Below, piece by piece: positions 1-64,000 of a stretch of DNA of 64,000 nt; the first letter of the stretch is position 1; each line of letters starts with the position of its first letter. Source of the stretch: Chryseobacterium sp. Lineage in GTDB: Bacteria; Bacteroidota; Bacteroidia; Flavobacteriales; Weeksellaceae. The notes beneath the pieces are model-generated. The model searched no databases. It worked only from the letters and a program-made list of their open reading frames with translations, and was not told the origin of the DNA. The position numbers and the translations under genes are program-made. The stretch lies in contig JAITUA010000013.1 of assembly GCA_031286615.1 (NCBI GenBank), positions 677,190 to 741,189 of the forward strand, read 5' to 3'.

Positions 1-212
1 CAGGTGATGCTGCTGATACTGCTCTTATCGAATTAGTAGATTTCAACGAGCTTTACAACCCTAATGCTGAAGAGAAAAAAGCTACAAGAAGAAGCAGAAG
101 ATCAACTGCTGCACCTAAAAAAGCTGAAGCTGTAGTAGCTGAAGCACCTGCAGTAGAAGAGAAAGTAGAAGAAGCTAAAGCTGACACTACTGAAGAAAAA
201 ACTGAAGAATAA
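1..212 (+). CDS. rplQ: 50S ribosomal protein L17, C-terminal part (5' end outside window)
   Basis: The reading frame is open from the window edge (first full codon at 3) to TAA at 210-212. It encodes GDAADTALIELVDF, which matches the conserved end of the L17 core. After this comes a long tail rich in Ala, Lys and Glu. The tail has a basic stretch (KKATRRSRRS) followed by an acidic end (EEKTEE). Extended charged tails are common on L17 of Flavobacteriia, whereas E. coli L17 lacks this one. L17 is a large-subunit protein near the exit tunnel and usually closes the long ribosomal protein operon, which fits the strong terminator that follows. The identification rests on the short core only. Confidence 0.85.
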   Translation, partial: GDAADTALIELVDFNELYNPNAEEKKATRRSRRSTAAPKKAEAVVAEAPAVEEKVEEAKADTTEEKTEE

Positions 213-234
213 TATTCATTCAGATATATAAAAA

Positions 235-263
235 AAACCATCCGGAATCCGGATGGTTTTTTT
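235..263 (+). terminator. Rho-independent terminator after rplQ
   Basis: CCATCCGG (238-245) pairs with CCGGATGG (249-256) around a 3-nt loop. An A-run lies before the stem and a T-run after it. It lies 22 bp after the rplQ stop and closes the ribosomal operon. It can also serve the convergent lipoprotein gene from the other side. Confidence 0.9.
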
Positions 264-321
264 ATTTCCTTTAATGTAATTACAAATAAAAATGTCCTTC
301 AATATTGAGGACATTGCTATT

Positions 322-756
322 TTAGATCTTTGTTCTTTTCAATTCAATAATATTATTACCCTGCTCAAGGTGAAGGCTGTCTCCTTTTACCCTTGCGGTC
401 ATATCATCTTTCTTGTAAATCGTTTCATCACCTTTGGATTCTGTCTTAGGTAATGTAAAAGTTTTCTTATTGCTGGTAATAGCTACTGTACTTTCTTTTG
501 GATCGTTTTTGAATACAACTTTCACTAAGGTTCCGTCTGTAGCTTTATAAACAAAATCTGTTTTTTCAATTTTCTGCCCATTTACATCTACCGTTGAAGA
601 ACTTTGTGTTACCGAATCTATTTTTCCGTTGTTGTCTGTAATTACAGTTTCTGAGCTGTCTGTTTTGATAATGCTCTTATTTCCGCTCTCATTTTTTTTA
701 CAGCTGATAACTGTTAATGCAAGTACAGCACCTAGTGCTAAAAGACTTTTTTTCAT
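322..756 (-). CDS. Small secreted lipoprotein, function unknown
   Basis: The gene encodes 144 aa. The N-terminus MKKSLLALGAVLALTVISC is a lipoprotein signal peptide with the lipobox Cys at residue 19, so the mature protein should be anchored in the cell envelope. The rest is hydrophilic, Lys/Thr/Ser-rich and predicted to be beta-rich (alternating VDVNGQKIEKTDFVYKA-type segments), with no catalytic motif I can recognise. It stands alone, convergent to rplQ and divergent from the two-component module at 1201. A sigma-54-like element lies about 50 bp upstream of the start. The product could be a periplasmic or outer-membrane stress lipoprotein, but nothing in the sequence proves this. Confidence 0.75.
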   Translation of the reverse strand: MKKSLLALGAVLALTVISCKKNESGNKSIIKTDSSETVITDNNGKIDSVTQSSSTVDVNGQKIEKTDFVYKATDGTLVKVVFKNDPKESTVAITSNKKTFTLPKTESKGDETIYKKDDMTARVKGDSLHLEQGNNIIELKRTKI

Positions 757-802
757 GATTATATTATTTGTTAGTTACGATGATTTTTATTCTTTAAATT
801 TT

Positions 803-820
803 ACAAAAATCATGCCTGAC
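803..820 (-). promoter_or_regulatory. Possible sigma-54-type promoter of the lipoprotein gene
   Basis: On the minus strand the sequence reads GTCAGGCATGATTTTTGT. It has GG at 816-815 and GT at 804-803, separated by 10 nt, close to the sigma-54 pattern TGGCAC-N5-TTGC (GG-N10-GC). The -12 dinucleotide is GT rather than GC. No good TTG/TAnnTTTG pair was found for this gene. The predicted start of transcription is about 35 bp before the ATG at 756. Confidence 0.35.
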
Positions 821-1134
821 AATATGAGAAATTTCTGTTGATTTTAAAATATATTTTTCTTCTTTTTCGCTTTAAATAAAGTGATTTTTCAACATGACAA
901 TTTAAAAAACGAAATGAATATTATCAAATAAATGAATATTTATCCGATAGCTGATCCAACGAAATGATTTTTCCTTGTATTAATATTTGATTTTTAAATA
1001 TTAAATTATCATTTATTTATAGTTTGTTTTATTATGTTGATGTTAATTTAAATTAATGTTGGTTTTGGAATGAAAAATTGATTAAATTTAGTAAAACTAA
1101 AAGGCTAATCACCATTATAAACTCAAATGTCAAT

Positions 1135-1182
1135 ATTACCCAAAGGTGTAATTGATTTTAATTTGTTTTCTGTTGAAATTTG
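1135..1182 (+). promoter_or_regulatory. Predicted response-regulator operator plus promoter for the 1201 operon
   Basis: ATTACCC (1135-1141), 4 nt, then GTGTAATTGATT (1146-1157). The part 1135-1152 is a near-palindrome with ATTAC and GTAAT arms. TTG at 1152-1154 can act as the -33 box. After a 20-bp spacer, GAAATTTG (1175-1182) resembles the TAnnTTTG -7 box. The same arrangement recurs at 4074-4121 with an identical 17-bp gap. The operator just upstream of the -33 box is the usual place for an activator. Elsewhere in the 757-1200 gap, TTG (1059-1061), 21 bp, TAAATTTA (1083-1090) may be a second promoter. The rest is AT-rich with nothing recognisable. Confidence 0.6.
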
Positions 1183-1200
1183 CTACAAACAAAATAAGTC

Positions 1201-1833
1201 ATGAGTATTTCCATCGCGATAGTAGAAGACGAAAAAAACTACAACAATGCGTTGAAGAAAGTAATCAATTACCAAGATGATATGAAGGTAATTGCTCAGT
1301 TCTTTGATGGAAATGATGCCATGCAAAACCTTCCTGCTATTTCCCCCGATGTCGTGATGATGGATATCCAGCTGCAGGATATGCTCGGAATTGAAATCAT
1401 AGAAAAACTGAGAAAAGAAATGCCGAGTACACAGTTCATCATGTGTACCAGTTTTGAGGAGGATGAAAAGATCTTTAATTCTTTAAAAGCCGGTGCGATG
1501 GGCTATCTTGTAAAAGGAGAAAGTATGGATAAAATCCTCTCTTCTATCCGGGATGTATACCAGGGCGGAGCTCCTATGAGTTTTTCCATTGCCCGAAAAG
1601 TTCTCAAACATTTTGAAAGAAAGCTTCCGGAAATTAAAGGGTTTGATGAACTTACAGAGCGTGAAAAGGAAATTCTTGAACTTCTTTCAGAGGGACTTCT
1701 TTATAAAGAAATCGCGGACAAAAAATGTATCAGCATTGATACGGTAAAAAAACACGTCGGGAATATCTACAGAAAACTTCACGTAAACAATAAAGTGGAG
1801 GCAATTAATAAATTTAACCAATCAAAAAACTAA
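1201..1833 (+). CDS. LuxR/NarL-family response regulator
   Basis: A 210-aa DNA-binding response regulator. The receiver domain occupies residues 3-120. Acidic residues E9 and D10 are present, the phosphoacceptor is D55 (VVMMDIQLQD), with T83 and K105 (GYLVKG) at the expected switch positions. The LuxR-type helix-turn-helix covers about 147-207 (LTEREKEILELLSEGL, then DTVKKHVGNIYRKLHV). The partner is almost certainly the histidine kinase three genes downstream, since both belong to the NarX/NarL type. The gene is first in a tight operon (6-bp gap to the next gene). An operator-promoter element lies 18-66 bp upstream and is repeated before the gene at 4142, so autoregulation and control of the downstream trio are likely. 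Family and domains are clear. The stimulus is unknown. Confidence 0.95.
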   Translation: MSISIAIVEDEKNYNNALKKVINYQDDMKVIAQFFDGNDAMQNLPAISPDVVMMDIQLQDMLGIEIIEKLRKEMPSTQFIMCTSFEEDEKIFNSLKAGAMGYLVKGESMDKILSSIRDVYQGGAPMSFSIARKVLKHFERKLPEIKGFDELTEREKEILELLSEGLLYKEIADKKCISIDTVKKHVGNIYRKLHVNNKVEAINKFNQSKN

Positions 1834-1839
1834 GAAACA

Positions 1840-2664
1840 ATGGAAAAAGAATTGTCTGATTTTAAATGTGCTCTGGAAGCTGCAATTATTGCGATGCAAA
1901 AAGAAGGAACTATTAAGGACTTCTATGAAATGAAGGAGTTTACGGAGCGTGAGCAATGGATAAAGGATTATATTACAAAGAATGGGGTAAATTTTTTCTT
2001 AACCCATCCTATAGGAGATGACGAATTTTTAAAAAACAGAGCTTTGTTTGAGCAGCGGGCTCCTGATATTAGCCAGGAATTATACATAAATTTTCAATTA
2101 TTTGAAAACCTTGTTAGAGACCATTTGAATGAAGGGTATACAATAATGAAAATCTCTTTTAGAGAACTTACAAATAGTACAATTAGTGAATTTTCCAGGA
2201 TGATGCCTGAAAATCAATTATCACTGAAAAGTATAGAAGGATACTTGTATGCAAGTCTTTCCTTCCATGAAGCGTCAGATACAGCCAAGCCGGATAAACA
2301 TTATTTTGTTTTTAATCTGGATAGATATTATGAGGTAGATCCCAATCAATTAGGAAACTTTGATAGTACGAATTTAGGCAGAACTCTCACTAATGCATCC
2401 AATGACGCTTATGTAGCAAACTCTATACGCTATGAGTTGATTCTCGTAAAACAGTACATTGATAGAATGCACATGTATCTGGAAGGCTGCCTTAAAAAAA
2501 GTATTTCCAGGCTTGAATTCATACCATGTATTGGTAGAAAAAAAACGGTAAGTTTTGGAGGAGGGAAACAGTCAATATATCTTGCAACCATGCCATCAGA
2601 TAATAATAAACAATTATTTAATGCAGATTTTCCATATTACGACCAGGGAAGTTTAGAGCCATAG
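1840..2664 (+). CDS. Unknown protein in the two-component operon
   Basis: The gene encodes 274 aa with no signal peptide and no membrane segment, so it is probably cytoplasmic. I do not recognise the family. The N-terminal 60 residues are acidic and helical. A central part (about 70-190) has alternating aromatic and polar stretches (ELYINFQLFENLV, HYFVFNLDRYYEVD). The C-terminal 80 residues include a helix (LVKQYIDRMHMYLEGCLKK) and a Gly-rich SFGGGKQ segment that is not a Walker A motif. It lies between the response regulator (6-bp gap) and the 7-TM protein (1-bp gap), so it is co-translated with the signalling genes. It may modulate the kinase or bind a ligand, but this is position-based inference only. 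Confidence 0.75.
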   Translation: MEKELSDFKCALEAAIIAMQKEGTIKDFYEMKEFTEREQWIKDYITKNGVNFFLTHPIGDDEFLKNRALFEQRAPDISQELYINFQLFENLVRDHLNEGYTIMKISFRELTNSTISEFSRMMPENQLSLKSIEGYLYASLSFHEASDTAKPDKHYFVFNLDRYYEVDPNQLGNFDSTNLGRTLTNASNDAYVANSIRYELILVKQYIDRMHMYLEGCLKKSISRLEFIPCIGRKKTVSFGGGKQSIYLATMPSDNNKQLFNADFPYYDQGSLEP

Positions 2665-2665
2665 G

Positions 2666-3286
2666 ATGCTTATTACAATTTACTATATAATTTCTTTTAT
2701 TGTCATAATAAAAGGTATCATAGTTTTGAGAGGAAGAAAATTATCCTCTCAAGACTATTTTTTGTTGTATCTGATCGTAAATTTTGCAATAGATTTTTTT
2801 TCAGAAATTAATATTATTTCAACCAGATCAATTCAGTATAACTATCTGAATCTTTTCAATAGTTTTTATTTTATCATTTTTTATTTTCGACACATTAAAA
2901 ACAAGAAGATGGCGGTTGCAATATCTGCAATCGTTTTAATAGTAACAGGATTGAATATTGAACTTTTTTATGTTGATAAATATAATTTGAAGATTGCTAT
3001 CACATATTGTGTTATCAATATACTGCAGGTTTTGTATTGGTGCAGTTATAAATTAAACAATATTAATAAATCGAAAATTACAGACGATCCTATTTTTTGG
3101 ATTTCAACATCGATACTTTTGTGGAGCTGTTTTTTTCTTTTCAGAATTATTCCCATGTATCTGTTGAATGAAATTGATAAACCATTTTTAAAACTGTTAA
3201 AACAAATATTAAATGTAATCAATATTGTATGCGGTGGTTTATTTTATATTGCTTTACATAAATATAACTCAATGGAAAAAAAATGA
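2666..3286 (+). CDS. Seven-helix membrane protein, candidate sensor partner
   Basis: A 206-aa integral membrane protein with about seven hydrophobic segments (roughly residues 1-20, 29-48, 66-80, 89-108, 114-134, 146-170, 176-200) joined by short loops. It carries no known catalytic motif. The start codon follows the previous stop by one base, and its end overlaps the kinase start by 4 bp (ATGA). Translation is therefore coupled to the histidine kinase, which itself has only one membrane helix and no sensory domain. I infer that this protein supplies the membrane sensing part. Families of small multi-helix proteins paired with NarX-type kinases are common in Bacteroidota, but this one has no name known to me. 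Confidence 0.8.
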   Translation: MLITIYYIISFIVIIKGIIVLRGRKLSSQDYFLLYLIVNFAIDFFSEINIISTRSIQYNYLNLFNSFYFIIFYFRHIKNKKMAVAISAIVLIVTGLNIELFYVDKYNLKIAITYCVINILQVLYWCSYKLNNINKSKITDDPIFWISTSILLWSCFFLFRIIPMYLLNEIDKPFLKLLKQILNVINIVCGGLFYIALHKYNSMEKK

Positions 3287-4071
3287 AGTCTTTACCTTCA
3301 GAAATAAAACTTATTTTTTTAATCGCATTACTTTTAGTTGTGCTATTGGTTGCTTTTACAATTTTCGTTGTATTAATGTACAATAGAAAACAGCTTCTGT
3401 ATCTGAAAGAACAGCAGCTTAAAGAATCAGAATATCAGAACCAGATCCTTCAGAAAGAACTCGAAAAACAAAAAGTTCTTGAGCAGGAACGTGAACGTAT
3501 TTCTCACGATATGCATGATGATCTGGGAGCAGGAATTTCTGCACTGAAACTTCAGGCAGAATTTCTAAAGCAGAAAGCACAAGATGATGATCTGCAAAGC
3601 GATATTGATGAACTTTTGAAAACTTCAGAAGAAATGAATATTTCCATGCGGGAAATGCTGTGGAGTTTGAACTCAGGAAATGATACTTTAGGCAGCTTTA
3701 TCGATTATGCGATATCGTATACCGGAAATTTTTTAAAGAAAACAAAAATAGTACTGCTTTCAGAATGTGAAGATATCACAGCAGAAACTTCAATTTCTAC
3801 TGAAATGAGACGTAATCTTTTTCTTTGTTTAAAAGAAGCCGTGAATAATGTATACAAACACAGCCATGCAAATACATTGAAACTCTCATTCTCACAGGAA
3901 AAAAATAACTTTTCTATGAAAATATCAGATAACGGAATCGGGATTTCTGACAACCAAAAAGAAGGGAATGGCCTCAGAAATATGAAAAGAAGAATGAATG
4001 AATTATCCGGTGAATGTCATATTTCATCTGAAAATTCCGGAACCTGTCTGGTTTTTAAAATAATAATATGA
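3283..4071 (+). CDS. NarX-type sensor histidine kinase, minimal form
   Basis: A 262-aa kinase. One transmembrane helix (about 9-33) is followed by a coiled coil rich in Lys, Glu and Gln (36-72). Next comes the HisKA_3 dimerisation/phosphoacceptor helix with H78 in ERISHDMHDDLGAG. The HATPase_c domain occupies about 165-262, with the N box CLKEAVNNVYKHSHAN and G boxes SDNGIGIS and GNGLRNMKRRM. There is no periplasmic or cytoplasmic sensory domain, so input must come from a partner, plausibly the 7-TM protein whose gene overlaps it by 4 bp. The target is expected to be the LuxR-type regulator at 1201. The stop codon is immediately followed by the operator of the next unit. Confidence 0.93.
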   Translation: MKSLPSEIKLIFLIALLLVVLLVAFTIFVVLMYNRKQLLYLKEQQLKESEYQNQILQKELEKQKVLEQERERISHDMHDDLGAGISALKLQAEFLKQKAQDDDLQSDIDELLKTSEEMNISMREMLWSLNSGNDTLGSFIDYAISYTGNFLKKTKIVLLSECEDITAETSISTEMRRNLFLCLKEAVNNVYKHSHANTLKLSFSQEKNNFSMKISDNGIGISDNQKEGNGLRNMKRRMNELSGECHISSENSGTCLVFKIII

Positions 4072-4073
4072 AA

Positions 4074-4121
4074 ATTACCCCTTTGTGTAATTGATTGGTG
4101 TGCTTTTTAGAAGGAAATTTG
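4074..4121 (+). promoter_or_regulatory. Second copy of the predicted operator-promoter, upstream of the 4142 unit
   Basis: ATTACCC (4074-4080), 4 nt (CTTT), GTGTAATTGATT (4085-4096), a 17-bp gap, then GAAATTTG (4114-4121). Compared with 1135-1182, all bases outside the 4-nt centre of the 23-bp site are identical, and the gap to GAAATTTG is the same. The site ends 46 bp before the ATG at 4142, against 44 bp for the 1201 gene. The flanking DNA is not similar, so this is conserved geometry and not a recent duplication of the whole region. Confidence 0.65.
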
Positions 4122-4141
4122 ATATATAAAAACTAAAAGCC

Positions 4142-4471
4142 ATGAAAACTCTTATTAATGACAGTATTGGAGATTTGGAAGCTGCTTTAAAAAACAACAC
4201 TGATCTTCAGGAGAAATTTAAAACCAATCCTGTAGAAGCTATGAAAGAGGTGGAAATAAGAAACCCCAAAGACACCGATTATTGGATCTACAGAATTATC
4301 GTGATTATGCTTGGGCTGGCGGTAATTACCATTATAGCAGGACTTATTCTTATTGCTTACTGGAATGATGGAGAAAGTAAAAATAATCAGCTGGTAACAA
4401 TTTTTGCAACCATTTCATCAGGAGCTATTGGAGCCTTAGCCGGCCTTTTATCTCCTACACCAAGAAAATAA
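4142..4471 (+). CDS. Small membrane protein with leader-like N-terminus and helical hairpin
   Basis: The gene encodes 109 aa. Residues 1-40 form an amphipathic helix with the pattern LEAALKNNTDLQEKFKTNP then EA, which resembles the Nif11/nitrile-hydratase-type leader helix (L..L..D..L...F..DP.EA). Two hydrophobic segments follow, about 52-77 and 85-104, with the Gly/Ala-rich end GAIGALAGLLSPTPRK. Small proteins ending in a similar GALAGLL-SP hairpin occur in other bacteria but have no assigned function that I know. The gene is first in the unit controlled by the second operator, 30 bp before the next gene. The resemblance to RiPP leaders is weak, and no maturation enzyme lies nearby. A small membrane adaptor or effector is an equally good reading. 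Confidence 0.7.
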   Translation: MKTLINDSIGDLEAALKNNTDLQEKFKTNPVEAMKEVEIRNPKDTDYWIYRIIVIMLGLAVITIIAGLILIAYWNDGESKNNQLVTIFATISSGAIGALAGLLSPTPRK

Positions 4472-4500
4472 AATAATAATAACTTAAAAAACTATAAGTC

Positions 4501-4815
4501 ATGAAAAAATTAACACTGAAAGTTACAATTGAAGGAGGTAGTTCCCAATTAGGAATTTACTATAAATTAGTTAAAAGAGGACACACCTCTAACCCCGTAC
4601 AAAAAAAACAAAGTTTTGAAGAAGTTTTTACTGATCTCAATGGAGACTATACATTATATATAGGGGGCGGTAATGCTGATTCTGACAAAAGGAGAGCTAT
4701 TATAAGTCTTATTTTTGATGATAAAGAAATTGTATTAGATAAAGACTTATCATACGCAAACCCATCGACTCAAAAAGGTAAACATATTTATGCAGAATAT
4801 TATTTTAAAGCTTAG
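4501..4815 (+). CDS. Small beta-rich protein, unknown
   Basis: The gene encodes 104 aa with no signal peptide or membrane helix. Alternating strands (KLTLKVTIEGG, QLGIYYKLVKRG, GDYTLYIGGGN, RAIISLIFDDKEIVLD, HIYAEYYFKA) suggest a compact beta-sandwich. I do not recognise the family. It lies 29 bp after the small membrane protein and 3 bp before the outer-membrane-type gene, so all three are probably one transcript under the response regulator. Being apparently cytoplasmic between two envelope genes, it may bind one of its neighbours or a small ligand. This is inference from position. Confidence 0.7.
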   Translation: MKKLTLKVTIEGGSSQLGIYYKLVKRGHTSNPVQKKQSFEEVFTDLNGDYTLYIGGGNADSDKRRAIISLIFDDKEIVLDKDLSYANPSTQKGKHIYAEYYFKA

Positions 4816-4818
4816 GAC

Positions 4819-5967
4819 ATGAAAACAAATAAACTCTTACTATTTACTTTAATATTGGTATTCTTCAATATGTTGACCCTCCATGGTCAGAATAATATTG
4901 ATTTAAAGCAAAAAACTAATATTGCCCGTAAAACTGTAAACAGTAGTAAAACTGGTAACTGGAATGATGTATTTACCAATTTTATGCAGCTTGCAGCCAA
5001 AAACCTCACAGGTGATAATAAATCTTTTGAATACAAGACAACAATATTTGCTATAAAGAGTGAAGTAGACAGTACATTGCTAATTGACGAAAACTACGTT
5101 AAAGAAAATTTTTCAAGAAATTTTCAAATAAATATGGGCCTGAAATTAGACAATGATTATAAGTTCGACGGATTTTCATACGGTTTTGATTGGGCTTTGG
5201 TCAACAAAAGGGATCTAAGCGTAAATACATTGGTGAATGGAGAAACAGCAAAATTATATGAGAAGTATTTTGAAATACTTACAACAGCCAGGGAAAGATA
5301 TAATGCGGATTTAATTAAAAATGACGATCCGGACAAAACCAAAAAAATAAATCAGATACAAAACGCAATAAGTAATAATGCCGATGAATATATTATTCCA
5401 ATAGATCTGTTCCCAAAAGATTTTATAAAATACTTACCATCCGATTATCAGGATACTAGAAAATATTTCCTTGAAGTATATGAACAAGAACTTGATGCTA
5501 TTAAAAGAAAGCCATTGTTGAAAATTGGTTTTAATAGTAACTTTCAAAAAAATACAAAATTTTTAGATGAGTTTGATGCCAATTTGGTTTATCTGCAAGG
5601 ATTGAAATCTAAAAACGGAAGTAAATTGGAAATAGACTTCCGAAATCAGTTTAAAGCAAAGGACAGTATCACAACATCGGTTATAAAAAGAAAGGAGTTT
5701 TCATCACAATTAGGATTGAATATTTCAATTTGGGAAACGAAAGAAAAATCTATCGTAGAGCTTAAACCTAATTTTGAATATAAAAGAATTGTTTCAGGAA
5801 TAATGACTGACGAAAAAAATGACCAGTTCCTGGCCAATGCAGATTTAAGAATAAGAATTTTAAAAAACCTTTGGGTTCCATTGATTTTAAAATATGATAT
5901 TAAAAACAATAATCTTTTTGGCTTCTTAAATGTCAGTTTCAATTTTGATGCAATGAAAAAAGAATAG
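4819..5967 (+). CDS. Exported protein, probable outer-membrane beta-barrel C-terminus, unknown
   Basis: The gene encodes 382 aa. A Sec signal peptide (residues 1-24, cleavage after LHGQ) marks it for export. Residues 25-230 are mixed and charged. From about 235 onward the sequence alternates amphipathic strands (LLKIGFNSNF, DANLVYLQGL, KLEIDFRNQF, QLGLNISIWE, IVELKPNFEYKR, LLKYDIKNNNLF) and ends near FLNVSFNF, consistent with a small barrel inserted by Bam. No TonB plug, OmpA domain or enzyme motif is visible. It is last in the 4142 unit, followed by a strong terminator. A sensor-regulated envelope component is the most economical guess; the function is unknown. Confidence 0.72.
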   Translation: MKTNKLLLFTLILVFFNMLTLHGQNNIDLKQKTNIARKTVNSSKTGNWNDVFTNFMQLAAKNLTGDNKSFEYKTTIFAIKSEVDSTLLIDENYVKENFSRNFQINMGLKLDNDYKFDGFSYGFDWALVNKRDLSVNTLVNGETAKLYEKYFEILTTARERYNADLIKNDDPDKTKKINQIQNAISNNADEYIIPIDLFPKDFIKYLPSDYQDTRKYFLEVYEQELDAIKRKPLLKIGFNSNFQKNTKFLDEFDANLVYLQGLKSKNGSKLEIDFRNQFKAKDSITTSVIKRKEFSSQLGLNISIWETKEKSIVELKPNFEYKRIVSGIMTDEKNDQFLANADLRIRILKNLWVPLILKYDIKNNNLFGFLNVSFNFDAMKKE

Positions 5968-5985
5968 CATAATAATTAGAGAATG

Positions 5986-6024
5986 AAAACTCACCTTTAC
6001 AATTTTAAAAGGTGAGTTTTTTTA
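5986..6024 (+). terminator. Rho-independent terminator of the 4142-5967 unit
   Basis: AAAACTCACCTTT (5986-5998) pairs with AAAGGTGAGTTTT (6008-6020) across a short AT-rich loop, followed by a T-run. It separates the two-component module from eno. Confidence 0.9.
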
Positions 6025-6160
6025 TGATTCTTTCCCTATTTTAAATCCTCAATTCAGCACAAAGAAATTATGGAATTATCATAATATAAATTAACTAAAA
6101 TTTAACTTGGATTTATTTCAAAAAAATCCCTCGAAATACCCCTAAAAGTTAAATTTTGAT

Positions 6161-6168
6161 TAAATTTG
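6161..6168 (+). promoter_or_regulatory. Possible -7 box of the eno promoter
   Basis: TAAATTTG fits TAnnTTTG and lies 22 bp before the eno ATG. No TTG at 17-23 bp upstream was found, so this is a half-supported promoter. The same TAAATTT word followed by AAACTAAAA occurs before the 1201 and 25884 genes. Confidence 0.4.
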
Positions 6169-6187
6169 TCTAAACTAAAAAAAATAA

Positions 6188-7483
<1,296 letters not shown>

Positions 7484-7502
7484 TTAATCGAATTTATAAA
7501 TA

Positions 7503-7535
7503 ACGGCAAGCGAAATTTTTAGTTTGCCGTATTTT
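7503..7535 (+). terminator. Weak hairpin terminator after eno
   Basis: ACGGCAA (7503-7509) pairs with TTGCCGT (7524-7530) around a 14-nt loop, followed by a short ATTTTAT tract. The stem is short, so read-through into gltA is possible. Confidence 0.5.
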
Positions 7536-7571
7536 ATGGAAAGTGGTATATTTAAAAAAAATAAATAAATA

Positions 7572-8858
7572 ATGTCAGACAACAAAGTAATATTGAATTA
7601 CGACGGTAATTCATATGAATATCCAATCGTGGATAGTACTATCGGAGACAGAGGGATTGATATTTCAAAATTAAGAGACCAGACAGGTTTGATCACTCTG
7701 GATTTAGGTTACAAAAATACAGGAGCTACTATTAGCGACATCACTTACTTAGACGGAGATAAAGGAGAATTATTCTACAGAGGTTATCCAATTGAGCAAA
7801 TTGCTGAAAAATCTAACTTCACTGAAGTAATGTATCTTTTATTACATGGAGAATTACCTACTCAGGATCAGTTTACTTCATTCGACAACAACATTAAAAA
7901 ATATAACTTCATCGCAGACGAAATGAAAAAGATCATTGATGTTTTTCCTCGTTCTGCTCACCCTATGGGAGTTTTATCTTCTTTAACTTCTGCTTTGACA
8001 GCTTTCAACCCGAAAGCAGTTAACGTAAACTCTAAAGAAGAAATGGATCACGCAGCTGAGCTAATGATCGCTAAGTTCTCTCACCTTTGTGCTTGGACTT
8101 ACAGAAAAACTCAAGGTTTACCATTAAACCACGGTGATAACAACCTAAACTACGTAGAGAACTTCTACAAAATGGCATTCAGATTACCAAACGCTGATTT
8201 TGAAATCGATCCGGTAGTTGTAAATGCTTTAGATAAATTATTAATCCTTCACGCAGACCACGAACAAAACTGTTCTACTTCTACAGTAAGAATGGTAGGT
8301 TCTGCTCATACAGGTCTTTTCGCTTCTATCTCTGCTGGAGTATCTGCACTTTGGGGACCACTTCACGGTGGTGCTAACCAGGCAGTAATCGAAATGCTTG
8401 AACTCATCGAAAAAGATGGTGGTGATGTATCTAAATATGTTGCTAAAGCTAAAGATAAAGCTGATAACTTCCGTCTAATGGGATTCGGACACAGAGTTTA
8501 CAAAAACTTCGACCCAAGAGCGAAAATTATCAAGAAAGCTGCTGACGATATCCTTAAAGCATTAGGTATCCAGGATAAAGCTCTTGACATTGCAATGCAG
8601 TTAGAAAGAGTAGCTCTTGAAGATGAGTACTTCGTAGAAAGAAAACTATATCCAAACGTAGACTTCTATTCAGGAATCATCTACAGAGCGTTAGGAATTC
8701 CTACAGAAATGTTTACAGTAATGTTTGCATTAGGAAGACTTCCGGGATGGATTTCTCAATGGAAAGAGATGAGACTGAAAGGAGACCCAATCGGAAGACC
8801 AAGACAGGTTTACCAAGGTGCTCAGGAAAGAAACTACATCGATATTGCAAGCAGATAA
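7572..8858 (+). CDS. gltA: Citrate synthase (type II)
   Basis: The gene encodes 428 aa, typical for bacterial type II citrate synthase, which condenses oxaloacetate and acetyl-CoA at entry to the TCA cycle. Seen: the N-terminal beta domain, YRGYPIEQIAEKSNF, the catalytic His regions LHADHEQNCSTSTVRMVGS and WGPLHGGANQAV, GFGHRVYKNFDPRAK, and the C-terminal active-site Asp region KLYPNVDFYSGIIYRALGIP. The gene follows eno by 88 bp, which pairs lower glycolysis with TCA entry, and a strong terminator follows it. Confidence 0.98.
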   Translation: MSDNKVILNYDGNSYEYPIVDSTIGDRGIDISKLRDQTGLITLDLGYKNTGATISDITYLDGDKGELFYRGYPIEQIAEKSNFTEVMYLLLHGELPTQDQFTSFDNNIKKYNFIADEMKKIIDVFPRSAHPMGVLSSLTSALTAFNPKAVNVNSKEEMDHAAELMIAKFSHLCAWTYRKTQGLPLNHGDNNLNYVENFYKMAFRLPNADFEIDPVVVNALDKLLILHADHEQNCSTSTVRMVGSAHTGLFASISAGVSALWGPLHGGANQAVIEMLELIEKDGGDVSKYVAKAKDKADNFRLMGFGHRVYKNFDPRAKIIKKAADDILKALGIQDKALDIAMQLERVALEDEYFVERKLYPNVDFYSGIIYRALGIPTEMFTVMFALGRLPGWISQWKEMRLKGDPIGRPRQVYQGAQERNYIDIASR

Positions 8859-8880
8859 TATTTGCTTATACCATAAAAAG

Positions 8881-8910
8881 AATCCCAAAGCTTGCTTTGG
8901 GATTTTTTAT
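8881..8910 (+). terminator. Rho-independent terminator of gltA
   Basis: AATCCCAAAG (8881-8890) pairs with CTTTGGGATT (8895-8904) around loop CTTG, followed by TTTTTAT. Confidence 0.93.
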
Positions 8911-8973
8911 TTTCAGATTAGGAATAATCCATAGAATAAACTTTAGTTGATTGATCCCAGTATATTGCCATAA

Positions 8974-9001
8974 GAAAGCCTGCTTGAAAAAGCAGGCTTT
9001 C
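8974..9001 (-). terminator. Hairpin at the 3' end of the GG-leader peptide gene
   Basis: GAAAGCCTGCTT (8974-8985) and AAGCAGGCTTTC (8990-9001) are perfectly complementary around loop GAAA. It lies 5 bp past the stop codon of the minus-strand peptide gene. The T-tract on the minus strand is weak, so it may also stabilise the short mRNA's 3' end. Confidence 0.7.
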
Positions 9002-9006
9002 ATTTA

Positions 9007-9171
9007 TTAAGGACATTGACATCTGTCGCATGTCCAGATATAGCATTTTCCTGTGTCATCCCACTCACAGCATCTTCTGCCTGTTGAGATTGGTGCACCT
9101 CCCATAACGGATTTCTGTTGTTCTCTTCCTAATTTTTGTGCGTTTTTCAGCACCGGATTGTTCTTGTTCAT
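9007..9171 (-). CDS. Cys-rich GG-leader (bacteriocin-like) precursor peptide
   Basis: A 54-aa peptide. The leader part MNKNNPVLKNAQKLGREQ continues to K20 and ends with the double-glycine motif SVMGG (residues 21-25). This is the pattern LKKLSRE.QK.I.GG seen in bacteriocin-like and RiPP precursor peptides of Chryseobacterium and other Bacteroidota. The core APISTGRRCCEWDDTGKCY plus nine more residues (26-54) has six cysteines (34, 35, 43, 48, 51, 53). Double-Gly leaders are normally cut by C39-peptidase ABC exporters. No exporter, radical SAM, lanthionine or MNIO-type enzyme is encoded in this window, so processing must rely on genes elsewhere. A clean hairpin follows the stop and a perfect dyad lies upstream. 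Translation was read by eye, and the start has no strong SD site. Confidence 0.82.
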   Translation of the reverse strand: MNKNNPVLKNAQKLGREQQKSVMGGAPISTGRRCCEWDDTGKCYIWTCDRCQCP

Positions 9172-9208
9172 AACTTTGATTTTTGGTGTTAATAGTTAAG
9201 TTTTAAGA

Positions 9209-9233
9209 GATATAATTTCGCGAAAATTATATC
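9209..9233. promoter_or_regulatory. Perfect 10-bp inverted repeat upstream of the peptide gene
   Basis: GATATAATTT (9209-9218) and AAATTATATC (9224-9233) are exact reverse complements around CGCGA. It ends 38 bp before the ATG at 9171, where an operator would sit. A transcription-factor dyad is more likely than a terminator because there is no T-run. Confidence 0.5.
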
Positions 9234-9434
9234 ACTAATATAGGAAATTAAATAATAGAATTATCTGTTTTTCTGTTCTTATGTAGATGGAAAATAGTAA
9301 GTTGTAGATGTTTTTGGAGCTATTCACTACAGTTAGCTGAACAGACAAGGAAATTTTGTTGAAGGGGCCCGGTTTTGGAGATCAAATTTAATACATAAAA
9401 TATTCCAAAAGTTTTACAGATAGAGACCTTTACT

Positions 9435-9442
9435 TATATTTG
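9435..9442 (+). promoter_or_regulatory. Probable -7 box for the 9462 gene
   Basis: TATATTTG matches TAnnTTTG and lies 19 bp before the ATG, giving a very short leader. The -33 TTG is not conserved at the expected distance (TTTT there). No other gene is seen in 9172-9461. Confidence 0.45.
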
Positions 9443-9461
9443 TAGTATTGCATAAATCTTT

Positions 9462-10376
9462 ATGAGACTAAACATTAAAAACGAAACGGGTAGGCTGAAG
9501 TCAGTAGTTCTAGGCCAGCCTAATTCACTGGGAGCAGTTCCCACACTAGAGGAAAGTTATGACGCAAAGTCATATTACTCAATCGAACACAACATTTATC
9601 CTAAAGAAGAGGATATTATCAATGAAATGAACGCTTTTGAAGCAGTTCTGAAAAAGTATGACGTTGAAGTACTGCGTCCAAGTATCATCAAAGATTACAA
9701 CCAGGTTTTCTCAAGAGATGTAGCCTTTGTGATTGATGACAAGATGATCATTTCAAATGTGATCGCGGACAGAGCAGACGAGCAGGAAGCATACAAAAGT
9801 GTTTTTGAGAAAGTAGCATGGAGAAAGATCATCAACCTTCCGGAAACAGCACATATTGAAGGAGGAGATGTAATCGTATGGAATGATTTTATTTTCATTG
9901 GAACCTGCTTCAGCGAAGATTACAGAAACTATAAGACGGCAAGAACCAATGAGTATGCCATTGAAATCTTAAAAGAATATTTTCCAAAGAAAAGAATTAT
10001 TGATCTGGAACTGAAGAAAAACGATAAAGTTCCGTTTGAAGGCATTCTGCATTTGGACTGTACATTTAATCCCGTAGGAGAAGACAAATGTATCATTTAT
10101 AAAAACGGATTCGTAGATGAAAGTGACTACCGCTTAATCATCGATATTTTCGGAGAAGAAAACTGCTTCCATATCAATGACGAAGAAATGTTTGAAATGT
10201 TCCCGAATATCTTCTCAATTGCACCTGATGTAGTAGTTTCAGACAAAGCATTCACAAGAATGAATGACCATTTGAGAAACGTATGGGGAATGACTGTTGA
10301 AGAAATCCCTTACAGAGAAATCTCCAAAATGGGTGGTTTGTTGAGATGCTCTACAATGCCGCTTGTGAGAGAATAA
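9462..10376 (+). CDS. Arginine-deiminase-superfamily hydrolase (amidinotransferase/DDAH-like)
   Basis: The gene encodes 304 aa. The fold family is shown by the N-terminal TGRLKSVVLGQPNS, the substrate-Asp motif FSRDVAFV, the catalytic HIEGGDVIVW, a second conserved His in GILHLDCTFNPV, and the C-terminal nucleophile C296 in GGLLRCSTMPL. These enzymes act on guanidino compounds such as arginine, methylated arginine or citrulline. The exact substrate cannot be read from the sequence. With ctlX downstream and a polyamine-like cluster after that, a role in arginine/citrulline turnover is plausible. A four-helix-bundle element sits between this gene and ctlX. Confidence 0.88.
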   Translation: MRLNIKNETGRLKSVVLGQPNSLGAVPTLEESYDAKSYYSIEHNIYPKEEDIINEMNAFEAVLKKYDVEVLRPSIIKDYNQVFSRDVAFVIDDKMIISNVIADRADEQEAYKSVFEKVAWRKIINLPETAHIEGGDVIVWNDFIFIGTCFSEDYRNYKTARTNEYAIEILKEYFPKKRIIDLELKKNDKVPFEGILHLDCTFNPVGEDKCIIYKNGFVDESDYRLIIDIFGEENCFHINDEEMFEMFPNIFSIAPDVVVSDKAFTRMNDHLRNVWGMTVEEIPYREISKMGGLLRCSTMPLVRE

Positions 10377-10388
10377 TGGAGTAGGAGT

Positions 10389-10895
10389 GTTTGAGAGTTT
10401 TAGGGTTTGAAGGTGAGAGCGTTGATGGGTTTGAATATTTTTTTAACTTTAAATAAATATTAGTGTATGTCAACGATTAGATTTCATCAGGACCTAAACG
10501 TTTATCAAAAATCATTTGAAACAGCACAACTGATTTTTGAACTCTCAAAATCTTTTCCGAAAGAAGAACTTTATTCTCTTACAGACCAGATAAGGAGATC
10601 GTCAAGATCTGTAACAGCAAATATTAGCGAGGCCTGGGGAAAAAGAAAATATGAAAAATCTTTCATTGCTAAACTTACAGACTCGGAAGGAGAAGCAAGA
10701 GAAACCCAAACATGGCTTCAATTTTCTATTGCTTGCAATTATATAAATGAAGAGCAATATGAACATTTGTACAAACAATATAACCAAATAATAGGAATGT
10801 TAGTTAATATGATGAACCAGTCTGAAAAATGGTGTTCATTTTCTCCGATTACTAAAGAAGGGAATAATTTGTGAGCCATTGAAAAACTCTCAAAC
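10389..10895 (+). mobile_element. IVS-like element A: four-helix-bundle gene inside inverted repeats
   Basis: GTTTGAGAGTTTT (10389-10401) and AAAACTCTCAAAC (10883-10895) are a perfect 13-bp inverted repeat bracketing the gene at 10467. Further words (GTGTTTGAGAG and CTCATACAC) extend the symmetry imperfectly. The element fills the spacer between two co-oriented enzyme genes. 23S rRNA intervening sequences have the same plan: terminal inverted repeats forming a stem and a central four-helix-bundle reading frame. No target-site duplication was identified. Mobility is inference. Confidence 0.5.
10467..10874 (+). CDS. Four-helix bundle protein (23S rRNA intervening-sequence/S23 type), copy A
   Basis: The gene encodes 135 aa. 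Family hallmarks: L.VYQKSFETA..IFELSKSFP, then KEELYSLTDQIRRSSRSV and ANISEAWG, followed by two more helices. These proteins form pentameric helical bundles, are encoded in intervening sequences of 23S rRNA in some bacteria, and are related to the accessory protein of diversity-generating retroelements. Their biochemical role is not established. Copy A is the most divergent of the three in this window and has an extra C-terminal tail (about 20 residues). It lies in the spacer between the 9462 gene and ctlX, in the same orientation, inside an inverted repeat. Confidence 0.9.
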   Translation: MSTIRFHQDLNVYQKSFETAQLIFELSKSFPKEELYSLTDQIRRSSRSVTANISEAWGKRKYEKSFIAKLTDSEGEARETQTWLQFSIACNYINEEQYEHLYKQYNQIIGMLVNMMNQSEKWCSFSPITKEGNNL

Positions 10896-10928
10896 TCTCA
10901 TACACTAACACCCTCAAACTTATAAAAA

Positions 10929-11852
10929 ATGCAAACAACAGATACAGTATTAATGATAGAGCCGATTGCATTCGGTTACAACGCTGAGACAGCAAAAAAC
11001 AATTACTTTCAGGTAGAACAGACAGGTTCTGATATCCAGTCAAAAGCTTTGGCTGAGTTCAATACCTTTGTTGGAAAGCTGAGAGGAAAAGGAATTAATG
11101 TCATCACTATAAAAGACACATTAGATCCTCATACTCCCGATTCTATTTTTCCAAATAACTGGGTGAGCTTCCATAAAGACGGAAAAGTGGTTTTATATCC
11201 GATGTTCGCTTCCAACAGAAGAGTAGAAAGAAGAGACGATATTATTGAAAGTATCAAAGATCAGGGATTTGAAGTTGCTGAAATTGATGACTGGTCTTTT
11301 CCTGAAACTCAGGGACATTTCCTGGAAGGAACAGGAAGTATGATTTTCGATCACGATAATAAAATTGCTTACGGTTCTGTTTCTTTGAGACTGGATGAAA
11401 AACTGTTCAGAGAATTCTGTGCAAAATTCGGATTCACTCCGGTTGTGTTCCATTCATTCCAGACGGTAGGAGCAGAAAGACTTCCTATCTATCACACCAA
11501 TGTAATGATGTGTGTGGCAGATAAGTTTGTCGTAATCTGTCTTGACTGTATTGATGATGAGCTGGAAAGGGAAAAAGTAATTGAAACCATTAAAGGTTCC
11601 GGAAAAGAAATCATCGAAATTTCTGAAGAGCAGATGCAGCAGTTTGCAGGAAATATGCTTCAGGTTCAGAATAAAGATGGTGAAAAATTCCTGGTGATGA
11701 GCCAGACCGCTTACCAGTCTTTGACTAAAGAACAAGTTGAGGCTATTGAAAAATACTGCGAAATTATCTATTCAGACCTGAATACCATTGAAGTAAATGG
11801 AGGAGGAAGTGCAAGATGTATGCTTGCTGAGGTTTTTCTTCCAAAAAAATAA
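10929..11852 (+). CDS. ctlX: Citrulline utilization hydrolase CtlX-type
   Basis: The gene encodes 307 aa of the arginine-deiminase superfamily. Seen: IEPIAFGYNAETAKNNYF near the start, then PHTPDSIFPNNWVSFH, the RRVERRDDII stretch, GHFLEGTGSMIFDH with the catalytic His/Glu, the second His in LPIYHTNVMMCVAD, and nucleophile C297 in NGGGSARCMLAEVF. CtlX has been described as converting citrulline to ornithine and is annotated widely in Flavobacteriia. It follows the related 304-aa enzyme and precedes speD by 20 bp, linking citrulline/ornithine metabolism to the next cluster. The family call is firm; the substrate assignment comes from the family. Confidence 0.9.
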   Translation: MQTTDTVLMIEPIAFGYNAETAKNNYFQVEQTGSDIQSKALAEFNTFVGKLRGKGINVITIKDTLDPHTPDSIFPNNWVSFHKDGKVVLYPMFASNRRVERRDDIIESIKDQGFEVAEIDDWSFPETQGHFLEGTGSMIFDHDNKIAYGSVSLRLDEKLFREFCAKFGFTPVVFHSFQTVGAERLPIYHTNVMMCVADKFVVICLDCIDDELEREKVIETIKGSGKEIIEISEEQMQQFAGNMLQVQNKDGEKFLVMSQTAYQSLTKEQVEAIEKYCEIIYSDLNTIEVNGGGSARCMLAEVFLPKK

Positions 11853-11872
11853 TATATTTACGAAAAAATTAA

Positions 11873-12232
11873 TTGAACCCATTATCAAGTAAAGGTTTAC
11901 ATATTCTTCTGACTTTGGAAACAGAGTCAGAAGATTTGTTATTAGACAGCAAAGGTTTTCTGACGTTTACAGAAGAAATTCTGAAGACCAAAGATGTAGA
12001 AATTGTAGGAGTAACCAATCATATTTTTGAGAATGATAGCTTTACTTCCGCAGTGATCCTTAAAGAGTCTCACCTTTGTATCCACACGTGGCCGGAATTT
12101 AAACAGCTTACTTTTGATGTCTTCCTTTGCAATTATACACAGGACAATACCACAAAAGTAGAGCAGATTGCAGATGAAGTGGTTCAGTATTTTAAAGCTA
12201 ATACCATTCAAAAACACAAAATTTACAGATAA
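11873..12232 (+). CDS. speD: S-adenosylmethionine decarboxylase-family proenzyme (TTG start)
   Basis: The gene encodes 119 aa. SpeD-type enzymes self-cleave at a Ser to create a pyruvoyl group and decarboxylate SAM to supply aminopropyl groups. Here the key residues are E65-S66-H67 (KESHLCIHTWPE), H71 and C86 (FDVFLCN). Their spacing equals that of Ser63, His68 and Cys83 in the Thermotoga enzyme. The frame has a stop codon (TAA 11870-11872) directly before TTG at 11873 and no ATG, so TTG is the start. It begins a dense run (2-bp gap to the DUF4178 gene) with a SpeE-like gene, and is therefore more likely part of that cluster than of a classic spermidine pathway. Confidence 0.9.
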   Translation: MNPLSSKGLHILLTLETESEDLLLDSKGFLTFTEEILKTKDVEIVGVTNHIFENDSFTSAVILKESHLCIHTWPEFKQLTFDVFLCNYTQDNTTKVEQIADEVVQYFKANTIQKHKIYR

Positions 12233-12234
12233 AA

Positions 12235-13692
12235 ATGCACTATGTCTGCCCAGCATGCGAATCAGAAAATAAAATAGATCTCACCTTTCCTGTTGAAGAA
12301 TATGTTTGTCAAACCTGTTCTCATCTCATTGATGTAGCCGGAAACAAACAAATCAAGCATTTGAAAGTACCAACGGAAAACGTTGTTTTAGATGTCGGAC
12401 AAAAAGGAAAGATCGGAGGTGAAGAATATACAGTTGTTGCTATTATTGTTAAAAGATATGGTACCAATATTTTCTGGCGCGAATATTATCTAAAAGACAG
12501 CAAAGGAGGTGATGCTTTCCTGAGTGAAAGTGACGGACATTGGGTTTTCCTGGTGACCATCCACCCCGATGATTTTAAAGGTAAAAGTTCAACCGTAAGA
12601 ACTTATCAAGGAAGAAATTACCGTTGGTATGAAAATACTCCATGCAGTATTTACGCTGCTGCCGGATTTTTTGATGAACATCTTGATTTCAATCTTGCTA
12701 CTTACAAAGAATACGTCAACGGAACCCGTATGATCTCACAGGAGACTGTGGGTAAAAAAAATCAATACTTCTACGGAGTTCATATTTCAAAATATGAGGT
12801 TAAAAGAGCTTTTAAAATAGGGCATATGCCTTATTATACAGGAATAGGAATCGTTCAGCCTTATTATTTTGATATGAAACAGGCTTTGAACATCTTTTGT
12901 GTGGCTGCATTAATGATATGTCTGCTTCAACTGTACGTGTATACATCAAGGACTAACGAAACTGTTTTTGCGCAGACGATCAATTTTACGGATGTACAGG
13001 ACAAAGAATTGGTGAGCAGCAGCTTTACCCTTTCAGGAGGCTCAGCACCATTAAAGGTGAATGCATTTTCAGGGGTGGATAATTCCTGGGCGAATATCCA
13101 GCTGAGTCTTGTGAATGAAAAGACCAATGAAATTATCTATACCTCCAAAGATATCGAACAATATCATGGTTACGAAGATGGAGAAAGCTGGTCAGAAGGA
13201 AGTCAGTCCGAAGACTTTAATCTTTGTGGAGTAAGTTCCGGGCAGTATCACTTTCTTATTTCTGCAGAGAAGGACGGCGCTTTACCTTCCTTTTCCAATC
13301 TTCAGTCTCCGGACTCAAAAGTGATTATATCACGTGATAAATCAGGAACTGTCGAGATCAATGATCTGTTTAAGGGCCAGACTACAAGTTTTACAGACGG
13401 AAAAACACTGGAAAAAGATACATCAGAAGTTGCCAGACTTGCTAAAACGTCTTTCGGAACTCAAAAGCTGGATTCCCTGATCAATGCCGAAGCACCTAAA
13501 CTCACTACAGATCCCATTTCAAGCAATACCTATGTACAGCTCAAAGCAACATGGCTTCCCGTTTCATTCTGGAACTTCGGGTTTATTTTATTCATAATGG
13601 TTGCTCTCTTTATAGCTATGTGGATAGGAAGACATTTCTTTAATGTTAATAAATGGAAGAATAGCTCAAATACACCTTATGCCACATCATGA
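12235..13692 (+). CDS. DUF4178 protein with zinc ribbon and two membrane helices
   Basis: The gene encodes 485 aa. An N-terminal zinc ribbon (C5, C8, C25, C28) is followed by a DUF4178 region, about residues 50-200, with GKIGGEEYTVVAIIVKRYG, FWREYYL and HWVFLV. A transmembrane helix lies near 220-238, then an extracytoplasmic beta-rich domain, then a second helix near 447-467. DUF4178 proteins recur with SpeD, DUF350 and SpeE-like proteins in many bacteria, apparently at the membrane. Some such sets neighbour PspA-type stress genes, though none is seen here. The stop overlaps the next start by 4 bp. The biochemical role is unknown. Confidence 0.85.
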   Translation: MHYVCPACESENKIDLTFPVEEYVCQTCSHLIDVAGNKQIKHLKVPTENVVLDVGQKGKIGGEEYTVVAIIVKRYGTNIFWREYYLKDSKGGDAFLSESDGHWVFLVTIHPDDFKGKSSTVRTYQGRNYRWYENTPCSIYAAAGFFDEHLDFNLATYKEYVNGTRMISQETVGKKNQYFYGVHISKYEVKRAFKIGHMPYYTGIGIVQPYYFDMKQALNIFCVAALMICLLQLYVYTSRTNETVFAQTINFTDVQDKELVSSSFTLSGGSAPLKVNAFSGVDNSWANIQLSLVNEKTNEIIYTSKDIEQYHGYEDGESWSEGSQSEDFNLCGVSSGQYHFLISAEKDGALPSFSNLQSPDSKVIISRDKSGTVEINDLFKGQTTSFTDGKTLEKDTSEVARLAKTSFGTQKLDSLINAEAPKLTTDPISSNTYVQLKATWLPVSFWNFGFILFIMVALFIAMWIGRHFFNVNKWKNSSNTPYATS

Positions 13693-13883
13693 TGACTAAT
13701 ATTTTAAATTACATAAGACAAAACTGGATACTCTGCATGATCGGAGGACTTTTCATGACCTGGTTTGTATACCTTACTTATCAGGGAAATCAGGTCTGTG
13801 ACTGTGCCAAAACGGAAACATACCGCGACGGAACCACCAGAAGCCATTCCAGAGTAGGATTCTACAGATACTATCACAAATAA
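13689..13883 (+). CDS. Small single-helix membrane protein of the SpeD/DUF350 cluster
   Basis: The gene encodes 64 aa with one transmembrane helix (about 13-31), then a short hydrophilic tail with CDC and Arg/Tyr residues (YRDGTTRSHSRVGFYRYY). It overlaps the end of the DUF4178 gene by 4 bp and lies 13 bp before DUF350, so it is translationally coupled within the cluster. A start two codons in (second ATG) is also possible. I do not recognise it. It may occupy the place held by DUF4247-like small proteins in related clusters. Confidence 0.7.
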   Translation: MMTNILNYIRQNWILCMIGGLFMTWFVYLTYQGNQVCDCAKTETYRDGTTRSHSRVGFYRYYHK

Positions 13884-13896
13884 AAAAATAAAAACT

Positions 13897-14112
13897 ATGG
13901 ACAACATCAATTTCTTACCAATATTAAACTCGGTTCTTTACTCATTCTTAGGAATCGCAATTCTGCTTGTGTGCTATTTCATTATAGAAAAGCTTACTCC
14001 GGAAAAAACATGGCATGAGATCGCTCAGAACAAAAATATAGCACTGGCTATTGTCTTCGGAGCATTTATCATCGGAATTTCAATGATTATAAGCGCTGCA
14101 ATTCATGGATAA
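13897..14112 (+). CDS. DUF350 (YjfL-like) membrane protein, short form
   Basis: The gene encodes 71 aa with two transmembrane helices (about 8-28 and 48-68) separated by a charged loop (EKLTPEKTWHEIAQNKN). The segment NIALAIVFGAFIIGISMII is typical of the DUF350 repeat. Larger DUF350 proteins carry two to four such units; this has one. Its end overlaps the SpeE-like start by 8 bp. It is part of the SpeD/DUF4178/SpeE-like set. The role is unknown, presumably in the inner membrane. Confidence 0.85.
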   Translation: MDNINFLPILNSVLYSFLGIAILLVCYFIIEKLTPEKTWHEIAQNKNIALAIVFGAFIIGISMIISAAIHG

Positions 14113-15619
14113 GAAGAGGATTCCTCTTGAGCTGCTTTTATTGTTTTCAGTATTCGTCATTGCTACATGTGGATTGATTTATGAATTGGTGGCCGGAGCC
14201 CTGGCGAGCTATCTTTTAGGAGACTCTGTAAAGCAGTTTTCCTTTATTATTGGGGTGTATTTGTTTTCGATGGGAGTAGGTTCCTATTTTGCGAAATTCA
14301 TCAAAGGAAATCTGATCGATAAATTTATTGAGATTGAGATCCTGGTTGGAATCGTAGGCGGAATCAGCTCTGTTGTGCTCTTTACTTTGTTTAATACACT
14401 CGCACATTTTGAAAGCGTTCTCTATCTTTTCGTCTTTTTCACAGGATGCCTTGTGGGAGTGGAAATTCCGCTTTTAATGAATATTCTGAAAGATAGAGTA
14501 CAGTTTAAAGATTTAGTGTCAAATGTCTTTGCATTCGATTATATCGGGGCTTTATTAGCGTCGATTCTCTTTCCGTTGGTTTTAATTCCAAAGCTGGGAA
14601 TTGTAAAGACACCTTTGTTTTTCGGACTGATTAATATCTCTATTGCGATATTTCTATGCTATTATCTCACCAAGGAATTGTCAAAACCTTTGTCATTAAA
14701 AGTAAAATCTATTGCAGCATTTATTGTATTAGTAGGGCTTTTTATTTTTTCTGATACTATTTTGTCTTATTCTGAGGAAAAATTATATGGTGAAAATGTA
14801 GTCTATACCAAAAGTTCTCCTTACCAAAGAATTGTTCTCACCAGAAACACCCACGAATTCCGTTTATATCTGAATAATAACTTACAGTTTTCTTCTACCG
14901 ACGAATACCGTTATCATGAAGCTTTAGTACATCCCGCAATGTCTATGGCAAAAAATATTGATAACGTTCTGATTCTGGGAGGAGGTGACGGTTTCGCAGC
15001 CAGAGAAGTATTAAAATACAAAGATGTTAAAAAAATAACGCTTGTAGATCTTGATGGGGAAATGACGCAGTTTTTTAAGACCAATGAAACCATGCGCAGG
15101 CTGAATCAGGGCTCTTTCTCCAATCCTAAAGTGGAAGTGATTAATAAAGACGCTTACATTTGGGTAAAAGAGAACAAAAACAAGTTTGATGTCATCATCA
15201 TAGACTTTCCGGATCCGTCTAATTACAGCTTAGGAAAACTATATTCCCTGCAGTTTTATAAAGAATTGGAAAGACTCACTACTCTTGATACCAAAATTGT
15301 GGTGCAGACCACCTCTCCGTATTTCGCGCCCAAATCTTTCTGGTGTATAGAAAAAACGATTAATCAGATTTTTCCTTTCACAGCAGCATACCATACTTAT
15401 GTGCCGTCTTTTGGAGAATGGGGGTTTTCTATGGCTTCATATGAACCCATCAACAACAGGATTTACAGAAAGCTTCCCGGTTTGAAATACTATGATTATA
15501 ATTTTTCACAAATGTCTTATTTCAATAAAGATATGAAGGTGAAAGAAGTAGAAGTTAACCGTCTGGATAACCAGATACTAGTTCGTTATTTCGATGAAGA
15601 GTGGGGGAAAGTACAGTAG
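14105..15619 (+). CDS. Membrane-bound spermidine-synthase-like aminopropyltransferase
   Basis: The gene encodes 504 aa. The N-terminal 210 residues hold about six to seven transmembrane helices. The C-terminal part is a spermine/spermidine synthase-type fold: YHEALVHPAM, then the SAM-site motif LILGGGDGFAAREVL, the acidic VDLDGEM, NKDAYIWV, and the catalytic DVIIIDFPDPSNYSLGKLYS. Soluble SpeE is about 280 aa, so the membrane domain is a real extension. With SpeD upstream it could use decarboxylated SAM to aminopropylate an envelope-associated or lipid substrate. That is inference. It overlaps DUF350 by 8 bp and the FAD gene by 26 bp. Confidence 0.9.
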   Translation: MDKKRIPLELLLLFSVFVIATCGLIYELVAGALASYLLGDSVKQFSFIIGVYLFSMGVGSYFAKFIKGNLIDKFIEIEILVGIVGGISSVVLFTLFNTLAHFESVLYLFVFFTGCLVGVEIPLLMNILKDRVQFKDLVSNVFAFDYIGALLASILFPLVLIPKLGIVKTPLFFGLINISIAIFLCYYLTKELSKPLSLKVKSIAAFIVLVGLFIFSDTILSYSEEKLYGENVVYTKSSPYQRIVLTRNTHEFRLYLNNNLQFSSTDEYRYHEALVHPAMSMAKNIDNVLILGGGDGFAAREVLKYKDVKKITLVDLDGEMTQFFKTNETMRRLNQGSFSNPKVEVINKDAYIWVKENKNKFDVIIIDFPDPSNYSLGKLYSLQFYKELERLTTLDTKIVVQTTSPYFAPKSFWCIEKTINQIFPFTAAYHTYVPSFGEWGFSMASYEPINNRIYRKLPGLKYYDYNFSQMSYFNKDMKVKEVEVNRLDNQILVRYFDEEWGKVQ

Positions 15620-17183
15620 AAAGGATTTTCTTAAAACTATATTTTTAGGTAGTCTTATGCTTCCCTTTTTGCAGTATTGCGGAAAGAAAGTAAAATCGTT
15701 GCTGTTGAAGATCACCGGAACCAACCATGTTCTCGGGCATCGGCTGTGGGCAAAAGATTTTCCACAATTTTCAGAAGTTATCCACACCCGATATCTTATT
15801 GTAGGTGGTGGTATTTCCGGACTTTCAGCGTGCAGGTTCTTCAGCCAGCATCATGAACAGGACTATCTTCTCCTTGAAATGGAAAACCATCTTGGAGGAA
15901 ACTCTTCCAACGGGCAGAATTCATTTTCAAAATTTCCTTTAGGAGCCCATTATTTACCGTTGCCGAACAAAGAGAATATAGAAATCATCGAGTTTCTGAA
16001 AGAATGTGGAATTTGTTTAGGAACCGAAGATAATGGAGAACCCATTCTTGATGAGTATCAAATGACTTTTCCACAGCAGGAAAGATTGTTTTACAAAAAC
16101 TCCTGGCAGAACGATATTGTTCCACAAAGAGGAATTTCAGCAGAAACCCAGCAAGAGCTTAACCGTTTTTTTAAGTTGATGGATGAACTTCGTGTAAAGA
16201 AAGATGAAGAGGGAAAATACTGGTTTGCCATTCCTGTACATGATTCCAGCAAAGATGATGAGGTTTTGACACTTGAAAAAATCATTTTTAAAGACTGGCT
16301 TAAAGAAAATAATTATCATTCCGAAGAACTCCTTTGGCTGCTGGATTATTCCTGCAGAGATGATTTCGGATTAGGAATAGATTACGTTTCTGCATGGGCA
16401 GGAATTCATTATTTCGCAGGAAGAAAGAACAATTGGAGTACGAAATATAAAGATCAGGTCTTCACATGGCCGGAAGGTAATGCCAGATTAGCAAAGCATT
16501 TTTCAAAATATATAGAAGGAAAACATAGGTCCGGAAATCTGGTTTTTGATGTGAAAATTAATGACAAAGTTGAGGTCTTAAGTTTTGATAATACTCAGAA
16601 AAAAACAAAAAAGATCATTGCAGATAAAGTATTATTTGCATCACCACAGTTTGTAAACGAAAGAATTTTTAATCATCAGAAAGCGGCTTCATTTAATTAT
16701 GTTCCTTGGCTTTTAACAACAATTACCCTTAAGAATGAATTCGGAGGAGATGAAGAGTTAGCCTGGGATAATGTGATTTATGGATCTTCTGGCTTGGGTT
16801 ATATCTTTGATCAGCATCAGAATTTGAATCAGATTATGGGTGAAAAAGTGATTACCCATTATAAGAGCTTTTCAACCGGAGATTGCAGGAAAGCAAGAAA
16901 AAAGTTATATGCAATGAAAGATGCTGAACTGAAGACTTTAGTTTTGGATGATCTGAAGAAAGCACACCCTTTGATAGAGGATTTTATTCTGGAAATGCAG
17001 TTTCATAAAATAGGACATGCCATGATTGCACCGGTACCTGATCAGATGTTTGGAGAAAAAACCAAAATGGCAAAAGAACCTATTGAAGATAAAATTTTCT
17101 TTGCCCATTCCGATCTTTCAGGAATATCTATTTTTGAAGAAGCTTTTTATCAGGGAATCCGGACTGCAGAAAAAATGATTTAA
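15594..17183 (+). CDS. FAD/NAD(P)-binding amine-oxidase-like oxidoreductase, exported or membrane-anchored
   Basis: The gene encodes 529 aa. Residues 8-30 look like a Tat-type or anchor sequence (SRKDFLKTIFLGSLMLPFL; RK in place of the twin Arg). The dinucleotide-binding fold begins near 64 (YLIVGGGISGLSACRF) with E92 as the likely ribose ligand (LLLEMENHLGGNS). A C-terminal FAD segment HSDLSGISIFEEAFYQGI lies near 503-520. The layout is that of flavin amine oxidases/protoporphyrinogen-oxidase-like proteins. In this cluster it might oxidise the product of the SpeE-like enzyme. It overlaps the preceding gene by 26 bp and precedes the membrane protein by 9 bp. Confidence 0.85.
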   Translation: MKSGGKYSRKDFLKTIFLGSLMLPFLQYCGKKVKSLLLKITGTNHVLGHRLWAKDFPQFSEVIHTRYLIVGGGISGLSACRFFSQHHEQDYLLLEMENHLGGNSSNGQNSFSKFPLGAHYLPLPNKENIEIIEFLKECGICLGTEDNGEPILDEYQMTFPQQERLFYKNSWQNDIVPQRGISAETQQELNRFFKLMDELRVKKDEEGKYWFAIPVHDSSKDDEVLTLEKIIFKDWLKENNYHSEELLWLLDYSCRDDFGLGIDYVSAWAGIHYFAGRKNNWSTKYKDQVFTWPEGNARLAKHFSKYIEGKHRSGNLVFDVKINDKVEVLSFDNTQKKTKKIIADKVLFASPQFVNERIFNHQKAASFNYVPWLLTTITLKNEFGGDEELAWDNVIYGSSGLGYIFDQHQNLNQIMGEKVITHYKSFSTGDCRKARKKLYAMKDAELKTLVLDDLKKAHPLIEDFILEMQFHKIGHAMIAPVPDQMFGEKTKMAKEPIEDKIFFAHSDLSGISIFEEAFYQGIRTAEKMI

Positions 17184-17192
17184 AATAATACA

Positions 17193-18218
17193 ATGAAACA
17201 GCCTTGGATACATAATGCAAAAACTGACTGGTGGTTTATTTTATCGCCGCCTTTCCTGGTATTGCTCATTATTTTTCTCTTTCAGAAACAGATTCAGGGA
17301 CTGGAAAATCATTATTCCTTTTATACATGGCTTTTCCTGATTGTTTTCGTGGATGTGGCTCATGTGTATTCTACACTGTTCAAAACCTATTTTGTAAAAG
17401 GAGAAGTACAGAAAAATAAGCTGCTTTATCTCGGTATTCCTGCTGTAAGCTGGATTTTTGGAATTATTCTGTTTCAATTTGGAAGTCTTACATTCTGGTC
17501 GGTACTGGCTTTGGTTGCCGTTTTTCATTTTATACGACAACAGTATGGGTTTATGAGAATCTATGCCCGTTTTGAACCGAATAACTGGAGCAAAAAAATA
17601 GATGAGATAGCTGTTTATTCCGCAACAATCTATCCCATGTTATACTGGTTCAGTACACCGCGTGCATTTACCTGGTTTGTTAATAATGAATTTGACTGGC
17701 TTAAAAACCTTCCGGATTATACTCATTTACTCACAGTCATATATTTTACCATTCTGATTATCTGGATTGTTAAAACTGCTTTTGAAGCTTTAAAAACCAA
17801 AAGAATTAATATTCCCAAAACAGCACTGATCACAGGAACTTTCCTTTCCTGGTATTTTGGAATCGTGTACTTCAACAATGATCTTCTTTTTACTTTTCTG
17901 AATGTGGTTTCCCATGGGATTCCTTATATCGCATTGATTTATATCCGGGAAATACATCAAAAGGAAAACAATCAGCTTAACAGAATGCAGGTTTTTAAAT
18001 CTTTTTCCGGAATATTTTTATTTGTAGGTATTCTTTTAGGATTTGCGTTTTTAGAAGAATTTTTGTGGGAAACTCTGGTTTGGAACGAGCATTTTTCCCT
18101 GAATGTGATGCTCTCAGAAAAATGGTTTCAGTTTCTGGTTCCGTTACTAGTCGTGCCTCAGCTTACTCATTATCTGCTGGATGGCTTTATTTGGAGAAAA
18201 CCAAAAAAAGTTAGCTAA
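17193..18218 (+). CDS. Polytopic membrane protein at the end of the SpeD/SpeE-like cluster
   Basis: The gene encodes 341 aa with about eight transmembrane helices spread over the protein and short loops. Conserved-looking polar residues lie in or near helices (DVAHVYSTLFKTYF, FHFIRQQYGFMRIYAR, VSHGIPYIALIYIREIHQ, PQLTHYLLDGFIWR). The repeated His residues could bind metal or heme. I do not recognise a named family. It lies 9 bp after the FAD oxidoreductase, so it probably shares the transcript. The promoter of the next gene begins inside its last codons. Confidence 0.75.
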   Translation: MKQPWIHNAKTDWWFILSPPFLVLLIIFLFQKQIQGLENHYSFYTWLFLIVFVDVAHVYSTLFKTYFVKGEVQKNKLLYLGIPAVSWIFGIILFQFGSLTFWSVLALVAVFHFIRQQYGFMRIYARFEPNNWSKKIDEIAVYSATIYPMLYWFSTPRAFTWFVNNEFDWLKNLPDYTHLLTVIYFTILIIWIVKTAFEALKTKRINIPKTALITGTFLSWYFGIVYFNNDLLFTFLNVVSHGIPYIALIYIREIHQKENNQLNRMQVFKSFSGIFLFVGILLGFAFLEEFLWETLVWNEHFSLNVMLSEKWFQFLVPLLVVPQLTHYLLDGFIWRKPKKVS

Positions 18219-18223
18219 CTTTG
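18191..18223 (+). promoter_or_regulatory. Bacteroidota-type promoter for the GH43-like gene
   Basis: TTG (18191-18193), a 22-bp spacer, then TAACTTTG (18216-18223) fit TTG-N17-23-TAnnTTTG. Both boxes overlap the end of the preceding gene, and the start codon follows 22 bp later. Confidence 0.7.
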
Positions 18224-18245
18224 CGGTAATCTTTAAAATCTAAAA

Positions 18246-20000
18246 ATGAGACAATACTTTCTCTTATTAGCAGTTTTTCTCGGAATCATTGCAGGAGCAC
18301 AGCAGAAGACATTCTGTAATCCCATCAATATTGATTATGGTTATACACCTTTTGAAGTTTTTTCAAAACAGGGAAAACACCGTGCTACGGCAGATCCGGT
18401 GATTGTTAATTTTAAGAATAAGCTGTTTCTTTTTTCTACCAATCAGGAAGGATATTGGTACAGTGATGATATGCTGGACTGGAAGTTTGTAAAAAGAAAA
18501 TTTCTCAGAGACAATAAATATACCCATGACCTTAATGCTCCGGCGGTTTGGGCCATGAAAGATACTTTGTATGTTTATGGTTCTACCTGGGAGCAGGACT
18601 TTCCGATCTGGAAAAGTACAAATCCTACCAAAGACGATTGGAAAATTGCGGTAGATACTTTAAAAGTAGGAGCATGGGATCCGGCATTCCATTATGATGA
18701 AGATAAAAATAAGCTGTATCTGTACTGGGGTTCAAGTAATGAATGGCCACTGCTGGGAACAGAAGTGAAAGTGAAAAATCTTCAGTCTGAAGGTTTCGTA
18801 AAGCCTATTATTAAATTAAAACCAGAAGATCATGGCTGGGAACGTTTCGGTGAATACAATGACAATGTTTTTCTTCAGCCTTTTGTGGAAGGGGCATGGA
18901 TGACGAAGCATAACGGAAAATATTATATGCAGTATGGAGCTCCGGCAACAGAATTCAGTGGATATTCTGATGGAGTATACGTCAGCAAAAATCCTTTGGA
19001 GGGCTTCGAATACCAACAGCATAATCCGTTTTCCTATAAACCGGGAGGTTTTGCCAGAGGAGCGGGTCACGGAGCTACTTTTGAAGATAATTATAAAAAC
19101 TGGTGGCACATTTCAACCATCTTTATTTCCACTAAAAATAATTTTGAGAGAAGACTGGGAATCTGGCCGGCAGGCTTTGATAAAGATGATGTGATGTACT
19201 GTAATACCGCTTATGGGGATTATCCTACATACCTTCCACAGTATGCACAAGGAAAAGATTTTACTAAAGGTCTTTTTGCCGGATGGATGCTGCTGAATTA
19301 TAATAAACCGGTTCAGGTTTCATCTACTTTAGGTGGATATCAGCCTAATTATGCTGTAGATGAAGATATCAAAACGTACTGGAGTGCTAAAACGGGAAAT
19401 TCCGGGGAATGGTTCCAGACAGATCTAGGGGAGGTTTCTACTATCAATGCCATTCAGATCAATTATGCGGATCAGGATGCGGAGTTTATGGGGAAAACTT
19501 TAGGGAAAATGCATCAATACAAAATCTATGGTTCCAATGACGGGAAAAAGTGGAATGTGATTGTGGATAAAAGCAAAAATACAAAAGATGTTCCTCACGA
19601 TTATGTAGAGCTAGAGCAGCCTGCAAAAGCACGTTTCCTGAAAATGGAAAATCTGAAAATGCCTACAGGAAAATTTGCATTGAGTGGTTTCAGGGTATTT
19701 GGAAAAGGAGCAGGGAAGCAACCCGCTAAAGTGGAAGGCTTTGTGCCTTTAAGAGCTGATCCAAAGAAATATGGTGAAAGAAGAAGTATCTGGATGAAAT
19801 GGCAGCAGAATCCTGACGCAGACGGCTACGTAATCTATTTTGGAAAGTCTCCGGATAAATTGTACGGAAGCATTATGGTATACGGTAAGAATGAATATTT
19901 CTTTACAGGAGCAGACAGAACGGATGCTTACTATTTCCAGATTGAAGCTTTCAATGCCAATGGGGTTTCAGAAAGGACAGCCGTTGCAAAATCTGAATAA
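18246..20000 (+). CDS. Secreted GH43-like glycosidase with discoidin and fibronectin-like domains
   Basis: The gene encodes 584 aa. Signal peptide: residues 1-18 (cleavage near GAQ). Residues 25-340 form a five-bladed beta-propeller of GH43 type: the catalytic-base motif HRATADPVIV, repeated blade motifs (LFLFSTNQEGYWYSDD, VGAWDPAFHYDEDKNKLYLYWG) and GARGAGH-like text near FARGAGHGATF. Residues 350-475 are an F5/8 type C (discoidin, CBM32-like) domain (YAVDEDIKTYWSAKTG, GEWFQTDLG, FLKMENL). Residues 485-580 resemble fibronectin III. The enzyme should act on glycans outside the cell, but the linkage cannot be told. It has its own promoter and terminator. Confidence 0.88.
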   Translation: MRQYFLLLAVFLGIIAGAQQKTFCNPINIDYGYTPFEVFSKQGKHRATADPVIVNFKNKLFLFSTNQEGYWYSDDMLDWKFVKRKFLRDNKYTHDLNAPAVWAMKDTLYVYGSTWEQDFPIWKSTNPTKDDWKIAVDTLKVGAWDPAFHYDEDKNKLYLYWGSSNEWPLLGTEVKVKNLQSEGFVKPIIKLKPEDHGWERFGEYNDNVFLQPFVEGAWMTKHNGKYYMQYGAPATEFSGYSDGVYVSKNPLEGFEYQQHNPFSYKPGGFARGAGHGATFEDNYKNWWHISTIFISTKNNFERRLGIWPAGFDKDDVMYCNTAYGDYPTYLPQYAQGKDFTKGLFAGWMLLNYNKPVQVSSTLGGYQPNYAVDEDIKTYWSAKTGNSGEWFQTDLGEVSTINAIQINYADQDAEFMGKTLGKMHQYKIYGSNDGKKWNVIVDKSKNTKDVPHDYVELEQPAKARFLKMENLKMPTGKFALSGFRVFGKGAGKQPAKVEGFVPLRADPKKYGERRSIWMKWQQNPDADGYVIYFGKSPDKLYGSIMVYGKNEYFFTGADRTDAYYFQIEAFNANGVSERTAVAKSE

Positions 20001-20024
20001 ATACTATTAAAAGATAAAAAAGTG

Positions 20025-20059
20025 ACACGTTTTGAAATATCAGAACGTGTTATTTTTTT
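20025..20059. terminator. Bidirectional terminator between convergent genes
   Basis: ACACGTT (20025-20031) pairs with AACGTGT (20044-20050), with an A-run before it and TATTTTTTTG after it. It serves the GH43-like gene on the plus strand. It overlaps the 3' end of the minus-strand esterase gene. Confidence 0.8.
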
Positions 20060-20910
20060 GTATGCCTTTTAAGAAAAGCTTCAATTTTATTGATCAGAAG
20101 CTCATCATTGGAATGTTTATCCCAATCCAGATGTCCGCCATTGAACTGATAGGATTCATGGATAACATGGTTTTTCTTTAAAACTGAATCTAAGATTTTT
20201 TCCTGGGTAGAAGGTATGACATGATCCGAATTCCCATAATAAGACAAAGTGGGAGGGGAGTTTTCTCTTATCCATTTTACAGGACTTGCGAAATCTATTA
20301 GTGATGTTCCCGGTTTTGGTACACGGGGATCTACAAGTCTTTTTTCCACAAAAGAATATTCCTGATAATTTTTGAAACCCGGATCTGAGAGATCTGCAGG
20401 ACCAACAATATTAATCACTGCTTTTACTTTTTTATCAGCATCAGACTGATAAGCATATAACATAGATAAATGTCCGCCGGCGCTGTTTCCTAATAAAATC
20501 AGACCGGGGTTGTAGCCCAGTTTGTTATTTAGTAGTTCAGTTACTTTTTTAATATCATCAGTTTGGTTTGGAAGTCCAAATTGAGTGGCCGATGTCAGTC
20601 TGTAGTTCATGTTGACGAAAATATGATCAGGGAATTTCTGCATCATAGAAAGCGTGAAGAAAGTCAATTGTGATTTATTTCCACTGCGCCATCCTCCACC
20701 ATGAATAATGATAAATACATCTTTTTTACCCGGATATTTTTTGTTGGGAACATACAGATCCATAATCTGTTCCGGGCTATTTCCATAATGAATATTTTCT
20801 TCTTTATCAAAGCTGATGCCTTTGCCCAGTTCTATATTTTTTTCTTTACAGCCAGTCCATAGAAAAAATAGGATTAAGCAAACCGAAATAATAGGTATAT
20901 TTTTTTTCAT
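20050..20910 (-). CDS. Alpha/beta-hydrolase lipoprotein (esterase, BD-FAE/carboxylesterase-like)
   Basis: The gene encodes 286 aa. A lipoprotein signal ends at C21 (FFLWTGCKEK). The alpha/beta hydrolase features are the oxyanion motif IIHGGGWRSG, the nucleophile in LLGNSAGGHLSML, an Asp near GNSDHVIPS and the catalytic His in NGGHLDWDKH. HGGG plus GxSAGG is characteristic of hormone-sensitive-lipase/BD-FAE-type esterases, often acetyl- or feruloyl-esterases on carbohydrates. It is convergent with the GH43-like glycosidase, which hints at a role in removing ester groups from glycans. It is preceded on the same strand by the two outer-membrane proteins but separated from them by a terminator. 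Confidence 0.85.
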   Translation of the reverse strand: MKKNIPIISVCLILFFLWTGCKEKNIELGKGISFDKEENIHYGNSPEQIMDLYVPNKKYPGKKDVFIIIHGGGWRSGNKSQLTFFTLSMMQKFPDHIFVNMNYRLTSATQFGLPNQTDDIKKVTELLNNKLGYNPGLILLGNSAGGHLSMLYAYQSDADKKVKAVINIVGPADLSDPGFKNYQEYSFVEKRLVDPRVPKPGTSLIDFASPVKWIRENSPPTLSYYGNSDHVIPSTQEKILDSVLKKNHVIHESYQFNGGHLDWDKHSNDELLINKIEAFLKRHTKK

Positions 20911-20922
20911 AGCAATTAAATA

Positions 20923-20952
20923 TAAAAAATCCGCTGAAAAGAATCAGCGGAT
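20923..20952 (-). terminator. Terminator after the tandem outer-membrane protein genes
   Basis: ATCCGCTGA (20929-20937) and TCAGCGGAT (20944-20952) form a 9-bp stem. On the minus strand it is followed by a T-run (20929 down to 20923). Confidence 0.88.
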
Positions 20953-20993
20953 ATTGTAAGAATAATTAATTGAATATGAAGAAAGATAATCTT

Positions 20994-23255
20994 TTATCTC
21001 GTTCTGCTTTTGATAGCATCTGATGCACCTTCGATGTCTCTTACTTTTTTCACTTTCTGGTTTCCGAAATTGTAGGTAAGGCTTATCATTACGTTTCTGT
21101 TGTAACGGTTTTGGTGGATGTAATTGTAATTGCCATTCTCCTGGAAGTCCTCAATTTTAACGATGTTGGTATTAAGGATGTCATTCACATTTGCTGCAAA
21201 AGTCCAGTCGTTCCACACTTTCTTGATGCTGAGGTCTAAGCTCATTAAGTTTTTCAATGAACCAAGTTCAATCTGCTGCTTATCTACAAAGAAGTAATTA
21301 AGTCCGAAGAACCATGTTTTCTTTTTATCAAGACGGATCGTGTTGTTAGTCTGGATCAGAAGACTGGTAGAGCTGATATTGTTGGTATAGGTAATAAATT
21401 TTCCGTTTGGTCCTTTGTCATCTTTAAAACGGTCTCCTGTAGTAGGATCGGTATCAAGACTTCCATTGTTGATGTTATGCTGAACTCCGATATTGAAATT
21501 AGTAGTCCAGTATTGCTTGAAGAATGACTTCTGAATACCTACCATGGCAGACATTTCCTGTTTATTTCCAAAATTGGTTCTTATATATCTAAGGACAGGA
21601 TTTTCTCCTATTTTACCTTCAGGTGATACCGGATAACCCTGCAGCGGAACCTGTGTGATAGCATCCTGAATATAAGAATGGTTTAAAATCAGAAAGTATG
21701 AGTTTTTGTACATATAAGTCAGCTCCTGATTATAGGTAGAGGAAGCCTTTACAAACGGATTATTTTGAGTATAATTATCATCTGTAAGAATGTTTCTTAC
21801 CGGATTGATTTCCCAGAAGCTCGGTCTTCTCATCCTGCTTGAAAAGGAATAAGAAATATTGTTTTTATCATTGATTGCGTAGTTGAAACTCAAATAAGGA
21901 AGGATATTGCTGTAATTTCTTTCAATCCTTTTAAGTTCGTCTGTAGGAGCATTGTCAGAAGTTCCAAGACTATTGGTGATCTCATATCTTGCCCCTACTT
22001 TTCCGGAAATTTTATCCGAGATCTTCTTCTCCACGGTCACATACATACCATAGATGTTTTCATCATAGATAAAATGATTGGGTCTTGAATCCGGAGCTTC
22101 TACGGGATTAAAAGAATAAGTTATGTTTTTAGAATCGTTGTCTGTTTTGGTTTTGTTATAATTTCCTCCTATTGAAACGGTCAGATCATTTTTAAATTTC
22201 TGATTATAATCTACCATTCCGGAGAAGTTATTAATGATCTGGGGAAGATCCTGAAATACCTGTGTAGTCATTTTTCCGAGTCCCATATTCACATCAGACA
22301 TATGCGTTCTGTTGTCTGTAAACTGGAATCTTTTATAATTAAGATAAGCCGCATTTACATTAAGCTTGCTGCCTAAGGAATCAGTTTTTAATTCATAATT
22401 TAAATTCACGGAATTGTTGTAAGATCTTGCATCTTCTTTATTCTTGGACCATGTATACTTTGTTCCGCCTTCTGTCTTGATGGTATTGAAAAGATTTACG
22501 GTAGAATTATAGCTTTTATTGGCCCAGGTATTCCATGATAAAGCAAGGTTGCTTTTGTCATTCAGCTGATAATCAATATTCAGATAACCTCCTATGTTTT
22601 TATTCGGATCATCAATATCTCCTGTAGATTCGTTAGAAGTCTTGGCAGTTCCGTTTCTTAACGTGTAGGTTTGTGCCTCTATATTTTCACCTCCGCTAAG
22701 ATTGGCACTCACTCCCAGTTTATCTTTTCGGTAGTTGGCAGAGAAGCTGGCCTGGCTTCCGTTGTATTTACTGGTTGTATTAGACATTCTCATATTTCCG
22801 TTGAGACCATCACTCATTTTTTTCTTTAGAACGATATTGATGATCCCATCTGATGATTCAACCTGGAATTCACTTCCCGGAACAGTAATTACTTCAATTT
22901 TCTGGATGTTCTCTGCGGGAGTATTTTTCAGGAACTGAGCCAGGGACTCAGAATCCATATTGCTTTTTCTTCCGTTGATATAGATCAGGGCATTGTTTTT
23001 TCCTGCGATTTTTAATGTTTTATCATCTGTGGAAGATAATAAAGGGGTCTGCTTCAGAAGGTCGAAAGTGGTATTTCCTTTGGCAACAGGAGATGCTGCC
23101 ACATCATATACAAAACGGTCACTTTGCTTTTTGAAAACCTGCTTTGTAATCGTAACTCCTTCTATATTTTTTGTTTTTGCCGTATCAGATTTCTTCTCCT
23201 GGGCAAATGCACAAGTACCGAATACGATAGCCATTGACAAAATTATACGTTTCAT
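20994..23255 (-). CDS. Outer-membrane beta-barrel protein (TonB-receptor-like), paralogue 2
   Basis: The gene encodes 753 aa. Signal peptide: residues 1-18 (cleavage after CAFA). A plug-like domain (about 30-145) contains KQVFKKQSDRFVYDVA, LLKQTPLLS and ENIQKIEVITVPGSEF, then about 600 residues of alternating strands ending in MISLTYNFGNQKVKK. It lacks an N-terminal carboxypeptidase-regulatory domain and any SusD partner, so it is of the OMP_b-brl_3 type and not a SusC. It is co-linear with, and exactly the same length as, the next gene upstream (45-bp gap), showing a tandem duplication. The substrate is unknown; peptides, siderophores or metals are possible. Confidence 0.88.
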   Translation of the reverse strand: MKRIILSMAIVFGTCAFAQEKKSDTAKTKNIEGVTITKQVFKKQSDRFVYDVAASPVAKGNTTFDLLKQTPLLSSTDDKTLKIAGKNNALIYINGRKSNMDSESLAQFLKNTPAENIQKIEVITVPGSEFQVESSDGIINIVLKKKMSDGLNGNMRMSNTTSKYNGSQASFSANYRKDKLGVSANLSGGENIEAQTYTLRNGTAKTSNESTGDIDDPNKNIGGYLNIDYQLNDKSNLALSWNTWANKSYNSTVNLFNTIKTEGGTKYTWSKNKEDARSYNNSVNLNYELKTDSLGSKLNVNAAYLNYKRFQFTDNRTHMSDVNMGLGKMTTQVFQDLPQIINNFSGMVDYNQKFKNDLTVSIGGNYNKTKTDNDSKNITYSFNPVEAPDSRPNHFIYDENIYGMYVTVEKKISDKISGKVGARYEITNSLGTSDNAPTDELKRIERNYSNILPYLSFNYAINDKNNISYSFSSRMRRPSFWEINPVRNILTDDNYTQNNPFVKASSTYNQELTYMYKNSYFLILNHSYIQDAITQVPLQGYPVSPEGKIGENPVLRYIRTNFGNKQEMSAMVGIQKSFFKQYWTTNFNIGVQHNINNGSLDTDPTTGDRFKDDKGPNGKFITYTNNISSTSLLIQTNNTIRLDKKKTWFFGLNYFFVDKQQIELGSLKNLMSLDLSIKKVWNDWTFAANVNDILNTNIVKIEDFQENGNYNYIHQNRYNRNVMISLTYNFGNQKVKKVRDIEGASDAIKSRTR

Positions 23256-23300
23256 GTTGTTTTTATTTAAGAGTGGTTGAGTGATATAAGTTTTTATAGA

Positions 23301-25562
23301 TTAGGTTCTTGATTTTACAGCATCATTAGCTGATTTCATTTCCCTTGCCTTTTTCAGTTTCTGATTTCCGAAATTATAAGTAACCCCGATGCTCATTAAC
23401 CTTGGATAATTGAAGTTGGTTATATTATTATATTTTCCGTTTGGCTGTACTCCTTTAACCCTGTAAAAGCTTTGATTAAATAAATCGCTTACTTCTGCTA
23501 CAATGGTCCAGTCGCCCGCAATTTTTTTCAGACTAAGATCGAAACTTTGTCTCGCTCCTATCATACCTCCTTCCATAGCTGTCTGGCTTGCAAAGAAGTA
23601 ATTAACTCCTAAGAACCAGTCTTTTTTGGATGAAAGTCTGATAATGTTATTGATCGTTGCAGACATATTGTAGTTTTTGACATCAATGATATAAGGATCC
23701 AGTGACTCAGATTCGTACTGACCTAGCTGAGACGTTGGATCTTCCCATACTCCGCCTTTGTAAGTAACATAGCCCAAATTAACAGAATAGTTGGTTGTCC
23801 ATATGTCTTTAAACCATGATTTGTTCATTCCCAGCGTAAGAGCGAGCTCTCTGTTTTTACCGTAATTGGTTCTTATATATCTTAGGAATCTTGTAGTGTC
23901 CATTATCATGTTACCATCAGGACCATAGATTATTTTTCCATTCTCATCCCTTTTTGGAGTTGTTAAAGTTCCCTGTAAAGGAAGCATATCAGAAGCAGAT
24001 GCATCTTCCACCATATTAAAACTAAGATTGGCATAGAATGCATTTTTGTACATATAGTTCAGCTCCTGATTATAGAATTTTGAGGCAAGAACAAACGGAT
24101 TGTTCTGTGTATAATTTGTAGGAGTGAAATAGGTTCTGGACGGATTGAGTTCCCAGAATCTTGGTCTTCGGATTCTGCTTGAGAAAGTATAGCTCAGGTT
24201 GTGATCAGAATTGATGGCATAATTTAAATTCAGATAAGGTAAAAGATTGTTGTAATTTCTTTCGAACCCTGTTTTTTCCAGAATCTCGCCGGTACTTCTG
24301 GTCATTTCATATCTGGCTCCTATTTTTCCGGATATTTTCTCAGTCAGTTTACGTTCATAGTTCAGGTAAATACCTAGAATATTTTCTTTATAAATGAAGT
24401 GATTGGTTTGTTTAGGATCTATCACAAAATCACCACCTATTAATTTGTCTTGTTTGGTATCATTATCAGTGTTTGTATGATTATAGCTGATTCCCATTAA
24501 CCATGTTGCGCCTTTAGCTGTTTTTTTCAGGTAGTCGATATTTGCTGCATAATTGTTAATGATCTGAGGTACTGATTGATGAAGCGCAGAATACTTGTTG
24601 ATGGTATCATTAGTTAAAGGAAAACTTTCATTAAAACTTACTTTATCTCTGTTGAACCACAGGTAAGAAACATTTGAGGTAAGTCTGCTTCCCAGAGAAT
24701 CTGTTTTCATCTCATAATTTAAATTGAAAGAATGATTTCTCGTTTGTGCATCTTCATTATTGACTGTTCTGTTATTTAAAACCCCATTTTGCCAGTTGGT
24801 AATATCCAGTACAGAATTGAAACTTTTATTATATCTCATGTTGTAGGAGAAACCAAGACTATGCTTTTTATTGATCTCATAATCAACGTTAAAACCTCCG
24901 CCAAAATTTTTATTAGGATCATCATTAAACCCGAATGATTCATTTCTGAAAGTAGGATCCCCGTTAGAGAGCGTATATCTTTGTCTGTCTGTCCAGCTTC
25001 CTGTTCTGAAGTTTGAATTACCGGACCATTTTCCTTGTCTGAAGTTAAAAGAAGCTCCTGCATTAGGATTATTGTAATAAGCTTGCTCATTCTGCATTTT
25101 CAACGTTCCGTTGTAACCGTTGTTCTTACTTTTTTTCATTACAATATTAATCACGCCTTCCTTGGATTCAACCTGGAATTCACTTCCCGGAACCGTAATC
25201 ACTTCGATTTTCTGGATATCCTCTGATGGAGTAGACTTCAGCATTTCGATTAATGCTTCAGCATCCATATTTGTTTTCTTATTGTTGATATAGATCACCG
25301 CATCATTTTTCCCCAAGATCTTCAGTGTTTTTCCATCAATGCTGGAAATCATTGGAGTTTGTTTTAAAAGATTAAAGGTGTTCGTTCCTTTAGCGATGGA
25401 TGAAGAAGCTACATCGTAAATTAAACGGTCTCCCTGTTTTTTGAAAACCTGCTTCTTGATATTCACTGCATCAATAGCATTTACTTTCAAACTGTCTTTT
25501 TTCTGCTGGGCAGTTACAAGTCCACCGAAAAATAGTGCTGCAATAAGAATTTGAGTTTTCAT
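23301..25562 (-). CDS. Outer-membrane beta-barrel protein (TonB-receptor-like), paralogue 1
   Basis: The gene encodes 753 aa. Signal peptide 1-18 (LVTAQ), the plug segment KKQVFKKQGDRLIYDVASS, LLKQTPMISS and EDIQKIEVITVPGSEF, then a long barrel ending SIGVTYNFGNQKLKK. Plug and terminal strands are close to the downstream paralogue, whereas the loops in the middle (about 180-650) differ strongly. That is the pattern expected if the extracellular ligand sites have diverged. It is the first gene of the pair and has a good promoter 50-80 bp upstream. Confidence 0.88.
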   Translation of the reverse strand: MKTQILIAALFFGGLVTAQQKKDSLKVNAIDAVNIKKQVFKKQGDRLIYDVASSSIAKGTNTFNLLKQTPMISSIDGKTLKILGKNDAVIYINNKKTNMDAEALIEMLKSTPSEDIQKIEVITVPGSEFQVESKEGVINIVMKKSKNNGYNGTLKMQNEQAYYNNPNAGASFNFRQGKWSGNSNFRTGSWTDRQRYTLSNGDPTFRNESFGFNDDPNKNFGGGFNVDYEINKKHSLGFSYNMRYNKSFNSVLDITNWQNGVLNNRTVNNEDAQTRNHSFNLNYEMKTDSLGSRLTSNVSYLWFNRDKVSFNESFPLTNDTINKYSALHQSVPQIINNYAANIDYLKKTAKGATWLMGISYNHTNTDNDTKQDKLIGGDFVIDPKQTNHFIYKENILGIYLNYERKLTEKISGKIGARYEMTRSTGEILEKTGFERNYNNLLPYLNLNYAINSDHNLSYTFSSRIRRPRFWELNPSRTYFTPTNYTQNNPFVLASKFYNQELNYMYKNAFYANLSFNMVEDASASDMLPLQGTLTTPKRDENGKIIYGPDGNMIMDTTRFLRYIRTNYGKNRELALTLGMNKSWFKDIWTTNYSVNLGYVTYKGGVWEDPTSQLGQYESESLDPYIIDVKNYNMSATINNIIRLSSKKDWFLGVNYFFASQTAMEGGMIGARQSFDLSLKKIAGDWTIVAEVSDLFNQSFYRVKGVQPNGKYNNITNFNYPRLMSIGVTYNFGNQKLKKAREMKSANDAVKSRT

Positions 25563-25610
25563 GATATTATTTTTTAATTAATAGCTTGTATGGTTTGTTA
25601 TTTTACATTA

Positions 25611-25642
25611 CAAAGATATATAATAAATTTAGTATCATGCAA
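25611..25642 (-). promoter_or_regulatory. Bacteroidota-type promoter of the tandem barrel genes
   Basis: On the minus strand TTG (25642-25640), a 21-bp spacer, then TATCTTTG (25618-25611). The -33 region sits inside a symmetric word (GTACTTTGCATTGCATGATACT on the minus strand, about 25652-25631, with outer ACT copies) that may be an operator. The rest of the 25563-25883 gap is AT-rich, with TTTAGTAAAAACTAAA at 25856-25871 before the plus-strand gene. Confidence 0.7.
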
Positions 25643-25883
25643 TGCAAAGTACTTAAAATGTTTTTGATTATTATTTAATCTACTGATTATCAGTAACTAA
25701 AATTTATATCAATTTTAAAGTTTTAATGACTTTGTTCCTTAATTAGACAATTTAAAGTTCAATTTTGTTACATGACAAAATGAAATAGATGAAAAATTGT
25801 AGAAATATTTGATGAGAAATCAGAAAAAATAATAATGATTGTATTTTATTATTAATTTAGTAAAAACTAAAAATTAATACCAT

Positions 25884-27665
25884 ATGAGAAAACTTTACCT
25901 TTTATTATTGTTGTTTGTGTTAATGTTTTCATGTAAAAATGAGACTTTCTCAGAAACAGATGACAACACAACAAATCCTCCATCCAATTATAACTTTGGA
26001 AATACCGCACAAAAAAACTTTCAGGGAGTGGTACTTGATACAAACGGACTTCCGGTATCAGGGGCAACGGTTACCATCGGAACAAGTACAGTTACAACCA
26101 ATCTTAAAGGTTTCTTCACATTTAAAAATGCTTCGGTAAAAGAAAATTTTGCTCATATAAAAGTGACAAAATCCGGCTATGTTAATGCATCAAGGGTTTT
26201 GGTGCCTACCAACGGAGTGAATAGAGTGAATATCATGATGATTCCTGCAACGGTAACATCTACAATTACTACAGGTTCTACATCTACCGTTTCATTACCC
26301 AACGGAACTAAAGTAAAATTTGACGGAAGTTTCAAAGATGCAAACGGAAATGCCTATTCAGGAAATGTGAGTGTTGGAGTTTTCCATTTAGCACCATCCA
26401 ACCAATACCTTAATGAATTAATGCCTGGTTCATTTCTGGCAACCAATTCAGCAGGCAATGCAAGAATAATGGAAACTTTTGGAATGCTGCATGTACAGTT
26501 GACGGGAAGTGCGGGACAAAGTCTTCAGATTGCAAACGGCCATTCCGCAGAAATCACCGTTCCTGTGGATGCTGCACAAACTTCCAGTTCACCAGCCACA
26601 ATACCGCTATGGTCTTATAATGAAGAGACCGGAATGTGGAAAGAAGAAGGCTCAGCAACAAAGATTGGAAATACCTATGTAGGAACAGTAAGTCATTTTT
26701 CCTGGTGGAATTATGATGCACAGTTTGCGCAGGCAACAATGAAAGTAACTGTAAAAAACGCAGCAGGGCAGGTTTTACCTAATATTAGAGTCGCTTTAAA
26801 CAGAACTTCTCAAGCATATGAAACCTATGGAATGACAGATAATACAGGAACGGTCTCGGGAATTGTTCCGGCAGGTGAGGTTCTCGTTTTAAAAGTTTAT
26901 GATGTTTGTAATAACGTATTATATACCTCTAATGTAGGCCCTTTTCCGGTTGGAATTATAACAACAATTCCTGAAATTACCATAAGCCCGTCGACATCTG
27001 TCAATTATACTATTCAGGGAAGTCTTAAAACATGTACAAATACTGATGTTACCGATGGCTATGTAGTACTTAAACCAGTGGCGGGTATGTACTATTTCCA
27101 ATATATGTCAGTACCAGTAAACAGTACCGGAGGCTTTACATTTAACACATATGCATGTACTGCAAATCCTCAGTTTATCTACGAAGGGTTTGATACCGTT
27201 AATTTACAAAGCACTCATGAAGTAACTTTCACTGCTCCGTCTGCTACAGTCAATTTGGGGGATATCGTGGTTTGTAATTCTTTGAACGAATTGATCAGTT
27301 ATAAAATTGATAATCAACCAACCGTTAATATCGTAGGATTGTTTGATGTAAAGTGGGGAGGGCTGACGACGACGTCGCCTGTTGTATCGGCCAAGCAATT
27401 GATAATAAACTCAACGAATTCTGCGGGACCTTTTTTCTATATGAAGCAAATCAATGTGCTGGGAGTTGCTACAAGTTTTAACACAGGTTATGGATTTGAA
27501 TTTTCAGGAGGGGCTGTTACAACTAATAATGGGAATATGATTGTGAATATAACCTCTTTTGGGGCTGTGGGTGATTATATAGATTTCACAGTGAATGGAA
27601 CATACACCAATAATTCAGGAAATCACACCTTCACTGCAACAGGACATGTAAAACGGGATTTATGA
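25884..27665 (+). CDS. Lipoprotein with carboxypeptidase-regulatory-like domains
   Basis: The gene encodes 593 aa. The lipobox Cys is C17 (VLMFSCKNE), so the protein is envelope-anchored. A CarboxypepD_reg-like domain lies at about 45-115 (GVVLDTNGLPVSGATVTIG, NLKGFFTFKNA). Then comes a beta-sandwich region with a conserved IPLWSYNEETGMWKEEG segment and HFSWWNYD near 270-280. A second regulatory-like repeat lies near 285-345 (AGQVLPNIRVALN, TDNTGTVSG). The tail is Ser/Thr/Asn-rich. Such lipoproteins are common on the surface of Bacteroidota; no enzymatic motif is seen. It is divergent from the barrel genes and followed by a strong terminator. Confidence 0.82.
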   Translation: MRKLYLLLLLFVLMFSCKNETFSETDDNTTNPPSNYNFGNTAQKNFQGVVLDTNGLPVSGATVTIGTSTVTTNLKGFFTFKNASVKENFAHIKVTKSGYVNASRVLVPTNGVNRVNIMMIPATVTSTITTGSTSTVSLPNGTKVKFDGSFKDANGNAYSGNVSVGVFHLAPSNQYLNELMPGSFLATNSAGNARIMETFGMLHVQLTGSAGQSLQIANGHSAEITVPVDAAQTSSSPATIPLWSYNEETGMWKEEGSATKIGNTYVGTVSHFSWWNYDAQFAQATMKVTVKNAAGQVLPNIRVALNRTSQAYETYGMTDNTGTVSGIVPAGEVLVLKVYDVCNNVLYTSNVGPFPVGIITTIPEITISPSTSVNYTIQGSLKTCTNTDVTDGYVVLKPVAGMYYFQYMSVPVNSTGGFTFNTYACTANPQFIYEGFDTVNLQSTHEVTFTAPSATVNLGDIVVCNSLNELISYKIDNQPTVNIVGLFDVKWGGLTTTSPVVSAKQLIINSTNSAGPFFYMKQINVLGVATSFNTGYGFEFSGGAVTTNNGNMIVNITSFGAVGDYIDFTVNGTYTNNSGNHTFTATGHVKRDL

Positions 27666-27678
27666 CAAACGTAAAAAT

Positions 27679-27704
27679 AAAAGGACCGAAAAGGTCCTTT
27701 TTAT
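27679..27704 (+). terminator. Rho-independent terminator after the lipoprotein gene
   Basis: AAAAGGACC (27679-27687) pairs with GGTCCTTTT (27693-27701) around a GAAAA loop. Confidence 0.9.
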
Positions 27705-27722
27705 ATGCAGTATTTTTATTAT

Positions 27723-28061
27723 TTATTCTCTGTCGAATCGGGCTAGTTTTTTATCTACCCAAACCGTTGCAAAAGGGAAGAATGCGGATAATAAGGCAAA
27801 AACAAAATCTTCATCATCCCAATTATAAATTTTTCTTGCAGGAAGGCAGAGTATAAGGTAAAGCGTAAAAAATAATCCGTGTAAACTTCCAATAACACTG
27901 ATGAAAATAATAGAATATAAATTTTCATCATATCGGATCCAGATCATCGCAACACAATACAGTAAAAGACATGAAATAGCTTCCGCAACACAAATCTGTT
28001 TAAACCATTTGATGATTTTTTCCTGAGAATATTTTGAGAAAAATTTTTCGATGAAGTCCAT
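27723..28061 (-). CDS. DUF3817 membrane protein
   Basis: The gene encodes 112 aa. Three transmembrane helices (about 22-42, 48-70 and 86-102) with the family-typical VAEAISCLLLY opening, the GSLHGLFFTLYL helix and the LLSAFFPFATVWVDKKL end. DUF3817 proteins are small inner-membrane proteins of unknown function. It follows nadD on the same strand after about 70 bp, so it may be at the end of the recJ-nadD transcript. Confidence 0.9.
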   Translation of the reverse strand: MDFIEKFFSKYSQEKIIKWFKQICVAEAISCLLLYCVAMIWIRYDENLYSIIFISVIGSLHGLFFTLYLILCLPARKIYNWDDEDFVFALLSAFFPFATVWVDKKLARFDRE

Positions 28062-28132
28062 TCCTTTAGTTCTAAGTTGAGAGTTAATAGTAAAGAGTCT
28101 TTCTCTAACCTCTCATTTTCTGATTTGCAAAA

Positions 28133-28717
28133 TTACTTATAAAAACTGCTACCATCCAAATATTCAAAAACTTCAGGAGGTAACATCGGCCTTACATTTT
28201 TGCCGTCTTTAATCATATTACGAATTTCAGTGGCAGAAAGTTCTATAACAGGAGCTTTGATCAGAGAAATATTCTCATGCTGTAAATAGTCAGAATCTGC
28301 TTTTTCTCCTTCAAATACTCTTGGATAAACAATGATATGGTGATTTTTGATCAGAACATCAGAATTTTTCCACTTATGAAGACTCTTCAGATTATCTTCT
28401 CCCATAATCAGGCTGAAAGAATATTCAGGATACTTCTCATGGAGATAAGTAAGTGTATCGATAGTATAGCTTGGCATAGGAAGAGAAAATTCTACATTAG
28501 AAGCTCTCATATTCGGATAATGTTTTACTGCGAGCTGTACCATATCAAGCCTGTTATGATCTTTAAGTAAAGATTTTTTGTCTTTAAACGGATTTTGTGG
28601 ACTCACTACAAACCAAAGCTCATCCATATCAGAATTTTCCAGAATATAATTCGCCAGAATAAGATGTCCGATATGAATAGGATTGAATGACCCGAAAAAT
28701 AAACCGATTTTTTTCAT
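28133..28717 (-). CDS. nadD: Nicotinate-nucleotide adenylyltransferase
   Basis: The gene encodes 194 aa, normal for NadD, which makes deamido-NAD from nicotinate mononucleotide and ATP. The nucleotidyltransferase motif GLFFGSFNPIHIGHLILA (HxGH) is at the N-terminus. The C-terminal ISSTxIR-type motif appears as LSATEIRNMIKDGK. PQNPFKDKK and SYTIDTLTYL, both substrate-binding segments, are present. It lies downstream of recJ on the same strand, with a four-helix-bundle element between them. Confidence 0.97.
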   Translation of the reverse strand: MKKIGLFFGSFNPIHIGHLILANYILENSDMDELWFVVSPQNPFKDKKSLLKDHNRLDMVQLAVKHYPNMRASNVEFSLPMPSYTIDTLTYLHEKYPEYSFSLIMGEDNLKSLHKWKNSDVLIKNHHIIVYPRVFEGEKADSDYLQHENISLIKAPVIELSATEIRNMIKDGKNVRPMLPPEVFEYLDGSSFYK

Positions 28718-28725
28718 TGTTACAA

Positions 28726-29146
28726 GGAATTAGGTTGCAGGAATTAGGGCTTAGGGAGTTTGAAGTTTTGTAATTACGGCATTCAGCATTTTTGATATTT
28801 CGGATATTTTTTCGATTAAAATTTGAAAATTTTCAGGATTCAAATAATTTAAATTTTTTGAAATAATTAATTGGGTTTCCAATTCAGCGCTGCTACCTCT
28901 TGCAATTTTCAAAAACTGAAGATAATCATTAGTAGATCTTCTGGAATGACCTTCAGCAATATTAGATGGAATTGAAACTGAGGACCTGCGTATCTGACTC
29001 GTAAGTCCATACAGTTCTTCTTTTGGAAAAGTTGTTGTTACTTTATAGATTTCTGTAACGAGATCTACAGATTTTTGCCAAACGATTAATTCCTTATAAT
29101 TTCCCATATGCATTTCCCTATTCCCTTATTGCTAAATCCTAATCCC
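28726..29146 (-). mobile_element. IVS-like element B: four-helix-bundle gene inside inverted repeats
   Basis: The 24-bp arm at 28726-28749 and the reverse complement of 29123-29146 match at 18 of 24 positions (shared words ATTAGG, GCA and TAGGG). The arms bracket the gene at 28751, which sits between recJ and nadD in the same orientation. The words differ from those of elements A and C, so each locus has its own pair. The stem-plus-central-gene plan is that of 23S rRNA intervening sequences. Mobility is inferred. Confidence 0.45.
28751..29107 (-). CDS. Four-helix bundle protein (23S rRNA intervening-sequence/S23 type), copy B
   Basis: The gene encodes 118 aa from the ATG at 29107. An ATG two codons earlier (29113) is possible, but MGNYKELIVWQKS aligns with MANFKELLVWQKS of copy C. 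Hallmarks: TFPKEELYGLTSQIRRSSVS, IPSNIAEGHSRRS, DYLQFLKIARGS and ETQLIISKNL. By eye it is clearly closer to copy C than to copy A. It is encoded on the same strand as recJ and nadD, between them, within imperfect inverted repeats. Confidence 0.92.
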   Translation of the reverse strand: MGNYKELIVWQKSVDLVTEIYKVTTTFPKEELYGLTSQIRRSSVSIPSNIAEGHSRRSTNDYLQFLKIARGSSAELETQLIISKNLNYLNPENFQILIEKISEISKMLNAVITKLQTP

Positions 29147-29151
29147 TATTC

Positions 29152-30864
29152 TCAATCCCTGAATTTCACATCCTTAATATTTAAATAATGAGTGACATTG
29201 CCTTTCCAGTGATTTTCTTCAAGAGTAAAAGCAAGGTCAAAATTTTTATTTTTAAAATCTTCAACAAATGGTCCCAGCTTGAATCCTACACACTCAATAT
29301 TTCGTCCTGTAGATTCCTGCTTGATATAAAATTTCAGGTGGTTATTATCTTTCCCCATAGTTTTCACATAACCGGACAATTTCTGATTGCTCAATGTAAA
29401 AATAGGTTTCATATTATGAGGACCGAATGGAGCAAGTTTTCTGTGGAAATTAATAAACTCTCTGTTGATTTCATCAACTGTAATTTCAGTATCAATGGCG
29501 ATGGAAGGTTCCTTTTGATGATCTTTGATTTTTTCAGAAACAATTTTTTCAAATCTTACCTTGAAAGCATCAAACTTGTCTTTCTCCATAGAAAGTCCGG
29601 CGGCAGCGTGATGGCCTCCAAACTTAAGGAAATACTCAGAACACATATCAAGAGCTTCATGCACATCGAAATCAGAAACAGATCTCGCAGAAGCTACCAT
29701 TTCCCCGTTATTACCATCAGTAAATACCAGAGTGGGTTTGTAATACGTTTCTATAAGTCGGGAAGCTACAATACCAATCACTCCTTTATTCCATTCAGGA
29801 TGATAAACGATGGTTGTGTGTTTGGTTTCTTGCTGAGACTCTATAATTTGGTTCAATGCAGAAAGAGTAGAGTTCATATCCAGCTCTCTTCTTTCATCGT
29901 TGAGGTTCATGATATCGCTTACAATCTGATTAGCGTGTTTCAGATTATCAGAAACCATAAGCTCTACGGCTGCTTTACCATGAGAGATTCTTCCGGCTGC
30001 ATTAATTTTAGGAGCTATTTCAAAAACGATATTTGAAATTTCAAAATGAGAAAGTTTATCCTCGGGAATCAGCAGTCTTAATCCCAGGTTTCTGGTCTTT
30101 CTAAGGGTTTTTAGTCCCATTTTAGCCAGCACTCTGTTTTCACCTGTCATGGAAACAATGTCAGCAGCAATAGAAATGGCCAGAAGATCGGTGAGTTCAA
30201 ATAATTCTGCTTCCGGTAATTTATAAATTGTATTTAATCCCTGGCAGAGCTTAAAGCCAACACCACATCCGGAAAGTTCTTTGAAAGGATATCGGCAGTC
30301 ATTTCTTTTAGGATCAAGTACGGCTGCAGCATCAGGAATTTCTTCACCCGGAAGGTGATGGTCACAGATAATAAAATCTATATCCAGATTTTTGGCATAG
30401 TTGATCATATCCAGGGCCTTTATTCCACAATCCAGAGCAATGATTAATGAAAACCCATTTTCTTTGGCAAAATCAATTCCTTCAGTAGAAATTCCATACC
30501 CTTCAGAATTTCTGTCAGGAATATAATAGTCTAAATATTTTTTCTCAACAATTTTGCTGAGATAAAGGTACATCAAAGCAACCGCTGTGGTTCCGTCCAC
30601 ATCATAGTCACCATAGACCAATATTTTTTCGCCATTTTCAATAGCTGTTGCAATACGCTCTACAGCTTTTTGCATATCTGCCATTAAAAACGGATTATGT
30701 ATATCGTTAAGGTTTGGTTTGAAGAATTCTCTGGCCTTTTGATAGTTGTCAATCCCTCTTAAAACGAGGATTTTAGATTCAAAAGTACCAAAACCAAGTG
30801 ACGAACTTAGTCTGTCCACAACTTCCTCATCGGGTTCAGGCTTATAAATCCATTTTTGACTCAT
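29152..30864 (-). CDS. recJ: Single-stranded-DNA-specific 5'-3' exonuclease RecJ
   Basis: The gene encodes 570 aa, the usual size. The DHH phosphoesterase core is seen as LVYGDYDVDGTTAVAL (motif I), LIIALDCGI, FIICDHHLPG (motif III, DHH), DLLAISIAADIV (motif IV) and the DHHA1 motif KFGGHHAAAGLSM. An OB-fold domain follows (about 450-565). RecJ degrades single-stranded DNA in recombination and mismatch repair. It is first in a minus-strand run (recJ, element B, nadD, DUF3817) and divergent from the M48 protease. Confidence 0.97.
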   Translation of the reverse strand: MSQKWIYKPEPDEEVVDRLSSSLGFGTFESKILVLRGIDNYQKAREFFKPNLNDIHNPFLMADMQKAVERIATAIENGEKILVYGDYDVDGTTAVALMYLYLSKIVEKKYLDYYIPDRNSEGYGISTEGIDFAKENGFSLIIALDCGIKALDMINYAKNLDIDFIICDHHLPGEEIPDAAAVLDPKRNDCRYPFKELSGCGVGFKLCQGLNTIYKLPEAELFELTDLLAISIAADIVSMTGENRVLAKMGLKTLRKTRNLGLRLLIPEDKLSHFEISNIVFEIAPKINAAGRISHGKAAVELMVSDNLKHANQIVSDIMNLNDERRELDMNSTLSALNQIIESQQETKHTTIVYHPEWNKGVIGIVASRLIETYYKPTLVFTDGNNGEMVASARSVSDFDVHEALDMCSEYFLKFGGHHAAAGLSMEKDKFDAFKVRFEKIVSEKIKDHQKEPSIAIDTEITVDEINREFINFHRKLAPFGPHNMKPIFTLSNQKLSGYVKTMGKDNNHLKFYIKQESTGRNIECVGFKLGPFVEDFKNKNFDLAFTLEENHWKGNVTHYLNIKDVKFRD

Positions 30865-30967
30865 TTCACAAAAATAAGGAAAAAAAATAGCATTCTAGAA
30901 AGAACTGGAACGAAGTTTCGACTTAATAATTGTTAAAAAAAGGCTATCTTCGTGCTCCAAATTTTAA

Positions 30968-31786
30968 ATGACTATGAAAAAAATTACTCTATGCCTTATA
31001 CTATTTGGGGCTATGTATTCGATTAATGCACAAAAAATTAACCTCGGAAAAGCAGCGGGAATAGTTTCAAATGGTGCAAAAGCTCTAACATTTACGAACG
31101 AAGATGCGGTGAAATTATCCAAAGAGTCAGTAGACTGGATGGATAAAAATAATGCCGTAGCAGGACCTAAAGACCCGTATACCGTGAGACTGAACAAATT
31201 GTTTGGAAAACACAAATCTCAGGATGGTCTGAATTTGAATTACAAAGTTTATAAAGTAAAAGATATCAATGCGTTTGCCTGTGCAGACGGAAGTGTACGT
31301 GTGTTCTCTTCTCTGATGGATATCATGACAGACAATGAATTGCTGGCAGTTATCGGGCATGAGATTGGACATGTGAAAAATCAGGATACAAAAGATGCTA
31401 TGAAATCTGCTTACCTGAAAGCAGCGGCATTAGATGCTGCATCATCGGCTTCTTCTGCTGTAGCTACTCTTAATGAGAGCCAGGTAGGAAAGATGGCTAA
31501 CGCATTCTTGGATGCTTCACACAGTAAAAAACAGGAATCAGAAGCAGATACCTATTCATATGATTTTATGAAAGCTAATAAATATGATGTTGTTGGAGCT
31601 TATACAGCTTTCAAAAAGTTAGCGCTGCTTTCAGAAGGAAGTACACAAAGTAATTTTGAGAAAATGTTCAATTCTCACCCTGACAGTAATAAAAGGGCGG
31701 AGTCTATTAAAAAACGAGCTGAGAAAGATGGTCTTTGGAAAGACCCGGGAACAGTTTCTCTGCCTACAGCCAAATTAACGAAATAA
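30968..31786 (+). CDS. Exported M48-family metalloprotease
   Basis: The gene encodes 272 aa (271 or 270 if the second ATG at 30974 is used, which gives the more typical MKKITL signal start). The signal peptide ends near INAQ. The zinc motif HEIGHVKNQDTKDAM (HExxH) and the third ligand in KKQESEADTYSYDFM identify an M48 peptidase of the LoiP/BepA type, which degrade or quality-check outer-membrane proteins in the periplasm. There are no TPR repeats, so it is nearer LoiP than BepA. A clear terminator follows. Confidence 0.92.
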   Translation: MTMKKITLCLILFGAMYSINAQKINLGKAAGIVSNGAKALTFTNEDAVKLSKESVDWMDKNNAVAGPKDPYTVRLNKLFGKHKSQDGLNLNYKVYKVKDINAFACADGSVRVFSSLMDIMTDNELLAVIGHEIGHVKNQDTKDAMKSAYLKAAALDAASSASSAVATLNESQVGKMANAFLDASHSKKQESEADTYSYDFMKANKYDVVGAYTAFKKLALLSEGSTQSNFEKMFNSHPDSNKRAESIKKRAEKDGLWKDPGTVSLPTAKLTK

Positions 31787-31805
31787 TTATCTATTTATTT
31801 GCAAT

Positions 31806-31840
31806 AAAAAAACCTCAAAGCACTGCTTTGAGGTTTTTTA
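31806..31840. terminator. Bidirectional terminator between the M48 and ABC-F genes
   Basis: AACCTCAAAG (31811-31820) pairs with CTTTGAGGTT (31826-31835), with an A-run before it and a T-run after it, so it works for both convergent genes. Confidence 0.93.
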
Positions 31841-31861
31841 TATATTATAATGATGTATTTA

Positions 31862-33556
<1,695 letters not shown>

Positions 33557-33602
33557 TTAATTGTATGGTATTTTTTATATATTTCATTAACGAAATTTTA
33601 AA

Positions 33603-34064
33603 ATGATGAAGATTGAGAAAACAGTTAGCATATTAAATAGAAGAGCCCGTTTTGAATATGAAATTCTTGAAGAATATGAAGCAGGAATGGTTTTGACGGG
33701 TACCGAAATAAAATCTTTACGTTCATCTAAAGCATCTATCACAGAATCGTTCTGTCAGTTTATTGATGGGGAATTATACATCATCAACATGATGATTGAT
33801 GAGTACAAATTAGGTACTTTTTACAATCATAAAACAAAAAGGGAACGGAAATTGCTCTTGCACAAAAAAGAATTACAAAAACTTGAAAAAAAGTTAAAGG
33901 ATGCTGGGAACACCATAATACCTTTAAAATTATATATCACTGACAGGGGGAAAGCAAAGGTGCTGATAGCGCTGGGTAGAGGGAAAAAACTTTTCGATAA
34001 AAGAGAGGCGATAAAAGATAGAGAAAATAAACGGAACCTGGACAGAATATTAAAGAAAAGTTAA
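33603..34064 (+). CDS. smpB: SsrA-binding protein SmpB
   Basis: The gene encodes 153 aa, or 152 from the second ATG. SmpB binds tmRNA and brings it to stalled ribosomes for trans-translation. Visible: ILNRRARFEYEILEEYEAG, LTGTEIKSLRS, ESFCQFIDGELYIINM, RERKLLLHKKELQKL, IPLKLYITDRGKAKV and the basic C-terminal tail GRGKKLFDKREAIKDRE. The gene is divergent from the ABC-F gene, another ribosome-rescue-type factor, across a 118-bp AT-rich spacer. Confidence 0.98.
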   Translation: MMKIEKTVSILNRRARFEYEILEEYEAGMVLTGTEIKSLRSSKASITESFCQFIDGELYIINMMIDEYKLGTFYNHKTKRERKLLLHKKELQKLEKKLKDAGNTIIPLKLYITDRGKAKVLIALGRGKKLFDKREAIKDRENKRNLDRILKKS

Positions 34065-34081
34065 AAATCATTTGAAAAACT

Positions 34082-34112
34082 TTGTATATAAAGAAAAATT
34101 ATATTTATTTTG
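34082..34112 (+). promoter_or_regulatory. Candidate promoter of the OmpA-family gene
   Basis: TTG (34082-34084), a 20-bp spacer, then TTATTTTG (34105-34112), one mismatch from TAnnTTTG. The ATG lies 29 bp further on. A strong promoter is expected for an abundant outer-membrane protein. Confidence 0.5.
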
Positions 34113-34141
34113 CATTATCAATTATTTAATCATTTAATTCT

Positions 34142-35656
34142 ATGAAAAATCTAAAATTAGGAATTTCAGCATTGGCGCTTACTGTTGCCTCTACTGTTTT
34201 CGCACAGACTACCAACAATCCGTGGTTAATCGGAGTTGGTGCTCATGCTGAAAACCACGTAGCAGCACGTTCAAGCTTCGGTAATACGTTCTCTGCTAAC
34301 AATTTGACGAAGAGTATGTTCAATGTGAACAATTTCTCTATTACACCTCCATTATCTAAGTTAACAGTTGCTAGAAATGTTGGTAAAGGTTTAGTAATTG
34401 ACTGGCAGACTTCTGTTGGGAATGTTGAAAACAAAAGATTCAACATGGGGAAAGAATTTTTCCTAATGACAGGTCTTGGTTTCCAGGCTCACGCTGCAGG
34501 TCTTTTATGGAACGAAGAATCTTGGTTTGATCCATATTTAAGAGTTGGTGCTAACTACTTAAGACATGACTATACAGCTCTTACTTTCCCTAGAACATCT
34601 GTTGACGCTAACGGTAATCCAATCGAAAACGTTGTTAATGGTAAGGATGGTAACGAAAATGGTAAAGCTAACCACTTTACTGTAGCTACAGGTGCTGGTG
34701 CTAACTTCTGGGTAACTAAGAACTTCGGTCTTGGTGTTCAGGGAGATTATGTGTCAACTCCAGGTGATAACTCTACAGTTGCTAACTTCTGGCAAGCTTC
34801 TGCTTCTATCTTATTCAGATTCGGAAACAGAGATAGAGATAAGGATGGTATCCTAGATAAAGATGACCTTTGTCCAGATACTCCAGGTTTACCAGAATTC
34901 CAAGGATGTCCTGACACTGACGGTGACGGAGTTCCAGATAAAGACGATCAATGTCCAGATGTGGCTGGTCCAGTTGAAAACAACGGATGCCCTTGGCCAG
35001 ATACTGACGGTGATGGTGTAATCGACAAAGATGACGCTTGTCCTACAGTAGCAGGTCCTGCTGAAAACAATGGTTGTCCTTGGCCAGATACAGACGGTGA
35101 CGGTATCTTAGATAAAGATGATGCTTGTCCTACTGTTCCAGGTCTTCCTGAATACAACGGATGTCCAGCTCCTAAGAAACCAACTGCTGTTGTTGTTACT
35201 GAGCAATTAAAAGATATCCTATTTGATTTCAACAAGGCTACAATTAGACCTCAATCAAACGAAAAACTAGATAGCGCTGCTAAAATCATCAAAGATGCTC
35301 CAGCTGAAAACTTCGTAGTAGTAGGTATGACAGATGCTAAAGGTGCTGCTGCTTACAACTTGAAACTTTCTAAAGAAAGAGCTGCTTCTGTAGTAGCTGC
35401 TTTAGAAGCTAGAGGTGTAAACCCTGCAACATTGAAATCTATCGGTATCGGTTCTCAGGAAGCTACTGTTCCTGCAACTGCATCTGATGCTGAAAGACAA
35501 CAAGACAGAAAAGTTATCGTAAGAGCTATCTCAGGTGCTGAGTGGGATACTTACAAGAAAAATGACTTAACTGTAGCTAAACCAGCTAAAAAAGCTGTTA
35601 AGAAAGGTGCTAAAAAAGCTCCAGCTAAAAAAGCTCCAGCTAAAAAGAAAAAATAA
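34142..35656 (+). CDS. OmpA-family outer-membrane protein with calcium-binding repeats and a basic tail
   Basis: The gene encodes 504 aa. Signal peptide 1-21 (ASTVFA). An N-terminal eight-strand barrel runs to about 230. Four thrombospondin type-3-like calcium repeats (about 233-340; DTDGDGV.DKDD.CP with GCP ends) follow, then a C-terminal OmpA/peptidoglycan-binding domain (about 350-465; ILFDFNKATIRPQSNEKL, MTDAKGAAAYNLKLSKERA, GIGSQEATV, RQQDRKVIV). The last 30 residues are almost only Lys, Ala and Pro (AKKAPAKKAPAKKKK), unlike standard OmpA proteins. Codon use is strongly biased, as in highly expressed genes. It tethers the outer membrane to peptidoglycan. Confidence 0.95.
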   Translation: MKNLKLGISALALTVASTVFAQTTNNPWLIGVGAHAENHVAARSSFGNTFSANNLTKSMFNVNNFSITPPLSKLTVARNVGKGLVIDWQTSVGNVENKRFNMGKEFFLMTGLGFQAHAAGLLWNEESWFDPYLRVGANYLRHDYTALTFPRTSVDANGNPIENVVNGKDGNENGKANHFTVATGAGANFWVTKNFGLGVQGDYVSTPGDNSTVANFWQASASILFRFGNRDRDKDGILDKDDLCPDTPGLPEFQGCPDTDGDGVPDKDDQCPDVAGPVENNGCPWPDTDGDGVIDKDDACPTVAGPAENNGCPWPDTDGDGILDKDDACPTVPGLPEYNGCPAPKKPTAVVVTEQLKDILFDFNKATIRPQSNEKLDSAAKIIKDAPAENFVVVGMTDAKGAAAYNLKLSKERAASVVAALEARGVNPATLKSIGIGSQEATVPATASDAERQQDRKVIVRAISGAEWDTYKKNDLTVAKPAKKAVKKGAKKAPAKKAPAKKKK

Positions 35657-35675
35657 TTAATTTTTCTAAATAATG

Positions 35676-35710
35676 AATACCTCCAAATTTTTTGGAGGTA
35701 TTTTTTTTTT
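35676..35710 (+). terminator. Strong terminator after the OmpA-family gene
   Basis: AATACCTCCAAA (35676-35687) pairs with TTTGGAGGTATT (35691-35702) around TTT, followed by a run of T to 35710. Confidence 0.95.
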
Positions 35711-35751
35711 GTCGACTTTTGAGTAATTTTGTTGGAAATTTAAAAATTAAA

Positions 35752-36492
35752 ATGGGAAGAGCATTTGAATATAGAAAAGCTTCTAAAATGGCCAGATGGG
35801 ATAAAATGGCCAAAACATTCTCCAAAATAGGTAAAGACATTGCATTGGCTGTAAAGGCTGGTGGAACAGATCCTGAAGCCAATCCGGCCCTGAGAAGATG
35901 TATCCAGAATGCAAAAGGTGCAAACATGCCTAAGGATAACGTAGAACGTGCAATTAAGAAAGCCAGCGGTGCTGATGCAGAGAACTATGAAGAAATCACA
36001 TATGAAGGTTACGGGCAAGGTGGTGTTGCTTTTTTTGTAGAATGTACTACAAACAACACAACAAGAACTGTAGCAAACGTGAGAGCTGTTTTTAATAAGT
36101 TTGACGGTAACCTTGGGAAAAATGGTGAATTGGCATTCATCTTTGATAGAAAAGGAATTTTCACAATCGATTTGGCTCAGATCAAAATGGATTGGGATGA
36201 TTTTGAAATGGAAATGATTGATGGTGGTGCAGAGGATGTGGAAAAGGATGAAGAAGAAGTAATGATTACAACAGCTTTTGAAGATTTTGGTTCTTTATCT
36301 CACAAATTGGATGATTTGGGAATTGAAGCTAAAAGCGCAGAACTTCAAAGAATTCCAAACAACACAAAAGAAGTAAATGCAGAACAGTTCAAAGCTAATA
36401 TGAAAATGCTTGAGCGTTTCGAAGAGGACGATGATGTTCAAAACGTTTACCACAATATGGAAATTACAGAAGAGCTGATGGACTCTTTATAA
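35752..36492 (+). CDS. YebC/PmpR-family DNA-binding or translation factor
   Basis: The gene encodes 246 aa from the ATG at 35752 (MGRAFEYRKASKMARWDKMA). An upstream in-frame start at 35692 would run through the terminator and is not credible. The conserved N-terminal KTFSKIGKDIALAVKAGG, then LRRCIQNAKGANMPKDNVERAIKKA, YEGYGQGGVAFFVE and TRTVANVRAVFNKFDGNLG are all typical. YebC proteins have been treated as transcription regulators; some relieve ribosome stalling. There is no partner gene nearby that decides between these. Confidence 0.95.
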   Translation: MGRAFEYRKASKMARWDKMAKTFSKIGKDIALAVKAGGTDPEANPALRRCIQNAKGANMPKDNVERAIKKASGADAENYEEITYEGYGQGGVAFFVECTTNNTTRTVANVRAVFNKFDGNLGKNGELAFIFDRKGIFTIDLAQIKMDWDDFEMEMIDGGAEDVEKDEEEVMITTAFEDFGSLSHKLDDLGIEAKSAELQRIPNNTKEVNAEQFKANMKMLERFEEDDDVQNVYHNMEITEELMDSL

Positions 36493-36549
36493 AAAATAAT
36501 ATAGCATTCATATACAGTTAACTTTCAATTAGTTTCTTTGTACAAAACT

Positions 36550-37374
36550 ATGAAAAGAAACGTTGAATTAGTTGTTATATCGGATGTTCATTTGGGAACT
36601 TATGGATGTAAGGCTAAAGAATTGTTGAGATATCTCAATTCTATCCAGCCTAAAACTTTAGTTTTGAACGGTGATATTATTGATATCTGGCAGTTTAAAA
36701 AGTCTTACTTCCCTAAACCTCATTTGAAAGTAATCAGAAAGATTCTTTCATTGGCAACCAAGAACACAGACGTCTATTACATCACGGGCAATCATGATGA
36801 AATGTTTCGGAAGTTCACAGATTTTGAACTTGGGAAACTTAAAGTCTGTAATAAAATCTGCCTGAATATCGATCAGAAAAAAACCTGGATATTTCACGGT
36901 GATGTTTTCGATGCATCCGTCCAGCATTCAAAATGGATCGCCAAGCTTGGCGGAAAAGGCTACGATCTCCTTATTATTATCAATAATGTTGTAAATTGGT
37001 TCTTAGAAAAAATGGGTAAAGAGAAATATTCATTTTCAAAAAAGATCAAAAACAATGTGAAAAAAGCGGTAAAATATATCGGAGATTTTGAACTTACGGC
37101 TTCAGAGCTGGCTATTGACAATAATTATGATTATGTAGTTTGCGGACATATCCACCAACCACAGATCCGTGAAGTTGTTAATAAAAAAGGATCTTGTACT
37201 TATCTGAATTCGGGGGACTGGATCGAAAATCTCTCTGCCTTAGAATACAATAATAAAGAATGGACAATTTTTTATTATGATGAGCATAAACATTTACTGA
37301 AAGATGATGAAGTGGAAGAGATTCAGGAAATGGATAATTCTGCTCTTTTAAAAATCGTAACCAATTTTTCCTAG
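36550..37374 (+). CDS. Metallophosphoesterase, UDP-2,3-diacylglucosamine diphosphatase-like
   Basis: The gene encodes 274 aa from the ATG at 36550; a TTG four codons earlier is less likely. Calcineurin-type motifs: ISDVHLG, LNGDIIDIW, YITGNHDE, IFHGDVFD and CGHIHQPQ. The text resembles LpxH, which hydrolyses UDP-2,3-diacylglucosamine to lipid X in lipid A synthesis at the inner-membrane surface. Here there is an additional C-terminal extension. The stop (37372-37374) directly abuts the glycosyltransferase-like start, so the two are co-translated and probably both serve envelope glycolipids. Confidence 0.88.
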   Translation: MKRNVELVVISDVHLGTYGCKAKELLRYLNSIQPKTLVLNGDIIDIWQFKKSYFPKPHLKVIRKILSLATKNTDVYYITGNHDEMFRKFTDFELGKLKVCNKICLNIDQKKTWIFHGDVFDASVQHSKWIAKLGGKGYDLLIIINNVVNWFLEKMGKEKYSFSKKIKNNVKKAVKYIGDFELTASELAIDNNYDYVVCGHIHQPQIREVVNKKGSCTYLNSGDWIENLSALEYNNKEWTIFYYDEHKHLLKDDEVEEIQEMDNSALLKIVTNFS

Positions 37375-38346
37375 ATGAAGATTTTGTATGCATTTCAGGG
37401 TACTGGAAACGGTCATGTTGCCAGAGCACAGGAAATTATTCCTCTCCTCAAAAAATATGCATCCGTTGATACATTGATCAGCGGACATCAATCGCAATTA
37501 AAGGCTGATTTTGACATCAATTTCCAATACAGAGGTATTTCCCTTCTTTATAACAAAACAGGCGGTTTATCCTACCGAAAAACGTTTACAGAGAATAAGT
37601 TCATTGAAGCTGCCAAAACAATCAGGGAACTGGAACTGTCACAATATGACTTAATCATTAACGATTATGAACCTTTGACAGGCTGGGCTTCCAAATTGAA
37701 AAAGCTTCCGATGATAGAACTCAGCCATCAGGCTTCCATGAGTTTTCCGGAAACCCCCAAACCAAAGAAAAAAGACTTTCTGGGAGAAATGATTTTAAAA
37801 TACTACGTTCCGAGTGAAAGGAAAATAGGATTTCATTTTGAGAATTACCATCCTCAGATCAAAAAACCTGTAATCAGAAGAAAAATAAGAAATCTTAATC
37901 CTTATAAACAGGGATATTATCTTGTCTATCTTCCCAGCTTTGCGGATGAAAATATTATCAAGGTTTTAAGAAAAATTCCTGTGGAATGGAAAGTGTTTTC
38001 AAAATACAGCAAAGTACAGGTTAAAGTAAAAAATGTGGAAGTATTTCCTATTGATGAAATGCAATACCTGAAGTACTTTGAAGGCTGTGACGGAATTTTG
38101 TGCAATGCTGGTTTTGAAAGTCCGGCAGAAGCTTTGTTTATGGACAAAAAACTATTCGTAATTCCTATCCACAATCAGTATGAACAGGAATGTAATGCAT
38201 GTGCCCTTGATAAAATGGGAATCCCCAATTCAAAGGTTTTAAATCTTCAGGAAATTATGGAATGGGTTGCTTCAGATCATCATCTGAAAGTAGATTACCC
38301 GGATGATATTGAAGATATCTTGCTCAACGAGGTTTTAATTCTTTAA
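37375..38346 (+). CDS. GT-B-type glycosyltransferase-like protein
   Basis: The gene encodes 323 aa. It begins MKILYAFQGTGNGHVARAQE, the Gly-rich loop typical of the MurG/UGT-like GT-B fold. The C-terminal donor-site region CDGILCNAGFESPAEALFM is followed by VIPIHNQYEQECNA. It belongs to a family of uncharacterised glycosyltransferases found next to LpxH-like phosphatases in Bacteroidota. Acceptor and sugar are unknown. Its end overlaps the convergent acetyltransferase gene by 12 bp. Confidence 0.85.
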   Translation: MKILYAFQGTGNGHVARAQEIIPLLKKYASVDTLISGHQSQLKADFDINFQYRGISLLYNKTGGLSYRKTFTENKFIEAAKTIRELELSQYDLIINDYEPLTGWASKLKKLPMIELSHQASMSFPETPKPKKKDFLGEMILKYYVPSERKIGFHFENYHPQIKKPVIRRKIRNLNPYKQGYYLVYLPSFADENIIKVLRKIPVEWKVFSKYSKVQVKVKNVEVFPIDEMQYLKYFEGCDGILCNAGFESPAEALFMDKKLFVIPIHNQYEQECNACALDKMGIPNSKVLNLQEIMEWVASDHHLKVDYPDDIEDILLNEVLIL

Positions 38347-38625
38347 AAAGATATCATCTACATCACTCATTCTCATCATCACAGATCTGGCATAGGAACA
38401 GTGTGGATATACTTTCCAATTGTTTTCTCTGGCAAATTTGATGGCTTCTTCTACCAGGAATTTTCCCATTCCTCTCCCTTCAAATTCGGGATGTACCAGA
38501 ACAAATGAAATAATCAGTTTATGATCTTCAGGGAAAATTGTATAGGTAAGTCTGCCTACTTCTTTTATTTCGTTGTTTAGGGTAAGAACCCCGCCGTTTC
38601 CGGATTTATTGTTTTCAAATTTCAT
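38335..38625 (-). CDS. Small GNAT-family N-acetyltransferase (YjdJ-like)
   Basis: The gene encodes 96 aa from the ATG at 38625. A longer frame to 38688 would add a hydrophobic stretch not typical of the family. The acetyl-CoA loop is seen as FEGRGMGKFLVEEAIKFAREN, followed by KVYPHCSYARSVMMR, the hallmark of the short YjdJ-type GNAT proteins. The acceptor is unknown. The 3' ends of this gene and the plus-strand glycosyltransferase overlap. Confidence 0.88.
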   Translation of the reverse strand: MKFENNKSGNGGVLTLNNEIKEVGRLTYTIFPEDHKLIISFVLVHPEFEGRGMGKFLVEEAIKFARENNWKVYPHCSYARSVMMRMSDVDDIFLKN

Positions 38626-38672
38626 GATTCTGAACTTTAGGTTTAAACATACAAAAACTGCACCGACCTTTG

Positions 38673-38714
38673 CATAAGCAATAAGCAATAAGCAATAAGC
38701 AATAAGTAATAAGC
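38673..38714. repeat. Six tandem heptamers (AATAAGC)
   Basis: Six consecutive 7-bp units of AATAAGC (first unit CATAAGC, fifth AATAAGT) fill 38673-38714 in the spacer between the GNAT and RDD genes. The same word occurs twice at 46402-46415 and, inverted, near 46911. The unit is not a multiple of three and no gene lies there. Slippage could change its length. Confidence 0.9.
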
Positions 38715-38781
38715 TTGGCTGTTAATTTTTAGATGCTTTTAAATTCACCATTCACTTGCAAAGCAAAATTGACGTTTGACA

Positions 38782-39531
38782 CTAATTGTCTTTTCCCGTG
38801 TAGTAATTGTAATCTTTAATAATCACATTGATAAACTGTCTTTCCGTCATTTTAGTAGCATCAATTTCCAGTTTCAGAATGCTTTTAATTTTCTCAGACA
38901 GCTTACTGATGATCTGGCGGTCATCTACTTTCAACGCTTTGGTGTAATTATCTTTGATAATTCTCATATCATTATCACTCAAAGCAATGACTTGTGGAAA
39001 AGAAGGGATATAATTTTCGTGGATATTCTCCAGGATTGTATGTGATATATTGATATTGTTTTTTAAGGAAATGACAGCGGTTCCGGAAGCAATGTCACCT
39101 AAACGCTGGTTGTTTTTAGAAACAATCATAGAGATAAGTCCTATAACTCCGGCAAATGATACATCAACAATCCTGAAAACCCAACGGATCATATAATCGG
39201 CAAAACTTGCCTGATAACCGTCAATCTTTACCACTTTGATTTTCATTAGCTTTTTACCGGGTGTCTGGCCTTCCATTAAACTTTCCAATACAAGCGGATA
39301 GATGTAAATAGGAAAAGTAAGGATAAGATATACAGCTCTTATAGACCATTCATCAAGACCGTCTAATAAATATCCCAGATCAAGAATATTGAAGAATAAA
39401 TACAGGATAATCACCACATAAGCGATCCTGATCAGAAGATCAATAATGAAGGCAAGCATCCTTTCTCCTACGCCTGCAATATTAAAATTAATATTTACAT
39501 TTTGTGAGGTATTTATCGCAATTTGAGACAT
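38782..39531 (-). CDS. RDD-family membrane protein
   Basis: The gene encodes 249 aa. The RDD domain occupies about 20-160 with several helices: GVGERMLAFIIDLLIR, LVLESLMEGQTPGKKLMKIKVV and NNQRLGDIASGTAVI. A cytoplasmic C-terminal extension of about 85 residues (SHTILENIHENYIPSFPQV...) follows. RDD proteins are membrane proteins of uncertain transport function and are a regular neighbour of SpoIIM-like/DUF4129/MoxR/DUF58 clusters. It is divergent from the SpoIIM-like gene with only 28 bp between start codons. Confidence 0.93.
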   Translation of the reverse strand: MSQIAINTSQNVNINFNIAGVGERMLAFIIDLLIRIAYVVIILYLFFNILDLGYLLDGLDEWSIRAVYLILTFPIYIYPLVLESLMEGQTPGKKLMKIKVVKIDGYQASFADYMIRWVFRIVDVSFAGVIGLISMIVSKNNQRLGDIASGTAVISLKNNINISHTILENIHENYIPSFPQVIALSDNDMRIIKDNYTKALKVDDRQIISKLSEKIKSILKLEIDATKMTERQFINVIIKDYNYYTGKDN

Positions 39532-39559
39532 ATTTTTTATTATTTTAGCCTTAACAATT

Positions 39560-40543
39560 ATGAGAGAAGTTTATTTCATTAAACAAAATAAAGAAAAATG
39601 GTTGGGAATAGAACAGGTTATTCAAGGGAAAATTAAAAAAAATCCTGATGACCTGTCTTCATTGTATATTAACCTGATCAATGATCTTTCTTTTGCCCAG
39701 ACTTATTATCCGAAAAGTAATACCACAGTTTACCTGAACCATTTGTCTGCACAGATTTTTCAGAAGATCTATAAAACAAAAAGGGTAGAGGAAAACAGGC
39801 TGGTTTATTTTTTCAAAACTGAAGTTCCGCTGCTGATGTATCAGTACAGAAGGTATCTGATGTATGCTTTTCTCTTTTTCATTTTGTTTACCTCAATAGG
39901 AGTGCTTTCTGCCATTTACGATAAGGACTTTGTCAATATTATTCTGGGTGAAGGCTATGTGAATGAAACCATCGAAAATATTAAGCATAATAATGCGGTG
40001 GGAGTTTATCAGAGTGGCAGCACATGGGGAAGTACCATTGGAATTATTTTTAATAATATCCAGGTGGGAGCAAAACTGTATATTTATGGAATTGCCGGAG
40101 GAGTAGGAACTTTGTTTGCTTTGCTTTCAAATAGTGTAATGTTGGGGGCTTTCCAGTATTTTTTCTATGATTACGGAGCTTTGAAAGACAGCGTAAGAGG
40201 AATATGGCTTCATGGAGTTTTTGAAATCTTTGCCATGGTGGTGGAAGCGATGTGCGGATTGATTCTTGGGGCGTCTATTTTATTTCCGAGAACGTTTTCA
40301 AGATTTAATTCTTTTAAAAAAGGATTTAAAGATTCATTTAAAATATTCTTAAGTACTATTCCTTTCACTATTTGTGCAGGGATTATAGAAGGGTATGTCA
40401 CCAGACATGCATTGAAGATGCCTTTAATTTTGAACCTTATCATTATTTTTGGCTCACTGGCAATTATCGGATTTTACTATTTTGTGTATCCGTCAATTGT
40501 TTACAAAAAAACTAATAAACACATCCATGATACAGTTTTATAA
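39560..40543 (+). CDS. Stage II sporulation protein M-like membrane protein
   Basis: The gene encodes 327 aa. An N-terminal cytoplasmic helical part (1-95) precedes about five transmembrane helices. The conserved region NNIQVGAKLYIYGIAGGVGTL and the segment WLHGVFEIFAMVVEAMCGL are typical of the SpoIIM/DUF95 family in non-sporulating bacteria. It opens the MoxR cluster, which in Bacteroidota is thought to act in envelope stress or metal/cofactor handling. It overlaps the next gene by 17 bp. Confidence 0.9.
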   Translation: MREVYFIKQNKEKWLGIEQVIQGKIKKNPDDLSSLYINLINDLSFAQTYYPKSNTTVYLNHLSAQIFQKIYKTKRVEENRLVYFFKTEVPLLMYQYRRYLMYAFLFFILFTSIGVLSAIYDKDFVNIILGEGYVNETIENIKHNNAVGVYQSGSTWGSTIGIIFNNIQVGAKLYIYGIAGGVGTLFALLSNSVMLGAFQYFFYDYGALKDSVRGIWLHGVFEIFAMVVEAMCGLILGASILFPRTFSRFNSFKKGFKDSFKIFLSTIPFTICAGIIEGYVTRHALKMPLILNLIIIFGSLAIIGFYYFVYPSIVYKKTNKHIHDTVL

Positions 40544-41489
40544 AAAAAGAGATTTTGGAACTTTTATCAGTGATAGTTTCAATTTTTTCAAATTATACGG
40601 GAAGAATTATTTTAAAAACTATATTCTGATCAATGGGCTGCTTTTGATCTTAATGGTAACCGTTGTTATTTTCGGATATAAAGAACTCTTTTCTCAGATA
40701 TTCGGGTCAAATCTTGGTGGGGAAACATATTATTTTGAACAGTATTTTTCAGATAATGCGGGCATGCTGATTACAGTAGGAATACTGACTTTTCTGCTTT
40801 TCATGGTTCTGATGATTGTCAATTACCTGTATCCTGTTTTTTATTTAAAAAGAATTGCACAGGGTGCGGAGAAAATAAAAGCAGATGAAATCCTTAATGA
40901 TTTTAAAAGCAATGCAGGCAAAATCGGGAAGCTGTGCCTTGGAATGATCTTTATTGTCACACCGGCGGTTTTGTTTGTGGTAGGATTTTCTTATATCCTT
41001 ATTTTTATTATTATCGGATTTTTTTTGATACTGCTTCTTTACCCAACGATATTCAATTTCACTACATTTTTGATGTACGATTATTTTAATTCGGACAGAG
41101 GTTTCTGGGGAAGTTTGAGCTACTCATTAAGATCGCAGTTTTCTTATCCGAACGGGAGTGAAAAATCACCCTACTGGAAATATTGGGGATCCGCATTTGT
41201 GATGTTTATTATTATTTACATGATAACATCTATATTCACATTTATTCCGATGATATTTTTTTACGGATCGCTCCTTACTTCTACACCGGATGGAAATTTT
41301 GAGCAGAATCCTTTTACCGGAGCTGTAGGAATTTTATTTTTTGTATTATATGGAGTTTCAATGCTGATTTCATTTTTTCTTTCAAACCTGATGTATGTAA
41401 ATGCAGGATTGATGTATTATGACAGCAGAACAGATCTTCACCAGAAAGTAGAACTTGCAGAAATAGACACTATTGGAATCAATGAATAA
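40527..41489 (+). CDS. Polytopic membrane protein of the MoxR cluster
   Basis: The gene encodes 320 aa from the ATG at 40527 (MIQFYKKRDFGTFISDSFNF). It has about six transmembrane helices and resembles DUF4013/glycerophosphoryl-diesterase-membrane-domain-like proteins. The core has the repeated helix text RIAQGAEKIKADEIL then VTPAVLFVVGFSYILIFIII. Starting upstream would require a frame through the SpoIIM-like gene and is rejected. It overlaps SpoIIM by 17 bp and DUF4129 by 8 bp, so the genes are coupled. The function is unknown. Confidence 0.82.
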   Translation: MIQFYKKRDFGTFISDSFNFFKLYGKNYFKNYILINGLLLILMVTVVIFGYKELFSQIFGSNLGGETYYFEQYFSDNAGMLITVGILTFLLFMVLMIVNYLYPVFYLKRIAQGAEKIKADEILNDFKSNAGKIGKLCLGMIFIVTPAVLFVVGFSYILIFIIIGFFLILLLYPTIFNFTTFLMYDYFNSDRGFWGSLSYSLRSQFSYPNGSEKSPYWKYWGSAFVMFIIIYMITSIFTFIPMIFFYGSLLTSTPDGNFEQNPFTGAVGILFFVLYGVSMLISFFLSNLMYVNAGLMYYDSRTDLHQKVELAEIDTIGINE

Positions 41490-42273
41490 AATTTTTCTTT
41501 TCATACTGCTTTTTCTCTCTTTTGGGCATGTTCATGCTCAGGACGATACACCCACTTCTGATGATCTGGTAGATTCTCTGTATACAACCGGGCATTACAG
41601 AAATATGCTGCGTGCTGATTCTGTATTGATGAAAAATCCGGTATCCGAGAATACAGCTTATCCAAAAACATTCAAAGAAAATATACCGTCAAGATATAAA
41701 GGAAATGAATTTGATTATTCCGTATCAAAGCCAAGAGAGTCTTTTTTTCAAAAGCTGATGCGGAAGCTCAATCAAATTATACAGGGGATTTTTGGGGAAA
41801 CAGCATTGACAAAGTCAGGGGAATTTACCGCAATCCTTATCCGGCTGTTTGCGATTATCCTGATAGGTTTTCTGTTGTATTTCATCATTAAATATATCAT
41901 GGGAAAAGACGGAAATTTTCTTTTTGGTAAAAAGAATAAAAAGCTGGATCTCAACGTGCAGGAACTCCATGAAAATATCCATGAAATCAATTTCCCTGAA
42001 AGTATTGCAAAATATGAACTGGCAGGAGATTATCGTTCAGCAGTTCGTTACCAGTTCCTGTTTATTCTTAAAAAACTGAGTGACAAAAAGCTGATCAACT
42101 GGAATCCGGAAAAAACCAATAAGGATTATGCCGTAGAGTTAAAAGCTCCTCATCTGAAAAACGAATTCTCTAATCTGTCTTATATTTTTGATTATGTCTG
42201 GTATGGAGAATTCAATATTGAAGAACAGAGCTACCAGAAATTTAAAAACCAATATCAGGCATTTAAACCCTAA
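41482..42273 (+). CDS. DUF4129 protein, exported/membrane
   Basis: The gene encodes 263 aa from the ATG at 41482 (MNKIFLFILLFLSFGHVHA, a signal sequence). One transmembrane helix lies at about 115-138. A cytoplasmic C-terminal helical domain follows (YELAGDYRSAVRYQFLFILKKLSDKKLINWNPEKTN, then YVWYGEFNI), which is the DUF4129 signature. It is a standard partner of MoxR/DUF58 genes and resembles the C-terminal part of transglutaminase-like proteins in such clusters. The start codon overlaps the previous stop. Confidence 0.9.
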   Translation: MNKIFLFILLFLSFGHVHAQDDTPTSDDLVDSLYTTGHYRNMLRADSVLMKNPVSENTAYPKTFKENIPSRYKGNEFDYSVSKPRESFFQKLMRKLNQIIQGIFGETALTKSGEFTAILIRLFAIILIGFLLYFIIKYIMGKDGNFLFGKKNKKLDLNVQELHENIHEINFPESIAKYELAGDYRSAVRYQFLFILKKLSDKKLINWNPEKTNKDYAVELKAPHLKNEFSNLSYIFDYVWYGEFNIEEQSYQKFKNQYQAFKP

Positions 42274-42284
42274 CATTAGTAACC

Positions 42285-43442
42285 ATGAATAAAACTTTCA
42301 AAACATATGCTGCAATTTTCATCGTTGTGATGATTATTCTGGCATTGCTTGAAGTTAACAAAAAAGAAACGACAGACTGGCGCAAGAATTTTGACATCAA
42401 TGAAAAGTCTCCGTTCGGACTGTTTGTTTTTAATAATGAAGCTAAAAATCTTTTTAAAAACAATCTGAAGAAGATTGAACAGATTCCCTACGAATACTAC
42501 AATCAGCATAAAAAAGATCCTCACAATATTGTCGTTATTGAAAATAATTTTGACAAAGAATCCTGGAATAAAATCCTGACGCAGGTATCTGAAGGGTCGG
42601 ATGCATTTTTAATGGTGGCCCGTATGCCGAAAGAAATTTCAGACAGTATCGGATATTATGATTCCGAAATCTCTTTTGAAGAAGAAAATGTGTTGAAGCT
42701 TACCGACAAAAAATATCAGAATGATTTTGTTAAATTAGATAAATTTCCATCAGGAAGAGGATTTTCATTCATTAAACCTTATGTTGAAGTTCTGGGAAAA
42801 ACGGTGGAAAAAAAGAATACAGATCAGGCCAACTTTATCAAAGTAAAGTTTGGGAAAGGACATATTTACGCTCATACCGAACCTCTTTTTTTGACCAATT
42901 ATTATCTTCTAAAGCCAGGGAATGTAAAATATGCACAGGATGTTTTTTCATATCTTCCGGATAGAGAAACGCTTTGGTTTGTATCCAATAAAAGTTCTGC
43001 ATCACGTTTCTTCATGAGGTTTGTACTGTCGAATCCGGCTTTAAAGTATGCGTGGTGGGTGTTTTTGGGAGGTTTTGTTCTTTTCATTTTCTTTAATGCA
43101 AAAAGAAAACAGAGAATAGTACCGGTAACAGAGCCTCTGAGGAATACTTCTCTGGATTTTGTAAAAAGTATTGGAAATCTGTATCTTCAGGAAGGTGATT
43201 TTCATGATATGATGGCAAAGAAATCCCAGTATTTTCTGAACAAAGTGAGAATGGACCTGCTAATAGATACTCAGAATTTAGATGAAGAACTTGCAAAAAA
43301 ACTACAGTTGAAAACCGGGAAAAATATGGAGATGATTAATGAAGCTATAGCGCTTATCAAAAAAGGGCAGGACCCTTACGCCAGTGTAATGAAAGAAGAT
43401 CTTGCAAGGATCAATAAGATCCTTGATGAAATATTTAAATAA
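42285..43442 (+). CDS. DUF4350 membrane protein
   Basis: The gene encodes 385 aa. Transmembrane helices lie at about 5-22 and 245-262 (WWVFLGGFVLFIFFNAKRK). Between them is an extracytoplasmic domain with SPFGLFVFNNEAKNLF at its start, as in DUF4350 proteins, and a glutamine-amidotransferase-like fold with no catalytic Cys apparent. The tail is a helical cytoplasmic domain. It lies 11 bp after the DUF4129 gene and 102 bp before moxR. It is part of the cluster's membrane complex by inference. Confidence 0.88.
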   Translation: MNKTFKTYAAIFIVVMIILALLEVNKKETTDWRKNFDINEKSPFGLFVFNNEAKNLFKNNLKKIEQIPYEYYNQHKKDPHNIVVIENNFDKESWNKILTQVSEGSDAFLMVARMPKEISDSIGYYDSEISFEEENVLKLTDKKYQNDFVKLDKFPSGRGFSFIKPYVEVLGKTVEKKNTDQANFIKVKFGKGHIYAHTEPLFLTNYYLLKPGNVKYAQDVFSYLPDRETLWFVSNKSSASRFFMRFVLSNPALKYAWWVFLGGFVLFIFFNAKRKQRIVPVTEPLRNTSLDFVKSIGNLYLQEGDFHDMMAKKSQYFLNKVRMDLLIDTQNLDEELAKKLQLKTGKNMEMINEAIALIKKGQDPYASVMKEDLARINKILDEIFK

Positions 43443-43544
43443 TATAATAACCTAATGATATAACAGTTTTTCAATGCTGATAACGACAATTCAAATGAAG
43501 GAATACCGTTGTTCATTGTCAGACTGATCCAAATAAAATTTATT

Positions 43545-44576
43545 ATGGAAAACTTTGATAACCCCAATATAGAAAACCAAAGCTCAATCAATCTTAATAA
43601 ACAGGAAGAGCAGTTTCAGTCGAGAATTGATATGATTGAACTTCGTGCAAGCTTAGAGAAAGTAAAATCTGAGATCGGAAAAGTAATTGTAGGACAGGAG
43701 AAAATGATTGAACATCTTTTGGCTGCATTACTTTCAAACGGACACGTTTTGATTGAAGGTGTTCCCGGAGTAGCTAAAACGATTACTGCAAAATTATTGG
43801 CTAAGACAATTGATGTAGGCTTCAGCAGAATTCAGTTTACACCGGATCTGATGCCTTCCGATATTTTAGGAACTTCTGTATTCAATGTGAAAAACTCAGA
43901 ATTTGAATTTAAAAAAGGACCTATCTTTTCCAATTTCATCCTGATTGATGAGATCAACAGATCGCCGGCAAAAACGCAGTCTGCATTATTTGAGGTCATG
44001 GAAGAAAGACAGATTACGATGGATGGTACACGGTATATACTGGAAGAACCTTTCCTGGTGATAGCTACACAAAACCCTATTGAACATGAAGGAACGTACA
44101 GACTTCCGGAAGCTCAGCTGGACCGTTTTTTATTCAAAATCAATGTAGGATATCCTAATCTTGAGCAGGAAATAGCGATCATTAAAAACCAGCACGAAAG
44201 TAAAAAAGAAGATAAAACAGAAGGAGTAAATCGTGTTATCACAGCTGAACAATTGAAAAACTATCAGCATCTTGTAAAAGAAATTATTGTGGAAAGTCAG
44301 TTGATGGAATATATTGCTAAAATTATCATCAACACAAGAGAAAACCAATTCTTATATCTGGGGGCTTCACCAAGAGCTTCATTAGCACTTCTTACTGCAT
44401 CAAAAGCTTTTGCAGCACTGAGAGGAAGAGATTTTGTGACTCCGGAAGATATTAAAGAAGCAAGCTACGCAGTTTTAAGACACAGAGTTATTGTATCTCC
44501 GGAAAGAGAAATGGAAGGTCTTACTGCAGATGAAATTATCCGTCAGATTTTACAGGGAATAGAGATTCCTAGGTAG
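43545..44576 (+). CDS. MoxR-family AAA+ ATPase
   Basis: The gene encodes 343 aa from the ATG at 43545. Walker A GVPGVAKTITAK, Walker B FILIDEINRSPAK, sensor 1 IATQNPIEHEGTY, arginine finger PEAQLDRFLF and sensor 2 GASPRASLAL are all present. MoxR ATPases act as chaperones that assemble or activate partner proteins, often together with DUF58/VWA proteins. The usual direct partner, DUF58, is found downstream but is separated by the four-helix-bundle element C. Confidence 0.96.
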   Translation: MENFDNPNIENQSSINLNKQEEQFQSRIDMIELRASLEKVKSEIGKVIVGQEKMIEHLLAALLSNGHVLIEGVPGVAKTITAKLLAKTIDVGFSRIQFTPDLMPSDILGTSVFNVKNSEFEFKKGPIFSNFILIDEINRSPAKTQSALFEVMEERQITMDGTRYILEEPFLVIATQNPIEHEGTYRLPEAQLDRFLFKINVGYPNLEQEIAIIKNQHESKKEDKTEGVNRVITAEQLKNYQHLVKEIIVESQLMEYIAKIIINTRENQFLYLGASPRASLALLTASKAFAALRGRDFVTPEDIKEASYAVLRHRVIVSPEREMEGLTADEIIRQILQGIEIPR

Positions 44577-44589
44577 GGTCTTAGTTAAT

Positions 44590-45063
44590 AGGTGGCAGGT
44601 AGCAGGTGATAGTGGGTGAATGTTTAAATAGTTACAAAATTATATATGGCAAATTTTAAAGAACTTTTAGTTTGGCAGAAATCTATTGATTTTGTTACTG
44701 AAATTTATAGAATTACAGAAACTTTTCCTAAAGAAGAAATCTACGGATTAGTATCACAAATAAGAAGAGCCGCCGTTCCTATACCATCCAATATTGCCGA
44801 AGGAAACTCAAGAAGAAGCAAACCTGATTATCTGCAATTTTTAAAAATATCTAGAGGGAGTTGTGCAGAAGTAGAAACACAATTAATTATCTCAAAAAAT
44901 CTCAAATTTTTAATTGAAGATGATTATTTAAAACTAAATGAAAGGATTATAGAAATATCTAAAATGTTGAACGGATTAATTAATTCACTGCAATAATAAT
45001 GATTGAGAAAAAACCAATAAAGGTCCACATAAACTAAAACCTAGAGTCTGCAACCTGCAACCT
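44590..45063 (+). mobile_element. IVS-like element C: four-helix-bundle gene inside inverted repeats, within the MoxR operon
   Basis: The arm 44590-44606 and the reverse complement of 45047-45063 match at 14 of 17 positions (AGGT-GCAGGT-GCAG). The element fills the moxR-DUF58 spacer, where normally only a few bases are expected. Its gene has the same orientation as the operon. The right arm ends 5 bp before the DUF58 start codon. Excision of the RNA stem, as in 23S intervening sequences, would be one way to limit harm to the operon, but this is inference. Confidence 0.5.
44646..44996 (+). CDS. Four-helix bundle protein (23S rRNA intervening-sequence/S23 type), copy C
   Basis: The gene encodes 116 aa. 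Hallmarks: FKELLVWQKSIDFVTEIYR, FPKEEIYGLVSQIRRAAV, IPSNIAEGNSRRS, DYLQFLKISRGSCAE and ETQLIISKNL. It is close to copy B throughout. It lies between moxR and the DUF58 gene, which elsewhere are usually adjacent, so it appears to be an insertion into a conserved operon. No stop or frameshift disturbs it, so it looks maintained or recently arrived. Confidence 0.93.
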   Translation: MANFKELLVWQKSIDFVTEIYRITETFPKEEIYGLVSQIRRAAVPIPSNIAEGNSRRSKPDYLQFLKISRGSCAEVETQLIISKNLKFLIEDDYLKLNERIIEISKMLNGLINSLQ

Positions 45064-45068
45064 AAATA

Positions 45069-46391
45069 ATGAAAAACTTATACATCAATACACGTTTCTT
45101 TTTTACACTCATCGGAGTGGGGATTCTGTATGTCCTTGCATTTTTCTTTCCGGTGCTGATGTGGGTAGCCCATATTGTACTGTTGATCTGTTTTTTGGCA
45201 GCAATGGTAGATTTCCTGTTGCTTTTTAATCAAAAGAACGCATTACAGGTTCAGAGAATTTTGCCGGAAAAATTGTCCAACGGAGATGAGAATTTTGTGA
45301 AAATTGATATTAAAAATAACTACAGCTTTACAATAGCCACTAAAATTATTGATGAAATCCCGTTCCAGTTTCAGAAAAGAGATTTTCTGATTGAAAAACA
45401 TATCGCTTCAGGAGCAAATACATTCTTTCAATATTCATTAGAACCTAAAGAAAGAGGAGAATACCATTTCGGTGGACTGAATATTTATGCATCTTCACCA
45501 TTGGGATTGATCTCAAAAAGATTTATTTTCCAGAAGGACGCTATGCTGCCTTCTTATCCGTCCTTTATCCATCTCAGAAAATATGAACTGATGGCCATTC
45601 AGAGTGAATTTTTATTAGGTGGAATTAAAAAGGTCAGAAAACTGGGACATACTATGGAATTTGAGCAGATCAAAGAATATGTACCCGGAGATGATATCAG
45701 AACGATCAACTGGAAAGCAACTTCCAAAACGAACCGTTTGATGGTTAACCAGTTTCAGGATGAAAAATCACAGCGCATTTTTATGCTGATTGATAAAGGA
45801 AGAACCATGAAAATGCCTTTCAATAGATTAAGTTTGCTGGATTATTCAATCAATGCGACCATGGCGTTATCTCATATTATTTTGAGAAAAGGAGACAGGG
45901 CAGGTATGATGACTTTTTCTAAAAAAGCTGAAAATAAAATTGCTGCCGATAATAAATCCGGTCAACTGAAAAAAATTTCCGAAGCACTTTATAATATCAA
46001 AACAGATTTTTTTGAAAGTGATTTCAACCGTTTGTATCAGGATGTGAAATATTCCATCAATCAAAGAAGCTTAATTCTGCTTTTTACAAACTTTGAAACA
46101 CTGGATGGATTAAACAGACAGTTGAAATACCTTCGCGGTATTGCTAAGAACCATTTGTTGGTAGTCGTATTCTTTAAAAATTCAGAACTGCAGACAATCA
46201 TTAACAAAAATCCTGAAAATATGCAGGAAATTTATGATGAGATCATCGCTGAGAAATTTGAATTTGAAAAAAAACTGATTATTCAGGAACTCCGAAAATA
46301 TGGAATCTATACGGTATATACTCTTCCGGAAAATTTGAATATTGATGTTATCAATAAATATCTGGAGATAAAAGCGAGAGGAATTTTATAA
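45069..46391 (+). CDS. DUF58 protein (VWA-like), MoxR partner
   Basis: The gene encodes 440 aa. Two N-terminal transmembrane helices (about 8-28 and 31-50) are followed by a beta-rich part. The DUF58 signature is MEFEQIKEYVPGDDIRTINWKATSKTN (given here in pieces: FEQIKEYVPGDDIRTINWKA). A VWA-like domain then begins RIFMLIDKGRTMKMP. DUF58 proteins are assumed MoxR clients. It ends the MoxR cluster. The start codon follows the right arm of element C by 5 bp. Confidence 0.94.
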   Translation: MKNLYINTRFFFTLIGVGILYVLAFFFPVLMWVAHIVLLICFLAAMVDFLLLFNQKNALQVQRILPEKLSNGDENFVKIDIKNNYSFTIATKIIDEIPFQFQKRDFLIEKHIASGANTFFQYSLEPKERGEYHFGGLNIYASSPLGLISKRFIFQKDAMLPSYPSFIHLRKYELMAIQSEFLLGGIKKVRKLGHTMEFEQIKEYVPGDDIRTINWKATSKTNRLMVNQFQDEKSQRIFMLIDKGRTMKMPFNRLSLLDYSINATMALSHIILRKGDRAGMMTFSKKAENKIAADNKSGQLKKISEALYNIKTDFFESDFNRLYQDVKYSINQRSLILLFTNFETLDGLNRQLKYLRGIAKNHLLVVVFFKNSELQTIINKNPENMQEIYDEIIAEKFEFEKKLIIQELRKYGIYTVYTLPENLNIDVINKYLEIKARGIL

Positions 46392-46401
46392 CTTTGTAGA
46401 A

Positions 46402-46415
46402 GCAATAAGCAATAA
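46402..46415. repeat. Short AATAAGC-type repeat before the OsmC gene
   Basis: GCAATAAGCAATAA repeats the word found six times at 38673-38714. An inverted counterpart (ATTGCTTATT) begins at about 46908 after the OsmC terminator, so the OsmC gene is loosely bracketed by opposite copies. Confidence 0.6.
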
Positions 46416-46418
46416 ATA

Positions 46419-46838
46419 ATGAAAATTACACTTAACAGAATAAACGACGATTTTTTATTTGAATGTACCAATGCACAGGGAAATTCTATTCTTTTGGATA
46501 ATACTTCCCAGCCGGGAGCAAAAGGAGTTTCTCCAATGGAAAGTGTACTCATGGCAGTCGCTGGTTGCAGCGGAATTGATGTAGTTTCGATTTTAAAGAA
46601 GCAGCGTCAGAATATTACAGGCTTTCAGGCAGAGGTTGAAGGAGAAAGAGTACAGGTAGATGATGCAAAACCTTTTAAATCTATTAACGTTAAGTTCCTT
46701 TTGGAGGGAGAAATTGATCCTAAAAAAGCACAGAAAGCAGCAGAACTTTCTTTTGAAAAATACTGTTCTGTATCAAAAACCTTAGAACCGAATGTAGAAA
46801 TCGGATACGAAGTCTATGTAAACGGAGAAAAAATTTAA
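46419..46838 (+). CDS. OsmC-family protein
   Basis: The gene encodes 139 aa. OsmC/Ohr-fold peroxiredoxin-like proteins reduce organic peroxides. Family text: GVSPMESVLMAVAGCSGIDVVSILKKQ with the first Cys, and KAAELSFEKYCSVSKTLEP with the second Cys, the two redox positions. The first conserved Cys lies at 51 and the second at about 111. It belongs to the shorter YhfA-like branch. The gene stands alone with a strong terminator. Confidence 0.92.
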   Translation: MKITLNRINDDFLFECTNAQGNSILLDNTSQPGAKGVSPMESVLMAVAGCSGIDVVSILKKQRQNITGFQAEVEGERVQVDDAKPFKSINVKFLLEGEIDPKKAQKAAELSFEKYCSVSKTLEPNVEIGYEVYVNGEKI

Positions 46839-46856
46839 TCTCTTATTTAAAAATAG

Positions 46857-46887
46857 AAAAAGCCGGATGACTCATCCGGCTTTTTTA
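46857..46887 (+). terminator. Rho-independent terminator after OsmC
   Basis: AAAAAGCCGGATG (46857-46869) pairs with CATCCGGCTTTTT (46873-46885) around ACT. It can also serve the convergent glucosidase gene. Confidence 0.93.
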
Positions 46888-46916
46888 TTACTCACTACCT
46901 ATTTATTGATTGCTTA

Positions 46917-49532
46917 TTAAAAGGTAAGTCTTGGTTTTATCAGTTTCGCTACAGTGGCTGTCCATCCTGTCTGATGAGAAGCTCCTACACCACGGCCGTT
47001 ATCTCCATGGAAATATTCAAAGAATGTGATATAATCTCTGAAATGTTCGTCATAATTGAATTTTGGATTACCACCATTGAAAGCACGCTGCCCATGTTCA
47101 TCCTTTAAAAATAGGGAACAAAGTCTTTTGCTGATATTTTGGGCTACTTCATCGAGGTTTCTTTTATCGCCGCTTCCCGTTGGAAACTCTACCTTCAGGC
47201 TATTTCCATAATAATAATGGAAGCGCTGCAGGCTTTCCACGATAAGGAAGTTGATAGGAAACCATATCGGTCCGCGCCAGTTGCTGTTTCCGCCAAACAT
47301 TCGGCTGTCACTCTCTGCAGGAGTATAATAGACCATATTCTGATTTCCATGTACAGAAAATACAAAAGGATTCTCTTCATATACCTTAGACATAGCCCGG
47401 ATTCCATAAGAACTCAGGAACTCATTTTCATCAAGCATTCTGGTTAAAACCTTTGTCAGTCTGTTTTTACGAAGGATGCTCATCAGATGTTTTCTGCCTT
47501 GTCCTTCCTCGTCCCAGTGAGAAACAAGTTTGGTGAGTTCCGGTTTATTTTTTAAGATCCATTCCATTCTGCTTCTGAAATTCGGCATCTTTTCCAGCAA
47601 ACGATGGTCTACGATCTCCACAGCAAACATTGGAATCAAGCCTACAATACTTCTTAATCTTAAAGAAACACTATCTCCGTTTCCAAGCTGCAATACATCA
47701 TAGAAGAAACCGTCTTCCTCATTCCACAATCCTTTCGTTCCCTCACCCAGGTTTTCCATAGCTTCAGCGATATAAAGATAATGTTCAAAAAATTTGATCG
47801 CCATATCTTCATACACCTGATAATATTGGGCCAGCTCCATGGCGATACGCATCATATTCAATGCATACATGGCCATCCAGCTTGTTCCGTCTGCCTGTTC
47901 AAGATGCTGACCGTCCTTTAGAACCATATTCCGGTCAAAAGCTCCGATGTTATCGAGACCAAGAAAACCTCCTCCGAAAATATTTTTACCGTTTTTATCC
48001 TTTCTGTTCACCCACCACGTAAAATTCAGCAGCAGCTTTTGAAATACTTTTTCTAAAAATAATAAATCAGGTTTTCCGTTATTTTTTTCATCAATTTTAA
48101 AAACACGGAAGCAAGACCATGCATGTACAGGCGGATTTACATCACTCATATTCCACTCATAAGCAGGAAGCTGTCCGTTGGGATGCATATACCATTCTTT
48201 TGTAAGCAACAAAAGTTGTCCTTTGGCAAACTCTGCATCGATAATAGAAAAAGGCACACAGTGAAATGCCAGATCCCAGGTAGCATACCATGGATACTCC
48301 CATTTATCAGGCATAGAAATAATATCCTTATTGTGAAGATGATTCCATTCTGTATTTCTTACATACTCATTGAAATTTCTCGGAGCTTCAAAATTGGGAT
48401 CACCTTTCAGCCATTTTCCGATATTGTAGTGGTAAAATTGTTTATTCCAGAGAAGTCCCGCAAAAGCCTGTCGCTGAACATTTCTCTCATCTTCATTTAC
48501 CGTATCATTCTGAATATCGTTATAAAACTCTTCCGCTTCAGCTTGTCGGGTACTGAAGATGCTGTCAAAATTTTCAAAAGGTTCATCCGTTTCATCAGGA
48601 CACAATCTGAATTCAAAAACTTTAGATTCTCCCGCTCCTACAACTTCATCAATCAGAAAAGAAGCTTTTGTTCCTTTTTTTTCAGGATTTACAGTATCTC
48701 CCTGATCAATAATAAAATGATTGATACCATCTTTAAAATAGGTGTTCTCCGTTTTAGGAGTCCCATAAAGTCTGGATGTATTGGTTTCATTATCACAAAA
48801 TACACTTTGTGCATTTGAATTCCGGGAATAGAATTTTTTGATCGAAATACTGTCATGCCCAATGTTGATACTTCCGTCATGAGAAGTATTCATTTCTGCT
48901 TTATAGGTATTGTACCCCCATTTCCAGTTGTTTCTGAACCATGCAGTAGGTGCTACTACAATAGGAGCATCATGCTGGCTTCGATTACAGACGGTAACTC
49001 TGGCCAGAATATCATTGTGATCAGCTTTACAATATTCAATGAAAATATCGAAATACTCATCATTATCAAAAATTCCGGTATCGAAAATCTCATATTCCGG
49101 TTCCTTTTTGCTTCGTCTTCCATTTTCAGCAAGAAGTTCATCATAAGGAAACTCATTGATGGGGTATTTATACACCATTTTCATATAGCTGTGAGTAGGT
49201 GTATTATCCAGATAATAAAAGATTTCTTTGATGTCTTCACCATGATTCCCTTGCGGGTTACTCAATCCGAAGAACCGTTCTTTTACCATTTTATCTTTCT
49301 TGTTCCAGAATGAAAAAGCAAAGCAGAACAACTGTTTTACATCAGAAATTCCGGCGATGCCTTCTTCTCCCCAGCGATAAGCATAGCTTTCGGCGTTATT
49401 ATGATTGGTAAAATCCCAGGCATTCCCGTTTGAGCTGTAATCCTCACGTACATTTCCCCACTGCCGGTTGCTTACATACGGGCCCCAGTTTTTCCATTTA
49501 GTATCTTGTAATCTTTCTTTTTCGGCGGTCAT
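46917..49532 (-). CDS. GH63-like (MGH1) glucosidase
   Basis: The gene encodes 871 aa with no signal peptide, hence cytoplasmic. It resembles bacterial proteins annotated as glucosidase/mannosyl-oligosaccharide glucosidase (GH63, alpha/alpha toroid). The N-terminus is NWGPYVSNRQWGNVREDYS. A catalytic-domain stretch has EYPWYATWDLAFHCVPFS, then PAYEWNMSDVNPPVHAW, FGGGFLGLDNIGAFDR, QADGTSWMAMYALNMMRIA and NSNWRGPIWFPINFLIVESL. GH63 enzymes use two acidic residues, of which the Asp in TWDLAFH or DNIGAFDR and the Glu in the C-terminal part are candidates. The substrate is probably a trehalose-like or alpha-glucan oligosaccharide. Confidence 0.9.
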   Translation of the reverse strand: MTAEKERLQDTKWKNWGPYVSNRQWGNVREDYSSNGNAWDFTNHNNAESYAYRWGEEGIAGISDVKQLFCFAFSFWNKKDKMVKERFFGLSNPQGNHGEDIKEIFYYLDNTPTHSYMKMVYKYPINEFPYDELLAENGRRSKKEPEYEIFDTGIFDNDEYFDIFIEYCKADHNDILARVTVCNRSQHDAPIVVAPTAWFRNNWKWGYNTYKAEMNTSHDGSINIGHDSISIKKFYSRNSNAQSVFCDNETNTSRLYGTPKTENTYFKDGINHFIIDQGDTVNPEKKGTKASFLIDEVVGAGESKVFEFRLCPDETDEPFENFDSIFSTRQAEAEEFYNDIQNDTVNEDERNVQRQAFAGLLWNKQFYHYNIGKWLKGDPNFEAPRNFNEYVRNTEWNHLHNKDIISMPDKWEYPWYATWDLAFHCVPFSIIDAEFAKGQLLLLTKEWYMHPNGQLPAYEWNMSDVNPPVHAWSCFRVFKIDEKNNGKPDLLFLEKVFQKLLLNFTWWVNRKDKNGKNIFGGGFLGLDNIGAFDRNMVLKDGQHLEQADGTSWMAMYALNMMRIAMELAQYYQVYEDMAIKFFEHYLYIAEAMENLGEGTKGLWNEEDGFFYDVLQLGNGDSVSLRLRSIVGLIPMFAVEIVDHRLLEKMPNFRSRMEWILKNKPELTKLVSHWDEEGQGRKHLMSILRKNRLTKVLTRMLDENEFLSSYGIRAMSKVYEENPFVFSVHGNQNMVYYTPAESDSRMFGGNSNWRGPIWFPINFLIVESLQRFHYYYGNSLKVEFPTGSGDKRNLDEVAQNISKRLCSLFLKDEHGQRAFNGGNPKFNYDEHFRDYITFFEYFHGDNGRGVGASHQTGWTATVAKLIKPRLTF

Positions 49533-49664
49533 ATCTCATCATTTTTCCATACGAAGTTAGTTTTTTTGAAAAATAATTCCAATTTTTTTCATCTGAACAA
49601 TTATTAATATGCTCTTGAAATACTTGTATTTAAGGGCTTTTTTAAATATTAAAATAATTTTTTT

Positions 49665-49693
49665 TTGAAATTAAAAGAAAAGAACTACCTTTG
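49665..49693 (+). promoter_or_regulatory. Consensus promoter of the methionine regulon
   Basis: TTG (49665-49667), an 18-bp spacer, then TACCTTTG (49686-49693): a full match to TTG-N17-23-TAnnTTTG. It lies about 30 bp upstream of the SAM riboswitch. The preceding 130 bp (49533-49664) are AT-rich with nothing else visible. Confidence 0.8.
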
Positions 49694-49722
49694 CACCATT
49701 CGTTCATTCAAATATTGAAAAT

Positions 49723-49825
49723 GTTATCAAGAAAGGTTGAGGGATTAGACCCTATGAAACCTTAGCAACCCTTTGCGCAAGCAAAGAAGGTGCTACGTTC
49801 TACCAAAGTATTTTGGACAGATAAC
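49723..49825 (+). ncRNA. SAM-I (S-box) riboswitch
   Basis: P1 is formed by GTTATC (49723-49728) with GATAAC (49820-49825). The core follows the S-box pattern: AGAAAGGTTGAGGGATTAGA, CCCTATGAAACC, TTAGCAACCC, a GC-rich hairpin (TTTGCGCAAGCAAA), AAGGTGCTACGTTCTACC and a final AGATAAC. High SAM should stabilise the P1 stem. A short GCCA/TGGC hairpin (about 49842-49856), followed by TTTTC, may belong to the expression platform. The distance to the metX-like start codon is 69 bp. It controls the methionine genes that follow. Confidence 0.93.
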
Positions 49826-49893
49826 TTACTGAAGTTCTTTTCAGCCATTTCCTGTGGCATTTTCAATTGTATTTGTATTAAAATATAATAGAA

Positions 49894-50838
49894 TTGAAAA
49901 CAGAACTAAACTATATAAATCTTTCGTATCAAACCAATTCCCAAAAGGAATACCATATCCCGTTAAGCTATCAGCTTTTTGGGAAAGATCTGTTTACAGC
50001 ACCCATCATTTTAATCAATCATGCTCTTACCGGAAACTCAGAAGTATCCGGAGAAAAAGGCTGGTGGAAACAGTTGGTGGGAGAAAATCAGATTGTTGAT
50101 ACCGATCAATACACAGTTCTGTGTTTCAATATACCAGGAAACGGTTATGACGATTTTTTAATTGAAGACTATGAAGATTTCACCTCTTCAGATATCGCAG
50201 CGATATTTTTAAAAGGGCTTGAAACTTTACATATCAAAAACTTATATGCCATTATTGGAGGCTCTCTGGGAGGAGGGATTGCATGGGAAATGCTTGCTAA
50301 GCAACCGGATCTGGCAGAAATATTTATTCCTATAGCCTGTGATTACAGAACACACGACTGGCTTCATGCCCAATGTCTGGTTCAGAAATTTTTATTGAAT
50401 GATAAAGAAGAACCGTTACAGAAAGCAAGAATTCATGCCATGCTGTGTTACAGAACGCCTCAGTCACTCAATGACAGATTTCAAAACCAATATAATCAGG
50501 AAAAACAACGCCTGGAATCAGAAGACTGGTTGGTTTATCATGGTAACGTATTAAACGAAAGATTTAGTTTAAAAGCGTACAAGCTGATGAATCATCTCTT
50601 AATGAATATTAATGCTGATGAGTCAGCACTGGAGAAAATAGAAGCACGAATGCAGATGATCTCCGTAGATACAGACTTATTCTTTCCGGCTTCTGAAATC
50701 CGAATGTGTTTTGAAAACTTAAAAGAGAAAAATAAGAATGTTTCTTATCACGAGATCCAATCTATACACGGGCACGATGCCTTCCTAATGGAATATCAAC
50801 AATTAAATAATATCATTAAAAATATTTTACAGAAGTAA
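49894..50838 (+). CDS. metX: Homoserine O-acetyltransferase-like alpha/beta hydrolase (TTG start)
   Basis: The gene encodes 314 aa. The frame opens after TAA at 49879-49881 and contains no ATG before the conserved region, so TTG at 49894 is the likely start. Alpha/beta hydrolase motifs: INHALTGNSEVSGEKGWW, the nucleophile elbow IGGSLGGG (S124), Asp in ISVDTDLFFP and His in IHGHDAFL. The family usually carries GGSMGGM; here it is GGSLGGG. The chain is shorter than typical MetX (about 350-380 aa). It should activate homoserine with an acetyl group for methionine synthesis. It is first under the SAM riboswitch and its stop overlaps the next start (TAATG). Confidence 0.85.
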   Translation: MKTELNYINLSYQTNSQKEYHIPLSYQLFGKDLFTAPIILINHALTGNSEVSGEKGWWKQLVGENQIVDTDQYTVLCFNIPGNGYDDFLIEDYEDFTSSDIAAIFLKGLETLHIKNLYAIIGGSLGGGIAWEMLAKQPDLAEIFIPIACDYRTHDWLHAQCLVQKFLLNDKEEPLQKARIHAMLCYRTPQSLNDRFQNQYNQEKQRLESEDWLVYHGNVLNERFSLKAYKLMNHLLMNINADESALEKIEARMQMISVDTDLFFPASEIRMCFENLKEKNKNVSYHEIQSIHGHDAFLMEYQQLNNIIKNILQK

Positions 50839-52376
50839 TGAAAAATGCTAACGAAATAAAATTTTTGAAGAACAGATCAATCGTCAAATTTGAAGGAGAA
50901 GATTTCCTGGGAGAAATCGGGATTGACGGACGAATTTTTAAAGCGCTTACTTTAGCGCGTATCAGTGTGGGGGTAATCTCTCAGCAGGCGATAGAAAACG
51001 GAATTTCTATCCTGGTTCAGGAAAATGATGCTGAAAAAGCAGTCGCTTGTCTTATTGATGAATTTGAAGCAGAAAGAAAATCTGGAAAAGTTTCCCAGAT
51101 CTACAGTATCAATAATGTTTCTGTTATTGGTTTTGTAGCAGAAGATTTCAATAAAGTTTTTGCTGAACTGGCTAGAAATAATGTTTTCCCATTATTACTG
51201 AATCAGGTTGCGGGAGAGAACAGAGTAAACATCGTAGTGACTTCTTCTCAGGATGAAAAAACAAAAAATATTATAGAATCTGAAATTTTCAAGAAGCCAA
51301 AGACCGTTCATCTGGCGATCATAGGACACGGAAATGTAGGAAAAACTTTGATAGAGCAGGTGCTGGAATCTTCCGAAGAGATTAAAAGACGTAAAAAAAT
51401 AGACCTTAAAGTAGTTGCTGTAGCCAATTCAAAGAAAATTGCCTTCAATAAAAAAGGATTTGATGCGAATTGGAGTGATGAGGTTTTAACCGCAGAACAT
51501 CCTTCAAGTGTTCAGGAGCTTATTAATTTCTCCAACGAAAACCAACTAGAGAATCTGATTGTTGTGGATAATACTGCAAGTAAGGATTTTGTGAAAAACT
51601 ATCATGCTTTGGCAGAAAACGGATTCGATCTGGTTTCTTCAAACAAGATTTTTAATACCCTTCCAATTGAAGAGTACAGAAAGCTAAGATATACGTTGAG
51701 TAAAAATAACAGACGTTATCTCTATGAAACCAATGTAGGTGCAGGATTACCATTAATTGACACCATCAAATTATTACACCTTTCAGGAGAAAATATCACA
51801 AGAATTAAAGGAGTATTCTCCGGAACATTAAGCTATGTGTTCAATAATTTTTCTTTAAGAGACGATAAATTTTCAACCATCATCAATGAAGCTTTGGAAA
51901 AAGGATATACAGAGCCTGATCCAAGAGAAGACCTGTCAGGAAATGATGTAGCAAGAAAATTATTGATTTTGGCCAGAGAATTAGACTTAATCAACGAATT
52001 CGGAGATATTAAGATTCAAAATCTGGTTCCGGAAAGCCTGCTTGAAGTTTCAAAATCAGAATTTCTTTCAAGACTGGAAGAACTGGACGAAGAATACCAG
52101 AAAATCAAAGAAAATCAGGAGCCTGGACATGTATTGAGATATGTAGGGGATCTACACGGTGATCTGCAGAAAGATAAAGGCGAGTTGGATGTGAAGTTGA
52201 TTTCAGTTCCGGCAACATCCGCATTAGGACAACTGAAAGGTTCAGATTCAATCTTTGAAATTTATACAGAAAGCTACGGAGAAAATCCAATTGTGATTAT
52301 GGGAGCCGGAGCCGGAGCACAAGTGACAGCCAGAGGAGTATTCGGGGATATTTTAAGAGTAAGTGAAACCAAATAA
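50838..52376 (+). CDS. Homoserine dehydrogenase with N-terminal ACT domains, no aspartokinase catalytic domain
   Basis: The gene encodes 512 aa. Residues 1-150 correspond to the regulatory ACT region of aspartokinase (GRIFKALTLARISVGVISQ, ENGISILVQENDAEKAV, VAGENRVNIVVTS). Residues 155-510 are homoserine dehydrogenase of the ThrA/MetL type: NAD(P) motif LAIIGHGNVGKTLIEQ, VVAVANSKKIAF, GAGLPLIDTIK, GVFSGTLSYVFN, TEPDPREDLSGNDVARKL, ending MGAGAGAQVTARGVFGDI. The aspartokinase catalytic half of a bifunctional ThrA is absent. It reduces aspartate semialdehyde to homoserine. It overlaps metX by one base under the same riboswitch. Confidence 0.93.
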   Translation: MKNANEIKFLKNRSIVKFEGEDFLGEIGIDGRIFKALTLARISVGVISQQAIENGISILVQENDAEKAVACLIDEFEAERKSGKVSQIYSINNVSVIGFVAEDFNKVFAELARNNVFPLLLNQVAGENRVNIVVTSSQDEKTKNIIESEIFKKPKTVHLAIIGHGNVGKTLIEQVLESSEEIKRRKKIDLKVVAVANSKKIAFNKKGFDANWSDEVLTAEHPSSVQELINFSNENQLENLIVVDNTASKDFVKNYHALAENGFDLVSSNKIFNTLPIEEYRKLRYTLSKNNRRYLYETNVGAGLPLIDTIKLLHLSGENITRIKGVFSGTLSYVFNNFSLRDDKFSTIINEALEKGYTEPDPREDLSGNDVARKLLILARELDLINEFGDIKIQNLVPESLLEVSKSEFLSRLEELDEEYQKIKENQEPGHVLRYVGDLHGDLQKDKGELDVKLISVPATSALGQLKGSDSIFEIYTESYGENPIVIMGAGAGAQVTARGVFGDILRVSETK

Positions 52377-52390
52377 TTTGTACAAAGTAA

Positions 52391-52477
52391 AATGTACAAT
52401 GTATTAATGAAGATGAAAGTAATGTGAAGGGCTTATTTAACCAAGCTTAAATAGCAGCCACAAATACATTGTACATT
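52391..52477. repeat. Perfect 15-bp inverted repeat in the hsd-metZ spacer
   Basis: AATGTACAATGTATT (52391-52405) and AATACATTGTACATT (52463-52477) are exact reverse complements with 57 bp between. Inside, GCTTATTTAA and CTTAAATAGC form a second imperfect pair. There is no T-run and no gene inside. It may be an mRNA processing stem, an attenuator or a gene-less relative of the repeat-bracketed elements in this window. Confidence 0.75.
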
Positions 52478-52496
52478 ATTTTAAAATTAAAACTAT

Positions 52497-53657
52497 ATGG
52501 AAAATTTTGAAACATCAGCAATAAGAACTCAGACTGAAAGAAGTCAGTTTGATGAGCATTCTACACCATTATACCTTACATCAAGTTTTATATTTCAGGA
52601 TGCTGAGGATATGAGAGCCAGTTTTGCTGAAGAAAAACCTAAAAACTTATACAGCCGTTTTTCTAATCCTAATGTAACAGAGTTTACAGACAAAATTGCA
52701 AAAATGGAAGGTGCAGAAGCCGGATATGCTTTTGCAACAGGGATGGCAGCCATCTATTCTACATTTGCAGCTTTGTTGAATGCCGGCGATCATATCGTAA
52801 GCTGCCAGTCAGTTTTTGGATCCACACATACATTATTTACCAAATATTTCCCGAAATGGAATATTGAAACCTCTTATTTTAAAGCGGAAGACGCGGAAAA
52901 TGTAGAACAATACATTAAACCCAATACAAAGATCTTATATCTTGAAACTCCCACCAATCCGGCTATTGAGATTCTTGACCTTGAATTTTTCGGGCAGATT
53001 GCAAAAAAACATAATCTGATATTTATTGTAGATAATTGTTTTGCAACACCTTATCTTCAGCAACCCATCAAATATGGTGCAGATATTGTTGTACACTCAG
53101 CAACGAAATTGATTGACGGACAGGGAAGAGTTTTAGGAGGAATAGCAGTAGGAAAAGAAGACCTGATCAGAGAAATTTATCTTTTCGCAAGAAATACAGG
53201 TCCTGCATTGTCTCCTTTTAATGCATGGGTATTATCAAAGAGCCTTGAAACATTGGCTATTCGTGTGGAAAAACATTGTGAGAATGCATTGAAGGTAGCC
53301 GAGTTTTTAGAAAACCATCCGAATGTAGACTTAGTAAAATATCCATTCCTGAAATCCCACCCGAGCTATGAAGTAGCCAAAAAGCAGATGAAGCTTGGAG
53401 GAAATATCGTGGCATTTGAAATCAAAGGAGGAATAGAAGGAGGAAGAAACTTTTTAGATAAGATACAAATGTGTTCGCTTTCTGCTAATCTAGGTGATAC
53501 AAGAACGATCGTTACCCATCCGGCATCTACGACACACTCTAAACTGTCAGATGAAGAAAGAAATGAAGTTGGGATTACTGCAGGACTGGTTCGTTGTTCA
53601 GTAGGTTTGGAAAATGTGGAAGATATTATTGCAGATCTTAAACAGGCCTTAGACTAG
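52497..53657 (+). CDS. metZ: O-acyl-homoserine sulfhydrylase (MetZ/Cys-Met metabolism PLP enzyme)
   Basis: The gene encodes 386 aa. The PLP-dependent Cys/Met metabolism family is marked by ETPTNPAIEI, the PLP-pyridine Asp D179 in FIVDNCFATP, and the Schiff-base Lys K204 in VVHSATKLIDGQGRVLGG. RFSNPNVTEF and GMAAIYSTFAALLNAGDHI fit the MetZ-type branch. It converts an O-acylhomoserine (acetyl, given the metX-like gene) plus sulfide to homocysteine. Symbols metZ and metY are both defensible. It lies in the SAM-riboswitch operon after the inverted-repeat spacer. Confidence 0.9.
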   Translation: MENFETSAIRTQTERSQFDEHSTPLYLTSSFIFQDAEDMRASFAEEKPKNLYSRFSNPNVTEFTDKIAKMEGAEAGYAFATGMAAIYSTFAALLNAGDHIVSCQSVFGSTHTLFTKYFPKWNIETSYFKAEDAENVEQYIKPNTKILYLETPTNPAIEILDLEFFGQIAKKHNLIFIVDNCFATPYLQQPIKYGADIVVHSATKLIDGQGRVLGGIAVGKEDLIREIYLFARNTGPALSPFNAWVLSKSLETLAIRVEKHCENALKVAEFLENHPNVDLVKYPFLKSHPSYEVAKKQMKLGGNIVAFEIKGGIEGGRNFLDKIQMCSLSANLGDTRTIVTHPASTTHSKLSDEERNEVGITAGLVRCSVGLENVEDIIADLKQALD

Positions 53658-53666
53658 TTCAATAGG

Positions 53667-53684
53667 AACAGGCTAAAGCCCGTT
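53667..53684. repeat. Small palindromic repeat-like element
   Basis: AACAGGCTAAAGCCCGTT is an almost perfect dyad (AACAGGCT/AGCCCGTT, one mismatch) in the metZ to MetH spacer. I recall similar AGGCTAAAGCC words as frequent extragenic elements in Chryseobacterium; a genome count would decide. Confidence 0.45.
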
Positions 53685-53707
53685 TTGATGACCAAAATAG
53701 ATAAGAA

Positions 53708-54718
53708 ATGAAAAATTCAGAACAATTATATAAAGCTTTATCCGAAAGAATTTTAATTCTTGACGGTGCTATGGGAACAATGCTTCAGAGATACAAGTTT
53801 GAAGAAGAAGATTACCGTGGAGAGCGTTTCAAAGACTGGGAACATCCGGTAAAAGGAAATAATGACCTTCTTTCCCTGACACAGCCTCAGGCCATTGAAG
53901 AAGTTCACAAGAAATACCTGGAAGCAGGTGCTGATATCATAGAAACCAATACCTTTTCAGGAACTACCATTGCGATGGCAGATTATCATATGGAAGATCT
54001 GGTATATGACCTGAACTATGAATCTGCGAAGATTGCAAGAAAAGCCTGTGATGAATACACCGCAAAAAATCCAAATAAACCAAGATTTGTAGCAGGATCT
54101 ATCGGGCCAACGAACAGAACCGCAAGTTTAAGTCCTGATGTGAATGATCCCGGATACAGAGCCATCACTTTTGAAGAATTGAGAGTCGCTTACAAACAAC
54201 AGTGTGAGGCTTTGTTGGATGGAGGTTCTGATATCCTTTTGGTGGAAACCATCTTTGATACACTGAATGCAAAAGCCGCTTTGTTTGCCATTGATGAGCT
54301 GCAGGATGAAAGAGGAATCAAAATTCCGATCATGGTTTCAGGAACTATTACAGATGCTTCAGGAAGAACTTTGAGCGGGCAGACGGCAGAAGCTTTTCTG
54401 ATCTCTGTTTCCCACCTGAATTTATTAAGTGTAGGGTTCAACTGTGCATTAGGCGCAGATCAGCTGACTCCTTATCTTGAAACACTGGCCCATAACTCAG
54501 AATTCTATGTTTCAGCGTATCCGAACGCTGGTTTACCCAATGCTTTTGGAAAATATGATGAAACCCCTGAAGATATGGCAAGACAAATCAAGGAATATGT
54601 TGAAAAAGGATTGATAAATATTATCGGAGGGTGTTGCGGAACAACTCCTGAGCATATAAAGGCGATTGCAGATTTGGTGGAAAAATATCCACCTAGAAAA
54701 TTGAGAGAATTTGTCTGA
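53708..54718 (+). CDS. metH: Methionine synthase, homocysteine-binding (N-terminal) half
   Basis: The gene encodes 336 aa. It covers the homocysteine methyltransferase domain only: [67 protein letters not shown] and the zinc ligands C243 (SVGFNCALG) and GGCCGTTP. The remaining MetH domains are on the separate gene at 55895. Together the two sum to 1222 aa, close to full-length E. coli MetH (1227). Split MetH is known in Bacteroidota. The two halves must assemble for cobalamin-dependent homocysteine methylation. Confidence 0.95.
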
Positions 54719-54801
54719 TTTGATAGATTTTTTTAATTAAAATCAATAATGAAGGCTCGGTTATAAATATTATCTTTAAATAAACCACAAAATTTAATGT
54801 A

Positions 54802-55893
54802 ATGGAAAAGCCGATTTACTTAAAAGATTCAGAAGATGTCAAACTCTTTAATGAGTTGAGAAAGAAAGTGAATAAGAGAGTGGAAGCCATTTCTGAAAAC
54901 AGAGATATCTATATTCAGATAAAAGCAGTTATTCTTCCGATGGTTTATCTGGGATTATATTTCCTGGCTCTTTTTAATGCTGAAAAGCACTGGATCTATA
55001 TATTGAGTTTTGTGTTAATGGGAATCTCTCTGGTTTTAATTTATTTGAACCTGATTCATGAAGCAGCCCATAATAATATCTATAAAAGTAAAAAGCTGAA
55101 TAATTTAGTCCTTCATATTTTTGATTTTATAGGAGCTAATTCCTATATCTGGAAGAAAAGACACATCGCAAGCCATCATGCCTATCCGAATGTAGACGGA
55201 TGGGACACGGATATCGAGCAGAGCGGATTGCTTTTAATTGTACCGTGGATCAAAGCAAAAGGAGTACAGAAGTATCAGGATAAGTTTTTCTTTTTAGTAT
55301 ATCCGTTGTATTTGTTCAACTGGATGTTTATAAGAGACTTTAGAGACTTCTTTGATAAGGAAAGGGTGATTTTAAAAACTCAGGGAAAAATACCCGTTAA
55401 GGAAAAAATAAAAATGATCAGTTATAAGCTGTTCTATTTCTTTTATCAGATTGTGATTCCTGTTATGTTCTTTAAAGTATCAATAGGATTGGCTTTGGGA
55501 GCATGGTTTTTACAGGTGATTTCAGCAAGTATTTTTGCATTGTTTGTTTTACTGCCTTTGCATCCGCTTCCTGAGAATGCCTTTCCGAAATTAGATAAAG
55601 AGAATGGTCTTCCATTCAGCTGGCTTCGTCACCAGTTTGAAGTGACGAACGATTTAAAAGAAAATAACTGGATGGTAAGAAATATGTTGGGAAATTTCAA
55701 TTTTCATGTGGCCCATCACCTCTTTCCAAATTACAGTTATATGTATTACAACGAGATCACAGAGGAAATTGAAGAATTTGCCAGAGAATATGATCTTGCT
55801 TATAAAAGATTTCCACTGTTGACTGCTTTAAGCAAGCATAGGGATTTATTGAGGCAGAATGCAAATAATGCCTACTATATTTTAGAAGAATAA
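54802..55893 (+). CDS. Membrane fatty acid desaturase
   Basis: The gene encodes 363 aa. Three histidine boxes are clear: HEAAHNN (near 88), HIASHH (near 122) and HVAHHLFP (near 312), the di-iron ligands of acyl-lipid desaturases. Transmembrane helices surround them (about 45-90 and 205-260). It introduces double bonds into fatty acyl chains at the membrane. It lies between the two MetH genes, 1 bp before the second half, so it is co-transcribed under the SAM riboswitch. That is a strange position for a lipid enzyme. Confidence 0.92.
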
Positions 55894-55894
55894 A

Positions 55895-58555
55895 ATGAAA
55901 TATTTAAGATTATCAGGCCTTGAGCCTCTTATCATAACCCCGGAGAGTAATTTCATCAACGTTGGTGAAAGAACCAATGTTGCCGGTTCCAAAAAATTTT
56001 TAAGACTGATCAAGGAGGAGAAGTTCTCTGAAGCATTAGATATTGCCCGCCATCAGGTAGAAGGAGGTGCCCAGATTCTGGATGTAAACTTTGATGATGG
56101 ATTGATTGATGGAAAAGCATCCATGATCAAATTCCTTAACTTAATTGCTTCTGAACCGGATATCGCTAGAATCCCGATAATGGTAGACTCTTCCAAATGG
56201 GAAATTCTTGAAGCCGGTCTTCAGGTAGCCCAGGGAAAGTGTGTAGTGAATTCTATCAGTTTGAAAGAAGGAGAGGAAGAATTTATCAAACATGCAAAAG
56301 CCATTAAAAGATACGGAGCAGCAGTCATTGTAATGGCATTTGATGAGGTAGGGCAGGCTGACAATTTTGACCGTAGAATTGAAATTTCAAAACGTTCTTA
56401 CGATATCTTAGTCAACCAGCTTGGCTTTCCGGCAGAAGATATTATTTTCGACTTAAATATCTTTCCGGTGGCAACGGGAATGGATGAACACAGAAGAAAT
56501 GCCATCGACTTTATTGAAGCTACACGCTGGGTAAGACAAAATCTTCCTTATGCATCCGTAAGTGGTGGAGTGAGCAACGTTTCCTTCTCTTTCCGCGGAA
56601 ATGATACCGTAAGAGAAGCAATGCACTCTGTTTTTCTTTATCATGCCATCCAGGCAGGAATGAACATTGGTATCGTAAACCCGGCGATGCTGGAAGTGTA
56701 TGATGAAATCAATAAAGAATTACTGGAGCTTGTAGAAGACGTAATTCTGGATAAAAGAGAAGATGCTACAGAAAGACTTCTTGACTATTCAGAAAAACAT
56801 AAATCAGTCAAAAAAGAAAAGACCGAAGACTTAGAATGGAGAAACAATCCATTACAGGAAAGAATTACCTATGCCTTGGTAAAAGGTATCGACCGTTTTA
56901 TTGAAGAAGATGTAGAAGAAGCCAGACGATTAGCAGCAAGACCACTTCATGTTATCGAAATTAATCTGATGACGGGCATGGGAGTGGTAGGAGATTTATT
57001 CGGAAGCGGGAAAATGTTCCTGCCTCAGGTAGTAAAGTCTGCAAGAGTAATGAAAAAAGCGGTGGCTTATTTACAGCCATTCATTGAAGCTGAAAAAGAC
57101 GGATCAAGACCTGCCAATGGAAAAATCCTGATGGCAACTGTAAAAGGAGACGTTCATGATATCGGAAAAAATATTGTGAGTGTTGTTTTGGGTTGTAATA
57201 ACTATGAAATTGTTGACCTTGGAGTAATGGTTCCTGCTGAAAAGATTATCCAGACTGCTATTGCAGAAAAAGTCGACGTTATAGGACTGAGCGGACTAAT
57301 AACACCAAGTTTGGATGAAATGGTGTATATCGCTTCAGAATTAGAAAGACAAAATTTAGATTTTCCTCTATTAATAGGTGGTGCTACAACTTCAAAGGCA
57401 CATACCGCAGTGAAAATCGATTTAAAATATAAAAATGCAGTTGTTCACGTGAATGATGCATCAAGAGCCGTAAACGTGGTAAGTTCATTATTGGGTGACA
57501 GAAATAAAGAATATGTTTCGGATTTAAAGAATGACTATTCCGACTTCAGAGAGAAGTTTCTGAACAGACAGGTAGATAAAGATTATGTATCCATTCAGGA
57601 AGCAAGGGAAAGTCATTTTAAAATTGATTGGGAAAATGAAGAAATTTTTACCCCAAATAATCTCGGAATAAAAGTTATCGAAAATCAGGATCTGAATGAA
57701 CTTCTTCCTTTCATAGACTGGTCTCCGTTTTTCAGAAGCTGGGATCTCCACGGAAAATATCCGAATATCCTGGAAGATGAGGTGGTAGGAGCTCAGGCTA
57801 AAGAATTATTCAAAGATGCTCAGGTTATTTTAAAAAGAATCTTAGATGAAAAGCTATTGACTGCAAAAGCGATCTTTGGAATCTTTAAAGCCAATTCCAA
57901 TGAATCTGATGATATCTTGATTTTTGATGAAAATAATAATGAACAGGCAAAGTTTTTAACCCTAAGACAGCAGGCTCAAAGATCAAAAGGCAAAGAATAT
58001 CTGGCCCTAAGTGATTTCATCGCTCCCCAAAGTTCAGGGAAAACCGATTATGTGGGTGCTTTCTGTGTAACAACAGGATTTGGTACCGATGAACTGTCTA
58101 CTGAATACGAAAAAGCCAATGATGATTACAATTCCATCATGGTAAAAGCATTGGCTGACCGTTTTGCAGAAGCCTATGCTGAATTCTTACACAAAAAAGT
58201 CAGAACAGAATACTGGGGATATGCCAACCAGGAAAGTTTAAGCAACGAAGAACTTATTGCCGAAAAATACAAAGGAATTCGTCCGGCACCAGGATATCCG
58301 GCTTGCCCGGACCATTTGGAAAAGAAAACCATCTGGGATCTTTTAAAAGTAGAAGAAAATACAGGAGTTTTCCTTACAGAAAGCCTGGCTATGTTCCCAA
58401 CGGCATCTGTTTCCGGGTATTATTTCGGAAGCCCGCATGCCAAATATTTCGGATTAGGGAAAATTACAGAAGACCAGCTTGAAGATTATGCTGCAAGAAG
58501 AAGTTGTAGCATCCAGGAAGCGAAAAAATGGTTGTCACCAAATTTAGCAGATTAA
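55895..58555 (+). CDS. metH: Methionine synthase, folate/cobalamin/activation (C-terminal) half
   Basis: The gene encodes 886 aa. It has the pterin-binding domain ([27 protein letters not shown]), the cap region, the cobalamin-binding domain with the Co ligand H421 in [30 protein letters not shown] and [15 protein letters not shown], and the SAM-dependent activation domain ([26 protein letters not shown]). It uses 5-methyltetrahydrofolate and B12 to methylate homocysteine, with the N-terminal half supplied by the 53708 gene. metF follows 7 bp downstream and provides methyl-THF. Confidence 0.97.
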
Positions 58556-58562
58556 AATTGAC

Positions 58563-59522
58563 ATGAAGATAACAGAACACATTAAAAATGCAAATGGAAA
58601 AACTTTATTCTCCCTAGAAGTTGTTCCGCCACAAAAAGGAATCGGGATTGAAGACCTGTATACGAATATAGATCCGTTGATGGAATTCAAACCACCTTTC
58701 ATCGATGTTACAACATCCAGAGAAGAATACATTTATCTGGACAAAGGGAATGGACTTATGGAGCGCCGTATTACGAGAATGCGCCCGGGAACTCTGGGAA
58801 TTTGTGCAGCTATTCAGCATAAATATAACGTAGATACCGTACCACACCTACTTTGCGGTGGTTTCACAAAAGAAGAAACAGAATATCTGCTGGTAGACTG
58901 TATGTACCTTGGAATTGATAATGTAATGGCCTTAAGAGGAGACGCCATGAAAGGACATCAGTATTTTGAGCCTACACAGGGAGGACATGCGAGTGCTATG
59001 GATCTTGTGGACCAGATCAATAACCTTGGAAGAGGAAAATATCTTCATAATGAAGAGCAGGTTTGTGATGAGCTTAATAAGTTCTGCATAGGTGTTGCGG
59101 GATATCCGGAAAAACATATGGAAGCTCCTTCCATGAATTATGACCTGAAATGGTTGAAACAAAAAGTTGATGCCGGAGCAGATTATATCGTTACTCAAAT
59201 GTTTTTTGACAATAAAAAGTATATTGAATTCGTTCAGAAAGCAAGAGAAATGGGAATCACGGTTCCTATCATTCCTGGAATTAAGCCAATTGCTACGAAG
59301 AAGCATTTAAAAATACTGCCGCAGGTATTCAAAATAGACCTTCCTGAAGAACTTATCAATGAAGTTGAAAATGCAAAAAACAATGAAGCTGTGAAGCAGA
59401 TCGGAGTAGAATGGGCAATTGCCCAATGCAAAGAATTGCTGGATTTTGGAGTCCCTGTTCTGCATTTTTACTCCATGGGGAAGAGTGACAACATAAAAAA
59501 AGTAGCCGGTGAGCTATTCTAA
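58563..59522 (+). CDS. metF: Methylenetetrahydrofolate reductase
   Basis: The gene encodes 319 aa. Family text: FSLEVVPPQKGIGIEDLY, FIDVTTSREEY, HLLCGGFTKEE, NVMALRGDAMKG, GVAGYPEKHMEAPS, KQKVDAGADYIVTQMFFDN and VPIIPGIKPIATKKHL. It reduces 5,10-methylene-THF to 5-methyl-THF with FAD, the methyl donor for MetH. It is last in the SAM-riboswitch operon and is followed by a very strong terminator. Confidence 0.97.
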   Translation: MKITEHIKNANGKTLFSLEVVPPQKGIGIEDLYTNIDPLMEFKPPFIDVTTSREEYIYLDKGNGLMERRITRMRPGTLGICAAIQHKYNVDTVPHLLCGGFTKEETEYLLVDCMYLGIDNVMALRGDAMKGHQYFEPTQGGHASAMDLVDQINNLGRGKYLHNEEQVCDELNKFCIGVAGYPEKHMEAPSMNYDLKWLKQKVDAGADYIVTQMFFDNKKYIEFVQKAREMGITVPIIPGIKPIATKKHLKILPQVFKIDLPEELINEVENAKNNEAVKQIGVEWAIAQCKELLDFGVPVLHFYSMGKSDNIKKVAGELF

Positions 59523-59543
59523 TAAAAGTACCAAAAATGAAGG

Positions 59544-59576
59544 AACCCCCTGTGATTTTCACAGGGGGTTATTTTT
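59544..59576 (+). terminator. Terminator of the methionine operon
   Basis: AACCCCCTGTGA (59544-59555) pairs with TCACAGGGGGTT (59559-59570) around TTT, followed by ATTTTT. Confidence 0.95.
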
Positions 59577-60726
59577 ATAGGATGGGATGTCTCTCAAACT
59601 CTTTATTTCTGTCAAACAAATATCGGTAAGTAGCCAGTTTTCGCGTTACTGAAGTATCCAGAGTTTCTGCAATCTTGACCATTTTTGGATTAAAATCACC
59701 AATCCACTGTAGTTCTGTGATCTTAAAATCCGTATGTTTCCTCAAATGCTGCGTTCCTTCCCAGATCATATATCCGTCAATCCCTTTCTTCTGCCATTCC
59801 GGAATAACCCCGAAAACAAGTCCCACCATTTTCTCATTCTTCTTAAATCGTTTTAGAAACAAGAACTTGAGTTTTTCAAAAGGCCCGAATTTTCCATTCA
59901 AATATTTAAACCACTGATTGAGGTCTGGAATATTGATCCACATGGCAATCGGCTTCTCATTTTCATATACAAACCATGAAATATGCTCATTGATAATAGG
60001 TTTCATGGTATTGAACATCTTCAGGACCTTTGCCTCTTCAAGATGTTTTCCTTCCCCATGGCAGGCCCATGCTTTATTATATACTTCAGTAAAATCTTTT
60101 GCAAACTTAGCCAGGTTATTCTTTTTCATAGGCTGGGCTGAAATAGCAGGATTTCTTCTGTTCCTTTCATGAGCAATCGTAAAAATTCTTGAAACTTCCG
60201 CAAAAATAGGTCTGGTAAAACAAAGCTGCTCAAAATATATCTGAAACCCATAATTTTCAAAAAGGTTTTTGTAGTAAGGCAGGTTGTAATTCATTCCAAA
60301 CAAAGGCTCAATAAAACCTTCAATTAAAAGTCCCCAGAATTTGTCCCGTTCCCCAAAATTGATTGGCCCGTCCATAGCTTCCATTCCTTTCTCCTGAAGC
60401 CAGTTTTTGCAGTGGTCAAAAATAAAATTAGCTGTTTCCTGATCATTAATACAATCAAAAAAACCAATTCCTCCCGTAGGTTGATTCTGCTCGTAACTAT
60501 CATTTACAAAAACAGCTACTTTACCAACCGTTTTGTTATTCTTTTTAAACAGAAATCTTTTACACTCACCGTTTTTAAAAAATTTATTCTTTTCAGGATC
60601 AAAAATCTCCTCAATATGCTTATCTAAAGGCCGGATATAATTTTTGTCGTGTTGATAAAGCTGTGTCGGGAATTCAAGAAATTCCCTTTTATGGAGTTGG
60701 TTTTGTACTTCTTCGACAATAATCAT
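59575..60726 (-). CDS. GNAT-like protein of the YghO type, function unknown
   Basis: The gene encodes 383 aa with no signal peptide. The chain looks like a double GNAT fold (about 1-160 and 200-375). It has the repeated conserved text DKNYIRPLDKHIEEIFDPEKN, GPINFGERDKFWGLLIEGF, EVYNKAWACHGEGK and LVFGVIPEWQKKGIDGYMIWEG, the last being an acetyl-CoA-type loop. Homologues in many bacteria, including E. coli YghO, lack a confirmed activity. It is convergent with metF and divergent from folE. Confidence 0.8.
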   Translation of the reverse strand: MIIVEEVQNQLHKREFLEFPTQLYQHDKNYIRPLDKHIEEIFDPEKNKFFKNGECKRFLFKKNNKTVGKVAVFVNDSYEQNQPTGGIGFFDCINDQETANFIFDHCKNWLQEKGMEAMDGPINFGERDKFWGLLIEGFIEPLFGMNYNLPYYKNLFENYGFQIYFEQLCFTRPIFAEVSRIFTIAHERNRRNPAISAQPMKKNNLAKFAKDFTEVYNKAWACHGEGKHLEEAKVLKMFNTMKPIINEHISWFVYENEKPIAMWINIPDLNQWFKYLNGKFGPFEKLKFLFLKRFKKNEKMVGLVFGVIPEWQKKGIDGYMIWEGTQHLRKHTDFKITELQWIGDFNPKMVKIAETLDTSVTRKLATYRYLFDRNKEFERHPIL

Positions 60727-60775
60727 AGGCTTTTTAATCAGAAATGGCTATAAAAGATAATGTTTTTCATCTTAT

Positions 60776-60810
60776 TTGAAATAGAGAAATAGATATTATC
60801 CGTATTTTTG
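60776..60810 (+). promoter_or_regulatory. Candidate promoter of folE
   Basis: TTG (60776-60778) and TATTTTTG (60803-60810), a full -7 box, but with a 24-bp spacer, one more than the usual range. The ATG lies 17 bp downstream. Confidence 0.5.
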
Positions 60811-60827
60811 CTGCAAATTAAATAAAA

Positions 60828-61493
60828 ATGGTTGATTTTACTGATAACGACGATGATATTTTCACTGGAAAAGAACATACGCCTATAAGGGAAGATGCTT
60901 TTGATAAATCGCCACAGGAAAAAATAGAAAAAATTACTGAGCTTTTTGGTGAGATTATGGAAACATTGGGAATGGATATGACAGATGATTCTCTGAAGGA
61001 TTCTCCCAGACGTGTTGCCAAAATGTACGTGAATGAGATTTTCGGAGGACTTCTTCCTGAAAATAAACCGGGAATTTCCACTTTTTCTAATAAATACAAA
61101 TACCGTCAGATGTTGGTGGAGAAAGATATCACGGTATATTCTTTCTGCGAGCATCACTTCTTACCCATTATAGGAAGAGCCCATGTAGCTTACATTTCTA
61201 ATGGTGAGGTAATAGGTCTTTCAAAAATTAACAGGATTGTAGATTATTATGCGAAAAGACCACAGGTACAGGAAAGACTTACGATGCAGATTGTAGATGC
61301 TTTGAAAGAAGCTTTGGGAACAAAAGATGTAGCTTGTATCATTGATGCAAAACACCTTTGTGTAAACTGCAGAGGAATAAAAGATACTGCAAGTTCTACC
61401 ATTACTGCAGAACTAAGCGGTATTTTCAGAACAAACCCTATTACAAGACAGGAATTCCTGCATTACGTAGGAAGCCATGCAAAACTGGATTAA
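60828..61493 (+). CDS. folE: GTP cyclohydrolase I
   Basis: The gene encodes 221 aa. It makes dihydroneopterin triphosphate from GTP, the first folate step. Motifs: DDSLKDSPRRVAKMYVNEIFGG, the zinc site SFCEHHFLPIIG (Cys, His), GLSKINRIVDYYAKRPQVQERL and KHLCVNCRGIKD with the third Cys. It sits close to metF/metH, linking folate supply with methionine synthesis, but it is in its own unit with DinB 6 bp behind. Confidence 0.98.
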   Translation: MVDFTDNDDDIFTGKEHTPIREDAFDKSPQEKIEKITELFGEIMETLGMDMTDDSLKDSPRRVAKMYVNEIFGGLLPENKPGISTFSNKYKYRQMLVEKDITVYSFCEHHFLPIIGRAHVAYISNGEVIGLSKINRIVDYYAKRPQVQERLTMQIVDALKEALGTKDVACIIDAKHLCVNCRGIKDTASSTITAELSGIFRTNPITRQEFLHYVGSHAKLD

Positions 61494-61499
61494 TAAACA

Positions 61500-61931
61500 G
61501 TGAACTACCAAATTCTTAAAAATATTATTGATGCCGAACTTCAGAGATTTCAAAATATCCCTGAAGAAGAATGGTCATACAGAAGCGCTCCGGAAAAATG
61601 GTCTAAAAAAGAAATTATAGGGCATCTTTGTGACAGCGCTTTTACAAATATTCGTAGATTTGTTGTTACTCAATATAAAGAGAACGAAAATATTGTATAT
61701 GATCAGAATATCTGGGTAAAAGCGCAGAACTATCAGAATGTTCCTACTTCGGATCTTATTGATCTTTGGAAGTCTTTGAACTATCAGATTGTTCATGTAG
61801 TGGAAAATATCCCGGATGAAGCATTACAGAGAACCTGCGATACAACCAAAACAAAGCCGCAGGTTTTTACATTGGAGTTTATTATTAATGATTATGTAGA
61901 CCATTTGCAGCATCATTTAAAAGCGATTTAA
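61500..61931 (+). CDS. DinB-family protein (GTG start)
   Basis: The gene encodes 143 aa. The frame begins with GTG at 61500, 6 bp after folE stops. DinB proteins are four-helix, metal-binding proteins. The expected His triad may be H48 in KKEIIGHLCDSAFTN plus the C-terminal NDYVDHLQHHL. It is co-transcribed with folE. Some DinB relatives are thiol transferases (bacillithiol), but the substrate cannot be called. Confidence 0.85.
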   Translation: MNYQILKNIIDAELQRFQNIPEEEWSYRSAPEKWSKKEIIGHLCDSAFTNIRRFVVTQYKENENIVYDQNIWVKAQNYQNVPTSDLIDLWKSLNYQIVHVVENIPDEALQRTCDTTKTKPQVFTLEFIINDYVDHLQHHLKAI

Positions 61932-61970
61932 TTATGATAAAATTTAAAAAAGTTTCAGATAAAATTTTTA

Positions 61971-62006
61971 TCACAACAATTATTTGTTGTGACAGAATTA
62001 TTTTTT
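61971..62006 (+). terminator. Terminator after folE-dinB
   Basis: TCACAACAA (61971-61979) pairs with TTGTTGTGA (61984-61992) around TTAT. A T-run (62001-62006) follows after 8 bp, so it is weaker than the others. The later part of the spacer (62007-62056) is AT-rich. Confidence 0.65.
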
Positions 62007-62056
62007 AACTAATTTTTGAATCTTTAAAATCATTGAATCTTTTAACTTAAAAATAA

Positions 62057-63523
62057 ATGCAACTAAAAATATATAACTCCCTTACAGCGGAAAAAGAAAT
62101 ATTCAAACCTATTTTAGACGGAAATGTTGGAATGTATGTCTGCGGACCTACAGTGTACAGTAATGTGCATTTAGGAAATGTGAGAACTTTCCTTTCCTTC
62201 GATTTTATCTACCGTACTCTGACTCATTTGGGGTATAAAGTAAGATACGTAAGAAATATTACCGATGCAGGCCACCTTACCGATGACGGAAATGTTGATA
62301 ACGACAGATTCGTAAAACAAACCAGACTTGAAAAACTGGAGCCTATGGAAATTGTACAGAAATATACAGTAGATTTCCATAAAGTATTGGATATGTTCAA
62401 TCTTTTGCCACCCAATATCGAACCTACGGCTACAGGACATATCGTAGAACAGATCGAATTGACTCAAAAGCTGATTGAAAGAGGATTTGCTTACGAAAGC
62501 AACGGTTCAGTATACTTCGATGTATTAGAATACAACAAAAGAGGATTGAACTATGGCGAACTTTCAAAACGTAACATAGAAGAACTTTTCGCCAATACAA
62601 GAGATCTTGACGGACAGGGAGAAAAGAAAAATCCACAGGATTTTGCATTGTGGAAAAAAGCATCACCTGCTCACATTATGAGATGGAATTCCCCTTGGGG
62701 AGAAGGATTCCCTGGATGGCACCTTGAATGTACTGCGATGAGTACAAAATATTTAGGAGAAACTTTTGATATCCACGGAGGCGGAATGGACCTTAAGTTC
62801 CCTCACCACGAATGTGAAATTGCACAAGGGAAAGCTTGCAATGATGCAGCACCCGTAAATTACTGGATGCATGCCAATATGTTGACGATGAATTCTCAGC
62901 GTATGAGCAAGTCTACAGGAAACTATATCCTTCCCATGCAGCTGGTTACAGGTGATAATGACTTCTTTGAAAAACCTTTCCATCCTTCAATTGTACGTTT
63001 CTGCTTCCTGCAGGCACATTACAGAAGTGTTCTGGATATTTCAAACGATGCAATGATAGCCAGTGAAAAAGGATTTATCAGATTGATGGAAGCTGTAAAA
63101 GTATTGAACTCAATCATTCCTGATGATACAAAACAATCCGGTTTCAGCCTGAAAGAATGGAAAGATAAAACATATGACGCTTTAACAGACGATTTCAATT
63201 CACCAATCCTCATTGCTCACCTGTTTGAAGCCGTGAAATATATTTTTGCTCTGAATGACAGTAAAGAAACGATCTCAACAGCAGATCTTGAAGATTTAAA
63301 GTCAACCTTGAATGCTTTTATCTTCGATGTTCTGGGATTACAGACTGTAGAGGAAAATAATAATGAAAAGCTTGATCAAACTCTAAAAGTATTGATCGAA
63401 TTGAGAAATCAGGCAAGAAAATCTAAGAATTTCGACCTTTCAGATCAGATCAGAGATAAGCTGCTTGCAGAAGGAATAGAATTAAAAGACGGAAGAGACG
63501 GAACATCATACGTTCTGAACTAA
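62057..63523 (+). CDS. cysS: Cysteinyl-tRNA synthetase
   Basis: The gene encodes 488 aa, a typical length. Class I synthetase motifs: zinc ligand and start of the active site in [18 protein letters not shown] (HIGH as HLGN), further zinc ligands in [10 protein letters not shown] and [12 protein letters not shown], and KMSKS as RMSKSTGN. It attaches cysteine to tRNA-Cys. The gene has its own terminator and appears monocistronic. Confidence 0.99.
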
Positions 63524-63546
63524 AAAATACAACTTTGTTTTATACC

Positions 63547-63595
63547 CATTCCGTAGGAGTCTTATACTTAGGATTCTTACGGAATGTTTTTTTTT
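63547..63595 (+). terminator. Terminator after cysS, built on a repeated word
   Basis: CATTCCGTAGGAGTC (63547-63561) pairs with GATTCTTACGGAATG (63572-63586), 13 of 15 positions, followed by nine T. A close copy of the left arm, CATTCCGCAGGAATC, recurs at 63923-63937. Confidence 0.85.
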
Positions 63596-63646
63596 GAACC
63601 ATCTGGGAAAATATATCTTATACATTATTATATATACAATTTTTTT

Positions 63647-63760
63647 CAGGAGCTTCATCCTGCTATCCATTCATACTCCTCGCGCCTGCGCATTGCCACG
63701 CTCAAACCCATTCACTCTCCTACATATGCTGTGGGGTAACCATTTCTATCAGGGCTAGGG
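63647..63760. repeat. Intergenic repeat-like element (GGAGCTTC ... ATCAGGGCTAG)
   Basis: The ends read CAGGAGCTTCATCCTGCTAT and CCATTTCTATCAGGGCTAG, and AGC/CCTGCTA near the left pairs with TATCAGG/GCT near the right. The middle has an unusually GC-rich stretch (CTCGCGCCTGCGCATTGCCA). I recall sequences with these ends and variable centres as common intergenic repeats in Flavobacterium and Chryseobacterium; this was not tested. No credible reading frame is present. Confidence 0.5.
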
Positions 63761-63767
63761 GTGGGGG

Positions 63768-64000
63768 AATTATAAATTATAAATTATAAATGATGAATGA
63801 TGGGTTTCGGGTTGTAAAGTTGCGAGTTTCTGGTTGCTGGATTTCGGTAATCAGGTTGAAGTTTTTAATTCTATTATTCCTATACAAACCAGTGTGGAGA
63901 TATACTGTTATTCCCATTGTGTCATTCCGCAGGAATCCAAACTTCTTTAGAGGAGCCCTTAAAGGAAGTAAGCTGGCAGGATAATGTTTAAGCTTTTTTT
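63768..64000. other. Repeat-rich non-coding tail of the window
   Basis: Three AATTATA heptamers (63768-63788) are followed by ATGATGAATGATGGGT and word-like text (GGGTTTCGGGTTG, GTTGCTGGATTTC). A CATTCCGCAGGAATC word lies at 63923-63937. A 64-codon frame here (63790-63984) crosses these repeats, has no family resemblance and is rejected as a gene. Confidence 0.55.

Follow-up and report, generated by a model that had tools for sequence, protein, structure and literature searches.

The repeated, predicted operator-promoter blocks

The locus raises the question of why two matching stretches of promoter-like DNA stand ahead of two neighbouring transcription units, one of which encodes a response regulator and a kinase. 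In the window (the whole stretch of 64,000 nt analysed here), the pattern ATTACCC-N4-GTGTAATTGATT-N17-GAAATTTG is matched exactly at 1135-1182 and 4074-4121, as the preliminary description had reported. There is no third match anywhere in the window at up to three mismatches, and none in 100 dinucleotide-preserving shuffles. The blocks are 2.9 kb apart. Aligned in register, they agree at 67% across 48 bp; in the flanks agreement drops to 34% (200 bp, left side) and 29% (150 bp, right side), which bears out the earlier remark that the surrounding DNA is dissimilar. From the end of the 23-bp site to the ATG the distance is 44 bp in the first unit (ATG at 1201) and 46 bp in the second (4142), as originally given.

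All features described here lie on the forward (+) strand. Each block contains the dyad ATTACCC-N4-GTGTAAT: operator 1 (1135-1152) lies upstream of the regulator gene and operator 2 (4074-4091) upstream of the proposed target operon, and both are conserved in the loci of the genus. The -33 TTG elements lie at 1152-1154 and 4091-4093, and at a spacing of 20 they are followed by the -7 boxes GAAATTTG (1175-1182 and 4114-4121). A passage of PMC9723704 gives TAnnTTTG at -12 to -5 as the flavobacterial consensus. Both promoters have the TTG near -33, the TAnnTTTG-like box and the constant spacing of flavobacterial sigma-A promoters, the box departing from the consensus at its first base, which is G here. 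By arithmetic from the published consensus position, transcription is predicted to start near 1187 and 4126, with the centre of the dyad near -43.5, where activators of this family commonly bind; the lux box, for example, is found near -42.5. The 18-bp dyad noted earlier is real, but it does not lie over the -33 TTG as had been proposed: operator 1 merely abuts this element, with one base in common.

A scan of the genome had been suggested with ATTACCC-N4-GTGTAAT. This short core is at background once mismatches are allowed: at up to two mismatches there are 34 matches in the genome and 34 for the reversed control, and at up to three mismatches the window holds 7 matches where 5.7 are expected; a third exact copy, at C3:368285, is found within a reading frame. 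The signal therefore resides in the longer site together with the promoter. Indeed, the refined pattern ATYACMC-N4-GKGTAATTG, at zero or one mismatch, occurs in the 4.88 Mb genome only at the two blocks, besides an antisense reading of the second.

Genes of the two transcription units

The first unit had been described as encoding a regulator and a kinase. Both are present, but two genes between them (1840-2664 and 2666-3286) were missed, and the operon comprises four genes in the order RR-X-Y-HK. RR (1201-1833; 210 aa) is a NarL/LuxR-type response regulator with receiver and helix-turn-helix domains (Pfam Response_reg, 1.9e-23; GerE, 2.1e-16), whose phosphorylatable aspartate, D55, is present in 89/89 aligned relatives. 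HK (3283-4071; 262 aa) has the domains of a cognate histidine kinase (HisKA_3, 1.1e-12; HATPase_c, 3.7e-9), and its phosphorylatable histidine, H78, is found in all 84 relatives that could be aligned. One N-terminal hydrophobic segment is visible by eye, and a Pfam profile search recognised no sensor domain in the kinase. By domain make-up, RR and HK are a NarL/LuxR-type two-component system.

X (1840-2664) is a 274-aa protein of no known family, with the tail YYDQGSLEP; X proteins, about 220-300 aa long, are predicted to fold. The match of X to Imm44 is weak (E 0.012 for the window protein; E 0.01 in 2 of 71 members). Y (2666-3286) is a 206-aa membrane protein, judging by eye from its hydrophobic segments, and has no Pfam or NCBIfam match, LiaF models included; a Pfam search with 70 Y proteins returned nothing beyond one weak PAP2 match.

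The second unit comprises three genes. The first (4142-4471) encodes a small membrane protein of 109 aa, again with hydrophobic segments by eye, from a cluster with 27 members at target positions. By reading frame, Pfam search and clustering, the second (4501-4815) encodes a 104-aa protein whose family is not known. The third (4819-5967; 382 aa) has a signal-like start by eye and is predicted to form an outer-membrane beta barrel: the structure model is of low confidence (pLDDT 65, pTM 0.48), and its best Foldseek matches are barrels, including FapF at E 2.2e-5. The hydrophobic segments, the signal-like start and the barrel model fit the envelope role first assigned to this unit, and the target is probably a small operon of envelope genes that includes an outer-membrane barrel.

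Conservation of the sites among relatives

The preliminary description had made its reading depend on conservation upstream of orthologous genes, and such conservation is found in the genus. The regulator-upstream site is present with at most one mismatch to the refined site in 64/66 genus loci (it was not found at L173 and L175) and in 79 of the 80 named loci. The site behind the kinase is present with at most two mismatches in 53/57 genus loci that carry a target operon there, compared with 0/9 that do not (p 2e-8); at three loci, L062, L163 and L180, a target operon is present but no good site 2. The spacing from TTG to -7 box is 20 in all 64 site-1 promoters and in 52/53 site-2 promoters, and each site keeps its own sub-consensus, ATTACACAAAAGTGTAATTG and ATCACCCTTTTGTGTAATTG, respectively.

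In the family sample, the exact site occurs in 47 of 197 genomes, all of them among the 62 that carry the regulator, and in none of the 135 that do not (Fisher 1.4e-32, which serves as a guide only, since relatives are non-independent and the genus had already served to refine the pattern). Among the 15/62 regulator-carrying genomes without the exact site, some have one-mismatch or altered dyads. Beyond the genus, site and regulator locus again occur together, both in other genera and in a second family. In two related genomes of one other genus, an altered DNA-recognition helix goes with an altered operator; a single copy of the altered pattern also turns up in a genome that lacks the regulator. 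The predicted operators are therefore conserved and regulator-linked in the family sample, with operator 2 tied to the presence of the target operon.

Exchange of the proposed input and output genes

Two genes lie between RR and HK in 85/92 loci by script count, apart from L105, in which they are broken. X-Y and the target genes are swapped as cassettes among relatives, while RR, the kinase core, the operators and the promoter spacing are kept. In three g45 loci (L134, L137 and L185) X-Y is absent and the kinase is 350-400 residues longer at its N-terminus; in L137 this part matches 7TMR-DISMED2 just below the Pfam cut-off (21.1 of 22 bits). Because HK has no recognised sensor domain, and because a long kinase N-terminal part replaces X-Y in these three relatives, the input module is probably formed by X-Y.

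With RR identity taken into account, divergence of Y follows that of HK residues 1-62 (partial rank correlation 0.31; 0/300 permutations as high) and shows no such relation to the HK core (-0.01; 159/300 as high). On the DNA, Y adjoins the start of HK, and exchange of a single piece could produce their correlation.

Proposed switch and alternative readings

Taken together, the sequence comparisons make it very probable that both blocks are bound by the two-component regulator encoded beside them. We consider it likely that the locus is a self-regulating switch in which the core is fixed and both ends, input and output, can be exchanged. HK would phosphorylate RR, which would bind the dyad, centred some 43 bp ahead of the start and adjoining the -33 TTG, and activate both promoters. 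Because it would act on both, RR would raise its own level and switch on the operon behind the kinase, here the envelope operon with its predicted barrel and two small proteins. The self-regulating system with one main target that was first proposed is supported and fits this genome, although some relatives have additional sites in trans.

Two blocks so alike and so close together could also have arisen by chance or be left over from a recent duplication within the region, yet the shuffles, the unlike flanks and the separate sub-consensus kept at each site make this extremely improbable. It is also very unlikely that a different transcription factor occupies the sites while the encoded regulator acts elsewhere; the absence of the exact site from family genomes without it, the company that site and locus keep in other genera and another family, and the joint change of recognition helix and operator all argue against it. 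A regulator that binds both sites as a repressor, with the signal relieving or strengthening repression, would suit a dyad that shares a base with the -33 TTG, and would likewise bring both promoters under like control. Repression is nevertheless an unlikely reading, as the dyad is centred at a usual activator position and the -7 box is off consensus at its first base, as those of weak, activator-dependent promoters may be.

As for the intervening genes, X might be the recognition part of the input and Y might couple it to the membrane segment of HK; the divergence of X-Y could then reflect a signal or partner differing between species. Alternatively, X-Y could be a cargo or immunity-type pair in the operon, the kinase sensing through its own membrane segment. 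The weak Imm44 matches of X point this way, as does L131, in which a barrel gene and a small partner, relatives of the target genes, lie between X and Y inside the regulator's operon, an arrangement that also counts in favour of the switch with exchangeable ends. X-Y diverges strongly, as immunity genes typically do. This alternative is doubtful, however, given that most loci retain X-Y between the regulator and kinase genes, that a kinase N-terminal part replaces it in three, and that Y tracks the start of HK.

Comparison with known systems

The locus resembles NarL/FixJ-family systems with HisKA_3 kinases (NarXL, UhpAB, and the MadRS and MctRS models) in the domain make-up of regulator and kinase, in the dyad operator upstream of the promoter and in an operon under its own control. 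It scores far under the NCBIfam cut-offs (MadR, 120 of 300 bits; MctS, 92 of 700), and is therefore no named member; it differs in the two genes between RR and HK, the kinase without recognised sensor domain, and the exchangeable input and output.

The liaIH target operon of LiaFSR begins with a small membrane protein, as does the target operon here. LiaFSR-type envelope-stress systems, as described in a part of PMC3543457, are also alike in pairing a NarL-type regulator with a HisKA_3-type kinase that has little sensor, and in encoding a separate membrane protein beside the kinase. However, Y matches no LiaF model in the Pfam and NCBIfam searches, X has no counterpart, and the locus differs in its Gram-negative envelope, barrel cargo and species-varying input genes; the likeness is in working only.

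In the agr-type quorum systems of staphylococci, too, the input genes diverge while regulator and target promoter are conserved. In contrast, X is predicted to be a folded protein rather than a peptide precursor, the kinase core is conserved, and no exported signal was found.

Target operons of some relatives share components with the NTP-dependent conflict systems, in so far as a part of Kaur et al. 2020 (PMC7159879) and the Pfam pYEATS/YLATT entries describe them: a YLATT protein in L067 and L070, a trypsin-like protease in L073 and a weak pYEATS match in L070 (20.4 of 26.9 bits). Among the seven window proteins, no Pfam match to a MoxR/vWA or STAND conflict-system NTPase was found.

Implications

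What is new here, as read from sequence comparison, is the operon RR-X-Y-HK, with X-Y and the targets exchanged as cassettes around a conserved core. Tentatively, and with rather less assurance than for the switch itself, X-Y may be a module, specific to the species or strain, that recognises a molecule of a competitor, a phage or kin and is plugged into a kinase, regulator and operator that do not change. New output operons might in turn be accepted behind the kinase, where the operator is fixed, making this a natural plug-and-play locus, and X might be a new sensor family with a C-terminal YDxGxLxP or CPP-type tail. X in any case belongs to a large unnamed protein family. The locus opens the questions of how an input is coupled to a kinase that lacks a sensor domain, and how a regulon gains genes that come to lie behind a site already in place. 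It offers a natural case in which a signalling core and its predicted DNA site are retained while both ends are exchanged, and a Bacteroidota two-component system gains a concrete predicted operator, promoter and target that are open to direct testing.

Organization of the locus

On one side of two plus-strand units is the terminal part of a ribosomal-protein gene (3–212), which we take to encode L17; on the other are two genes that presumably encode enolase (6191–7483) and citrate synthase (7572–8858). The first unit consists of the response regulator RR (1201–1833; Response_reg and GerE in Pfam), two genes denoted X (1840–2664) and Y (2666–3286), and the kinase HK (3283–4071; HisKA_3 and HATPase_c), all on the plus strand; the preliminary description placed the regulator and kinase here correctly, and missed X and Y. 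The target genes follow on the same strand, encoding proteins of 109, 104 and 382 residues in that order. Pfam gave no above-cut-off family for the remaining five proteins (X, Y and the three target proteins). A gene for a 144-residue lipoprotein-like protein (322–756, minus strand) also precedes RR in several relatives.

The operator–promoter blocks and their conservation

The two blocks originally described as matching, before RR (site 1) and behind HK (site 2), indeed both fit the stated pattern exactly; none arose in 100 shuffles, and the flanks are dissimilar. Each comprises a dyad, a TTG, 20 bp and then GAAATTTG. The flavobacterial -7 box is described in PMC9723704 as TAnnTTTG at -12 to -5. 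Because GAAATTTG fits this box, transcripts should start near 1187 and 4126, which by arithmetic from the box places the dyad centre near -43.5. The long form of the motif is not scattered at random: genome-wide, ATYACMC-N4-GKGTAATTG occurs at 0–1 mismatch solely at the two blocks (the antisense reading of the second apart), and at two or three mismatches it falls towards background.

Of 35 same-genus genomes, 29 contain a close RR orthologue, as does a single genome from another family. Ninety-one fetched stretches and the window were oriented by RR; 66 of these loci, including the window and a few with broken genes, form a genus set (RR identity >79% plus a kinase match). The expected conservation upstream of orthologous regulators holds, with site 1 present at ≤1 mismatch in 64/66 loci; none was found in L173 and L175. 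Site 2, at ≤2 mismatches, accompanies 53 of the 57 target operons, as against 0/9 loci lacking the operon. The four exceptions are L072, where an exact site precedes the operon but lies 893 bp farther along, and L062, L163 and L180, which have the operon and no site 2 at ≤2 mismatches. The best match in shuffled windows (n = 132) has at least 4 mismatches. The TTG and the -7 box stand 20 bp apart in 64/64 site-1 and 52/53 site-2 promoters. Among the 80 named loci, site 1 occurs at ≤1 mismatch in 79, and a site at ≤2 mismatches lies 2.6–4.2 kb downstream in 60; the 44 loci whose RR DNA is not identical to any used earlier all have site 1 (exact in 42).

In five loci (L076, L078, L080, L100, L167) site 1 lies ~370–386 bp upstream of RR, compared with the usual ~66 bp, and is followed at normal spacing by a -7-like box; so read, the distant site suggests that the leader is long or that a small gene was overlooked. 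The RR genes of L064 (genome G005), L105 (G061) and L186 (G211) have internal stops or frame breaks; L186, with three stops and no kinase match, yet keeps an exact site 1.

The link between regulator and operator

The refined pattern ATYACMC-N4-GKGTAATTG, selected after the genus scan, is found in 47 of 197 family genomes (reversed control, 0/197). All 47 are among the 62 genomes in which RR was called by a match at E 1e-60, and none among the 135 RR-negative genomes (Fisher 1.4e-32, with relatives not independent). In the 15 genomes with RR and without the exact pattern, L062, L080, L101, L133, L140, L161 and L163 have one-mismatch sites at the usual place, L173 and L175 have site 2 alone, and in the rest the dyads are altered or absent.

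L139 and L182, two loci of another genus, have KKQA in the recognition helix, in contrast to KKHV or KKHI elsewhere, and their operator is ATTCC/GGAAT. Both carry this operator at site 2, whereas their first sites differ: that of L182 is complete except for the first base, and that of L139 is reduced to the right half. The exact form occurs in 3/197 genomes, those of L139 and L182 and one without RR. Four distant loci (L141–L144) have ATACC-N8-GGTAT at the usual place. In another family (L085, L145–L149; RR identity 61–64%) site 1 is exact in 6/6 loci, and site 2 is absent from all five testable ones.

Exchange of X-Y and target genes, the proposed input and output

Median pairwise identity (500 sampled pairs from 60 intact genus loci) is 88% for RR, 70% for HK, 34% for Y and 24% for X. 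X forms 12 BLAST groups and the target genes 24 clusters, one being a citrate-synthase cluster included by slippage; X groups and target types occur in many combinations. A comparison of the window with relative L056 gives DNA identities of 80–93% in RR, 42–66% across X-Y and the HK start, 87–93% from the HK core through operator 2 to the 109-residue gene, 43–57% across target genes two and three, and 95–97% past that point. The two differing stretches are separate cassettes. L150 combines X-Y of the L056 type with target proteins from the window's clusters.

Pfam recognised no sensor domain in HK. With RR identity allowed for, Y follows HK residues 1–62 and not the HK core, a correlation that could alternatively be caused by DNA adjacency of Y and the HK start. 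The best hint that X-Y stands in for a sensor comes from L134, L137 and L185, loci of a further genus in which X-Y is missing and the kinase (617–668 residues) has a long N-terminal part. That of L137 resembles 7TMR-DISMED2, an extracellular sensor domain (21.1 bits against a cut-off of 22, E 3e-4); L134 and L185 gave no match of this type. The predicted structure of X is good (pLDDT 84) and points to no named function. The X proteins are divergent, match no Pfam family and are best conserved at the C-terminus; of 79 tails, 40 are of the strict YDxGxLxP type, 25 have CP[PNTQ], and 14 show looser or no likeness. In L072, a 201-residue protein behind the kinase (3033 from RR) ends in an X-like tail, FDRNGLCPPGC; it precedes the exact site and barrel operon, and is perhaps a second, solo X.

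The model of the 382-residue protein (pLDDT 65, pTM 0.48) combines 12 long strands with a helical insertion. The structures that Foldseek ranks highest against it belong to outer-membrane barrels, namely FapF at E 2.2e-5 and autotransporters, and the rmsd of these matches is large. L131 has a barrel gene, ~40% identical to the target barrels, with a small partner between X and Y inside the RR operon, and no site 2. Among other target operons, those of L067 and L070 encode YLATT proteins and that of L073 a trypsin-like protease. Candidate sites in trans in relatives, which are single-site readings from sequence, lie upstream of, among other genes, those of a subtilase (L087), of amidases (L103, one mismatch; L099, two), of relatives of target proteins (L090, L092, L093) and of a common 417–428-residue protein, alike by eye (L086, L094, L095). 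Most have a TTTG-like box 20 bp on, which is poorer in L086, L088, L089, L094 and L095. In L099 and L103 an N-acetylmuramoyl-L-alanine amidase with an SH3 domain lies between the L17-like gene and RR, and this island also holds a near-match site belonging to the amidase.

Proposed mechanism

The predicted action of the regulator at both sites is supported by the sequence tests originally proposed for it. Most likely, X-Y would sense a signal, Y would relay the state of this input to HK, and HK would phosphorylate RR. RR would then bind the dyad adjoining -33 and would activate the operon that encodes it, together with the envelope operon downstream. Binding and its sign, like the signal and the purpose of such a switch, are inferred. 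Sequence comparison adds to the preliminary description two missed genes, a link between regulator and operator that extends across genera, and a proposed input and an output that are both exchangeable.
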